A stretch of DNA of 46,239 nucleotides from Limnobacter sp. CACIAM 66H1 (GTDB lineage Bacteria > Pseudomonadota > Gammaproteobacteria > Burkholderiales > Burkholderiaceae_B): contig NZ_LUJK01000024.1 in assembly GCF_001601825.1 (NCBI RefSeq), forward strand, positions 1 to 46,239. Reading direction: 5' to 3'. Position 1 is the first letter of the stretch, and every line of letters begins with the position of its first letter. This document shows, piece by piece, positions 1 through 46,239 of the stretch. The notes under the pieces are model-generated. The model ran no database searches, was not told where the DNA came from, and was given only the letters and a program-made list of their open reading frames with translations. The translations under genes and the position numbers were made by a program.

Positions 1-224
1 ACAAGGCGCACCGTATCGTAGGCTGAGTGGGTAATTTTTTTCTCGACCATGTGCACAGCCGATGAAATTGGTGCAATCGGGCGAATCTTTTTCAACACTG
101 AAAACGGGATGTCTGCAATTCGACGATGCACGCCCTCAACCTGACGCGTACCTTGGTCGAGCGTGGCGGATACCAAGTCAACGATGCCGCGCAAATGCGG
201 TTCAAGTGACTTTTTACGGGACAT
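1..224 (-). CDS. Probable alpha/beta hydrolase, N-terminal part only
   Basis: A minus-strand reading frame opens at ATG 224-222 and runs open off the left edge of the window, so only about 74 residues are visible. An AGAGG ribosome site lies just upstream of the ATG, which supports this start. The visible protein begins MSRKKSLEPHLRGIVDLV and continues with a TRQVEGVHRRIADIPFSVL stretch. From memory this resembles the poorly conserved N-terminal helix region that precedes the hydrolase domain in betaproteobacterial lipase-like alpha/beta hydrolases. The catalytic part is outside the window, so the family call is tentative. It is divergent from the DUF1178 gene, with about 115 bp between them that must hold both promoters. 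Confidence 0.45.
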   Translation of the reverse strand, partial: MSRKKSLEPHLRGIVDLVSATLDQGTRQVEGVHRRIADIPFSVLKKIRPIAPISSAVHMVEKKITHSAYDTVRL

Positions 225-340
225 ACAAACCTCTTTGGGCCTTGATTGTTGTTGATCGAATTCTAGAAGAGATTCAAATTCAGCGGTAGGCAAACCATTC
301 CACTGTAAAATACCGAAATTCAGAGACAGATTCAAACATT

Positions 341-823
341 GTGGCAATCATCATTTACGACCTGGAGTGTGAATACTCCCACCGCTTCGAAGGCTGGTTT
401 CGATCCAACGAGGATTTTGACGACCAACGTGAACAAAAACTGCTGACCTGCCCCGAGTGCGGCACCTCGGCAATTCGCAAAGTACCGTCCAAAATCAACA
501 TCGGCGGCAAGGCCCCGCTGGAGCACAAGAAGGGCGACGCGAGAAGCTCTGATTCACCAGCGGCACCCGCAGTACAAAAGCCAAATTCAGTGGATGTGGC
601 CACAGCCTTCGTCATGGCCCGTCAGGCCATTCAGGCCTTGATTAATCACTCAGAAGATGTGGGTGACCGCTTTGCGGAAGAGGCCCGGAAAATTCATTAT
701 GAAGAGGCCCCTGTTCGTGCGATTCGAGGGCAGGCCAGTCCCGAGGAATTTGAAGAGTTGCGCGATGAGGGCATTGAAGTAATCGCCTTGCCTGTACTAC
801 CTAGCGAAGAAGAATTGAACTGA
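341..823 (+). CDS. DUF1178 family protein
   Basis: This 160-residue protein opens with an IIYDLECEYSHRFEGWF segment followed by a CPECG motif near residue 38, the hallmark of DUF1178. The family is small, bacterial and of unknown biochemical role. The N-terminal Cys pairs suggest a zinc-ribbon-like fold, which is inference. The middle (about residues 55-85) is Lys/Ser/Ala rich and probably disordered, and the C-terminal 70 residues are acidic. The start is a GTG at 341 with no strong ribosome site, chosen because the family signature begins almost at once. It converges on regA, with a short hairpin between them. No function is proposed. Confidence 0.85.
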   Translation: MAIIIYDLECEYSHRFEGWFRSNEDFDDQREQKLLTCPECGTSAIRKVPSKINIGGKAPLEHKKGDARSSDSPAAPAVQKPNSVDVATAFVMARQAIQALINHSEDVGDRFAEEARKIHYEEAPVRAIRGQASPEEFEELRDEGIEVIALPVLPSEEELN

Positions 824-827
824 ACTC

Positions 828-846
828 AGCGGCCATTGATGCCGCT
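828..846. terminator. Short hairpin between convergent DUF1178 gene and regA
   Basis: A 6-bp perfect stem (AGCGGC at 828-833 and GCCGCT at 841-846) with a 7-nt loop sits just after the DUF1178 stop and touches the regA stop. On the plus strand it is followed by TATTTG, a weak U-tract. It could serve as a modest terminator for either gene, but the stem is short. Confidence 0.35.
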
Positions 847-1394
847 TATTTGACGCGCCTTTTCTCAAGCTTGCGAGCCAGCGTGCGACGGTGCATGCCC
901 AGACGGCGTGCTGTTTCCGAAATATTGAAATCAGTTTCCACAAGTACCTCGTGGATTCGCTCCCATTCCAGGTTTTTGATCGACGTAGTCCTGTTCGTCA
1001 ATTCAACAGGTTCACTGCCTGCCACATGGCCGAAAGCTGCTTCGATGTCGTCTGTGTTCGAGGGTTTGGCCAAATACTGGCAGGCCCCCAGTTTAATGGC
1101 CTCAACAGCCGTGTTGATGCTTGCAAATCCCGTTAACACCACGATCAGCATGGACGGGTTGTGTGCATGCAGGGCCTGAACGCAATTCAGTCCAGAGGAG
1201 TTCCCACTGAGCTTCAAGTCCACCACTGCATGGGTTGGAGTTTGCTTCAAGAGGAGGCTCTGCATTTCTTCCTGGCTGCTGGCGTGAAGCACCTTGTAAT
1301 CACGTCGCTCAAATGATCGTTTTAAAACACGTGCAAACGCCTCGTCGTCTTCAACCAGCAACAAAAGCCTTTCCGTACTGCTACTTTGGCTCAT
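846..1394 (-). CDS. regA: Redox response regulator, RegA/PrrA/ActR/RoxR family
   Basis: This 182-residue regulator has a receiver domain with acidic pocket E15-D16-D17 and phospho-acceptor D59, then a short linker and a Fis-type helix-turn-helix. The last 26 residues (NISETARRLGMHRRTLARKL and following) match the strongly conserved RegA/PrrA DNA-binding end. The family controls respiratory and other redox genes in response to its kinase RegB. Its ATG overlaps the regB stop by 4 bp (ATGA), so the two are translationally coupled and probably transcribed with the cyo operon upstream. Control of the oxidase operon itself is likely but inferred. Confidence 0.93.
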   Translation of the reverse strand: MSQSSSTERLLLLVEDDEAFARVLKRSFERRDYKVLHASSQEEMQSLLLKQTPTHAVVDLKLSGNSSGLNCVQALHAHNPSMLIVVLTGFASINTAVEAIKLGACQYLAKPSNTDDIEAAFGHVAGSEPVELTNRTTSIKNLEWERIHEVLVETDFNISETARRLGMHRRTLARKLEKRRVK

Positions 1395-2728
1395 GGCGAT
1401 TTGTTCTCCTGCAAAATCATGGCGTTTAGCGGCAGGGCTATCACCACTTCCGCCCCACCCTCTTGTCGATTGGTCACGGTCAAAGTGCCGCCCAGTGTTC
1501 GCGCCACATTCATGACCAGAAACAAACCAAGACCGCCACCCGGGCGACCCTTGCTCGAATTGTAGGGCGTACCCACCTGTTCAAGAATATCAGTCCTGAA
1601 ACCCGGACCTTGATCGGCGACAGTTAAAAACAATTGTTCACGATTTTTGGACACTTCAAATCGCAACCAGTTCGGTGACACTTCCAGTGCGTTGTCCAGC
1701 ACATTGAACACCATTTGCTTCACAGTCGAATCAAACGCAACGGTGAATTCCTCCTCAATGCTGTTGGTGTATTCAAAGTGTTGGGCCGGGCGGCTGCTCT
1801 CCCATTCCTCGACCAAATTTTCAAAGAATTCATTCAGGCTGGTTTTAGAGGAAGACTCCCCACGCGTTTCGCCTGCCGACAATAAAATGCCACTGACAAT
1901 GCTTTTACAGCGCATCAACTGCCCTTCAATTTCCTCGATTTCTTCCAGCATGGCTGGGTCGTTTGAAAATTGAGGCATCCGTTTCCAGTCGCCCAACACC
2001 ACAGACATGGTGGCCAAAGGTGTACCCAGTTCATGCGCGGCGCCACTGGCCAACAGACCCATTCGCACAATGTGCTCTTCCTCTGCAGCGCGTTGGCGCA
2101 GACTGGCCAGCGCCGCATCTCCCGCGCGCAGATTACGTCCGATTCGGGTAATGAAGATCACCAGAAGCGCTGCATTCAGTACAAAACAAATCACCAGGCC
2201 TGTCGCATACAGGTCAGCAAGCTTGTAGGTGCTGTTCAACGGCCACACCAGTGGCTTGTTAACAATCGACAAGAAAGCCAGACACACCGTGGTAATGGCC
2301 ACGACCAGCCAGGTCGACTCAGCGCGCAACAGCACCGCGCTTAAAATGACCTGCAACAGAAACAGAAACACAAAAGGATTGTTAATACCGCCTGTGAAGT
2401 AGAGCTGAGCAGTCAGGCTTGCAATATCCACCAACATGGCTAGAAACAATTCGCGATTGCTGACCACGCGTTCTTCGTGCCAGCGAAGGTGACTGCCAAT
2501 GTTAAAAGCGATCAGGCACACCATCACCGCCAGCATATTGAACATTGGCAACTGTATGCCGAATCCCCAGGTAGCGACGAGAATTGTGGCAATCTGACCA
2601 CCCACCGCCAGCCAGCGCAGGTGAATCAAATGCAACATGTTTTTGTGGCCGGTTTCATTCAACACGTTTGTTTCATCAAACGCACTGGCACCTTGCCGAA
2701 TGGAAACAATGTCGGAATTTATGGCCAT
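1391..2728 (-). CDS. regB: Quinone/redox-sensing histidine kinase, RegB/PrrB family
   Basis: This 445-residue membrane kinase has about six transmembrane helices between residues 35 and 195. The loop motif GGINNPF at 113-119 fits the GGxxNPF ubiquinone-binding signature of RegB. The H-box AHELGTPLAT carries the phospho-accepting His232, followed by a single Cys at 274 in the dimerisation region, where RegB proteins carry redox-active cysteine. The C-terminal ATPase has N-box VLDNALE and glycine boxes DQGPGF and GGGLGLFLV. It follows the SURF1 gene by 54 bp and overlaps regA by 4 bp. Its position behind a quinol oxidase operon fits a sensor of the quinone pool. Confidence 0.93.
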   Translation of the reverse strand: MAINSDIVSIRQGASAFDETNVLNETGHKNMLHLIHLRWLAVGGQIATILVATWGFGIQLPMFNMLAVMVCLIAFNIGSHLRWHEERVVSNRELFLAMLVDIASLTAQLYFTGGINNPFVFLFLLQVILSAVLLRAESTWLVVAITTVCLAFLSIVNKPLVWPLNSTYKLADLYATGLVICFVLNAALLVIFITRIGRNLRAGDAALASLRQRAAEEEHIVRMGLLASGAAHELGTPLATMSVVLGDWKRMPQFSNDPAMLEEIEEIEGQLMRCKSIVSGILLSAGETRGESSSKTSLNEFFENLVEEWESSRPAQHFEYTNSIEEEFTVAFDSTVKQMVFNVLDNALEVSPNWLRFEVSKNREQLFLTVADQGPGFRTDILEQVGTPYNSSKGRPGGGLGLFLVMNVARTLGGTLTVTNRQEGGAEVVIALPLNAMILQENKSP

Positions 2729-2782
2729 TGAAATGCGAATCCTGCTGGGAAACCTGAAAAAGCGGGAACTGACTTTGGCGAT

Positions 2783-3538
2783 TTATTTGCGATTCAGCCA
2801 AACAGTGATACCCGCCACCATCAAGGCCAAAGCATACCAAGTGAACGCGTACACCAAGTGGCTGTTGTGAAACTTGATGACGGTTAATCCATCCACTGGA
2901 TAAGTTTTGGGGGTAAATCCCGTAATTTCTTCTCCAAGGTTGCGTGGCGTGCCCGCATCAATAAAGTATGGGGCAACAGACTTCAAATTGTGATGCTTTG
3001 AAAGCGCTTCAATGTCACGTGAGTACCAGCGATTGCCCGCCGGGTCGTTCTCTCGCAAAAATGCGCCACCCGTTTCGCTGAGTCTTAGCAAGCCACGCAC
3101 CTCAAACTGGCCATCGGTGTTTTCAACAGTCATCGGGTCGGCTTCATTCACCGGAATGTACCCCCGGTTAATCCATACAATCTCGCCGTTGGCCTGGCGC
3201 AGGGGCGTGAGCAACCAATGCCCGGCCCCCAATACCGTGGTGGCTTGCACACGCGTGGTGTACTGAGGCAGCAAGGCACCTTGCAGTTTCACGTTCAGAT
3301 ATTCATGGGTATCACGACTGACAGCTGGCCATTCGGCTGCCATCGGTGCATCAACAGGTGGAGCATGCACCCGGTTTTCAACCCGCTCAATGAGGTCGAT
3401 CTTGTAGTCAAGCCTGAAAACCTGCCAAGTACCGAGCGAAAGGAATACGGTGAAAAAAAAGGCCGCCAGGGCAAAGCCCAGCAGCCTTTTCATTGAACTG
3501 GATGCATGCACTGAATGGGGCTTTGACACATCATTCAT
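2783..3538 (-). CDS. SURF1 family oxidase assembly protein
   Basis: This protein of about 251 residues has one transmembrane helix near the N-terminus (about 10-30), a large periplasmic domain and a second helix at the C-terminus (TWYALALMVAGITVW), the standard SURF1 topology. The motifs GTWQVFRLDYK, INRGYIP and HLVYAFTWYALA are family signatures. SURF1 proteins assist heme insertion into heme-copper oxidases. Members acting on quinol oxidases (Surf1q) are known beside those for cytochrome c oxidase, and this placement 16 bp after cyoD argues for the quinol type. ATG 3538 is chosen with AAGGAG upstream. A GTG at 3550 is in frame but lies inside that ribosome site. Confidence 0.9.
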   Translation of the reverse strand: MNDVSKPHSVHASSSMKRLLGFALAAFFFTVFLSLGTWQVFRLDYKIDLIERVENRVHAPPVDAPMAAEWPAVSRDTHEYLNVKLQGALLPQYTTRVQATTVLGAGHWLLTPLRQANGEIVWINRGYIPVNEADPMTVENTDGQFEVRGLLRLSETGGAFLRENDPAGNRWYSRDIEALSKHHNLKSVAPYFIDAGTPRNLGEEITGFTPKTYPVDGLTVIKFHNSHLVYAFTWYALALMVAGITVWLNRK

Positions 3539-3554
3539 CCTGCACCACACTCCT

Positions 3555-3956
3555 TCACTTCAACTGTTGAATCGACTCAATGGCCTCATGATTCATGCCC
3601 GGCATCATGTTGGTGTTCAAGTGGTACATCACCCAAATTGAACCCACCAGCGTGATCACCACAATAATCAGGGTGAACATCAAGGCCAGCATGGTCCAGC
3701 CACCTTCGGATTTGCTGTTCATGTGCAGGAAGTAAACCATGTGCACCACCATTTGAACAGCACCCAGCGCCAGAATCACCAAAGCCGTGGTGGTCGAACT
3801 TTCAAACACGCCGCCCATCACCAAGGCGAACGGAATCACCGTCAAAATGACAGCAAGCACGAAGCCGATGGTGTAATCGCGCATGCTGACATGCACTTCA
3901 TCTTCATCATCGTGATGATCGTGATGGTCGTTGACGTCGTGTGGATGTGCGCTCAT
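3555..3956 (-). CDS. cyoD: Cytochrome o ubiquinol oxidase subunit IV
   Basis: This 133-residue protein has three predicted membrane helices (YTIGFVLAVILTVIPFALV, a middle helix ending in VHMVYFLHM, and a last helix IIVVITLVGSIWVMYHL), as in CyoD. CyoD is an accessory subunit of the bo-type quinol oxidase that helps assembly of the binuclear centre. ATG 3956 is chosen because it overlaps the cyoC stop (3953) by 4 bp. The open frame extends further upstream but that part is cyoC overlap. The first 25 residues are unusually rich in His, Asp and Glu (HPHDVNDHHDHHDDEDEVH), a possible metal-binding tail. Confidence 0.92.
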   Translation of the reverse strand: MSAHPHDVNDHHDHHDDEDEVHVSMRDYTIGFVLAVILTVIPFALVMGGVFESSTTTALVILALGAVQMVVHMVYFLHMNSKSEGGWTMLALMFTLIIVVITLVGSIWVMYHLNTNMMPGMNHEAIESIQQLK

Positions 3957-4600
3957 GGCAATACTCCCATCAAATAAACGAAGGTAAATACACCGATCCA
4001 GATCACGTCCAGGAAGTGCCAGAACATGGAAAGGCACATGACGCGGCGGCGGTTTTCAACAATAAGACCGTGCTTGTTCAATTGGAACAACAACACAACC
4101 AGCCAGATGATGCCGAAGAACACGTGCAAACCATGGGTACCCACCAGTGCAAAGAAGGCGGTCAGGAAACCACTGGTTTGCGGTGTGGCACCAATGCTGA
4201 TGAAATGCCAAAATTCGTAGATTTCAACAGCCAGAAACGCCAGACCAAGCACGCCGGTGATGGCAAGCCACTGAATGGTTTTCTTCAGGTTGCGGTTTTG
4301 CATGCCTACCATAGCCACGCCATAGGTGATTGAACTGAGCAACAGGAATGCTGTGTTCAGGGCCACCAGATTCAGGTCGAAAATTTCCGCGCCCGTCGGG
4401 CCACCGGCATAGTTGCGACCAATCACTGCATAGGTCGCAAACAGACAGGCGAAGATCAAACAGTCGCTCATCAGGTAAATCCAGAAACCCAGCGAGGAAC
4501 CGTTTTTCGGATGGTGGTCTTTCACGTAATAACGTGAACTTGGATCAGCCGATGCAGTCCCGGCTGCATTCATCGCTGAATTCATCACTAAATCAGACAT
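3953..4600 (-). CDS. cyoC: Cytochrome o ubiquinol oxidase subunit III
   Basis: This 215-residue subunit has five predicted transmembrane helices and COX3-type motifs: [20 protein letters not shown] at the first helix, then [10 protein letters not shown] and [13 protein letters not shown]. Subunit III stabilises subunit I of heme-copper oxidases. The chosen start, ATG 4600, has GGAG about 10 bp upstream and overlaps the cyoB stop by 8 bp. The open frame extends 31 codons further, but that stretch lies inside cyoB and does not look like CyoC. The length is close to that of the E. coli protein. Confidence 0.94.
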
Positions 4601-6596
4601 GGGCTTGCTCCAGTTTCGTACGCGCGTCTTCGGTGCGGGCCACTTCATCGGCCTTGATGTAGAAGTCGCGTTTGTAATTGAATGTGTGTGCAATCACGGC
4701 CACCAACAAGGCCACTGAAGCACCTGCAGCCAACCACCAAATGTGCCACACCAAGGCAAAACCGATCACAGCGCTGATTGCCGAAATAATGAAGCCTGCA
4801 GCGGTGTTCTTGGGCATGTGAATATCGACAAAGCCACTGGTTGGTCGCTTGTAACCGTTTTTCTTCATGTCAGCCCACGCGTCCGTGTCGTACACCACGG
4901 GAGTGAATGCAAAGTTGTACTCTGCGGGTGGGCTTGAGGTAGCCCATTCCAGCGTACGACCACCCCAGGGGTCACCGGTGGTATCGCGCAACTTGGCGCG
5001 ATCACGGTATGTGGCATAGAACTGCATGATCATGGCGGCAATACCCACTGCAATCATGGCTGCACCCAGGGCTGCAATCTGGAACCAGATCTGCAGGGAT
5101 GGATCGTCAAACTGGCTCATGCGACGTGTAACACCCATGAGGCCCAACACGTACAGCGGCATGAAGGCGAAGTAGAAACCGATCACCCAGAACCAGAAAG
5201 ACACCTTGCCCCAAAATTCATTGAGCTTCACACCCAGCGCTTTGGGTGCCCAAAAGTTGATGGCTGCGAACAGGCCAAACAACACGCCACCGATAATCAC
5301 GTTGTGGAAGTGAGCGATCAGGAACAGGCTGTTGTGCAACACAAAATCAGCGGGGGGTACCGCCAGCAACACACCTGTCATGCCACCGATTACGAAGGTA
5401 ATCATGAATGCGATGGTCCACATCATCGGCAACTCGAAACTGATTTTGCCTTTGTACATGGTGAACAGCCAGTTGAATATTTTCGCACCCGTGGGGATGG
5501 AAATAATCATCGTGGTAATGCCGAAGAATGCATTGACGCTCGCACCGCTACCCATGGTAAAGAAGTGGTGCAACCAGACCAGGTAGGAAAGAATGGTAAT
5601 TACGACCGTGGCGTACACCATGGAGCTGTATCCAAACAGGCGCTTGCGGCTGAACGTGGACACCACTTCAGAGAACACGCCAAACAGCGGCAGAATCAGG
5701 ATGTAAACCTCGGGGTGCCCCCAAATCCAGATCAAATTCACGTACATCATGGAGTTGCCACCCAGATCGTTCGTGAAGAAGTTGGTACCCAAATAGCGGT
5801 CCATGGTCAACATGCCCAATACAGCAGTCAATACCGGGAAGGCAGCAACAATCAACACGTTGGCACACAGCGATGTCCACGTGAAAATCGGCATTTTCAT
5901 CAGGCTCATGCCAGGGGCACGCATTTTCACGATGGTCACGATCAGGTTAACACCCGACAGCAGGGTACCAACCCCCGCGATTTGTAAGGCCCAGATGTAA
6001 TAGTCGACCCCCACATACGGACTCTGAAAAATTCCAGACAAAGGTGGGTAGGCCAACCAGCCGGTCATGGCAAACTCGCCCACGAACAGGGATGCCATGA
6101 TCAGCGCCGCACCCATGGCGGTCATCCAGAAGCTGAAGTTGTTCAGGAATGGGAACGCCACATCGCGTGCACCAATCTGCAACGGGATCAGGTAGTTCAT
6201 CAGACCCGTGATCAAAGGCATGGCCACAAAGAAGATCATGATCACGCCGTGGGCCGTGAAAATTTGATCGTAGTGATGCGGCGGCAGGAAGCCTTCATTG
6301 CCGTTAAACGCAATGGCTTGTTGGGCACGCATCATGATGGCGTCTGCAAAGCCACGCATCATCATCACCAAGCCCAGGATCATGTACATGATGCCGATTT
6401 TTTTGTGGTCGATACTGGTGAACCAGTCATTCCACAGCGTACCCCACAAACGATTCTTGTGAATCAGGGCCACCAGACTGATACCGATCAGAATGGTCAC
6501 AGCCAACGTACCCATGATGATGGGGTCGTAATATGGAATCGCGTTAAGCGTTAGCCGCCCGAATATCGGGCTTGTTTCAATTGGATACTGAGTCAT
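4593..6596 (-). CDS. cyoB: Cytochrome o ubiquinol oxidase subunit I
   Basis: This subunit of about 667 residues is the catalytic heme-copper subunit that oxidises ubiquinol, reduces oxygen to water and pumps protons. The quinone-site block [14 protein letters not shown] is present, and the His of the following [12 protein letters not shown] block is a heme ligand. The copper and cross-link block [15 protein letters not shown], the HH pair in [10 protein letters not shown] and the heme-ligand block [11 protein letters not shown] are all intact. Start ATG 6596 (MTQYPIE) is chosen with GAGAAG upstream; it overlaps cyoA by 20 bp. About 15 membrane helices are expected. No cyoE (heme o synthase) is in the operon or window, so heme o must be made by a gene elsewhere. 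Confidence 0.97.
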
Positions 6597-7617
6597 AGCC
6601 GTTCTTCTCGGATGAAGTAATGAGTGGAAGCGCGTCCGCGTTGGGTGCAATGGTGCACATGGCTTCGTTGATCAGGATTGCCAGTTCGTCGGCTGACAAA
6701 TTGGTGCGATTGCGCATTGCATCCGCCATCATTTGGGTATCCATGCACACCGTGCCTTCGACTACGCAACGGTTCACAATGGCGTGAAACAGGTTTTGCT
6801 CCACGTTGCCAAAGTACTCCACTGGGTGCTTGGTGGTGGGCTTTTCAAGATCGATATACTCTGCACGGTCCAATGTTTGGCCAGCAGACTTGACCTCAGC
6901 GACCCATTGATCAAAGTCACGCTCACTGACGCCGCGATATTTGAAGCGCATGTGTGAAAAACCCGCGCCGCTGTAGTTGGCCGAGAAACCTTCCCACTCG
7001 CCCGGCTCGTTAATCACGGCATTCAACGTAGTTTCCATGCCGGGCATGGAATAAATTTGACCGGCCAGCGCAGGAATGTAGAACGAATTCATGACGGTGC
7101 TGGAAGTAATCTTGAAGCGCACGGGCACATTCACGGGGGTTACCAGCTCATTCACGGTGGCAATTCCTTGCTCTGGGTAAATGAACAACCACTTCCAGTC
7201 CAGCGATGTAACCTGCACAACCAGTGGCTTGTGGTCGGCTGGCAGCGGTGTGCTCGCGTCAATCCGATCCAATGGGCGATAGGGGTCGAGTTTGTGGGTA
7301 CTTACCCAAGTGACCAAACCCAGGATGATAATGATCAGCAAGGGCGCGCCCCAAATCACCAGCTCCAGCTTGGTAGAGTGGTCCCATTCAGGATCGTACT
7401 CGGCTTGTGAGTTGGCTTTGCGATACTTCCAGGCAAAAAAACAGGTGAGAAAAATGACCGGCACAATGATGATCAACATCAACACTGTGGACAGTACGAT
7501 CAAATCGGCCTGTTGCGATGCAATGTCTCCCTTGGGATTCATCACAATGGTGTTACAACCTGCAAGCAGGAAAAGCGGCACCAGCAACAAAAGACTACGT
7601 TTCAGTGGCTTGAACAT
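6577..7617 (-). CDS. cyoA: Cytochrome o ubiquinol oxidase subunit II
   Basis: This 346-residue protein has a lipoprotein signal ([13 protein letters not shown], lipidated Cys near residue 21), two transmembrane helices (about 42-62 and 83-105) and a periplasmic cupredoxin-like domain with motifs [20 protein letters not shown] and [18 protein letters not shown]. As in quinol oxidases, the CuA ligand set of cytochrome c oxidases is not evident. It is first in the minus-strand operon cyoABCD-SURF1-regBA. ATG 7617 is chosen; a GTG four codons upstream (7629) is an alternative, and neither has a strong ribosome site. Confidence 0.95.
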
Positions 7618-7682
7618 AATACCCAGCACAGTTAGGAAATGATTTCATGCTAATTTACTGACATGGGGTGGCGCTGGGCATT

Positions 7683-7695
7683 GGACATATTGTCC
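7683..7695. promoter_or_regulatory. Perfect dyad in the cyoA / MFS divergent region
   Basis: The sequence GGACATATTGTCC is a perfect inverted repeat with 5-bp arms and a 3-bp centre, located between the divergent cyoA and MFS genes. It could bind a dimeric regulator controlling the oxidase operon, the transporter or both. No known regulator is assigned. Confidence 0.3.
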
Positions 7696-7773
7696 CAGTT
7701 GGCAAATTTCACTTTCAACCCATTGAAAATAAAAACAATATTGTCGCAAGCAAAGATTCGAGGAGAACTTCAA

Positions 7774-9093
7774 ATGTCCGGCACAAGTACAATTCACGCA
7801 GAACAGGGCGTCACACCGGGCCACCATGGCAGCAACAGCAACGTTACGCCTGGAGAAATTGCCATTGGAGTGGTGATCGGTCGGGCTTCTGAATATTTTG
7901 ATTTTTTTGTGTACGCAATTGCTTCGGTGTTGGTGTTTCCGGCGGTGTTTTTCCCGTTTGAAGATCCGCTCACCGGCACCCTCTACTCTTTCCTGATTTT
8001 TTCATTTGCTTTCATCGCCCGCCCCTTGGGCACTGTGGCTTTGATGATGGTGCAACAAAAATTCGGCCGGGAAACCAAATTGACCGTTGCCCTGTTCATG
8101 CTGGGTATCTCCACGGCGGGTATTGCTTTCTTGCCCAGCTATGCTTCGCTGGGCGCTGCTGCCATTGTGCTGCTGGCCGTGCTTCGAATTGGTCAAGGTC
8201 TCGCGTTTGGCGGCTCCTGGGACGGGTTGCCTTCGCTTCTGGCCTTGAACGCCCCTGAAAACAAGCGTGGCTGGTACGCCATGTTGGGCCAACTGGGAGC
8301 CCCCATCGGCTTCATCATCGCGGCTGGTTTGTTTGCCTATCTGTTGTTTGCGTTATCGACAGCTGACTTCCTGGACTGGGGCTGGCGTTATCCGTTCTAC
8401 GTGGCATTTGCCATCAACGTGGTAGCCCTGTTTGCACGCCTGCGCCTGGTGGCCACCAGTGAGTACGCACGCTTGCTCGAAGAGCGCGAACTACAACCCG
8501 TGAAGGTCACTGAAATTGTGGGTTCGCAAGGCCACAACATTTTGGTAGGTGCTTTGGCTGCATTGGCCAGTTACGCGCTGTTCCATGTGGTTACCGTGTT
8601 CCCGCTGTCCTGGATTGCCCTGCACTCCGAGCGCTCCATTTCTGAATTCCTGGTCATTCAAATTGCAGGCGCGGTGTTGGCTGCCGGTGCTGTGGTACTC
8701 AGCGGCGTGATCGCCGACAAACTGGGCCGCAGAAACACACTGGGCTTCCTGGCCATTTTGATTGCTTTGTTCAGCTTCTTCGTGCCACACATGATGGACG
8801 GCGGCGACCACGGGCAAACCGCATTTATCCTGATCGGTTTCGTTCTGCTGGGTTTGTCTTATGGCCAGGCTGCTGGTGCTGTAACAGCAAACTTCAAAGC
8901 CAAGTACCGCTACATGGGTGCTGCGCTTACTTCTGATTTGGCCTGGCTGGTGGGCGCGGGTTTTGCGCCACTGGTGGCCTTGGGACTGGCCGCACATTTT
9001 GGTTTGGAATACGTCAGCCTTTACCTGCTTTCAGGCGCTGTGGGCTCACTGGCTGCGCTTAGCCTGAACCGTGCACTTGAACTGAAAGACTAA
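7774..9093 (+). CDS. MFS transporter, metabolite:H+ symporter type
   Basis: This 439-residue protein has about twelve predicted membrane helices. The first helix block GRASEYFDFFVYAIASVLVF, the FIARPLG motif, the loop block FGRETKLTVALFMLG and the RIGQGLAFGGSWDGLPSLLA block fit the MHS branch (sugar and organic-acid proton symporters), although the GGEW-type motif is altered to GGSWDG. Substrate cannot be read from sequence. ATG 7774 is chosen because AGGAG lies 8 bp upstream; an open frame 37 codons longer begins in the cyo promoter region and is unlikely to be used. It is followed 13 bp later by the flavin oxidoreductase gene. Confidence 0.85.
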   Translation: MSGTSTIHAEQGVTPGHHGSNSNVTPGEIAIGVVIGRASEYFDFFVYAIASVLVFPAVFFPFEDPLTGTLYSFLIFSFAFIARPLGTVALMMVQQKFGRETKLTVALFMLGISTAGIAFLPSYASLGAAAIVLLAVLRIGQGLAFGGSWDGLPSLLALNAPENKRGWYAMLGQLGAPIGFIIAAGLFAYLLFALSTADFLDWGWRYPFYVAFAINVVALFARLRLVATSEYARLLEERELQPVKVTEIVGSQGHNILVGALAALASYALFHVVTVFPLSWIALHSERSISEFLVIQIAGAVLAAGAVVLSGVIADKLGRRNTLGFLAILIALFSFFVPHMMDGGDHGQTAFILIGFVLLGLSYGQAAGAVTANFKAKYRYMGAALTSDLAWLVGAGFAPLVALGLAAHFGLEYVSLYLLSGAVGSLAALSLNRALELKD

Positions 9094-9106
9094 AGCTGAA
9101 AGTAAT

Positions 9107-10153
9107 ATGATTTTCAACACGCAATACCCGCTTGTGCAGGCGCCCATGGCGGGTGTGCAAACCAGTGCGCTGTGCATTGCGGTCAGCAATGCCGGCGGGC
9201 TGGGCTCCCTGCCCTGCGCCATGCTCACTGCCAGCCAACTTCGCACCGAATTACTGGCCATTCGAGAAGGCACACACAAGCCCTACAACGTCAATTTTTT
9301 TGCCCACACGCCACCGGAAATAGACGCAGCGCGCAACTTGAAATGGAAACACGCGCTAGCACCCTATTACAGTGAATTGGGTTTGAATATCGACGAATTC
9401 CCAAGTGGCCAAGGCAGAACACCGTTCAATGATGAATCTGCGGAATTGCTTGAAGAATTCAAACCGCCCTACGTCAGCTTCCATTTTGGTTTGCCCAAAC
9501 CTGAATTGCTGAAGCGCGTGAAGGCCATGGGTGCACAAGTTATTTCGTCCGCGACGACGGTGGACGAGGCACTTTGGCTTCAAGCCCGAGGTTGCGACTT
9601 CATCATCGCCCAAGGTTTGGAAGCTGGCGGACACCGCGGGCACTTTCTGAACCATGATTTGAACCTGCAAATGGGCACTTTTGCCTTGCTACCCCAAATC
9701 GTCAAATCAGTGGATGTGCCCGTGATAGCGGCTGGAGGAATCGCGGATTCAAAGGGCGTAACCGCAGCCATGGCTCTGGGCGCAAGTGCTGTTCAAGTGG
9801 GTACTGCTTACCTGCTGGCACCGGAATGCAGCACCAGCGCCATTCACAGAAAAGCACTGCAAAGTGAGGCTGCACGCCACACCGCACTGACCAACCTGTT
9901 CAGTGGCAGGCCAGCACGCGGCATTGTGAACCGGGTGATGCGTGAACTGGGTGCACTGTCCGAATTTCCACCGGAATTCCCACTGGCCACACCTGGTATC
10001 GCACCGCTTCGGGCCAAGGCAGAAAGCATGGGGTCTGGTGATTTTTCGCCTTTGTGGGCTGGTCAAAACGCCAGTGCATGCAAGAACGCGAGCGCTGCGA
10101 CAATTACACACGAGCTCGCGCAGGGGTTTTTAGGGCTGGGTGCCACAGGCTAA
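9107..10153 (+). CDS. NAD(P)H-dependent flavin oxidoreductase / nitronate monooxygenase family
   Basis: This 348-residue TIM-barrel protein starts with the family opening YPLVQAPMAGV and has an SNAGGLGSLP loop. The flavin-binding segments are AQGLEAGGHRGHF (around 174-186) and VPVIAAGGIADSKGV (around 204-218), followed by GASAVQVGTAYL. These match the FMN-dependent nitronate monooxygenase/2-nitropropane dioxygenase family, which oxidises alkyl nitronates such as propionate-3-nitronate. Some members do other flavin chemistry, so the exact substrate is open. It lies 13 bp after the MFS gene and could be co-transcribed. Confidence 0.88.
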   Translation: MIFNTQYPLVQAPMAGVQTSALCIAVSNAGGLGSLPCAMLTASQLRTELLAIREGTHKPYNVNFFAHTPPEIDAARNLKWKHALAPYYSELGLNIDEFPSGQGRTPFNDESAELLEEFKPPYVSFHFGLPKPELLKRVKAMGAQVISSATTVDEALWLQARGCDFIIAQGLEAGGHRGHFLNHDLNLQMGTFALLPQIVKSVDVPVIAAGGIADSKGVTAAMALGASAVQVGTAYLLAPECSTSAIHRKALQSEAARHTALTNLFSGRPARGIVNRVMRELGALSEFPPEFPLATPGIAPLRAKAESMGSGDFSPLWAGQNASACKNASAATITHELAQGFLGLGATG

Positions 10154-10220
10154 GTCCTGCATCCAAAAGGGTATTTTGGAAGTATAAAGGCCATATACAT
10201 CCAATAAAAACCCACGAGAC

Positions 10221-10874
10221 ATGTCCCACCTATTTCAAGCCCCGAGGCGCAGACGCGCCCTGATTATATTGTGCGCTGCAATTGTGCTGGCAGCTTTGGG
10301 CTTTTACGTTTACAAACTCTCGGAAAAATCGGCCACGACAGTCAACCCGATTGACTCGGGATTCGCAAGAAGCATGCTGCTGCACCACGCGCAGGCCATT
10401 CAAATGTCGATGATGATGCGCGGTACCGCTTCACCTGAAATTCAGGCTTTGGCGCAATCCATCATCATGAAACAAACCCGTGAAATGGGTGTGATGGAAG
10501 GTTGGCTGACCGCGTGGAATGAACCATTGATGGTGGAAGGCCCCCCCATGGCCTGGGTTGAAAATGCCACCAATGTGCGTCACTTGGACGATCAGCTTTA
10601 TCAAGCCCAATGCAAGGCCGATGGTGGTGCCATGGCAGGCGTGGCTACACCCGAGCAACTTGACCAACTCAAAAACGCCAGTGGCATTGAAAAAGAGATT
10701 CTGTTTCTAGAACTGATGCTGGCCCACCACCGCGCCGCGATCCCCATGGCCTGGTTTGCAAACCGAAATGCTCAAACAAGTCTGGTCAAAGCGCTGGCCA
10801 GCGCCATGATCCGCGACCAAGGCATGGAAATTGGCTGGATCCAATTGAAATTACAACAACTCAAAAAATCCTGA
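10221..10874 (+). CDS. DUF305 family protein, membrane-anchored
   Basis: This 217-residue protein has an RRRR-flanked N-terminal transmembrane segment (ALIILCAAIVLAALGFYVY, about 14-32), then a periplasmic domain with two His-Met motifs, MLLHHAQAIQM and MLAHHRAAIPM, one in each half. This internal duplication is typical of DUF305, a ferritin-like helical family often found in metal (copper) contexts; the exact role is unproven. The Met- and His-rich helices (MSMMMRG) suggest metal contact. The next gene, an LVIVD lipoprotein, begins 19 bp downstream, so the two are probably one operon. Confidence 0.87.
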   Translation: MSHLFQAPRRRRALIILCAAIVLAALGFYVYKLSEKSATTVNPIDSGFARSMLLHHAQAIQMSMMMRGTASPEIQALAQSIIMKQTREMGVMEGWLTAWNEPLMVEGPPMAWVENATNVRHLDDQLYQAQCKADGGAMAGVATPEQLDQLKNASGIEKEILFLELMLAHHRAAIPMAWFANRNAQTSLVKALASAMIRDQGMEIGWIQLKLQQLKKS

Positions 10875-10893
10875 ACTGGAGACATTCCCCATC

Positions 10894-12363
10894 ATGTTGA
10901 AAAAACCGACACAAGTGGTAATGGCTGCCTTGTTGTTACCTACACTGGTAGCAGGTTGTCTGGGTGGTTCAGACAGCAGCAGTTCAACAAGCAGCGGGCG
11001 AACAAACCCAAACCAAGTGGTAGATGGTTTGAATGTAACTGCCACCCCGCAAGGTCAATGTGGCCCGGGCGCAAAGCCTGAAACAGGCATGCAAGGCCGT
11101 GTGTCACAGACAGATCACGATGCAGGTTTGGCTGCCGCGGGGTTTTCCTGCAATACGCAACTGGTGGGCTCCTTTGCACCAGAGCGTGTGATTGGTACCG
11201 TGGGCGGCTTCAAGGTTGAACGCTACCGTGACAAAGCTGGACGCGACTGTGCATTTGCCGACAGCACCTTGCTGTTCCCCACCAATATTCTGGACATGGA
11301 ACTGGGCGTGAATGTGTTCGACATGAGCGACCCCACCAGGCCTGTGCGTACTGCCCGCCTTGTTACGCCTGCCATGCTGTCGCCGCATGAATCGCTGGTG
11401 GTCAGCCAGGAAGGTGGTGTGCTGGCTGCTGTGCTGGGCAACCCTGCGTTTGGCCCAGGCATCGTGGATATTTACGATGTGTCAGAAGACTGTCGCAACC
11501 CCGTGTTGAAATCGTCCACGCCTCTGGGTTTGTTTGGCCACGAAAGCGGCATTTCTCCAGATGGAAAAACCTTCTTCTCGGGCTCACCCTCCACCTCCAC
11601 ACTGGTGGCACTCGACATTTCCAATCCCAGCCTGCCGCGCCCATTGTGGGCCGGGCAATATTCATCACATGGCCTGTCGATCAGCCCTGATGGCAACCGC
11701 GCCTACGTGGCCAGTATTGCTGACCCCGCTGGTATGCTGATCCTTGATATTTCAGAAATTCAGGCCCGCAAGCCCAATCCGCAAGTACGTGAGGTTTCCC
11801 GACTCACCTGGGATACAGTAACCATTCCACAAAACGCCATCCCGTTTACTCGGAACGGCAAGCAATATGTGATGGAGGTGGATGAGTATTCAGGCGGCAA
11901 TGGCGGCCCTATTCCTGTCGGCATTCATGGTCCCAATGTAGGTGCTGCACGCATTATCGACATTTCGGATGAAACAAAACCCAAAGTGATTTCGAACTTG
12001 CGGCTCGATGTGCACAACATCGCCAACCGCGAAGAAATTGCAAGTGACCCCGGTGCGCAGAACCCCACTGGCGGGTACGCCGGGCATTACTGCAACATTC
12101 CTACGCGAATCAACCCAACCATTGTGGCGTGCAGCATGATTTTGTCGGGCTTACGGATTTTTGATATTCGCGACCCAGCCAACCCTGTTGAAGTGGCTTA
12201 CTTCAATGCGCCAGTGAAACCGCGTGTGTTAACGTTGCCCGCACCTGCCAGCAACTGGGCCATGTCCAGCCCGGCTTTTGTACCCGAGCACAAGGAAATT
12301 TGGTACACCGATGGCTATCAGGGCTTTTATGTGGTCAAAGTAACCAACAACGCATGGAAATAA
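10894..12363 (+). CDS. LVIVD-repeat lipoprotein
   Basis: This 489-residue protein has a lipoprotein signal (MAALLLPTLVAGC, Cys about residue 22), a Ser-rich linker, and repeated units of the form GxxxxDISDPxxPxxxxxx: VFDMSDPTRPVRTA, IYDVSEDCRNPVLKS, ALDISNPSLPRPLW, IIDISDETKPKVIS and IFDIRDPANPVEVAYF. These are LVIVD repeats, which fold into a beta-propeller. It is expected to be anchored facing the periplasm or outside. Function is unknown. Its operon partner is DUF305, and LVIVD and DUF305 proteins sit together in other proteobacteria as far as I recall. The ribosome site CTGGAGACA precedes the ATG. Confidence 0.85.
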   Translation: MLKKPTQVVMAALLLPTLVAGCLGGSDSSSSTSSGRTNPNQVVDGLNVTATPQGQCGPGAKPETGMQGRVSQTDHDAGLAAAGFSCNTQLVGSFAPERVIGTVGGFKVERYRDKAGRDCAFADSTLLFPTNILDMELGVNVFDMSDPTRPVRTARLVTPAMLSPHESLVVSQEGGVLAAVLGNPAFGPGIVDIYDVSEDCRNPVLKSSTPLGLFGHESGISPDGKTFFSGSPSTSTLVALDISNPSLPRPLWAGQYSSHGLSISPDGNRAYVASIADPAGMLILDISEIQARKPNPQVREVSRLTWDTVTIPQNAIPFTRNGKQYVMEVDEYSGGNGGPIPVGIHGPNVGAARIIDISDETKPKVISNLRLDVHNIANREEIASDPGAQNPTGGYAGHYCNIPTRINPTIVACSMILSGLRIFDIRDPANPVEVAYFNAPVKPRVLTLPAPASNWAMSSPAFVPEHKEIWYTDGYQGFYVVKVTNNAWK

Positions 12364-12383
12364 TTCAAACGGAAATGGCGCCA

Positions 12384-13157
12384 ATGAACTTTCAATACCT
12401 TAATCTGGAGGTGGCCGAACGTGTGGCCACCGTCACCATCAACCGCCCAGACAAGGGCAATGCACTGGCCCCCGACGTACTGGAGGAAGTGACCCACATG
12501 TTCAATGCGCTGGGTATGCGCCAGGATGTGAATGTGATCGTGTTCACCGGGGGTGAGCGCTATTTTTCAGCCGGCTTCGACTTGAACGAAATTCGCAAGC
12601 TGGAGAAGGTGAGCAACGAGGCTTACACCGCTTTGTTTCATCGCGCCTACCGCGCCATCCTGTTTTGTGAGCAGCCCGTAATATGCGCCGTGGGTGGTGC
12701 GGCAATTGCGGGCGGTTTTGATTTGACCATGATGTGCGACATTCGGTATGCCTCCACTCGGGCCAAGTTTGGACAACGCGAAATTGTGCTGTCACTCACG
12801 CCCATCATGGACCCGCTGTGGCGCATCATCGGCATGGGCCGCGCCAAGGAAGTGGCACTAACAGGTCGTATTTACGACGCCGCAGAAGCCGAGCGCATGG
12901 GCTATGTCAGCAAGGTGTTTCCAGAAGGCGAATTGCTCAGTTCCGTTGCGCAAATTGCGCGTGACATGGCGCAGTACGACCGCGCCTGTCTGGCTGAAAC
13001 AAAACGGCTTTCCAATGTAGTGCTGAATCAGGATTTGGACATGTCCATGCGCACGCAGGAATGGTTGTTCAGAAGTTACATCGGTTCAGAAGACAATCAC
13101 CAACGCATTGACGCGCTGCAGGCGCAATTGGCTGCAGCACGAAAAGCAAAAAGTTAA
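12384..13157 (+). CDS. Enoyl-CoA hydratase/isomerase family protein
   Basis: This crotonase-fold protein of about 257 residues has the oxyanion-hole segments FTGGERYFSAGFDLNEI (around 47-63) and VGGAAIAGGFDLTMMCDIRYAS (around 97-118), the core of the enoyl-CoA hydratase/isomerase family. The position usually holding the first catalytic Glu reads GGFDL rather than GGGxE, and the later region reads FGQREIVLS, so hydratase activity is not certain; it may be an isomerase, hydrolase or other crotonase. ATG 12384 is chosen with GGA 10 bp upstream. ATGs at 12354 and 12375 are alternatives, the first overlapping the LVIVD gene. Confidence 0.82.
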   Translation: MNFQYLNLEVAERVATVTINRPDKGNALAPDVLEEVTHMFNALGMRQDVNVIVFTGGERYFSAGFDLNEIRKLEKVSNEAYTALFHRAYRAILFCEQPVICAVGGAAIAGGFDLTMMCDIRYASTRAKFGQREIVLSLTPIMDPLWRIIGMGRAKEVALTGRIYDAAEAERMGYVSKVFPEGELLSSVAQIARDMAQYDRACLAETKRLSNVVLNQDLDMSMRTQEWLFRSYIGSEDNHQRIDALQAQLAAARKAKS

Positions 13158-13163
13158 ACCCGT

Positions 13164-13979
13164 TCAACTGTAGCGCGCGAACTCTACAGGGTCGTGCGCG
13201 CAAAACAGCTCAACTTCATCGCCGCTACTTTTCACCAACTCACGCAAACGTGCCTGGGTCGCCACACGTTCGGCAGGCAGTGTTTGCACAAGCTTTTCAA
13301 AGAAAGCCACGCCAGCCGGCATGGGGTCCTCGTGCTTCAAGGCCACCTCACTTCGGTGAAAGTATGCGTCGCCACAATGCAAAAGCCACTTGTTGCCGTT
13401 CTTCACCGCCACACCCACATGCCCTCGAGTGTGTCCAATCAACGGCACCATCAGCAATTCCACACCGGCAATGGGTCGAATGGCCTGAAAGCCAAACCAG
13501 GTTTCGTTGGGTTTCTCGTGAATGTTCCATTTGGGCTTGTGTTCAAACTGCGCTTTTCTGAATCGCAATGAATCGCGCAGGCTTGGGTTTATAGCGTGGC
13601 GATGCTCGGGCTCGAACACATGCACTTGCGCGTCGGGAAAATCACTCAAGCCTCCAGCATGATCCAGATCAAGGTGAGTAGGCACGATGTGCTTGACATC
13701 GCCGGGCTTCAAACCCAAAGCCCTGATCTGCTCAATCGCTGTTTCTTCAAGGCGCAGCTGAGGAGCCAGCATAGCCACAAAGCCAGCACCCAAGCGCCTG
13801 TTGGGCTCCAATACATCGCCTGTACCCAAACCAGTATCTACGAGGATCAGGCCTTCTTCGCTTTCAACCATCAGGCAATGACACACCATTTTAGCCCGCT
13901 CGAAAAATCCACCGCTGCCATTGATCAATCGCTTGCAAACCGGGCACATGGTGCCGCAATTCAGGTGGTGAATTTTCAT
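13164..13979 (-). CDS. MBL-fold metallo-hydrolase, lactonase-like
   Basis: This 271-residue protein has the metallo-beta-lactamase signature HLDLDHAGG (HxxxDH, around 106-114), an earlier LVDTGLGTG segment, a later GHTRGHVGV histidine and HCGDAYFH aspartate, and a final CAHDPVEF His. This is the dinuclear zinc hydrolase layout. The overall shape (about 270 residues, N-terminal KIHHLNCGTMCP) resembles AHL-lactonase-like and related MBL hydrolases, but the substrate is not known. ATG 13979 is chosen with GGAA about 10 bp upstream; a TTG two codons upstream is also open. Its 3' end lies only 6 bp from the convergent crotonase gene. Confidence 0.85.
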   Translation of the reverse strand: MKIHHLNCGTMCPVCKRLINGSGGFFERAKMVCHCLMVESEEGLILVDTGLGTGDVLEPNRRLGAGFVAMLAPQLRLEETAIEQIRALGLKPGDVKHIVPTHLDLDHAGGLSDFPDAQVHVFEPEHRHAINPSLRDSLRFRKAQFEHKPKWNIHEKPNETWFGFQAIRPIAGVELLMVPLIGHTRGHVGVAVKNGNKWLLHCGDAYFHRSEVALKHEDPMPAGVAFFEKLVQTLPAERVATQARLRELVKSSGDEVELFCAHDPVEFARYS

Positions 13980-14060
13980 GAGCAAGGTTCCGTGTAGTTA
14001 GAGTAAGTTCAGTTTAAGTTGCAACACATGAATAATGCACGCAAGTTCTGATTTGCCCAC

Positions 14061-14912
14061 TCAGTTGCTGATCTGTTGAACCAACAATTCAGCAAAATAG
14101 TCACAAGGCGGGCGTTTTGATTTCAGGCTTCTGGACAGCACCACCTCCACAGGCTGCAAAGGTGGCAAACCTTCAACTGTACCCAATCGGACCAAGTGCT
14201 CGGGCACGCCGCATTGCGCAAGTGGCGCAATCGCGAGGCCCGCATCGACCATGCTGACCAGTCCTTGCACGGCTGGGCTTTCATACGACATGCGATAGGG
14301 AATTTTTGCCTGCTGCAAAGCCTTCAGTGCATGGGCACGCGCGGTACTGCCCTCACCAAACAAGGCAAGGGGCAAGGGGCGCTCTTTCCAGATACTTTTG
14401 TTGCTGGCCGATCCAGCCCAAACCAAAGGCTCCATGCGCAACAGCACGCCCGGACAACCCTTGGTGCGTGTAATTACAGCCAGATCCACTTCATTGTCTT
14501 TGACCATTTGTGCAATGTGATGGCTTGGGCGACCTATCACTTGTATTTCCACACGGGGATAAGTCGCTGAAAATTTGCGTAACACCGGTGGCAGCAACGA
14601 TGAGGCATAGTCGTCGGGCACACCAATGCTGACTCGCCCGGTGACTGCAGGCCGGGTTAGTTCTGCAAAGGCTTCATCGCGCAAAGCGAGCATTTGTCGG
14701 GCATAGCCAAGCAAGGTGTGTCCCTCTGCGGTCAATTCCAGGTTGCGCGTGTCGCGCAAAAACAAGGCCTTGCCCAGCAGGCCTTCAAGCCCCTTGATTT
14801 GCATGCTGACCGCCGAGGGCGAACGGTGCACCCATGCTGCGCCTGCCGCAAAACTGCCGGAATCCGCCACCGCCACCAGCATGCTCAATGCATCCAAATC
14901 CAGTTTCTTCAT
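14061..14912 (-). CDS. LysR-family transcriptional regulator
   Basis: This 283-residue regulator has the LysR winged helix at residues 5-64 (LDALSMLVAVADSGSFAAGA, then SPSAVSMQIKGLEGLLGKAL) and a periplasmic-binding-like effector domain from about 90. It is divergent from the LysE-family exporter at 15016, with 103 bp between them containing a T-N11-A dyad. LysR proteins commonly control the adjacent divergent gene, so control of this exporter is the likely job. The effector is unknown. Confidence 0.92.
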   Translation of the reverse strand: MKKLDLDALSMLVAVADSGSFAAGAAWVHRSPSAVSMQIKGLEGLLGKALFLRDTRNLELTAEGHTLLGYARQMLALRDEAFAELTRPAVTGRVSIGVPDDYASSLLPPVLRKFSATYPRVEIQVIGRPSHHIAQMVKDNEVDLAVITRTKGCPGVLLRMEPLVWAGSASNKSIWKERPLPLALFGEGSTARAHALKALQQAKIPYRMSYESPAVQGLVSMVDAGLAIAPLAQCGVPEHLVRLGTVEGLPPLQPVEVVLSRSLKSKRPPCDYFAELLVQQISN

Positions 14913-14947
14913 TTCATCAGCTTTTCTGATTAATCAATTTAATTTAA

Positions 14948-14960
14948 TTCGTTTTACGAA
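14948..14960. promoter_or_regulatory. LysR-type T-N11-A operator candidate
   Basis: TTCGTTTTACGAA is a perfect 5-bp-arm dyad spaced as T-N11-A, the standard LysR box. It sits in the AT-rich divergent region between the lysR-type gene and the LysE-family gene, where such a site would be expected. Flanking AATT/AATT-like bases extend it imperfectly. Confidence 0.5.
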
Positions 14961-15015
14961 ATTTATCCAGTGTTGAATAATCCACTTCGCGATTCACCCA
15001 ACAAGGACAATTGAA

Positions 15016-15651
15016 GTGAAAGACCTGAGTTCTCTGTATGCCTTTCTGGTGGTGGGAGGGTTGTTGTCCATCACGCCTGGCCCCAACATGATCTATGTGA
15101 TCTCCCGCTCCATTACGCAAGGGCGACGCGCCGGGTTGACTTCGCTGGGCGGCGTGGTAGTTGGTTATCTTTTTTACATGTTTGGCGCAGCCTTCGGTAT
15201 TACCGCCTTTTTTAAAACACAGCCCCATGCCGCACAAATTCTAAGTGCATGTGGTGCGGTATACATGGGCTGGCTGGGCTGGAATGCGATTCGCCCTGGG
15301 GGACGCTCCCCGCTTGAAATTCGTGAACAGCTACCTCAAGAGCATTCGGGCAAATTGTTTGCCATGGGGGCAACAACCAGCCTGCTTAACCCGAAACTGG
15401 CGCTGATTTTCCTTACCTTGCTGCCCCAGTTTATTGACGAAACACAAGGCCGGGTATTGGAACAGTCGCTTTTTTACGGCGGCTTGCTCATCGCGATGTT
15501 TGCAGGCGTGAATGCTTGCATGGCGATATTCTCTGGCAGCATGGCCAATTTCCTGGCCCGAAAACCCGCATGGCTCTTGGCACAGCGCCTGCTGATGGGA
15601 ATTACTTTGCTTGCATTGAGTGCAGAGATGGCAATCCAAGCCATGGGTTGA
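15016..15651 (+). CDS. LysE/RhtB-family amino-acid exporter
   Basis: This 211-residue inner-membrane protein has about six hydrophobic helices and the LysE signature near the start (LLSITPGPNMIYVISRSITQ, about residues 17-36), followed by GRRAGLTSLGGVVVGYLF. A second family segment, MGATTSLLNPKLALIFLTLLP, is at about 117-137. The family exports amino acids and homoserine lactone-like compounds. The start is GTG 15016 with AAGGA upstream. The neighbouring divergent LysR gene is the probable regulator. Confidence 0.9.
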   Translation: MKDLSSLYAFLVVGGLLSITPGPNMIYVISRSITQGRRAGLTSLGGVVVGYLFYMFGAAFGITAFFKTQPHAAQILSACGAVYMGWLGWNAIRPGGRSPLEIREQLPQEHSGKLFAMGATTSLLNPKLALIFLTLLPQFIDETQGRVLEQSLFYGGLLIAMFAGVNACMAIFSGSMANFLARKPAWLLAQRLLMGITLLALSAEMAIQAMG

Positions 15652-15694
15652 TATGCTTGGTCTGTTGTAGAGGTATTACCCAAGGAATTTGATC

Positions 15695-16318
15695 ATGTCA
15701 AAAGCGGCCATGCCACTGTTTCCGCTCACCACAGTGTTGTTCCCACAAGGTGTTTTAAATCTTCAAATTTTTGAGGTTCGGTATCTCGACTTGATGAAAA
15801 AATGCCTGCGCGACAACACACCATTTGGTGTGGTCAGCCTGCTGGACGGCAACGAGGTGCGCCGCCCCGACGAGAAAATTCAACTGGCCAAGATAGGTAC
15901 ACTGGTCAACATTGAAAAACACGAGTTTGTGACTCCCACGCTGATAGAAATTTCAACAGTGGGCAGCCAGCGATTCAAGTTATTGAATGCCATGCAAGAG
16001 AAGAACGGTTTGTGGATGGGCGAAATTCAAACCTTGCCAGCCGACCCGGTGGTTGAAATTCCAGACTACCTCCAAGGCAGTGCAAATGCCCTGGCACGGT
16101 TGATCAACTCGATCGATGAAAATGAAATTGCTGAGGAACAGCTGCCATTTCGCAAACCGTACAAGTTGATGGATTGTGGCTGGGTGGCCAACCGCTGGTG
16201 CGAACTGTTGCCCTTGGACAAACCCACCAAGCTGCAATTGCTGGCTTTGGACAACCCTTTGCTACGCCTTGAGTTGATTGATGACACCCTTGCGGCACAG
16301 GGTTTATTGAAGAGTTGA
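15695..16318 (+). CDS. LON peptidase substrate-binding-domain protein
   Basis: This 207-residue protein consists essentially of the N-terminal (LAN/substrate-binding) domain of Lon protease without ATPase or peptidase parts. It opens with MPLFPLTTVLFPQGVLNLQIFEVRYLDL-type sequence and contains PFGVVSLLDG, followed by an all-helical C-terminal half. Stand-alone proteins of this kind are widespread in proteobacteria and have no firm function. ATG 15695 is chosen because AAGGA lies 8 bp upstream; a TTG two codons earlier is in frame. It precedes the rnk leader region. Confidence 0.88.
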   Translation: MSKAAMPLFPLTTVLFPQGVLNLQIFEVRYLDLMKKCLRDNTPFGVVSLLDGNEVRRPDEKIQLAKIGTLVNIEKHEFVTPTLIEISTVGSQRFKLLNAMQEKNGLWMGEIQTLPADPVVEIPDYLQGSANALARLINSIDENEIAEEQLPFRKPYKLMDCGWVANRWCELLPLDKPTKLQLLALDNPLLRLELIDDTLAAQGLLKS

Positions 16319-16349
16319 CCGAATCTACAAAGCAGCCTAACATTCGGCC

Positions 16350-16506
16350 ATGATCACACATAACCGACTCACCGCAGCCTCACTGCATACTTTGCTGAAC
16401 AGCAAGGCGTGCGGCCGCGTGCATGTCTGTCCGCCGGCCGCAGATTCCTCAGCCCGGCGATCACCCACCTCCCTCTGATTACGCGCACAAAATTCGCATC
16501 GCCGGG
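16350..16506 (+). promoter_or_regulatory. Structured 5' leader of rnk with possible leader peptide
   Basis: The 222 bp between the LON-domain gene and rnk is unusually GC-rich and structured. One hairpin has 7-bp arms GCGGCCG (16411-16417) and CGGCCGC (16435-16441). A second, long-range pair is a perfect 9-bp match, CCCGGCGAT (16453-16461) with ATCGCCGGG (16498-16506), ending 34 bp before the rnk ATG. A 42-codon frame from ATG 16350 to TGA 16476-16478 spans the first hairpin (peptide contains CGRVHVCPPAADSS) but lacks a clear ribosome site. RNA leaders upstream of rnk have been described in other proteobacteria as attenuators; whether this is that class is inference. Confidence 0.5.
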
Positions 16507-16540
16507 CACACCTCAAGCGCAACAGCCTGAGAGTTGAACC

Positions 16541-16939
16541 ATGAACAAATTACACATGTCCGAAAGATGGATGAATGAGCTGGACCTGGCTCGCATCAAC
16601 AAATTGAATGCACCGTTTCCGCCCGAGTTACGGGAGGCCATTGATGATGCAGAAGTGATCAAACCGCAGGAAATGCCTGCTGATGTCATTACCATGAACA
16701 GCCTGTTTACGATTGTCGAAAAAGAAAGTGGCTCGAGTAACAAACTGATGTTGTGTTACCCAAGCGATGCTGAACCCGCGAAGGGATTTATTTCGGTGTT
16801 GTCACCTGCAGGTGCCAGTCTGCTAGGGCGCAAGGCAGGCACATTGGCCCAATGGGCAACCCCCAACGGGGAACAACATTTTGCCATGGTAAAGGAAATA
16901 TTGTTTCAGCCCGAGGCCAGTGGTGACTACACCACTTAA
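16541..16939 (+). CDS. rnk: Nucleoside diphosphate kinase regulator, GreA/GreB C-domain family
   Basis: This 132-residue protein matches Rnk along its length. The short N-terminal helical region is followed by the Rnk marker IKPQEMPADVITMNSLFTIV, and the C-terminal FKBP-like fold carries VLSPAGASLLGRKAG, then QPEASGDYTT at the end. Rnk is a GreA/GreB relative that binds RNA polymerase, and in E. coli and Pseudomonas it affects nucleoside diphosphate kinase levels. Start ATG 16541 has GAGAG upstream. The structured leader immediately upstream suggests control at the RNA level. It converges on the quinone oxidoreductase gene with a 5-bp gap. Confidence 0.9.
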   Translation: MNKLHMSERWMNELDLARINKLNAPFPPELREAIDDAEVIKPQEMPADVITMNSLFTIVEKESGSSNKLMLCYPSDAEPAKGFISVLSPAGASLLGRKAGTLAQWATPNGEQHFAMVKEILFQPEASGDYTT

Positions 16940-16944
16940 GGAAA

Positions 16945-17925
16945 TCAGCCATTGGCAGTAATCACCACCTTGCCCACCACTTTCCGGTCGAGCAAATCCT
17001 GCAGGGCCTGAGCGCCCTGCGCGAGTGAATATACCTTGGACACCAAGGGTTTCAGTTTGCCCTCTTCGATCAAGGCAAACATTTCGCCCAGGTCTCTGAT
17101 GAAGTCAAACAACTGACGATTCACAAACTCACCCCAAAATACACCCACAATTGATGCGCCTTTCAATAGGGGCAGGTTCAACGGAATACTGGGAATGTCA
17201 CCGTCTGCAAAACCGATCACCAGATAGCGTCCGTTCCAGCCTATGCTTCGGAACGCAGGCTCGGCAAACTTGCCACCCACAGGATCAAAAATGACATTCG
17301 GACCTTTCCCGGCGGTGAGTTCTTTCACACGGTCGCGCAAATCTTCGGTGCTGTAATTGATCAGCTCATCAGCACCGTTTTCTTTGCAAATGGCCAGTTT
17401 TTCAGCACTGGATGCCGCCGCAATCACTTTGGCACCCAAGGCTTTAGCAATTTGAATCGCAGCCAGGCCTACACCACCCGCAGCACCCAACACCAACAGG
17501 GTTTCGCCCTCTTTCAATTGGGCGCGGCCCTTCAGTGCATGGTAGGAAGTACCATAGGCCAGAGTGAAGGATGCAGCCGTTTCGAAACTGATTACGGGCG
17601 GCATGGGAATGATCTGCTTGGCCTGCACCAGCACCTTCTCGGCGAAGGCACCATGGGTGCACATGGCAATCACACGATCACCCACTTTCACATTCTTGAC
17701 GCCCTCACCGAGCGCAGCCACCACACCTGCCAATTCAGCGCCTGGCGCAAACGGCAACGCAGGTTTGAACTGGTATTTGCCCTGAATGATCAGCGCATCC
17801 GGAAAATTGACACCGGCTGCTTTCATGTCCACCACCACTTGGCCAGGCCCCGGCTGCGGGTCGGCTGTTTCCTGGAACACCAAGGTGTTGGGCAAACCCA
17901 GGCTGTTGCACATCAATGCTTTCAT
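16945..17925 (-). CDS. NADPH:quinone oxidoreductase family protein (medium-chain, zinc-free)
   Basis: This 326-residue medium-chain reductase has an N-terminal GroES-like domain (VVDMKAAGVNFPDALIIQGK, around 31-50) and a Rossmann domain with nucleotide motif LVLGAAGGVGLAAIQIAK (around 144-161). The structural and catalytic zinc cysteines of alcohol dehydrogenases are absent, as in the quinone oxidoreductase branch. It probably reduces a quinone or enone with NADPH. AGAGGAG precedes the ATG. It lies 23 bp after an SDR gene on the same strand, probably one operon. Confidence 0.9.
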   Translation of the reverse strand: MKALMCNSLGLPNTLVFQETADPQPGPGQVVVDMKAAGVNFPDALIIQGKYQFKPALPFAPGAELAGVVAALGEGVKNVKVGDRVIAMCTHGAFAEKVLVQAKQIIPMPPVISFETAASFTLAYGTSYHALKGRAQLKEGETLLVLGAAGGVGLAAIQIAKALGAKVIAAASSAEKLAICKENGADELINYSTEDLRDRVKELTAGKGPNVIFDPVGGKFAEPAFRSIGWNGRYLVIGFADGDIPSIPLNLPLLKGASIVGVFWGEFVNRQLFDFIRDLGEMFALIEEGKLKPLVSKVYSLAQGAQALQDLLDRKVVGKVVITANG

Positions 17926-17948
17926 TGTTTTTTCTCCTCTTTACTTTT

Positions 17949-18788
17949 TTATTTGGGCAGCGTCGGGTTTTGCTGATTCAGAATTTCTTTCATCCGGGTT
18001 TCAATCACCGGGAACATGTAGCTGTGCGGAATCACATAGAAGCGCTTTTCAGAAATCGCATTGAACGTTTCTACTGCCATGTCATCGGCAGTCAATTGCC
18101 CGCTGGCAATGGCTTTCCCAATGCGTTTGTTCAACTGCGCCGTCAAACCTTCAATCGGCTTGGTTTGTGCCACATCACTGGGCCGGTTGCGTTCAGAATT
18201 TCCAATACCAGTGGGCACCCAAGCCGGACATAACAAAGAAACGCCGATGGGCGATTGGGTCATTTGCAATTCAAGGCTCAAGGTCTCGCTCAGCGTAACC
18301 ACGCCATGCTTGCTGACGTTGTAGGCCGCCATACCGGGGTTGGACACCAGGCCCGCGACTGACGCGGTGTTGACAATGTGCGCAGGGCCACCTTGCGCCT
18401 GCATGCGCGGCAGGAACTCCGATATGCCGTGCACCACACTCCACAAATTCACTTGCAGAATCCATTCCCAATCGGCCACTGTGTGTTCCCAAGTGGTGCG
18501 CGCTAAAGCGACACCTGCGTTGTTGAACAACAGGTGCACACCATTGAACCGGTCATACGCCGCATCAGCCAGTGCCTTGATTTCTGCTGCGTGACGCACA
18601 TCGGTACGCAAAGCCAGTACACGATCAGCGGGAAGACTCAGCTGTTCTGCTGCGGCTTGAAGTGCAGCCTCATCGATATCGGCCAACACTAGGCTCATGC
18701 CTTGTGCAGCGGCGTGTTTGGCCAATGCAAAACCAATACCGCTGGCCGCCCCGGTGATCACGGCGGTTTTGCCGTTGAAGTTGTTCAT
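17949..18788 (-). CDS. SDR-family NAD(P)-dependent oxidoreductase
   Basis: This 279-residue classical short-chain dehydrogenase has the cofactor motif TGAASGIG (around 12-19), the NNAG motif (around 89-92), the catalytic Ser in NTASVAGLVS and the YxxxK pair in AAYNVSKHG (around 160-164). An Asp at the end of strand 2 (LADIDEA) suggests preference for NAD(H). The C-terminal extension of about 40 residues (FYVIPHSYMFPVIETRMKEI) is typical of a subgroup often found with fatty-acid or steroid-like catabolic genes. It is first of a two-gene unit with the quinone oxidoreductase. Substrate is unknown. Confidence 0.9.
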   Translation of the reverse strand: MNNFNGKTAVITGAASGIGFALAKHAAAQGMSLVLADIDEAALQAAAEQLSLPADRVLALRTDVRHAAEIKALADAAYDRFNGVHLLFNNAGVALARTTWEHTVADWEWILQVNLWSVVHGISEFLPRMQAQGGPAHIVNTASVAGLVSNPGMAAYNVSKHGVVTLSETLSLELQMTQSPIGVSLLCPAWVPTGIGNSERNRPSDVAQTKPIEGLTAQLNKRIGKAIASGQLTADDMAVETFNAISEKRFYVIPHSYMFPVIETRMKEILNQQNPTLPK

Positions 18789-18849
18789 TGTTTGTTGTCT
18801 CCAAATTGCTTGTCGTTTTAATCATAGACCTGCCAAGCGATCCACACCG

Positions 18850-19761
18850 TTACTGCAGCAGATAATTCACCGGAGTTAAATTGGGAGGCAAATCTTCTTT
18901 GTTCAGGCTTTCCAGCAAGTCCACTTCAATGACACGAACCAGTGCATTCAAAGGCAAGTCGTTGTCGAGCAGTCCAAACGGTTCCTCCAATTCATCGCCC
19001 AGGTAATCAAGACCAAAAAAGGTGTATGCAATGGTAGCCACAATCAAGGGGGTCAAAAAATTTAGGCTGGGTGCCAGTGAAAAAGGAAGCAGTAAACAGA
19101 ACAACCATGCGGTACGCCTTAACAACAGGGAATATGCAAAGGGTGTTGGCGTAGTTTTTATGCGTTCGCATGCCCCCTGCACAGCGGCCAGCGCACTCAC
19201 CTTCTGGCTCAGAATTTGATACACGATGTCAGAAATCAAACCTTGACGGTACAAGTCCGCCAAGCGTGCATCAAATGACTGCAGAACCGCATTGGGCACA
19301 TTGCGGGACTTCTTTATCGACGTTTTGTCAGATTCATTCAGCCATTTCGAAACCGCCTGTGCTTCATCTTGATCACGAAGACGGGCGGCCAAAGCATGAG
19401 AAAACCCAATCAACAAACTGACCAAAACTTCGCGCTGGGCCACATTTGGAAACAGTGCTGCAAGCTCCCGGGCCAAATTACGGGAATACACGATCAAATC
19501 GCCCCAGTGCTTGCGTGCCTCCCACCAACGATCGTAGCAGGCATTGTTTCTGAAACCTAAAAATACTGATAACGCCAAACCCAAAATGGAAAAGGTACCC
19601 AGGCCGGCGTTCAGGAATTCTATGGGTTCTCCATGGGACCACCACACCACAAGGCATGACAACAATGCAATGGCCAACACTTTCCAGGCAATGTGACGAA
19701 CCACGGAACCACGGAGGATGAATAGGAGCTGATACGCACGGGGGCGGGGTCGAACAATCAT
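18850..19761 (-). CDS. Bestrophin-family (RFP-TM/UPF0187) membrane protein
   Basis: This 303-residue protein fits bacterial bestrophins. The opening IVRPRPRAYQLLFILRGSVV is followed by a first helix and the ALSVFLGFRNNACYDRWWEARKHWG block, the strongest family marker. Two later helices are in FCLLLPFSLAP and FLTPLIVATIAYTFFGLDYLGDELEEPFG, the last of which is also a signature. Bacterial members form pentameric ion channels (cation- or anion-conducting). ATG 19761 is chosen; the frame is open 22 codons further up, but that stretch looks non-family. It is divergent from the exported methyltransferase gene. Confidence 0.88.
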   Translation of the reverse strand: MIVRPRPRAYQLLFILRGSVVRHIAWKVLAIALLSCLVVWWSHGEPIEFLNAGLGTFSILGLALSVFLGFRNNACYDRWWEARKHWGDLIVYSRNLARELAALFPNVAQREVLVSLLIGFSHALAARLRDQDEAQAVSKWLNESDKTSIKKSRNVPNAVLQSFDARLADLYRQGLISDIVYQILSQKVSALAAVQGACERIKTTPTPFAYSLLLRRTAWLFCLLLPFSLAPSLNFLTPLIVATIAYTFFGLDYLGDELEEPFGLLDNDLPLNALVRVIEVDLLESLNKEDLPPNLTPVNYLLQ

Positions 19762-19877
19762 GGTGCACTTGGCTGCAGCAGTAATAGACCTATCGATTAT
19801 TGCCCAAGTCTGGCCGTTAGATGGCACCGATACGACGATCTCTTTTCAAGAACAGAAAATCATGTTGGAATTTGAGA

Positions 19878-20594
19878 ATGAAACACACCACCTCCAGTCT
19901 TCGGGTATTTATTCTCCTCATCGGCTTGCTGCTTGGTCCGCCAAGCTGGGCTGCCTGTAACTACGCCCCCATACCCAATCCCCACCCTGATGGCATCGGC
20001 AAATCTTATTGTGATCGCCATATTTCGAAGGTCATGGGCTGGCAAGGCGCATCCTGGCTTGAGCGGCCACAGCGTCTTCAAGAAGAGCGCACTGATTTAC
20101 TGATCCAAAAATTGAATTTAAAACCCGGCATGGTGGTGGGTGACATCGGCGCTGGCACCGGGCATATTTCGACCATGATGACTGAAAGAATTGCGCCCGA
20201 TGGAGTTGTTTGGGCGGTCGATATTCAACCGCAAATGATCAAGATGCTACAAAAGAAGGCAGAGAGTTTGCCCAAAGGCCGACTGCAAATTCGGCAGTCC
20301 AGCGAGAAGAACCTGAACCTGCCCGACCGAATATTGGATGTAGCAATCATGGTGGATGTGTACCACGAGCTTGAATACCCACGCGAGACGCTTCAATCAT
20401 TGATGAAAGCGGTAAAAAGGGGCGGAAAAATTGTATTTGTGGAATACCGTGCCTTTGACCCCGATGTACCGATCAAAGCGCTTCATACCATGAGCGTTGC
20501 ACAGGTTCAGAAAGAAGCCGAAGACCTGGGGCTGAAATATGAAAAAGCAGAAAGCCTGAGTTGGCAGAACATGATTACTTTCATCAATCCGTAG
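19878..20594 (+). CDS. Class I SAM-dependent methyltransferase with a signal peptide
   Basis: This protein of about 238 residues starts MKHTTSSLRVFILLIGLLLG and has a plausible signal peptidase site after PPSWA (about residue 25). A Rossmann-type methyltransferase domain follows: motif I GDIGAGTGHISTMM, acidic loop VWAVDIQPQMIKML, and a later DVAIMVDVYHELEYP segment. The sequence predicts export, which is odd for a SAM-using enzyme; similar signal-bearing methyltransferase-like proteins exist in other proteobacteria as I recall. ATG 19878 is chosen over the longer frame from 19821 because the hydrophobic signal follows directly. Its 3' end overlaps the convergent flavoprotein gene by 11 bp. 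Confidence 0.8.
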   Translation: MKHTTSSLRVFILLIGLLLGPPSWAACNYAPIPNPHPDGIGKSYCDRHISKVMGWQGASWLERPQRLQEERTDLLIQKLNLKPGMVVGDIGAGTGHISTMMTERIAPDGVVWAVDIQPQMIKMLQKKAESLPKGRLQIRQSSEKNLNLPDRILDVAIMVDVYHELEYPRETLQSLMKAVKRGGKIVFVEYRAFDPDVPIKALHTMSVAQVQKEAEDLGLKYEKAESLSWQNMITFINP

Positions 20595-21837
20595 ATGAAT
20601 CATTCAACCAGCGCAACACACCTTGCCCGGCAGCCATTCCTGTTGCAAAACAGGCAGTGAGCAAATAACCACCTGTAGGTGCCTCCCAGTCCAGCATTTC
20701 ACCTGCGGCAAAAGTGCCGGGCTTGTTGCTCAACATGTAATTGCTGTCCATGCCTTCAAAGCGCACGCCACCCGCCGTGCTGATGGCTTCATCAATAGGC
20801 CGCGCGGCGTGAACAGTGATGGGTAGTTCCTTGATGGTTGCGACAACCTGATCGATATTTCTGAAATCATCTTTACCCAATACCTCATGCAACAATGCCA
20901 ACTTCACGCCTGCAATTCCCAACTTGCTTTTGAAATAACTGGACATGGATTGACTGCTTCGTGCCCACCCTGCCACTTCGGATCGAACGCGATCCGCGCT
21001 ACGCCCGGGCAACAAGTCAAGCAAGAAAGTGGCGCTACCCTGTGCATTCAAACACTGACGAATTTCACGTGAGAATGCATACACAAGGCTGCCTTCCACA
21101 CCATGCCGGCCAATAACCATTTCACCCTGTCGCTCAACTACATGGCCCTGTACGCTGGTGAATTTCAAGGCGACCGATTTCAGTGGTGCACCGGCAAACT
21201 TCTCGCGCAGGTAATCGCTCCAATTCACTTCAAAGCCGCAATTCGCGCTTTCAAGATCGGCAACTTCCACCCCTGCGCCGCGCAGCCAAGGCACCAAGGC
21301 TCCGTCAGATCCCAACTTCGGCCAACTGGCCCCACCCAGCGCGAGCACTGTAGCCGTGGGCAAATGTTCAATGAGGCCGCCCGGTGTCTTAAACTGCAAC
21401 TGCCCTTGCACCCCCCAACCTTGCCACCTGTGACGCACGTGCATGCGCACGCCCTTGCCTCTCAGGCGGTGCAGCCAGGCACGCAACATGGGAGCGGCTT
21501 TCATTTCTTTCGGAAATACCCGGCCTGAAGTGCCAACAAAGGTTTCAATACCCAGGCCATGTACCCACGCGCACAACTGCTCGGGGGTGAAAAGATCAAG
21601 CGTAGTTTGTAGATGAGGTTGTTTGTCGGCATAGCGGCTGCAGAATTTTGAATAGTCCTCACTGTGAGTAATGTTCAAACCACCAATGCCGGCCAGCAAA
21701 AACTTGCGGCCAAACGATGGCATTGCATCAAACAGATCCACTTGCACGCCCGCATCGCTAAGCACCTCTGCGGCCATCAGGCCTGCAGGACCGCCACCCA
21801 CCACTGCCACAGTCTTGCTCGAATTATTCAATTTCAT
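20584..21837 (-). CDS. HI0933/BaiN-like flavoprotein, TIGR03862 type
   Basis: This 417-residue FAD protein has the dinucleotide motif VAVVGGGPAGLMAAE (about 10-24), the family motif FLLAGIGGLNITHSE (about 46-60) and the C-terminal FAD segment GTFAAGEMLDWEAPTGGYLL with CFATGMAAGQGV. These are hallmarks of the HI0933 family, and its features point to the TIGR03862 subgroup seen in proteobacteria. Biochemical role is unknown; relatives include 3-dehydro-bile-acid reductases. ATG 21837 is chosen; a TTG six codons upstream (21855) is in frame. No clear ribosome site is seen for either. Confidence 0.88.
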   Translation of the reverse strand: MKLNNSSKTVAVVGGGPAGLMAAEVLSDAGVQVDLFDAMPSFGRKFLLAGIGGLNITHSEDYSKFCSRYADKQPHLQTTLDLFTPEQLCAWVHGLGIETFVGTSGRVFPKEMKAAPMLRAWLHRLRGKGVRMHVRHRWQGWGVQGQLQFKTPGGLIEHLPTATVLALGGASWPKLGSDGALVPWLRGAGVEVADLESANCGFEVNWSDYLREKFAGAPLKSVALKFTSVQGHVVERQGEMVIGRHGVEGSLVYAFSREIRQCLNAQGSATFLLDLLPGRSADRVRSEVAGWARSSQSMSSYFKSKLGIAGVKLALLHEVLGKDDFRNIDQVVATIKELPITVHAARPIDEAISTAGGVRFEGMDSNYMLSNKPGTFAAGEMLDWEAPTGGYLLTACFATGMAAGQGVLRWLNDSSTD

Positions 21838-21895
21838 CACAGTAAGCGGCAACAAGAATGAGTGGATACACGAAGGCCCAATTATAGGGCACGGA

Positions 21896-23785
21896 TCAAA
21901 TCTGTACCCGTGTACCCAACTCCACTACAGCATTTGAAGGCAACCGGAAGTAATCCACCACACCACCGGCATTACGACTCATAGTTGCAAACAGTTGCTC
22001 GCGCCATTTCGCCATGCCTGAGCCCGCGGTTGGCACCACAGTTTCCCGGCTTAAAAAATAGGTGGTTTCGAACAGGGAAATCTTAAGCCCAACCTCATCG
22101 GTCAACTCCAGCGCCTTGGGAATGTCGGGCGTATTCATGAAACCGTAACGCACAGTCACCTGCCAGAAACCACGGCTTAGCGATTTCACTTCAACCCGGT
22201 TCAAATTGCTAACCCACGGCACACTCTCAAACACCACCGTCAAAATAACATTCGATGCATGCAACACTTGGTTGTGTTTCAAGTTGTGCAGAAGAGCCAT
22301 GGGTACTTTGTCAGGGTCGGCCACTGGATACACTGCGGTGCGATAGGCGCGGTTAATCTGATCCACATTCAGCGTGGGCAAAAAATCGTTCAAATCAATG
22401 CCGTCTTTCTGAATGCTTTTCATCAGCAGTTTTCGGCCTCGCCACCAGGTGGACATAACAACAAACAGCGCCAAGCCTAATACGATTGGAAACCAGCCTC
22501 CATCGAACAACTTGAATGCGCAACTGATCACGAGCAGCATGTCGATCAGAATAAAGAAAATGGTTGCGCCCACCGACAACCACGCTGGCAAACCCCACCT
22601 GTGGCGAATCACAAAATAAGTCAGCGTGGTGGTAATCAGCATGGTCAGCGTCACTGCAATGCCATAGGCGCCGGCCAGGTTAGATGAGTTCTGAAACATC
22701 AGCACCGCCATTAACACACCTGTCAGCAACAGCCAGTTCACAGCAGGCATGTAAATTTGGCCCGACTCTTTCGCCGAAGTGTATTGAATTTTCATGCGCG
22801 GCAAAAAGCCCAGTTGAATGGCCTGCTTGCTCATGGAATAAGCACCAGAGATAACAGCCTGTGATGCAATAATTGCAGCCATGGTGGCCAGGCAAAGCAC
22901 GGGGATTACCCAGGCATCGGGGAAAGAACGGTAGAACGGATTTTCAATGGCGGCCGGGTCGGCAATCAGCAACGCGCCCTGCCCCAAGTAATTCAAGGCC
23001 AAACACGGAAACACCAAAAACGTCCAGGCCAGGCGAATCGGTTTTTTACCAAAGTGGCCCATGTCAGCATACAGCGCCTCTGCACCAGTCAAAGCCAGCA
23101 CAATTGCGCCAAACGCGGCAAACAAACCCCAACCGCGATCCAGAATGAATTGAATACCATGTACAGGGTTCAGGGCATGCAGAATTTCCGGTGCATTCGC
23201 AATATTAATCACACCCACTGCGCCCAAGGTGGCAAACCACAGCACAATAATCGGTCCGAAGAAGCGCCCCACCACGGAGGTTCCGTAACGCTGCACAGCA
23301 AAAAGGCCAATCAGGATCAACACACTGAGCGGAATAATGTAAGGCGTTAAAGTGGGTGTAATCAGAGTGAGGCCTTCCATGGCACCCAACACTGAAATGG
23401 CAGGTGTAATCACGCTGTCGCCATAAAACAAAGTCGCACCAAATACGCCGATCAAGAGCAACACGGTTTTCAGTTTCGGGTTTTTTCGAACTGCTTCCGA
23501 GGCCAATGCGGTCAGCGCCAAGCCACCGCCCTCGCCATTGTTGTCGGCTTTCAAAATCAGGATCACATACTTCAAAGTGACCACCAACATCAATGCCCAG
23601 AAAATCACGGAAATAGCACCCGTCAGGTTCTCGGGATTCAGGGGTACCCCGCTGTTTTCGCCGAACACTTCTTTGACTGTGTAGAGGGGGCTTGTACCGA
23701 TATCACCATACACCACGCCAATCGCACCCAAGGTGAGTGCGGCCAGGCCGGCTTTGGTCTTGTCTGTTGATTCAGATTTATTCAT
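21896..23785 (-). CDS. kup: Low-affinity potassium transporter Kup
   Basis: This 629-residue protein begins with the Kup core [20 protein letters not shown] (about 21-40) and continues with [24 protein letters not shown], both strongly conserved. About twelve membrane helices are followed by a soluble C-terminal domain of about 170 residues. Kup is a proton-coupled potassium importer. It lies 85 bp downstream of the KdpE-like regulator on the same strand, which suggests potassium-linked control of the pair and transporter together. Confidence 0.96.
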
Positions 23786-23870
23786 GGTTGTAACGCACTT
23801 GCACTGTGTAAACAGACTGCATCATGCGCTGCAACATGTAAGGAAGTTATAAGTAAACCTGAGTGGCAAT

Positions 23871-24572
23871 CTAGATGCCCGCCAACATGCGGTAACCCAC
23901 ACCGGTTTCCGTCAAAATAAAATGGGGATCTGCCGGATTTTTCTCGATTTTTGCGCGCAGCTGGCCCACATACAGGCGGGTGTATTGTGTGTGCTCCAAA
24001 TACTCAGGACCCCATACATCTGCGAGCAATTGACGATGACTCACCGCCTGACCAGCACTTCGCACCAGACGCGCCAGCAGTTCATACTCGGTGGGAGTCA
24101 ATTTAACCTCAACACCATTCAATGTGATTTCACGCTTGAGCAAATCAATGTTCAAGCCATCACGCTGATACAACAAAGTGGCTGGCTGCGCCAAATTACC
24201 TCGGTGGCGCAAGGCCACCCGGATCCGCGCCAGGAGCTCCCCCACGCTGAATGGCTTCACCAAGTAATCATCAGCACCAGCGTCAAGCAACTCAATTTTG
24301 CTGCCCTCATTCGGGCGCGCCGAAATCACAATCACGGGCGCATTACCCTCCCTTCGGGCCAACTCCAGAAAACTTTTTCCATCACCATCGGGCAAACCCA
24401 AATCGAGCAAATACAAATCAAACGCCTGGCCCGAAGGCTGATTTGCCAACAAGGCCTTGGCTTCTGACAAGCTCGCCGCTGTGACCACGGAATGTCCCTC
24501 TGTGCTCAAACTGTTGCGCAGGGCTTTACCCAATTCCCGATCGTCTTCAATCAACAAAATACGGATGCTCAT
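23871..24572 (-). CDS. KdpE-like OmpR-family response regulator
   Basis: This 233-residue regulator has a receiver domain (acidic pocket E9-D10-D11, phospho-acceptor D57) and an OmpR winged helix. The DNA-binding end, LTPTEYELLARLVRSAGQ through QLLADVWGPEYLEHTQYTRL, closely resembles KdpE rather than PhoB or OmpR. ATG 24572 overlaps the kinase stop by 4 bp. KdpE normally activates kdpFABC under potassium limitation. No kdpFABC is seen here, and the next gene is kup. A 32-codon longer frame is open upstream but lies inside the kinase gene. Confidence 0.88.
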   Translation of the reverse strand: MSIRILLIEDDRELGKALRNSLSTEGHSVVTAASLSEAKALLANQPSGQAFDLYLLDLGLPDGDGKSFLELARREGNAPVIVISARPNEGSKIELLDAGADDYLVKPFSVGELLARIRVALRHRGNLAQPATLLYQRDGLNIDLLKREITLNGVEVKLTPTEYELLARLVRSAGQAVSHRQLLADVWGPEYLEHTQYTRLYVGQLRAKIEKNPADPHFILTETGVGYRMLAGI

Positions 24573-26020
24573 GTACCATATTCCTGCGAAGTATTCATTG
24601 GCAAAGCGAAAGAAGCAATGACACCCTGACCTGTCTTTGCGTCTGATGAAAACTCCAGACGCCCGCAATGAACTTGCGCTACCGCCTTACACAACTGCAA
24701 ACCAATACCCAAGCCCCTGGATTCATCACCCTGCGATTTGAGTTGGCTCTGCATACCTTGCCCACGATCAGCGACACGAAACACCACCTCACCTTGCTGT
24801 TGCAAAACATTTAGTTCAACTGAACCAGGTGCACCCGAATGTTTGATTGCATTGTCAATCAAATTGTCCAGCACTTGCTCCACCAACACCATGTTGCAAT
24901 TCAGCAGCGGCAAGCCCGAAGCAACTTTCACAGTGGGTAAATACATGGCTTTTCGTTTTCTCAGGCGTTGCAGCACAGCTGCCACCATGTCCTCAACCGA
25001 TTCAAGTTGCATGGGTACCTGCACCTGTTCACCACTTAACCGTGCCAAGGTCAGTGTGTTGTCGGTCAGGCGTGCAACCTGCTGGGTTTCCTCTTGAATC
25101 AATTCGGCGTAATGCCGAATCTCGTCTTGGCTCAAGCGATCGGTCTGGTCAAGAATCGCCGACGCGGAGGTCATGATGCTGGTCAGCGGCGTTCGCTGAT
25201 CATGTGCAATTGAAGTTAAGAAAAGACTGCGGGTTTTCTGTGTTTGTGCCGATTCTCGCGCACTTTGGGCACGCAACGCATTGTCTCGTCGATCGCAGGC
25301 CAGGCCCATTTGATCAAGCAGGGCCTGAGCATCCCGAACCCACACGGCCTCGTTAACATCAATATCAGTGCCCATGCACACGCATACCCCATACGCTTTC
25401 GATTTTCCACGCATGGGCAAATACAGATCTTCCAGATTGTCATATCGCCCGGTACTACGGCCAAGCGCCTTGTTCTCTTGCAGGCAGGCATCAAACGCTT
25501 TCATTTGCGTAGGGTTCAGCAGTTCAAGCTCATGGGAAGTAAACCCAATCAATACTCGGGTAGCGCCCTCGGCCAGACCGAGCAACAATTGGTGTAAATC
25601 TGAAAGTAGATGTTGCGGGTTATCAACCTCGCGCAGTTTTTCGCTCCACTGCATCAACTGCAAAGTGCGTTGCGCCTGCTGCCGTTCAAGCGCTGCAATC
25701 TGCTTTTGCCGACGTAACAAATAGGTAATCAGCCACGACACGCCCATCATGGTGATCAGCAAAATACCATGCTCGTGAAGGTCAACATGCAACGTGTGCA
25801 CAGGTGGCACCATTTGGTAGTTGAACATGAGCACTGCAAGCGCACTGAGTGCAAGTGAAAGTGACAAGGGCAACAACAAGGAGTATATCGATGAGACCAG
25901 AATAAGTAACACTGGCGCGTTGGCAAGCGAGACCCAGTCATGTGGATAAGCCAGCACCAACATCAGGGCGGCCCACAAAGTAAAACCCATCACCCCTGTC
26001 AACAACACGGTCGGTTTCAT
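24569..26020 (-). CDS. Shortened KdpD-like sensor histidine kinase
   Basis: This 483-residue kinase begins directly with four transmembrane helices (about residues 5-100, DUF4118-like), then a coiled stretch, a GAF-like region (about 135-240), and the kinase core with H273 in SIAHDQRTPLTSIM, N-box LDNLIDNAIKHSG, and glycine boxes DRGQGM and GLGIGLQLCKAV. This corresponds to the C-terminal half of KdpD. The cytoplasmic N-terminal KdpD and universal-stress-like domains of the roughly 900-residue E. coli protein are missing. It heads the kinase-regulator-kup unit. The promoter must lie in the 290 bp upstream. Confidence 0.88.
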   Translation of the reverse strand: MKPTVLLTGVMGFTLWAALMLVLAYPHDWVSLANAPVLLILVSSIYSLLLPLSLSLALSALAVLMFNYQMVPPVHTLHVDLHEHGILLITMMGVSWLITYLLRRQKQIAALERQQAQRTLQLMQWSEKLREVDNPQHLLSDLHQLLLGLAEGATRVLIGFTSHELELLNPTQMKAFDACLQENKALGRSTGRYDNLEDLYLPMRGKSKAYGVCVCMGTDIDVNEAVWVRDAQALLDQMGLACDRRDNALRAQSARESAQTQKTRSLFLTSIAHDQRTPLTSIMTSASAILDQTDRLSQDEIRHYAELIQEETQQVARLTDNTLTLARLSGEQVQVPMQLESVEDMVAAVLQRLRKRKAMYLPTVKVASGLPLLNCNMVLVEQVLDNLIDNAIKHSGAPGSVELNVLQQQGEVVFRVADRGQGMQSQLKSQGDESRGLGIGLQLCKAVAQVHCGRLEFSSDAKTGQGVIASFALPMNTSQEYGT

Positions 26021-26310
26021 GAATTCAATTCATCCAATGGAAGCAATGCCTTTGCTTAACGGCAGGTCACAATCATCACCCGATTCTAATCGTTGCTGCA
26101 ATTGAATTAGCGAATTCTTCTCAGAAAGGGTTTGTTCCGCATTTGAAAAAGTAAGGCAGTGAATCAATCGGCGCAGGCACCGTAAACTTGCCACAAACTG
26201 GGCGTCAAAGTTTACGTGTAGAACTAGACCTAAACTTACCCTCAATTAGATCTCATCAAAAATGAAGCGCTGTGCCACACTAAAAGTCCAACAACATCTG
26301 GGGGCACACC
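26021..26310. other. Divergent non-coding region, KdpD-like kinase / SDR
   Basis: This 290-bp gap separates two divergent genes and must carry both promoters. A 71-codon minus-strand frame (26030-26245) lies in it, but it has no ribosome site or recognisable sequence, and I do not call it a gene. I see no strong hairpin, repeat or near-consensus promoter. Confidence 0.6.
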
Positions 26311-27084
26311 ATGGCTGCAGCGCATTTTGATTTTTCCAATACCTGGACAGTGATCACCGGCGGCGCCAGCGGTATTGGCCTCACCTGTGCACTCGAAGTA
26401 GCAAAATCAGGCGGAAACGTCATCGTATCTGCCAGCCGCAAACCAGAAAAAACCCAGACGGCGCTGCATCAAATCCAGTTAATCAATCCAAATGTGAAAG
26501 CCAAAGCCTTCCCGTGCGAAGTGGGGCAAGAGGCCTCTGTCGCCGCTTTTTTCCATTCAATTGGACAAGAAGGGATTGCTGTTAACCATGTGATTCACAG
26601 TGCAGGCATATCCCCAAATACTGAATTTTTTGACCAAACCCAGACCGAATGGGACCAGGTACAAAACACCAATGCCACTGGCAGCTTTTTGGTTACCAAG
26701 TACGCTGCACTCCAGATGAAAAATAATCCCGTACATGGAGATTTTCGCGGGCGCATCCTACTGGTCACCTCTACCAATGGCATCAACAGCTGGGACCCAG
26801 TCTCGGCCCACTATGACGCTTCCAAGGCCGCCAACAATCTGTTTGTGCGCGTGGCCGCGGAAAAATTATCGGAAGACCAAATTTGTATCAACGGCCTGGC
26901 CCCAGGCTGGATCAACACCGACCTGAACGCCACCCTGCCCCCCGATGTGCGCGAAAAAGAATCTGCAAAAATCTGGATGAAACGCTGGGCTGAACCCGAT
27001 GAAATGGCGCGATGCGCCTTGCACTTGCTCACGATGCCTTATTTGATGGGCCAGGTGGTAATGGCAGATGGTGGCTATCGCTAA
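26311..27084 (+). CDS. SDR-family oxidoreductase
   Basis: This 257-residue classical short-chain dehydrogenase has cofactor motif TGGASGIG (about 16-23), an Arg at the end of strand 2 (SASRKPEKT) suggesting NADP(H), a modified NNAG (HSAGIS) and the YxxxK pair in AHYDASKAAN (about 168-172). The end YLMGQVVMADGGYR is typical of FabG-like SDRs. GGGGG precedes the ATG. The next gene starts almost directly after, so it may be co-transcribed with the ExoD-family and VIT genes. Substrate is not known. Confidence 0.9.
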   Translation: MAAAHFDFSNTWTVITGGASGIGLTCALEVAKSGGNVIVSASRKPEKTQTALHQIQLINPNVKAKAFPCEVGQEASVAAFFHSIGQEGIAVNHVIHSAGISPNTEFFDQTQTEWDQVQNTNATGSFLVTKYAALQMKNNPVHGDFRGRILLVTSTNGINSWDPVSAHYDASKAANNLFVRVAAEKLSEDQICINGLAPGWINTDLNATLPPDVREKESAKIWMKRWAEPDEMARCALHLLTMPYLMGQVVMADGGYR

Positions 27085-27117
27085 GCCATGTCATATGGCA
27101 TCGGTATACTGCCCTGC

Positions 27118-27690
27118 ATGAACGATCTTTTGCTACGCCTCAAACTGGCTGTTGAACACCCACATGAAGACAAAGTGTCCGTGCGTTTTCTCGCAGACAT
27201 GCATGGCGAGTCTGCCCACGGCGCACTGTTGCTTTTCCTCGCCGTGCTCACATTGCTACCCATCCCGTTCTCGGGTTTTTTGTTTTCATTTGGCATATGG
27301 GCCGTAGCCCGAATGATGTGGACCAACAACAGTGGCCATGGCCTGCCCGACCGGGTTTGCCGCGTAGAGCTGTCCAAAGAATCAGCCACGCGATTGATCA
27401 AAATCTTGAACTGGATATACACCAAAGCCGACCGCATTTGCACGCCTCGACTGGAATCACTGAGTAGTCCCACGCATCGAGGCTGGCTGGTACCCTTCAT
27501 TGCCACAATGGGTTTCATCATTTTTCTGCCGATACCCGGGGGCAACGGCACACCCGCTGTTGCCCTCATATTGATCGGTCTTGGGCTGATGGCGCGAGAC
27601 GGCCTGGCGATTATTGCGGGAATGGTTACCGGGCTTGCAGGCATTGGCGTGGTAGGGTTTTTAATGTGGGTGATTGTAAGGCTGGTTTGA
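27118..27690 (+). CDS. Exopolysaccharide synthesis ExoD-family membrane protein
   Basis: This 190-residue protein has about four hydrophobic segments: GALLLFLAVLTLLPIPFSGFLF, a partial helix at 60-75, GFIIFLPIPGGNGTPAVALILIGLGLM and the C-terminal IAGMVTGLAGIGVVGFLMWV. The paired LPIP / LPIPGGNGTPA turns are the family marker. ExoD was named for a role in rhizobial exopolysaccharide and alkaline tolerance, but the biochemical role is unknown. The ATG at 27118 is chosen because the family N-terminus starts there; ATG 27088 is in frame but its extra ten residues look foreign. Neither has a clear ribosome site. Confidence 0.78.
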   Translation: MNDLLLRLKLAVEHPHEDKVSVRFLADMHGESAHGALLLFLAVLTLLPIPFSGFLFSFGIWAVARMMWTNNSGHGLPDRVCRVELSKESATRLIKILNWIYTKADRICTPRLESLSSPTHRGWLVPFIATMGFIIFLPIPGGNGTPAVALILIGLGLMARDGLAIIAGMVTGLAGIGVVGFLMWVIVRLV

Positions 27691-27691
27691 A

Positions 27692-28381
27692 ATGAGACAT
27701 CTTGAAAAACACAAAGGTCACCGCACCGGTTGGCTACGCGCAGCAGTACTCGGTGCCAATGATGGCATTGTGTCCACCGCTAGTCTGGTGTTGGGTGTGG
27801 CGGCGACTGGTGCAGGTTCACAAGCGATTTTAGTCGCAGGTATGGCTGGCCTGGTGGCTGGCGCCATGTCGATGGCCGCAGGGGAATATGTATCAGTGAG
27901 TTCGCAAGCTGATACAGAAAAAGCAGACCTCGCACGTGAGCGCGCGGAACTGGCCAATCAACCCGACCATGAGCATGCGGAATTGACATCGATTTATGTT
28001 GAGCGGGGGCTTGATGAAAATCTTGCCAAACAGGTTGCAAGCCAATTGATGGAACACGACGCATTGGGAGCCCACGCGCGCGATGAGCTTGGTTTGTCAG
28101 ACGCACTGGCAGCAAAGCCTGTGCAAGCCGCCTTGGCTTCCGCAGCTACTTTTGCTGCTGGCGCCCTCCTGCCATTGCTGGTTGCCTTCTTGCTGCCCTC
28201 AACAAGCTTGATGTGGGGTGTCGCTGGCGGCTCTCTTGTATTTCTTGCGGGGTTGGGCGCACTAGCCGCTCAAGCGGGTGGCTCCTCCATGGGAATCGCT
28301 GCGGTACGCGTCACCTTTTGGGGCGCATTGGCCATGGGCCTGACAGCAGGAGTAGGTGCATTATTCGGGGTGACGGCTTAG
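27692..28381 (+). CDS. VIT1/CCC1-family transporter
   Basis: This 229-residue membrane protein carries the VIT marker WLRAAVLGANDGIVSTASLVLG (two overlapping blocks, about 14-35), MAAGEYVSVSSQADTEKADL with its charged extension, a cytoplasmic helical part, and three C-terminal helices. The family moves iron or manganese, in plants and fungi into vacuoles and in bacteria probably outward. The small cytoplasmic domain here is short, without a fused ferritin-like part. It starts 1 bp after the ExoD-family stop with AAGG upstream, and ends at a strong terminator. Confidence 0.9.
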   Translation: MRHLEKHKGHRTGWLRAAVLGANDGIVSTASLVLGVAATGAGSQAILVAGMAGLVAGAMSMAAGEYVSVSSQADTEKADLARERAELANQPDHEHAELTSIYVERGLDENLAKQVASQLMEHDALGAHARDELGLSDALAAKPVQAALASAATFAAGALLPLLVAFLLPSTSLMWGVAGGSLVFLAGLGALAAQAGGSSMGIAAVRVTFWGALAMGLTAGVGALFGVTA

Positions 28382-28414
28382 CGACAATCGATCAGAAAAA
28401 CTACCCAAAAAGAC

Positions 28415-28445
28415 AAAAGGCCCAAGTTAAAACCTTGGGCCTTTT
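28415..28445. terminator. Strong bidirectional rho-independent terminator
   Basis: A perfect 12-bp stem (AAAAGGCCCAAG at 28415-28426, CTTGGGCCTTTT at 28434-28445) with a 7-nt loop has T-rich tails on both strands. On the plus strand it ends the VIT gene; on the minus strand it ends transcription coming through tRNA-Pro from the pheST-ihfA operon, only 8 nt after the tRNA. Confidence 0.93.
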
Positions 28446-28452
28446 AGATTTT

Positions 28453-28529
28453 TGGTCGGAATGAGAGGATTCGAACCTCCGACCCCTTGCACCCCATGCA
28501 AGTGCGCTACCAGGCTGCGCTACATTCCG
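28453..28529 (-). tRNA. tRNA-Pro (anticodon GGG)
   Basis: On the minus strand the sequence forms a full cloverleaf: acceptor CGGAATG pairing with CATTCCG, D-arm TAGCGCAGCCTGGTAGCGCA, anticodon stem CTTGC/GCAAG with loop ATGGGGT (anticodon GGG), and T-arm GGTTCGAATCC. Encoded CCA is present at 28455-28453 with discriminator A. It reads proline codon CCC (and CCU by wobble). It lies 27 bp after the MerR-like gene, a usual betaproteobacterial arrangement. Confidence 0.97.
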
Positions 28530-28555
28530 AGAAGGCTGGATTATACATGAAACGC

Positions 28556-28939
28556 CTAGGCTTTCAGGGCTTCGCGCAAATTTAGCAATTGTTCTTTCAA
28601 AACTTCACGATCAATCAAAATGGGCAGTGGCGCGTCACCGGCAGGACCATTTTTTTCCTGATCCAAACGGTTACGTGCACCATTGATGGTGAAGCCATGC
28701 TCGTAGAGCAACTCACGAATTCTGCGAATGAACAGCACCTCATGGTGCTGGTAGTAACGGCGATTACCTCGGCGGGTAATCGACTTCAATTGCGTGAATT
28801 CTTGCTCCCAATAGCGAAGCACATGGGTTTTTACGCCACACAGCTCACTGACCTCACCAATGGTGAAATAGCGCTTGGCCGGAATGGGCGGCAAGCTGGC
28901 TGTGGGTGGCGCTCCGTCGGCGTTTACGGTTTTTTGCAT
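28556..28939 (-). CDS. MerR-family transcriptional regulator
   Basis: This 127-residue regulator has the MerR winged helix beginning at about residue 24: YFTIGEVSELCGVKTHVLRY, then WEQEFTQLKSITRRGNRRYY, followed by a short coiled region. The usual C-terminal ligand domain with Cys or other metal residues is missing, so it belongs to the short MerR type found behind ihfA in many Burkholderiales and Pseudomonadales. Its targets are not known. It lies between ihfA and tRNA-Pro on the same strand, probably in one transcript. Confidence 0.9.
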   Translation of the reverse strand: MQKTVNADGAPPTASLPPIPAKRYFTIGEVSELCGVKTHVLRYWEQEFTQLKSITRRGNRRYYQHHEVLFIRRIRELLYEHGFTINGARNRLDQEKNGPAGDAPLPILIDREVLKEQLLNLREALKA

Positions 28940-28976
28940 TGAGTAATTGGCTTGTACTTAAATAATTTAGTGAAAA

Positions 28977-29345
28977 TTATTCAACCAAAGCTTTAAGTTT
29001 CTGGCTGGGATGAAAGGTTACCACTCTACGCGCTGCAATGGGAATCTCTTCGCCAGTTTTTGGGTTTCTGCCAGGCCGTTGGGGCTTGTCGCGTAACTGG
29101 AAATTGCCAAAACCCGACAATTTCACGGAATCGCCGCCTTCCAGTGTGGTGCGAATTTCATCAAAAAATGCATCCACGAAGTCTTTGGCTTCGCGCTTGT
29201 TCAGGCCCAGGCTGTCAAACAACATTTCAGCCAGTTCAGCCTTGGTCAGGGAGCCCGAGGCCAGACCGTCTTCAATCAGGTCCATGCGGTCAGAGCGGGC
29301 AGTCATTTCGTTGCTTCGGTCGTCGTTCAACACAAATTGATCCAC
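28977..29345 (-). CDS. ihfA: Integration host factor alpha subunit
   Basis: This protein of 122 residues has the HU/IHF fold with markers [22 protein letters not shown]-type helix, [13 protein letters not shown] beta arm and the minor-groove arm [14 protein letters not shown]. It forms a heterodimer with IhfB and bends DNA. The call as the alpha subunit also rests on position behind pheT. It has an N-terminal extension of roughly 20 residues compared with the E. coli protein. The start shown is GTG 29345; an internal ATG at 29306 is a real alternative. Confidence 0.9.
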
Positions 29346-29371
29346 AGTGAGTTCTACCTATTTATCAATAT

Positions 29372-31820
29372 TTATCGCAAACGGGCCGCACAACGCTGGC
29401 CTGCCTGCTCAATCATTTTTTTCAACAAAGGCTCGATGTCTGCATCAGTCAAGCTGCGGTCGCTCGCTTGAAGGGTCAGCCTGAAAGCCAAACTTTTCTC
29501 ATTTAGATTCAGACCCTTACCTTCTTCTTTCGGTACGAATTCATCGAAAAGGATAACCGATTTCAGCCAAGCAAGGTTGTCATCTTTCACTTCCGTGAAT
29601 GCTTTTTTAAGTTGCGCAGCAGCAATATTTTGCTCTACTACAAATGCCAGGTCTCGAACTACAACCGGCTGCCTCGAAACTTCCTTGAAAGCAGGCAATT
29701 TACGGGTGTTCAAACCATCCAGCAACAACTCAAACACGATCGGAGCCTGTGGCAGATCGTATTCTTGGGCCAACCTGGGGTGCAGTTCACCGATAAAACC
29801 AATCGGTTGCCTGTTTACCAAAACGCGGGCACAGCGACCTGGATGCAAAGCTGGATGGGGGTTTGTAGCATCAAATGCTTCAAAATCCACCTTGCGACCA
29901 TGCAACAGTTGCTCCACATCGCCTTTCACATCGAAAAAGTCGAGTGCACGGTTATTACTTGCGGCCCATTGCAATTGGTCTGCCAAGCCATACGCCAAAC
30001 CGCCGAGTTTCCAGGTTTGCTTGAAGCCCGCGACGGTTTGTGCGCCGTCTTGCACTTTGTCGTCTTTCTCGAAAACGCGGGCCACTTCAAACACACGCAG
30101 GCGGTCTACACGATGACCCAAATTGTGTTTCAACACACCAGTCAGGCTGCCAATCAAGGTAGAGCGCATCACACTGAGGTGGCTTGCAATTGGATTGAGC
30201 AAGCGAACCGGGTTGGTATTCGCATTGAAATCTGTTTCCCACTGTTCGGGCGTGAAACTGTAGCTAACTACTTCTTGGTAACCCAGCGCAGCCACTTGAC
30301 GGCGAATGGCATGGCGGCCAACTTTACCTTCAACAGCAGGCAGCATTTTCAGCTTGCCCATGGGTGCTCGCAAAGGCAGGCTGTCGTAGCCCACCACACG
30401 AATCACTTCCTCGATCAGGTCCTCTTCGATGTTGATGTCGAAGCGATAGCTGGGTGGGTTGACCACATAAGAAATCGCCTCTTTTCGCCCGTCGATCGCC
30501 TGCCCTTCAACGCTAAACTGGAAGCCCAGTTTGGTAAACACGTCTTTCACCTGCTCCACCGTAAATGGCATGCCGATCACCATTTCCGCGCGCGCATGGC
30601 GCAGCGTCACGGGCTTGCGTGCGGGCAGGTTCAACACCTGGTCCACCACTGGGCCGGCCTGACCACCACAAATTTCCAGAATCAGGGCAGTGATGCGTTC
30701 GATGTGTTCAGGAATGGTCTGGAAGTCCACGCCACGCTCGAAGCGGTGTGAGGCATCAGACGAAAAATTGAATTCACGGGCACGGCCCACAATGGCGTCG
30801 GGATGCCAGAATGCCGCCTCCAAGAAAATATTGGTGGTACCTTCGTTCACTGCAGTGTGATCTCCGCCCATGATGCCAGCCAGCGCCTCCGGGCCATTGG
30901 CATCGCAAATCACACCCATGTGCGGCTTCAAGGCAACTTCCATCTCGTTGAGCAGCTTCAGTTTCTCACCTTCGCGCGCCCAACGCACGGTGAGTCCACC
31001 CTGCACTTTGTCCAGGTCGAATACATGGCTGGGACGGCCCAGTTCAAGCATCACGTAGTTGGAAATGTCCACCAGTGCGTTCAAGCTACGCTGGCCCGCG
31101 CCTTCCAGACGATCAACCATCCACTGAGGAGTTTTTGCATGGTTGTTCACACCGCGAATAACACGCCCTGCAAAGCGACCGCAAAGGTCAGTGTTTTCCA
31201 CGGTAACGTCCAACACATCGCTAATGGTGGCGGTCACTGGTACCAACGAAGGTGGGTTCAAAGCTGCACCAGTGAGCGCGGCCACCTCGCGGGCCACGCC
31301 CCAAACGCTTAGGCAGTCGGCGCGATTGGGCGTCATTTTCAGGGTGAACTTCATCTCGTTCAGGCCGAGCAGTTCACGCACATTGCCGCCCACCGGGAAT
31401 TCTTCGCTCAGAATGTGCAAACCATCAACATCGCTGGGCACACCCAGTTCTTTGCCAGAGCACAACATGCCACCGCTTTCAACGCCGCGCATTTTGGTGG
31501 GTTTGATTTTGAAACCACCAGGCAATTCGGCGCCAGGCAAAGCGCATGGCACCTTCAGCCCCTCGGCCACATTCGGGGCACCACATACAATTTGACGAAC
31601 GTCGCCCTCGGCCACTTGCACCTGGCATACGCTCAAGCGGTCGGCATCCGGATGTTTGTCTTTTTTTAACCACCAAGCCCACAACCACACCCGAAAATTC
31701 TGGTGCCAGGGGTTCCAGTTCTTCAACCTCGAGCCCCGCCATAGTGAGCTTGTCGCCCAACTCTTGCGTACTCAAGGGCGTGTTGACGAGTGACTTCAAC
31801 CAGGATTCTGTGAATTGCAT
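29372..31820 (-). CDS. pheT: Phenylalanine-tRNA ligase beta subunit, with a frameshift
   Basis: The protein is intact in two overlapping frames. The N-terminus (MQFTESWLKSLVNTPLSTQE) runs from ATG 31820 to an A7 run (T7 on the plus strand, 31661-31667), and the rest (from DKHPDADRLSVCQV onward) is in the frame reached by skipping one A. Joined, it would be 815 residues with EMAP-type OB fold, B3/B4 editing domain, B5 domain and C-terminal ferredoxin-like anticodon domain. PheT is essential and pairs with PheS, so an undisrupted product must exist. Either the extra A is an assembly error or slippage at A7 restores the frame. It follows pheS and precedes ihfA. Confidence 0.93.
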
Positions 31821-31860
31821 CTTTTAATATCCAAAACTGGTTTGGTTAAACGGAATTAAC

Positions 31861-32868
31861 TTAATTGAATTGCTGCAGAAAACGAATGTCGTTTTCGTAG
31901 AACAGGCGCAGGTCGTTGATGCCGTAACGCAGCATGGTCAAGCGATCCGGACCGACACCAAACGCAAACCCTGTGTAGGTTTCAGGGTCAATGCCCACAT
32001 GGCGTAACACGTTGGGGTGCACTTGACCGCAACCGGCAATTTCCAGCCACTTGCCCTTGTTGGGGCCGCTGGTAAACGCCATGTCGATTTCCGCAGAGGG
32101 TTCAGTGAAAGGAAAGAACGACGGACGGAAACGAATCGTGATGTCATCGGTTTCAAAAAAGGTTTTCAGGAAATCCATAAATACCGCTTTCAAATCGGCA
32201 AAGCTGACACCCACGTCAATCCACAACCCTTCAACCTGGTGAAACATGGGCGAGTGGGTAGCATCGCTATCAACACGGTACACACGGCCCGGCGCAATAA
32301 TGCGAATGGGCGGAGTATTGGTTTGCATGTAGCGCACCTGCATTGGTGAAGTATGCGTACGCAGCAGGTTGCCGCCAGTGCCCTCAACATAGAAGGTGTC
32401 ATGCATGGAACGCGCAGGGTGATTTTCCGGCGTATTCAATGCAGTAAAGTTGTGGAAGTCGGTTTCAATTTCAGGACCGTCGGCCAAATCAAAGCCAATG
32501 GTGGTAAAAATTTCTTCAATGCGCTCAAGTGTTCGCATGGCGGGGTGCAAACCGCCTGTGCCGCGCATGCGGCCGGGTTTGGTTACATCAATCGCTTGCG
32601 CCCGCAGTTTCGCCTGCATGGCGGCATCGGCCAGCGCTTGCCGTTTGGCATTCAACACAGCCTCAACCTGCTGTTTCAATTGGTTGATTTCCGCGCCACG
32701 GGTTTTCTTTTCCTCGGGCGACAGAGCGGCCATGCCTTTGAGCAACTCGGTGACTTTGCCCTGTTTGCCCAAAAATTGGGCCTTGATGTTTTCAAGGCTG
32801 GCTGGGTCTGTTGCCGATGACATGGCCTGTTCGGCCTCGGTAAGAATGGCTAAAAGCGAAGCATCCAT
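31861..32868 (-). CDS. pheS: Phenylalanine-tRNA ligase alpha subunit
   Basis: This 335-residue class II synthetase subunit has an N-terminal coiled-coil tRNA-binding region (about 1-90), motif 2 with its [10 protein letters not shown] segment, and the motif 3 end [22 protein letters not shown]. It carries the catalytic site that activates phenylalanine. It ends 40 bp before pheT. A strong terminator separates it from rplT upstream, so this pheS-pheT-ihfA part appears to have its own promoter between 32869 and about 32940. Confidence 0.97.
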
Positions 32869-32940
32869 GGGTATTGGGTCGATTCTTTTTGAGATTGGAA
32901 CGGCTCGGAGTAGAGCCCTGAATTGTACCGCCAGAAAACA

Positions 32941-32966
32941 AAAACGGAGCCCGAGAGCTCCGTTTT
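32941..32966 (-). terminator. Rho-independent terminator after rplT
   Basis: On the minus strand a 10-bp perfect stem (AAAACGGAGC with GCTCCGTTTT) and 6-nt loop is followed by a T-rich tail, TTTTTGTTTTC in total with the stem end. It lies about 78 bp after the rplT stop and would end the thrS-infC-rpmI-rplT transcript. Confidence 0.9.
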
Positions 32967-33043
32967 GTTTAGTCTTTTCGCCAACTTAAGTGAAAAACCT
33001 CAGGGGGCTACACTTGTGACAAATATTTGACTTGGCTGGTGAA

Positions 33044-33400
33044 TTAAGCCTGCGCTGCGCGCACTTGACCCACGATGGCAGCAAACGCTGCTTTGTCGGT
33101 CACTGCCAGGTCAGCCAATACCTTGCGGTCCAGGCCAATGGCAGCTTTCTTCAAGCCATTGATAAACACGCTGTAGGTCATGCCGTGTTCACGCACTGCG
33201 GCGTTGATTCGGGTGATCCACAGGGCGCGGAATACGCGCTTCTTGTTGCGACGGTCACGGTATGCGTACTGACCAGCACGCATCACCGCTTGCTTGGCAA
33301 CGCGGAATACATTGTTACGACGACCGCGGAAGCCTTTGGCTTGTGCGATTACTTTTTTGTGACGGGCGCGAGCCGTTACACCACGTTTTACTCTAGGCAT
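33044..33400 (-). CDS. rplT: 50S ribosomal protein L20
   Basis: This 118-residue protein is L20 over its full length: the basic N-terminus [20 protein letters not shown], then [21 protein letters not shown] and RIGITR-like [16 protein letters not shown]20 is an early-assembly protein of the large subunit and, in E. coli, represses translation of rpmI-rplT by binding its own mRNA. GGGAGGAG precedes the ATG. It is the last gene before a strong terminator. Confidence 0.98.
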
Positions 33401-33416
33401 TTGTCACTCCTCCCAG

Positions 33417-33614
33417 TTATGCGTAAGGCATCATGTCGCGAACGCGACCGATGTCAGATTTGTGAATCGTTTCCATGCCGCGCAATTGACGCTTGCTTTT
33501 GGTCGTTTTCTTGGTGAGGATGTGGCGCTTAAAGGCGTGACCACGCTTGATCGATCCGCTTGAACGGACCAAGAAACGCTTGGAGGCGCTCTTTTTGGTC
33601 TTCATTTTGGGCAT
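33417..33614 (-). CDS. rpmI: 50S ribosomal protein L35
   Basis: This 65-residue basic protein is L35: [20 protein letters not shown] at the start and [16 protein letters not shown] in the middle. ATG 33614 is chosen with AGGAG 8 bp upstream; an open frame eight codons longer has no ribosome site. It ends 16 bp before rplT. A strong hairpin lies in the 186-bp gap upstream, between infC and this gene. Confidence 0.97.
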
Positions 33615-33727
33615 CTTGGTGCTCCTATTACTGTTCAATATTTATTGAACCTGCTTGCAGGTGGCTTCGACGAAGCACTTTTCTAACCTGGTGGGCAATT
33701 TGTTGCTTTGTGGTTTTACGCACAATG

Positions 33728-33760
33728 CAGCAAGCCCGCGATTATAACGCGGGTTTGCTG
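33728..33760 (-). promoter_or_regulatory. Strong hairpin in the infC-rpmI gap
   Basis: A 13-bp stem with one G-T pair (CAGCAAGCCCGCG with CGCGGGTTTGCTG on the plus strand) and a 7-nt AT loop lies 114 bp before rpmI. No U-tract follows on the minus strand, so it does not look like a terminator. It may be part of the leader through which L20 controls rpmI-rplT, or a processing site. Confidence 0.55.
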
Positions 33761-33800
33761 TTCTGGGCAATACTTTTGGAAAACTTCAGGCTTTCGGTAA

Positions 33801-34319
33801 TTACTTCTTGCGCGGCGCAATCATCATGACCATTTGGCGACCTTCCATTTTGGGCATTTGCTCAACTACGCCAATCTCATCGAGATCGGTGCGAACACGC
33901 TCCAACAGTCGGGCCCCAATATCCTGGTGAGCCATTTCACGTCCGCGAAAACGCAAGGTCACCTTGCACTTGTCACCGTCTTCCAAAAAACGGGTCAAGT
34001 TACGAAGTTTCACGTTGTAATCGCCGTCGTCTGTTCCAGGACGGAACTTGATTTCCTTGATTTGAACTTGTTTTTGTTTGGACTTGGCCTCGGCAGCTTT
34101 CTTCTGCTCTTGATAGCGGAACTTGCCGTAATCCATCAGCTTGGCCACTGGGGGCACCGCCTGTGGCGCAATTTCCACCAAATCCACACCGCCTTCTTCA
34201 GCCAAACGCAGGGCTTCTGATGTTTTAACGATGCCTAACTGCTCACCCTCAATTCCAATGAGGCGCACTTCGGGGATACGGATTTCCTCGTTAATGCGAT
34301 TTTTCTTTTCTGCTACGAT
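33801..34319 (-). CDS. infC: Translation initiation factor IF-3, rare ATC start
   Basis: This protein of about 172 residues is IF-3: [20 protein letters not shown] near the start, the central [14 protein letters not shown] helix, and [20 protein letters not shown] and [15 protein letters not shown] in the C-domain. The N-domain requires a start upstream of the first GTG (34268). In frame there is no ATG, GTG or TTG after the nearest ribosome site (AGAGG, about 6 bp before), but there is an ATC at 34319-34317. E. coli infC uses AUU, and IF-3 discriminates against such starts, giving autoregulation; an ATC start here fits. It follows thrS by 29 bp. Confidence 0.95.
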
Positions 34320-34348
34320 GTCTAGCCTCTTTCTTCTGGTTAAATAAA

Positions 34349-36256
34349 TCAGGCCCTACTGTTGATTTCGCTCAGCAGGCGCTGAACAAAGTCATCAACA
34401 GGCAAGGAACCCAGGTTTTCATTGCCGCGCAAGCGCACAGCAACTTGATTTGCATCACGTTCCGCGTCACCAATCACGGCGATATACGGGGTTTTCTGCA
34501 TTGTGTGCTCCCGGATTTTACGATTGATCTTTTCATTACGCAAATCCGCTTCCACTCTAATGCCTTGTTTCTTCAACATTTGCACCACATTGTGGGCATA
34601 GTCATTGTGTGCCTCGGTGATCGTGGCCACGACAACCTGAACTGGTGACAGCCACAAAGGCATGGCACCTGCGTGGTTTTCAATCAAGATTCCGATGAAG
34701 CGCTCCATCGAACCCACGATGGCGCGGTGGAGCATCACTGGCACGCGGCGGCTGTTGTCCTCAGCCACGTATTCAGCACCCAAACGACCAGGCAACTGAA
34801 AATCAACCTGAATGGTACCGCACTGCCATGAGCGGCCAATTGAGTCTTTCATGTGGTATTCAATCTTGGGTCCATAGAAGGCGCCTTCGCCTGGCAACTC
34901 AGTCCACTGAACACCACACGCCTTCAAGGCTGCTCGCAAAGAATCCTCTGCCTTGTCCCAGGTCTCGTCAGTACCCAAACGAGCCTCGGGGCGCAAAGCC
35001 AACTTCACATTGATTTCGTCGAAACCAAAGTCGGCGTAAACCTGCATGGCCACCTGGTTAAACCGGGTAACCTCTTCCTGAACCTGATCTTCGGTACAGA
35101 AAATATGGCCATCATCTTGCGTGAAACCACGCACACGCATAATGCCGTGCAAGGCACCCGAGCTTTCATTTCGGTGGCACGCACCGAATTCACCGTAGCG
35201 CATGGGCAGGTCACGATAGGAACGCAAATCGCTTTTGAACACTTCAATGTGCCCAGGACAGTTCATCGGCTTTAACGCATAGTCGCGCTTTTCCGACTCG
35301 GTGGTAAACATGTTTTCTTTGTAGTTGTCCCAGTGACCCGACTTTTCCCAAAGCTTGCGGTCCAGAATTTGAGGGCAACGAATTTCCTGGTAACCACCAT
35401 CCACGTACACCTTGCGCATGTACTGCTCAACCTGTTGCCACAAAGCCCAGCCTTTGGGGTGCCAAAACACCAAACCTGGTGCTTCGTCTTGCATGTGGAA
35501 CAAATCAAGCTGTTTGCCCAGTTTGCGGTGGTCGCGCTTTTCGGCCTCTTCCAGGCGGTGCAGGTAGGCAGCCAGGTCTTCTTTCTTGGTCCAGGCTGTA
35601 CCGTAGATACGCTGCAACATTTCATTGTTGGAATTGCCGCGCCAGTACGCACCGGCCACTTTCATCAGCTTGAAGTGTTTCAGTTTGCCGGTGTTGGGCA
35701 CGTGGGGACCACGGCACAAGTCGATGAACTTGCCTTCACGGTACAGCGAAATGTTTTCATTGCTGGGAATGCTGGCAATAATCTCGGCCTTGTAGTGCTC
35801 GCCCTGGTCTTTGAAAAATTGCACTGCGTCGTCACGAACCCATTCTTCGCGGGTCACCACTTCATCGAGCTTGGCCAGCTCGGTCATTTTCTTCTCGATT
35901 GCTTCCAGGTCTTCAGGAGTGAAGGGGCGCTCGTAGGAAAAGTCGTAGTAAAACCCGTCTTCGATCACAGGGCCAATGGTGACCTGCGCAGAGGGGAACA
36001 ATTCCTTCACGGCATAGGCAAGCAAGTGGGCTGTGGAATGGCGGATCATGTCCAGCCCTTCGTCGTCTTTTTCAGTGACGATAGACAGGGTGGCGTCGTT
36101 TTCAATGGTGTAAGAGGTGTCAACCAGCGTGCCGTTCACTGTACCGGCCAAGGCAGCTTTCGCCAAACCAGGGCCAATGCTGGCCGCCACTTGGGCGACT
36201 GTCACAGGGTGATCGAAAACACGTTCGGATCCGTCAGGCAGGCGGATTACTGGCAT
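34349..36256 (-). CDS. thrS: Threonine-tRNA ligase
   Basis: This 635-residue class II synthetase has the full ThrRS layout. A TGS domain (1-60) is followed by the editing domain with [12 protein letters not shown] and the HxxxH site, then the catalytic core with [15 protein letters not shown] (zinc cysteine), the motif 2 segment [19 protein letters not shown] and the motif 3 region [16 protein letters not shown]-terminal anticodon domain ends at [17 protein letters not shown] precedes the ATG. It is the first gene of the thrS-infC-rpmI-rplT set. Confidence 0.98.
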
Positions 36257-36350
36257 AGGTACTTCCCTTACGATTGAATGAGCTTGGATGAAATTCTTCG
36301 CAACCTTCTATTTTAGCCTTTTGAATGATGCCTGGTCATACAAAAGTGGC

Positions 36351-36378
36351 TGATTGCGGACAAAAGCTTGTCCAATCA
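36351..36378 (-). terminator. Hairpin after the 42-residue gene
   Basis: The sequence forms a stem TGATTGCGGACAA / TTGTCCAATCA with a short loop, two nested arms (6 bp and 5 bp) separated by a GC bulge. It overlaps the stop codon of the small gene. Only a weak TTTT follows, so termination is plausible but not strong. Confidence 0.5.
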
Positions 36379-36504
36379 AACAATTTTGGGTTTGTGAATG
36401 CCTTCTTTGATGTCTTTTTTCACTTTCTTGGCTGCTTTCTTCTCTTTGGGAGTACTCAGCGCTTTCTTCTTGTCCATCTTGTTGCTTTTCTGCTCATGGC
36501 CCAT
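36376..36504 (-). CDS. Unannotated 42-residue lysine-rich protein
   Basis: A short minus-strand gene starts at ATG 36504 with a textbook AGGAG 8 bp upstream and ends at TGA 36378-36376. The 42-residue product begins MGHEQKSNKMDKKK, includes STPKEKKAAKKVKKDIKEG and ends HKPKIV; about 15 of 42 residues are Lys, with no hydrophobic segment. It sits alone between thrS and tRNA-Val. Such a charge suggests binding to nucleic acid or ribosome, which is only inference. I do not recognise a named family, though similar small lysine-rich proteins occur in Burkholderiales as I recall. Confidence 0.75.
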   Translation of the reverse strand: MGHEQKSNKMDKKKALSTPKEKKAAKKVKKDIKEGIHKPKIV

Positions 36505-36608
36505 GTTGAACACTCCTGATTGTTTCAAGCGTACAAACGCAAACTTGATTCAGCCATTGTGCTACGGAAAGAGCAATCGCGACGGTTTAAATTGATTGGG
36601 GAAAGTTT

Positions 36609-36685
<77 letters not shown>

Positions 36686-36740
36686 AAAGAAGAGTGCGAA
36701 ATATACACCAGTGAGCCCGCGGGGGCAAGTCCAAACACGC

Positions 36741-36771
36741 TTGACAAGATTTCTGACAAGAACTATTGTCA
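36741..36771 (+). promoter_or_regulatory. Sigma-70-like promoter with a dyad over the -10
   Basis: TTGACA (36741-36746) is followed after exactly 17 bp by TATTGT (36764-36769), a good promoter for the small membrane protein gene at 36813. An inverted repeat TGACAA-N6-TTGTCA (36754-36771) covers the spacer and -10 and could be an operator. Confidence 0.6.
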
Positions 36772-36812
36772 TATTCAATTTTTCAAATCTCCATCATCGA
36801 CAAGGAAAACAG

Positions 36813-37082
36813 ATGGCCATTAAAGTCAGCCCCCAATCGTTTGAATCCATGCGCAAAGTCATGAACGGCTTCTGGATTGTGGTCCCAGCCTATCTGTTGA
36901 TTAGCTTGGTGATGCCTTTCCTGTTGGTTTTGGCCGCCTTGTTACTGGTTGCACACACCTTGGAACTGCCAATTGCATTCCTTCGACTGCGCGGTAAAAA
37001 CCTGCCCACCATGGAAGTGGTGTCAAAAACCCTGCTTTACGGCTTTACCTGGTGGCTGCCGAAAAGCCTCGAAGCCAAATAA
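36813..37082 (+). CDS. Small two-helix membrane protein, possibly DUF1145-like
   Basis: This 89-residue protein has two predicted membrane helices, about 16-52 (FWIVVPAYLLISLVMPFLLV continuing) and a C-terminal hydrophobic part TLLYGFTWWLP. Length, helix layout and the end resemble the DUF1145/YhhL group, but I cannot confirm that by eye. ATG 36813 is chosen with AAGGA upstream; an open frame 34 codons longer would begin inside the promoter. It has its own promoter and is followed by the Pho-box region of plcP. Confidence 0.6.
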   Translation: MAIKVSPQSFESMRKVMNGFWIVVPAYLLISLVMPFLLVLAALLLVAHTLELPIAFLRLRGKNLPTMEVVSKTLLYGFTWWLPKSLEAK

Positions 37083-37116
37083 AACGAGTCACAAAATCCA
37101 AGAGATGGCGGCTTTT

Positions 37117-37172
37117 TTGTCAAAAAAGAGTCATATAACCGTCACAAGGTAGTCAAATCGAGCGCGTTTAAT
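37117..37172 (+). promoter_or_regulatory. Tandem (double) Pho box and -10 for plcP
   Basis: Four GTCA half-sites occur at 37119, 37130, 37141 and 37152, exactly 11 bp apart. Written as 7-mers against CTGTCAT they are TTGTCAA, GAGTCAT, CCGTCAC and TAGTCAA, separated by 4-bp spacers that are mostly A/T. This is the PhoB-binding layout (7-bp repeats plus 4-bp linkers), here two boxes in a row. A -10-like TTTAAT (37167-37172) follows the last repeat by 10 bp, the usual PhoB spacing. The predicted transcript start near 37179 places the translation start at 37204. Confidence 0.8.
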
Positions 37173-37203
37173 GGGTGCCATGACAAGAACATGGACATTA
37201 AAA

Positions 37204-38121
37204 ATGCGCTCGAACCAGTTGAATTTCAAGCAGCAACTTGCCGAACAACTGTTTGCGAAAGCGACCACCGAACCACACGCTGAGCCAACTGGTCAGCAAT
37301 ACCATTCTGAAGCTGACCCTGCCGCCGACGATCAGGGGTCAAACAAATACCGCACCATCTGGATTTCAGACATTCACCTGGGTACACCCGGGTGCCAGGC
37401 AGACGCCCTGCTCCACTTCCTGAAACACAATGAAAGCGACACGCTTTACCTGGTGGGCGACATTATTGATGGCTGGCAGCTGCGAAAAAGCTGGTTCTGG
37501 CCACAAAGCCACAACGATGTCATTCAAAAGGTGTTGCGCAAGGCGCGCAAGGGCACGCAAGTGGTGTTTATTCCTGGTAACCACGATGAAGCCGCACGCC
37601 AGTTTGCAGGCATGACCTTCGGCGACATTCCGATTATGGAAAACGCCGTTCACGTGACTGCAGACGGCAAACGCCTGTGGGTGGTGCACGGTGATGAGTT
37701 TGATCAGGTGGTGCGCTACGCCAAGTGGCTGGCCTATCTGGGCGATACGTTGTACAACTTTGCGCTGACTTTGAACCGGGTGTTGAACAATATTCGAATC
37801 AAGCTGGGCTACCCGTATTGGTCACTGTCGCAGTTTCTGAAACAGCAAGTTAAAAATGCCGTGAACTTCATTCTTGAGTTCGAGCACGCTTTGATTCACG
37901 AAGCCAGGCATCGCGGCTACGACGGCGTGGTGTGTGGTCACATTCACAAAGCCGAAATTAAACACGTAGATGGTTTGCTGTACTGCAACGACGGCGATTG
38001 GGTGGAAAGCCTGACCGCGCTGGTTGAGCACCCCTGCGGAAAACTGGATATCGTGCATTGGCCACACCGTGACCTGCCAGCCCGCAAACAAAAAGCGCTT
38101 GCGCACTCGTTAACGGAGTAA
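37204..38121 (+). CDS. plcP: PlcP-type calcineurin-like phosphoesterase (LpxH-related)
   Basis: This 305-residue protein carries the metallophosphoesterase site: D56 and H58 in SDIHLG, D86 in GDIIDGWQ, GNHDE (125-129), H162 in VHGDEFD and GHIHKAE (245-251). It is related to LpxH but resembles, from memory, rhizobial and marine PlcP, which cuts phospholipid head groups to leave diacylglycerol under phosphate starvation. Features such as LYLVGDIIDGWQLRKSWFW and LGYPYWSLSQFLK match that type. The adjacent glycosyltransferase and the Pho boxes support it. Automated annotation may call it UDP-2,3-diacylglucosamine diphosphatase. Start ATG 37204 is chosen because ATGs at 37171 and 37180 lie at or before the predicted transcript start. 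Confidence 0.82.
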   Translation: MRSNQLNFKQQLAEQLFAKATTEPHAEPTGQQYHSEADPAADDQGSNKYRTIWISDIHLGTPGCQADALLHFLKHNESDTLYLVGDIIDGWQLRKSWFWPQSHNDVIQKVLRKARKGTQVVFIPGNHDEAARQFAGMTFGDIPIMENAVHVTADGKRLWVVHGDEFDQVVRYAKWLAYLGDTLYNFALTLNRVLNNIRIKLGYPYWSLSQFLKQQVKNAVNFILEFEHALIHEARHRGYDGVVCGHIHKAEIKHVDGLLYCNDGDWVESLTALVEHPCGKLDIVHWPHRDLPARKQKALAHSLTE

Positions 38122-38126
38122 GCAAC

Positions 38127-39266
38127 ATGCGAATTCTGATTGCAACCGACGCTTGGGCTCCGCAAGTCAACGGCGTGGTACAAACGCTAAGCCAAGTGGT
38201 AGCGCAACTGACTGCGAAAGGACACGATGTCAGGGTGATTCACCCGGGCTTGTTCAAGACAATACCCTGCCCCACCTACCCGGAAATTCGATTGGCTCTT
38301 TGGCCATTCACCCGCCTGCGCAATGAGCTTGACCGATTCAAACCCCAGGCGGTGCACATTGTGACGGAAGGTCCAATCGGCCTGGCAATGCGTTTGCTGG
38401 CGCACGGTCGCAAACTTCCATTTACTACGGCGTACCACACTCAGTTCCCCGAGTACGTCAAAGCAAGGTCGGGTATCCCGATTCGCTTCACTGCCTCCCT
38501 GCTTCGCTGGTTTCACAAACCTTCCCGCGCTGTCATGGTGCCCACCATGTCAGTGATCGAAACGTTAAAGGGACGCGGTTTGAATAATTGTGTGCTTTGG
38601 CAAAGGGGCGTGGATCTGAAACGCTTCAATCCGGAGCAATCCGCGGCCAGCAAGCACATGAGTTACAGCCCACGGGACCTGCCCCATGACGACGCTCAAC
38701 AGGTTGAGTTATTGCGCCGCTTGAATGAATGCAGCGTAGAGAAACCCGTGTTTTTGTACGCTGGTCGCGTCGCGGTGGAAAAAAATCTGGAGGCGTTTTT
38801 AAGCCTGGAGTTACCCGGCGAGAAGTGGATTGCTGGTGATGGACCTGCACGAAAGGCGCTCGAGAAGCAATACCCAGAAGCCAAGTGGTTCGGAATGCTA
38901 AACCACGCAGCGCTTTCCGAGTTGTACAAACGAGCCGATGTTTTCGTGTTCCCAAGCATGACTGACACCTTTGGATTGGTGTTGCTCGAAGCCATGGCCA
39001 GCGGTTGCCCCGTGGCAGCCTTCCCCGTGAACGGGCCGCTGGATGTGGTTGGCAATTCCGGTGCAGGCGTGCTGGACTGGAACTTGAAAACCGCTGCCAT
39101 GGCCGCATTGAAAATTGAACGAGACGTTCCTTTGAAACATGCCAGCACCTTTACTTGGGAAAACTGTGCTGAACAATTCCAAGGCTACCTGGCACCAATC
39201 GGCTTGACCACCACTGCACCCAAGAAGTTGTCAGCCAACCCCAAGCCTTTGTCTAACCGTCCCTGA
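38127..39266 (+). CDS. GT4-family glycosyltransferase, Agt-like
   Basis: This 379-residue GT-B enzyme has an N-terminal RILIATDAWAPQVNGVVQTL (nucleotide-free half, usual GT4 opening), the YHTQFPEYV loop, the sugar-nucleotide side with YAGRVAVEKNLEAF and the acid pair in MTDTFGLVLLEAMASGCPV. It starts 5 bp after the plcP stop, so the two form an operon. The natural reading is a diacylglycerol glycosyltransferase (Agt) that makes glycolipids from the diacylglycerol released by PlcP. The sugar cannot be read from sequence. Confidence 0.82.
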   Translation: MRILIATDAWAPQVNGVVQTLSQVVAQLTAKGHDVRVIHPGLFKTIPCPTYPEIRLALWPFTRLRNELDRFKPQAVHIVTEGPIGLAMRLLAHGRKLPFTTAYHTQFPEYVKARSGIPIRFTASLLRWFHKPSRAVMVPTMSVIETLKGRGLNNCVLWQRGVDLKRFNPEQSAASKHMSYSPRDLPHDDAQQVELLRRLNECSVEKPVFLYAGRVAVEKNLEAFLSLELPGEKWIAGDGPARKALEKQYPEAKWFGMLNHAALSELYKRADVFVFPSMTDTFGLVLLEAMASGCPVAAFPVNGPLDVVGNSGAGVLDWNLKTAAMAALKIERDVPLKHASTFTWENCAEQFQGYLAPIGLTTTAPKKLSANPKPLSNRP

Positions 39267-39289
39267 AGTCGAATGCCCTGTGAATTGCC

Positions 39290-39313
39290 TATAATAGGCC
39301 CTAAATAATAGGC
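39290..39313 (+). promoter_or_regulatory. Probable fabI promoter region with repeats
   Basis: A perfect TATAAT (39290-39295) sits inside a near-palindrome GCCTATAATAGGC. The 8-mer TAATAGGC occurs twice, at 39292-39299 and 39306-39313 (14 bp apart). No good -35 lies at the usual distance. This is the likely fabI promoter, perhaps with an overlapping operator. Confidence 0.45.
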
Positions 39314-39355
39314 ACTAAGTGAAAACTCACAACTCATTCTCAGGAGCAATACAAA

Positions 39356-40141
39356 TTGGGATTCCTAGCCGGTAAAAAAATTCTCATCACAGGCCTTTTG
39401 TCAAACCGTTCAATCGCTTACGGTATTGCAAAGGCCTGCCATGCGCAGGGCGCAGAACTGGCCTTCACTTACCAAACCGAGCGTTTCATTGACCGTGTTA
39501 CAGACATGGCCGCCGAGTTCAACTCCAAGCTGGTGTTTCCGCTGGATGTGGCCGAGGACGCCCAAATTGAGAACCTGTTCACTGAACTGGCCAAGCACTG
39601 GGATGGTTTGGACGGTTTGGTGCACGCCATTGGCTTTGCCCCGCGCGAGGCCATTGCAGGTGACTTTCTGGAAGGTATTTCGCGCGAAGCATTCCGCATT
39701 GCGCACGACATTTCAGCCTACAGTTTCCCGGCACTGGCCAAAGCGGCCTATCCCATGATGCAAGGCCGCGAAGGCGCTTTGCTCACACTAAGCTATCTGG
39801 GCTCTGTTCGCATGGTGCCCAACTACAACACCATGGGCTTGGCCAAGGCATCGCTGGAAGCATCGGTTCGCTACCTGGCTGAATCACTGGGTCCAAAGGG
39901 TATCCGCGTGAACGGTATTTCAGCTGGTCCAATCAAGACCCTGGCTGCGGCAGGCATTAAAGGTTTCAGCAAAATTTTGCACGCCGTTGAGGAAGCTGCA
40001 CCCCTGCGCCGAAACGTGACGATTGACGATGTAGGTAACACTGCCGCATTCATGCTTTCCGATTTGGCGCGTGGCATTACTGCTGAAATTACCTATGTGG
40101 ATGCAGGCTACAGCACAGTGGTAGGCGGCATGGCAGAATAA
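39356..40141 (+). CDS. fabI: Enoyl-ACP reductase (NADH), FabI
   Basis: This 261-residue SDR-type reductase has the FabI opening [21 protein letters not shown], the [12 protein letters not shown] segment, the [10 protein letters not shown] loop, and the active-site Tyr/Lys pair in [10 protein letters not shown] (Y-x6-K). It reduces enoyl-ACP in the last step of each fatty-acid elongation cycle and is the target of triclosan-type inhibitors. The start is TTG 39356 with AGGAG 9 bp upstream. It follows the lipid-remodelling pair, but has its own promoter. Confidence 0.95.
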
Positions 40142-40184
40142 GGAATCGATTCCTTAAACGTTTCACCACAAGGCGGTAATTCGG

Positions 40185-40904
40185 GTGAACCAACAGCAAA
40201 CAAGTTCAACAACCCTCGCAGTGGCGGGGGTTTCAAAAACCCTCGGTGGCGTTAAGCTGTTCACCGACGTCAGTCTTCAATTGCAACAGGGGCAGTCTCT
40301 TGCCGTGATCGGTGAATCGGGGTCAGGTAAATCCACCCTGCTTCATTTAATGGCCGGGCTGGACAGGCCCGACACTGGCGAGGTGTATTGGGCAGGCACT
40401 GCCATTCACACCCTGAACACCGATCAAATTTCAGCGCGGCGACTTCGTCACGTAGGGCTGGTTTTTCAAGCCTACTACCTCATGCCGCATTTGACTGCGC
40501 AACAAAACGTTGAACTGCCTTTTCTGTTGGCTGGAGAAGAACCCAATCATGCGCGGTGCTCGCAACTGCTGGATCAGGTGGGAATGAGTCATAAATCCAC
40601 AAGCTACCCGCGCGAAATGTCTGGCGGAGAACAACAGCGTGTTGCGATTGCGCGTGCACTGGCACTAAACCCGCCATTGATACTTGCAGATGAACCGACT
40701 GGCAACCTAGACGAGGACAACGCCGAGCGGGTGTTGCGGGTGTTGCTTGATGCGTGTTCAGCGCAGGGTTGCGCCTTGGTCATGGTTACCCATTCTCCCA
40801 AAGCAGCCAGTCACCTGAATCATCGCCTGAATTTGGCCGACCACCATTTGGCCGAAATAAGCAAAATTGACAATGTGGCAGCCCATGCGGCCAACAAGGC
40901 CTGA
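40185..40904 (+). CDS. ABC transporter ATP-binding protein, LolD/MacB-like (AttE-type)
   Basis: This 239-residue ATPase has Walker A GESGSGKST, Q-loop LVFQAYYLMPHLTAQQNV, signature MSGGEQQRVAIARAL, Walker B LILADEPTGNLDE and the H-loop MVTHS. It fits the LolD/MacB/YbbA ATPases that work with FtsX-type permeases. The GTG start at 40185 has AAGGCGG about 8-14 bp upstream. The permease gene starts 3 bp after its stop. With the lipocalin-like gene it makes an AttE/F/H-type set. Confidence 0.9.
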   Translation: MNQQQTSSTTLAVAGVSKTLGGVKLFTDVSLQLQQGQSLAVIGESGSGKSTLLHLMAGLDRPDTGEVYWAGTAIHTLNTDQISARRLRHVGLVFQAYYLMPHLTAQQNVELPFLLAGEEPNHARCSQLLDQVGMSHKSTSYPREMSGGEQQRVAIARALALNPPLILADEPTGNLDEDNAERVLRVLLDACSAQGCALVMVTHSPKAASHLNHRLNLADHHLAEISKIDNVAAHAANKA

Positions 40905-40907
40905 ACC

Positions 40908-43467
40908 ATGGTATTGCCCCCAAGCCTGGCTTTAAAGCTGCAACTGTTTGCCGGCGCCTTGCGTGATCAACCAGTGAAATGGCTGATCGCTACCATATCG
41001 ATTGCAGTCGGTGTGGGGCTGGGTTTTGCCGTGCATCTTATTCACAAGCAGGCGCTTGACCAGTTCAACAACGGGGTACGCCAATTCTCCGGGCAAGCGG
41101 ACTTGCAGTTGTTACCGCACAGCGCTCTACTGCCCGAGCACACACTTGAGCGGCTTGCCGCGTTGCCCGAAGTGGCTGTGGCCTCCCCGGTAATCGACAT
41201 CAATATCGCAGTGCAGGGTTTTGACAAACCTGTGCGCTGGCTAGGGTTGGATGTATTCACAGCCGCGGCGGTCACGCCCAACTTGATTGGGCAAAACAGT
41301 GATGAAACAAACGACGCCGCGCAACAAGGCGAAATTCCCTTGCTAGGCACAACTTCCGTGTTCGTTAGCCCGGCTTTAAAGGAACTGATGCCCAGCGAAC
41401 AATATACGCTAACCACGCAACACAACAACAGGAGCCAAGCATGGGAGATCGCAGGCACAGTGCCTGCCGCGGGTAGCGGGCAAATTCTTGCCGTGGCCGA
41501 CATTGCCGCCGTGCAGTGGCGTCTGGGAACTCTGGGGCAAATTTCCCGGATCGATTTAAAACTTCAGGAGGGCGTGACCCCAGCCAGTTTTCAACGGCAA
41601 TATGGCGACGAGTTTGCTGAATTGGGTCGTCTTGAAACGCCCAGTGAACAAGGCACACGGAGGAGCCAGTGTCTCACAAGCCTATCGCGCCAACCTGTCC
41701 ATTCTGGCGATGGTGGCCCTGCTCACGGGCGGCTTCTTGACTTTCTCGACGCAAATGCTGGCGGTGGCACAACGGTCTCGTCAGTGGGCACTGCTGGCGG
41801 CTTTGGGCGCGCGCAGCGGCGCCCTGCGCATTCAAGTGTTGTTTGAATCAATGTGCTGCGGTTTGGTGGGTGGCGTGTTGGGCGTAGGCCTGGGCTGGGG
41901 CTTGTCGCTGGCTGTGGTCCGTTATTTGGGTGTTGATCTGGGGGCTGGCTATTTTCAAACTACACAAGGCACGGTGGCCCTGCCCCTTCTGGATACCCTT
42001 TTATTTGCGGGATTTGGCGTGGTGGCTACCCTGTTGGGTGGATTATCACCTGCCTTGCAAACCGGCCAAATGGCTTTGCACCAACGACTGCGTGCGGGCA
42101 CGGAGGAAGCTGGCCTTCAGTTTGCCAACAAAGCGCATTGGGTTGGGTTGCTCCTGTGCGGGGTAGCCGCTGTTTGCTTGTTCATACCACCTTACGGCAA
42201 TATTCCCGTGGGGGGCTATCTGGCTGTGGCCTTTGGTTTGTTTGGTGGCATCGCCATGATTGGCGTGGTGGTTCGTGCCCTGATCAGACCGCCCACCCAG
42301 CTAAGGGAAGTAGCGGATCTTGCCAAATCGCGTCTGGCCAGTACTCCGAATTTACTGGCGGTGGGCCTGTCCGGCGTGGTTGCGAGTTTTGCTTTGGTGG
42401 TGGCGATGCATGTGATGATCTACAGCTTTCGCCATTCACTTGACCAATGGCTTACCCAAGTATTGCCCGCCCCGCTGTACGTAAAACTGAACAACGCAAG
42501 CATTCCGGTATTTCCGGATGCCTTTCAGAAAAAAGTGGCTGAACTACCTGGTGTAGATTTGGTTGAATTTTGGGGCCAACAGGCCATTGTGCTTGATCCA
42601 AAAAGGCCTGCCGTTGAACTGATTGCCCGGCCCATTTCAGTTCAGGCTGCCGCACAGCGCCTGCCCATGACCGGAAATACAATCGATGAGCCCAAAGTCG
42701 GCACATTGCCAGTGTGGGTCAGTGAACCCATGACGGATTTGTATGGCCTGCAGGCAGGCAGCACCCTAGAACTGCAACTTGACCAAGGCGTGCGAGTGCC
42801 CACCACGGTGATGGGCGTGTGGCGCGATTACACACGCCAACACGGTGCGATTGTTTTACCCAAGGCGGAGTTGCTGGAGCAATTCAATGTGCAGTTCAAA
42901 GACACACAAGGCGCCATCTGGCCTCAACAGAATATCCCCGTCAAAGACATGGTTGCTCGAATTGAACAAGCAGCCAATACCTCCCCCATCGCCGAGAAAA
43001 TAGACTTTGCAGAGCCAGGTGAAATTCGACAACTGAGTCTGGATATTTTTGATCGAAGCTTTGCTGTGACTTACCTGCTTGAAATTGCGGCCGTGGTGAT
43101 TGGTCTGTTCGGTGTGGGCACCACGTTTTCTGCAATGGCCTTGCAGCGTAAACGGGAATTCGCATTGCTCGGTGCCATGGGTGCTAGCCCCCGCTGGGTC
43201 TTGAAACTGATTGCGCGTGAAGCATTGATTGCATCACTGGTGGCCGCTTTGGTCGGGTTGACAATTGGACTGGCCTTTGCGGCCATTCTGATTTTTGTGG
43301 TGAACCCGCAATCGTTTCACTGGACCATGGAATGGTTCACGCCTTGGCGAGACCTGTGCCTGATGGTTTCCGTGCTGGTTGCCATGAGCACCGCCACAGT
43401 GACGCTGGCTCTGCGAGACAAACTGGGTACTCGCTTGGTCGAGCAATTGAAAGAGGATTGGGCATGA
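40908..43467 (+). CDS. FtsX-family ABC permease, AttF/G-type, with a frameshift
   Basis: Two frames together give one large permease. The N-terminal part (40908 to about 41660) has a first helix and the MacB-like periplasmic region. The rest, from about SQAYRANLSILAMVALLTGG to the end at 43467, is in the +1 frame and contains the four FtsX-type helices in two sets (AALGARSGALRIQVLFES and LLGAMGASPRWVLKLI segments). The total span is one base over a multiple of three, so a single-base insertion near 41640-41675 explains both. Intact, it would be about 852 residues. Either an assembly error or a broken gene. The Tat-exported partner begins at its overlapping ATGA. Confidence 0.85.
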
Positions 43468-44573
43468 AGCGCCGGGATGTGTTGAAAGTCGGCTTGGGTC
43501 TCCCCCTTCTATCCCATGCAGGTATCGCGCTGGCTGAAGCAGGTATGCAGCGCGTGTATGCCCAACCGAATGCAGGCATACCGCCCACCCTGCCCCGAGA
43601 CCACGGCGCACACCCTGCATTCCGAACCGAGTGGTGGTACTTCACAGGCTGGTTTGAGAGCCCGGAATTGGGCGAACCTTTGGGTGTGCAAATCACCTTC
43701 TTTAGATCGGCACCCAATGTGAATGTATTAAACCCCAGCGCTTTTTCTCCAAAGCAGTTGTTATTTGCCCATGCTGCGGTGGCTATGCACTCTGCGGGCA
43801 AACTTAAACACGACCAAATCATTCGTCGCGCAGGCAGCGGCGGTGCCTCGATTCAAAGTTCAACCCAACAGGTATTGAACATCCAAATGCCTGGCTGGCA
43901 ATTACAAACCGCGCAAGGCGAGCAGTGGCAATGCAAAATTAACACCCCTCAATTGACTATCGACTTGCGCATGGAACAAACACAGTTACCGTGGATGCAA
44001 GGCCAGGGCGGCTATTCTCAGAAGGGACCTAAACCCGAACAATCGAGCTATTACATCACCATGCCCCACATGCGCAGCAGCGGCACAGTTCGCGTGGAGA
44101 ACAAAACATTGCCAGTGCAAGGCAGCTTCTGGATGGACCACGAATGGTCAAGCACCGTGCTGGCCCCAAATGCACAAGGTTGGGACTGGGTAGGTTTGCA
44201 CGGCAGCCGAGGCGAAGCCTTGATGGCATTCCAAATCCGCGATCGCGACAGTGGCAAAGCACCGGTGTGGACTCATGCTGCTCTTCGACATGCAGATGGT
44301 AGTGTGCGAAATTTCAGCCAGGTGAAATTTGAGGTGTTGAAACGCTGGAAGTCAACCCGCACTGGCATTGAATACCCTGTCTCCCAAACGCTTGTGCTTG
44401 ACGAGCAGCGCTTTGAACTTCTACCCCTGTTCGATGATCAGGAACTGGACGCGCGAGCCAGCACCGGCACGCTGTATTGGGAAGGCGCGGTGCATGTGAA
44501 AAGCGCCAGTGGTTCACCTTGGGGGCGCGGCTACCTGGAAATGACGGGGTATGATCGCCCCATGCAACTCTAA
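43464..44573 (+). CDS. Lipocalin-like AttH/CrtC-family protein, Tat-like signal
   Basis: This 369-residue protein has a twin-arginine-type start (MKRRDVLKVGLGLPLLSHAG) and the family marker FRTEWWYFTGWFESPELGEP around residues 53-72, then QGSFWMDHEWSSTVL and WDWVGLHGSRGEALMAFQI, all typical of AttH-like/hydroxyneurosporene-synthase (CrtC) proteins with two lipocalin-like halves. ATG 43464 overlaps the permease stop (ATGA) and AGAGG lies upstream. With the ABC genes before it, it probably handles a hydrophobic ligand at the outer side. It is called CrtC-like in databases but no carotenoid genes are near, so hydratase activity is unlikely. Confidence 0.88.
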   Translation: MKRRDVLKVGLGLPLLSHAGIALAEAGMQRVYAQPNAGIPPTLPRDHGAHPAFRTEWWYFTGWFESPELGEPLGVQITFFRSAPNVNVLNPSAFSPKQLLFAHAAVAMHSAGKLKHDQIIRRAGSGGASIQSSTQQVLNIQMPGWQLQTAQGEQWQCKINTPQLTIDLRMEQTQLPWMQGQGGYSQKGPKPEQSSYYITMPHMRSSGTVRVENKTLPVQGSFWMDHEWSSTVLAPNAQGWDWVGLHGSRGEALMAFQIRDRDSGKAPVWTHAALRHADGSVRNFSQVKFEVLKRWKSTRTGIEYPVSQTLVLDEQRFELLPLFDDQELDARASTGTLYWEGAVHVKSASGSPWGRGYLEMTGYDRPMQL

Positions 44574-44592
44574 GCCACTTACCACTCACCGA

Positions 44593-46239
44593 ATGAGCAA
44601 CACCAATAAACTCCAAACCCTGGGTTCCACCCTGGCCTCCTTGGTCAGCCCACACAAAGCCTGGGCGTTTGCCGCACTGGGTGCCCTTCTGCTGGGCTCG
44701 GCCATGTCACTGACCATGCCGCTCATGTTTCGCTGGTTGATCGACAGTGGATTTCTCGCTGGCAAAAACCCCGAGGGATTAAACAGTGCCTTTGGCTATA
44801 TTTTGTTGCTCGTGTTTGTGCTCGCCATGGCCAGTGCGGTGAGGTTTTATTTGGTCACCACGCTGGGCGAACGTATTTCTGCCGATTTGCGCAACCGTGT
44901 GTACAGCCATTTGCTGGTGCAACGACCAGAGTTTTTTGAAACCTTAAAAGTTGGTGAAGTTTTATCTCGCTTGACTGCTGACACCACGCTGATTCAAACC
45001 CTGATTGGCAGCAGTTTGTCATTCTTTCTGCGCAACAGTCTGACCACACTAGGTGGCTTGGTGATGCTGCTGCTTACAAGCCCTTTGCTTTCAGGTGCTG
45101 TGCTGTTGTTGGTAGTTGTGGTGATGATCCCGGTGGTGATATTGGCACGCAGGGTTCGCAAATTGTCGCGGGCCAGCCAAGACAAACTCGCCGACAGTAG
45201 CGCCATTGCTCAGGAAGTTTTGAACCAGATTACCACCGTCCAGGCTTTTAACCAGGAACATGCTGAGGCGTCGAAATTCACCACCTCAAGTGAGCAAACT
45301 TACCAAACCGCGCGCAGACGCACCGTGAACCGCTCCGCTTTGTTGTTCGTGGCGATTGGCCTTGCGTTCGCAGGCCTGGTGGTGGTGTTGTGGATGGGCG
45401 CAAAGGCAGTAGCCAGCGGTGAAATGAGCGCGGGTGAACTGGCCCAGTTTGTCATGTATGCAGCTTTCGTGGGCGCGGGTTTCGCCGCATTGTCTGAAGT
45501 ACTCGGAGAATTTCAGCGTGCCGCAGGTGCGGCCGAGCGCCTGGTTGAGTTGCTCAATCTCGACACGACCATTCACAAACATGGCCTTCCACCACCTGCG
45601 AAACAGGGCGGCTTTTTGATCGAATTCAGTCATGTTGATTTTGCCTATCCATCAGCGCCAGAAAAATTCATTCTTGAAGATTTCAACTTGAGTATTCAGC
45701 GCGGCGAAACGCTTGCCATTGTGGGTCCCTCGGGTGCAGGCAAGTCCACCTTGTTCAGCCTGCTTCTGCGCTGGTACGACGTTAACCAGGGACAAATATT
45801 GATCGAAGGCAAGGCATTGGAAAGCCTTCATCTGGAGCAATGGCGAGCCAATTGCGCCTATGTGGCTCAGGAAGCGGTCATTTTCTCGGGCAGCCTGCAA
45901 GACAACGTGAGGTACAGCAAACCCGAGGCCACCGCCGAAGAAGTTGACAAGGCACTGGCCGACGCAGCCGCGACCAATTTTGTCCACCGAATGCCCAAGG
46001 GTTTGGACACCAATGTGGGCGAAAAAGGGGTGCGCCTCAGTGGGGGAGAACGCCAACGTGTGTCCATCGCTCGCGCCGTGCTTCGCGACGCTGGTTTGCT
46101 TTTGCTGGATGAAGCCACGGCCAGCCTGGATGCAGAAAGCGAACAATTGGTTCAACAAGCAATCGAGAAAAGCCGACACGGCCGAACCACCCTGATCATG
46201 CCCACCGTTTGGCTACCGTAATGGCGGCCGACCGGATTG
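44593..46239 (+). CDS. MsbA/LmrA-type ABC exporter, 3' end missing and frameshifted
   Basis: This half-transporter has six membrane helices (about 20-300) and an ATPase domain from about 335: Walker A GPSGAGKST, Q-loop VAQEAVIFSGSLQDNV, signature RLSGGERQRVSIARA and Walker B LLLLDEATASLD. At 46199-46200 the frame breaks: CTG ATC ATG CCC is read where the H-loop should be ATC-AT(N)-GCC-CAC-CGT; inserting one base restores AHRLATVMAADRI to the window edge. So the stop at 46221 is probably not real. It is close to the lipid-A/drug exporter branch, with substrate unknown. ATG 44593 is chosen; the upstream extension lies in the lipocalin gene. Confidence 0.85.

Follow-up and report, generated by a model that had tools for sequence, protein, structure and literature searches.

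Organization of the locus

The window, a stretch of 46,239 nucleotides from Limnobacter sp. CACIAM 66H1 (contig NZ_LUJK01000024.1), contains an array of Pho half-sites followed by two genes, all on the plus strand. Four tandem half-sites, TTGTCAA, GAGTCAT, CCGTCAC and TAGTCAA, occupy positions 37117..37156 and were assigned from their 11-bp spacing and their retention in relatives. A −10-like hexamer, TTTAAT, lies at 37167..37172, assigned from the sequence and from its spacing in relatives. The first gene, plcP (37180..38121, with a start at 37180 or 37204, inside an open reading frame of 37171–38121), encodes a PlcP/LpxH2-type metallophosphoesterase, a predicted intracellular phospholipase C; the assignment comes from reading frame, domains, alignment and tree. 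After a gap of 5 bp follows agt (38127..39266), which codes for a GT4 glycosyltransferase and predicted diacylglycerol glycosyltransferase according to its domains, alignment and gene order. A GGAG ribosome-binding-like site for agt falls within the 3′ end of plcP. For an 89-aa frame just upstream of the array (36813–37082), searches of Pfam and NCBIfam at E 0.001 gave no match.

The first gene encodes PlcP

Judged from its sequence, the first gene is PlcP (LpxH2) and not LpxH. In a domain search its product matches general metallophosphoesterase models. Two NCBIfam LpxH models gave it 32 and 46 bits, below their cut-offs of 190 and 134, and in a genome-level search it reached 29 bits against an LpxH cut-off of 190. 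The protein is 54.7% identical to P. aeruginosa PlcP and 52.8% identical, over 250 residues, to S. meliloti PlcP (LpxH2), with which it shares all five metal-binding blocks; identity to E. coli LpxH is 29% over 123 residues. At 281 and 270 aa, respectively, the S. meliloti and P. aeruginosa reference sequences have the lengths that the accessible text of PMC3087551 gives for LpxH2 of these species.

Among the metal-binding blocks, block 1 reads SDIHLG (37366..37383) and block 5 GHIHK (37936..37950), both assigned from sequence. Block 3, GNHDE (37576..37590), has His in place of the Arg that is diagnostic of LpxH, as judged from the sequence and from the available portions of PMC3087551 and PMC5016852. 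The latter source describes the Arg of GNRD as a lipid X-binding residue in LpxH. The former (Opiyo et al. 2010) states that the block-3 Arg is confined to LpxH and missing from LpxH2, and catalogues LpxH2 as a family of unknown function, placed before the Beta/Gamma split. GNHD was present in 110 of 110 PlcP relatives and GNRD in 25 of 25 LpxH sequences. The window protein has the five metal blocks and the GNH[DE] form of block 3 that characterize the PlcP family, and it lacks the GNRD of LpxH.

We compiled a tree of 56 rows, of which 29 were PlcP (the window, three references and 25 of the 110 loci chosen for spread) and 26 LpxH. PlcP and LpxH split with support of 100/100; the bootstrap had not fully converged. 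One distant row, from Thioclava, was kept out of the two groups and sits on a long branch on the side of PlcP. The protein groups with the Sinorhizobium and Pseudomonas PlcP, apart from LpxH, which was the outcome expected from the initial annotation. A fold model (mean pLDDT 72) consists of a metallophosphoesterase core with two inserted long helices. Its matches in the PDB are LpxH and other phosphoesterases with a TM-score of about 0.4, LpxH being the nearest; since these scores are low, the fold shows the superfamily alone and does not decide between PlcP and LpxH.

It could be argued that the gene is a second LpxH, a lipid A enzyme, and that the operon serves lipopolysaccharide synthesis. 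Membership of the same superfamily, the weak match to the two LpxH models, the overall fold with its nearest, low-scoring PDB neighbours and the usual public annotation all point that way. Specifically, the initial annotation had predicted that the first gene would be mislabelled as a lipid A enzyme, and 24 of 32 matches in the plasmid collection are indeed named 'UDP-2,3-diacylglucosamine diphosphatase', the other 8 being without a listed feature. We consider a second LpxH scarcely credible, as the scores lie far under the LpxH cut-offs, block 3 reads GNHD and not GNRD, and the protein falls into a separate clade. Moreover, a true LpxH (209 bits) is encoded separately in the same genome, and an LpxH match was found in 41 of 41 searched family genomes including this one, over the cut-off in 37. 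The P. aeruginosa LpxH2 failed to replace E. coli lpxH, according to the accessible part of PMC3087551. Our results indicate that the Burkholderiales genes of the studied set labelled UDP-2,3-diacylglucosamine diphosphatase are of the PlcP type, mostly with Pho-type promoters.

The second gene encodes Agt

The product of the second gene has GT4 domains and is clearly similar to a characterized Agt, both of which place it in the Agt family: it shares 44.9% identity with P. aeruginosa Agt1 across 352 residues and 50.1% with a plcP neighbour from Sphingomonas. Gene order agrees with this. Of the 110 loci studied, agt lies directly downstream of plcP in 86, two end too early to tell, and none was found in 22. 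One of those 22 (L027) has a stop inside the plcP frame and an Agt match farther along. With more than 50% identity of PlcP to the S. meliloti and P. aeruginosa proteins, about 45% identity of Agt to Agt1 and this adjacency, the reading of the two genes as a plcP-agt pair, already made in the initial annotation, holds. No second Agt was found in the genome at E 1e-10 with the window Agt as query.

The Pho half-site array

The GTCA cores start at 37119, 37130, 37141 and 37152, at steps of exactly 11 bp. Consecutive 7-bp half-sites are separated by the 4-bp spacers AAAA, ATAA and AAGG, with A/T at 10 of 12 positions, and TTTAAT begins 10 bp past the last 7-bp half-site (11 nt past the last GTCA). 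The initial annotation had listed the four GTCA positions, the 11-bp period, the mostly A/T spacers and the hexamer 10 bp on, and every one of these agrees with the sequence. The layout at plcP is that of a PhoB-type promoter, with CTGTCAT-like direct repeats every 11 bp, then a −10 element and no separate −35.

Half-site weights were built from 14 sites, which came from 5 of 7 scanned E. coli K-12 promoter regions. With the half-site matrix the four-unit array scored 11.6 and ranked first among 92,400 positions on both strands of the window, the runner-up scoring 4.6. When the spacing was scanned from 6 to 21, the four-unit score was positive only at 11 bp. The top rank in the window speaks for the doubled PhoB-site layout that had been claimed, and the array is predicted to bind two PhoB dimers. 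Scoring with a PhoB matrix had been named beforehand as a check, and its outcome depends on the number of units: rank 1 for four units, rank 3 or 14 for two. Specifically, the two-unit box at plcP is moderate, at rank 3 in the window with the 18-column matrix (E. coli weights) and at rank 14 of 92,444 with the averaged half-site matrix. Its score with the 18-column matrix and E. coli weights, 12.5, is below those of pst (21.9) and phoB (19.4). Because the two-unit rank is moderate and the four-unit rank is top, the strength of the array lies in repetition.

For the three-unit pattern with at most one mismatch the expectation for the window is 0.34, and two matches were found, both at the plcP array and with no mismatch; at least two such matches occurred in 4 of 100 shuffles of the window. 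In the genome of 3,215,354 bases the exact three-unit pattern has three matches at two places, plcP and pstC, and none in the reversed control. With one mismatch allowed, the genome-wide count is 16 vs 21 in the reversed control, i.e. there is no excess, and the search alone is no proof; phoB and ugd were among its matches. Chance as the origin of the array was considered and is rejected by the rank, the spacing scan, the occurrence at just two places in the genome and the conservation described below.

The best two-unit Pho-like match of the window lies on the minus strand at 33016–33033 (13.8 with E. coli weights) and is probably due to chance; the frame just before it resembles rplT.

Conservation in relatives

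A PlcP match was found in 66 of 151 family genomes, this one included, representing 21 of 43 genera; the remaining 85 genomes were without a match. The 110 loci studied consist of 30 of those 66 and of 80 named loci taken from at least 589 confirmed candidates. It is important to note that this set is rich in close Burkholderiaceae and that counts made on it are not independent. A metagenome-assembled genome (MAG) labelled Klebsiella pneumoniae (L047) has a plcP-agt pair of the Burkholderiales type and is probably mislabelled.

All seven genomes of the genus that gave a plcP match, this one among them, have kept the array, L008 and L009 with weaker leading units. In the wider set, 79 of 110 loci have their best four-unit site in the 420 bp preceding the conserved plcP core, and the other 31 have it elsewhere; for random stretches of these loci the rate is 5.4%. 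For the best two-unit site the corresponding values are 66 of 110 loci and 4.8%. Lack of the half-sites in relatives had been named as an observation that would speak against a Pho promoter, and the half-sites are conserved.

The distance to the −10 element is also conserved. Of 72 distinct promoters, 49 have an AAT starting 14 nt past the last GTCA, and any other offset is found in at most seven. These promoters were picked by half-site score alone, those with a two-unit score below 9 being dropped (the window's own, at 7.7, among them) and only exact duplicates being removed. Promoters of this kind can be sought in the group by a simple rule: half-sites every 11 bp, then a fixed step to the −10 element.

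Start codon of plcP

The initial annotation had moved the plcP start from the first codon of the open reading frame to 37204 on the grounds of the promoter. The first half of this proposal stands: a start at 37171 is disfavoured, as it overlaps the −10 hexamer. Its counterpart is missing in L007 and L008, out of frame in L006 and L010, and in frame in three genus genomes including our own. The second half does not stand in that form, since 37204 is not singled out and the ATG at 37180 fits equally well. The latter lies 7 nt past the −10 hexamer, and an in-frame ATG is found 6–8 nt past the −10 in seven of seven genus genomes. A second in-frame ATG, here 37204, follows at a distance of 24 nt in six of the seven and of 21 nt in L010. 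The relatives provide 63 distinct promoters with AAT at the fixed spacing; 20 of them have an in-frame ATG 4–9 nt past the −10, and in six of these 20 it is the sole start within 45 nt. Another 29 of the 63 have their first ATG 26–32 nt past the −10, which is the place of 37204 and favours that codon. From these comparisons plcP would start at either ATG 37180 or ATG 37204.

Similar arrays elsewhere in the genome

The second exact three-unit array of the genome ends 62 bp before the frame of PstC (557 bits, over the cut-off). An array with one mismatch precedes phoB; the product of this gene exceeds its cut-off (363 vs 296 bits), and a kinase-like frame comes next. Only three units of the phoB array are good, and as a four-unit site it scores 5.9, near the window background of 4.6. 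The array type at plcP is one shared with Pho genes of the same genome and kept in relatives, as would be expected of a Pho promoter.

Binding to direct repeats spaced by about one helical turn is general in regulators of the OmpR/PhoB type. Another member of that family might bind the array and respond to a different signal, and the moderate two-unit score at plcP would be compatible with this. Set against it are the presence of PhoB itself in the genome and the fact that pstC and phoB are preceded by arrays of this type; we regard a different regulator as very improbable and take PhoB to be the likely ligand of the array.

A further array lies before an olsB-like gene (L169, C6:23823-24620, minus strand). 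In the genome the search with PF13444 gave a single match, this OlsB-like acyltransferase; the NCBIfam OlsB models score it at 153–156 bits, short of their cut-offs of 320–350. Its four-unit array scores 25.5, and the best four-unit site of the locus precedes the gene in seven of seven searched genus genomes, own included, with scores of 15.3–25.5. At pst, phoB and olsB of this genome AAT is absent at the fixed spacing, the hexamers there being TAACCT, TACTTT and TACATT, respectively.

A Pho-type array with one mismatch is also found before ugd, the UDP-glucose 6-dehydrogenase gene (C12:56180 in the genome; L124:1501-1526), again with no AAT at the fixed spacing. The Ugd product would feed glucuronosyl-diacylglycerol (GADG) as donor. 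In five genus loci with the gene the motif is the same in three, altered in one and unread in L167; no ugd match was obtained at E 1e-100 in two of seven genus genomes. The whole upstream stretch is conserved too, and we treat the ugd array as a weak lead only.

Association with ornithine-lipid genes

In 13 of the 110 loci (L050, L078, L080, L086, L090, L095, L103, L105, L107, L108, L110, L111 and L113) the gene immediately before plcP is olsB-like. In ten of the 13 a four-unit site scoring at least 14.9 precedes olsB, and in the other three the site is weaker (5.8, 6.1 and 9.7); these values come without a random control. Downstream of plcP, agt is present in 11 of the 13, with none in L080 and L090. 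From gene order and site position, olsB-plcP-agt looks like one operon in these relatives. Four of these olsB-like proteins have OlsB models as their best family match, at 155–173 bits, below cut-off. In Polynucleobacter (L053), plcP has a divergently oriented olsA-like neighbour and shares 4 nt with agt, after which comes an olsB-like gene; the matches to the OlsA and OlsB models are below their cut-offs. Another layout is seen in a MAG labelled Hydrogenophaga (L045), where an agt-like gene (29% identity), a UDP-glucose dehydrogenase gene and plcP stand in a row.

A Pho box before olsB has been reported in Acinetobacter (accessible text of PMC11828411). In Burkholderia sensu lato, Pho boxes were predicted for olsB in 21 of 43 genomes (PMC7814305), similar to the array before the olsB-like gene here. 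That study, as far as its accessible text goes, differs in being on ornithine lipids and does not mention plcP or agt.

Proposed function

We consider it very likely that the locus is a PhoB-activated plcP-agt operon for lipid replacement at low phosphate; PhoB binding, the phosphate response, the substrate and the product are what we infer from the sequence comparisons. At low phosphate, phosphorylated PhoB would bind the four half-sites and recruit RNA polymerase to the −10 element at 37167, substituting for a −35 element, as the layout suggests. PlcP would then remove the phosphorylated head group of membrane phospholipids to give diacylglycerol, to which Agt would add glucose and/or glucuronic acid from a UDP-sugar, yielding a phosphate-free glycolipid.

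The operon might also be Pho-regulated and serve scavenging with no membrane replacement, if PlcP acted mainly on another phosphodiester or Agt on a lipid other than diacylglycerol. Metallophosphoesterases are diverse and sequence cannot give the substrate; moreover, some relatives have plcP with the array and no agt found downstream (e.g. L015, L016 and L032). We find scavenging improbable in view of the identity of over 50% to the S. meliloti and P. aeruginosa PlcP, the usual position of agt downstream of plcP and the association with genes for ornithine lipid, which is another phosphate-free membrane lipid.

Lipid replacement as proposed here could extend in two directions, which we put forward tentatively and together hold to be somewhat doubtful. 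The plcP message may be leaderless or nearly so, beginning at the start codon or 1–2 bases from it, with translation thereby tied to the PhoB promoter. In a wider version, plcP, agt and olsB may make up a Betaproteobacterial lipid-replacement regulon, fused as olsB-plcP-agt behind one array in some relatives.

Comparison with known systems

Replacement of lipids by means of plcP and agt is established in Alpha- and Gammaproteobacteria, as the accessible texts of PMC4796936, PMC8528852 and PMC9239053 describe. The present locus is a well-supported further example of this known kind of system. Its mechanism is not new; its value lies in the lineage, the systematic mislabel and the clean promoter rule. 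The main text of PMC4796936, in its accessible part, has no mention of Betaproteobacteria. Open-access papers found on plcP in Betaproteobacteria, on glycolipid in Burkholderia and on olsB operons gave, in their accessible text, no description of plcP-agt for this group; most subscription journals were outside this scope, so novelty is unproven. A swap of phospholipid for glycolipid at low phosphate would be predicted for soil and freshwater Burkholderiales, as in marine and rhizobial bacteria, and this would change the genome-based reading of phosphorus demand and membrane make-up in the order.

The marine Alphaproteobacteria, e.g. SAR11 HTCC7211 (type 2), were compared by description: plcP adjoins agt there too and a Pho box is predicted (accessible part of PMC4796936). 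In S. meliloti, unlike here, the next downstream gene listed in an incomplete gene table is an MFS transporter and not a glycosyltransferase. The plcP-agt1 pair of P. aeruginosa (PA3219-PA3218) resembles our locus in gene order and in having an upstream Pho box, as described in the accessible text of PMC8528852. The same source assigns synthesis of MGDG from UDP-glucose to Agt1 and of GADG from UDP-glucuronate to Agt2, a second transferase that has no counterpart among our matches in this genome at the E-value given above. The P. aeruginosa copy in L118 is the one to which the identities for PlcP and Agt given above refer; its plcP and agt overlap by 4 nt, in contrast to the 5-bp gap found here. 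L118 is the record of a 96-kb P. aeruginosa plasmid (NZ_CP137508.1) that carries plcP and agt with neighbours, and plcP matches occur in three P. aeruginosa records of the plasmid collection.
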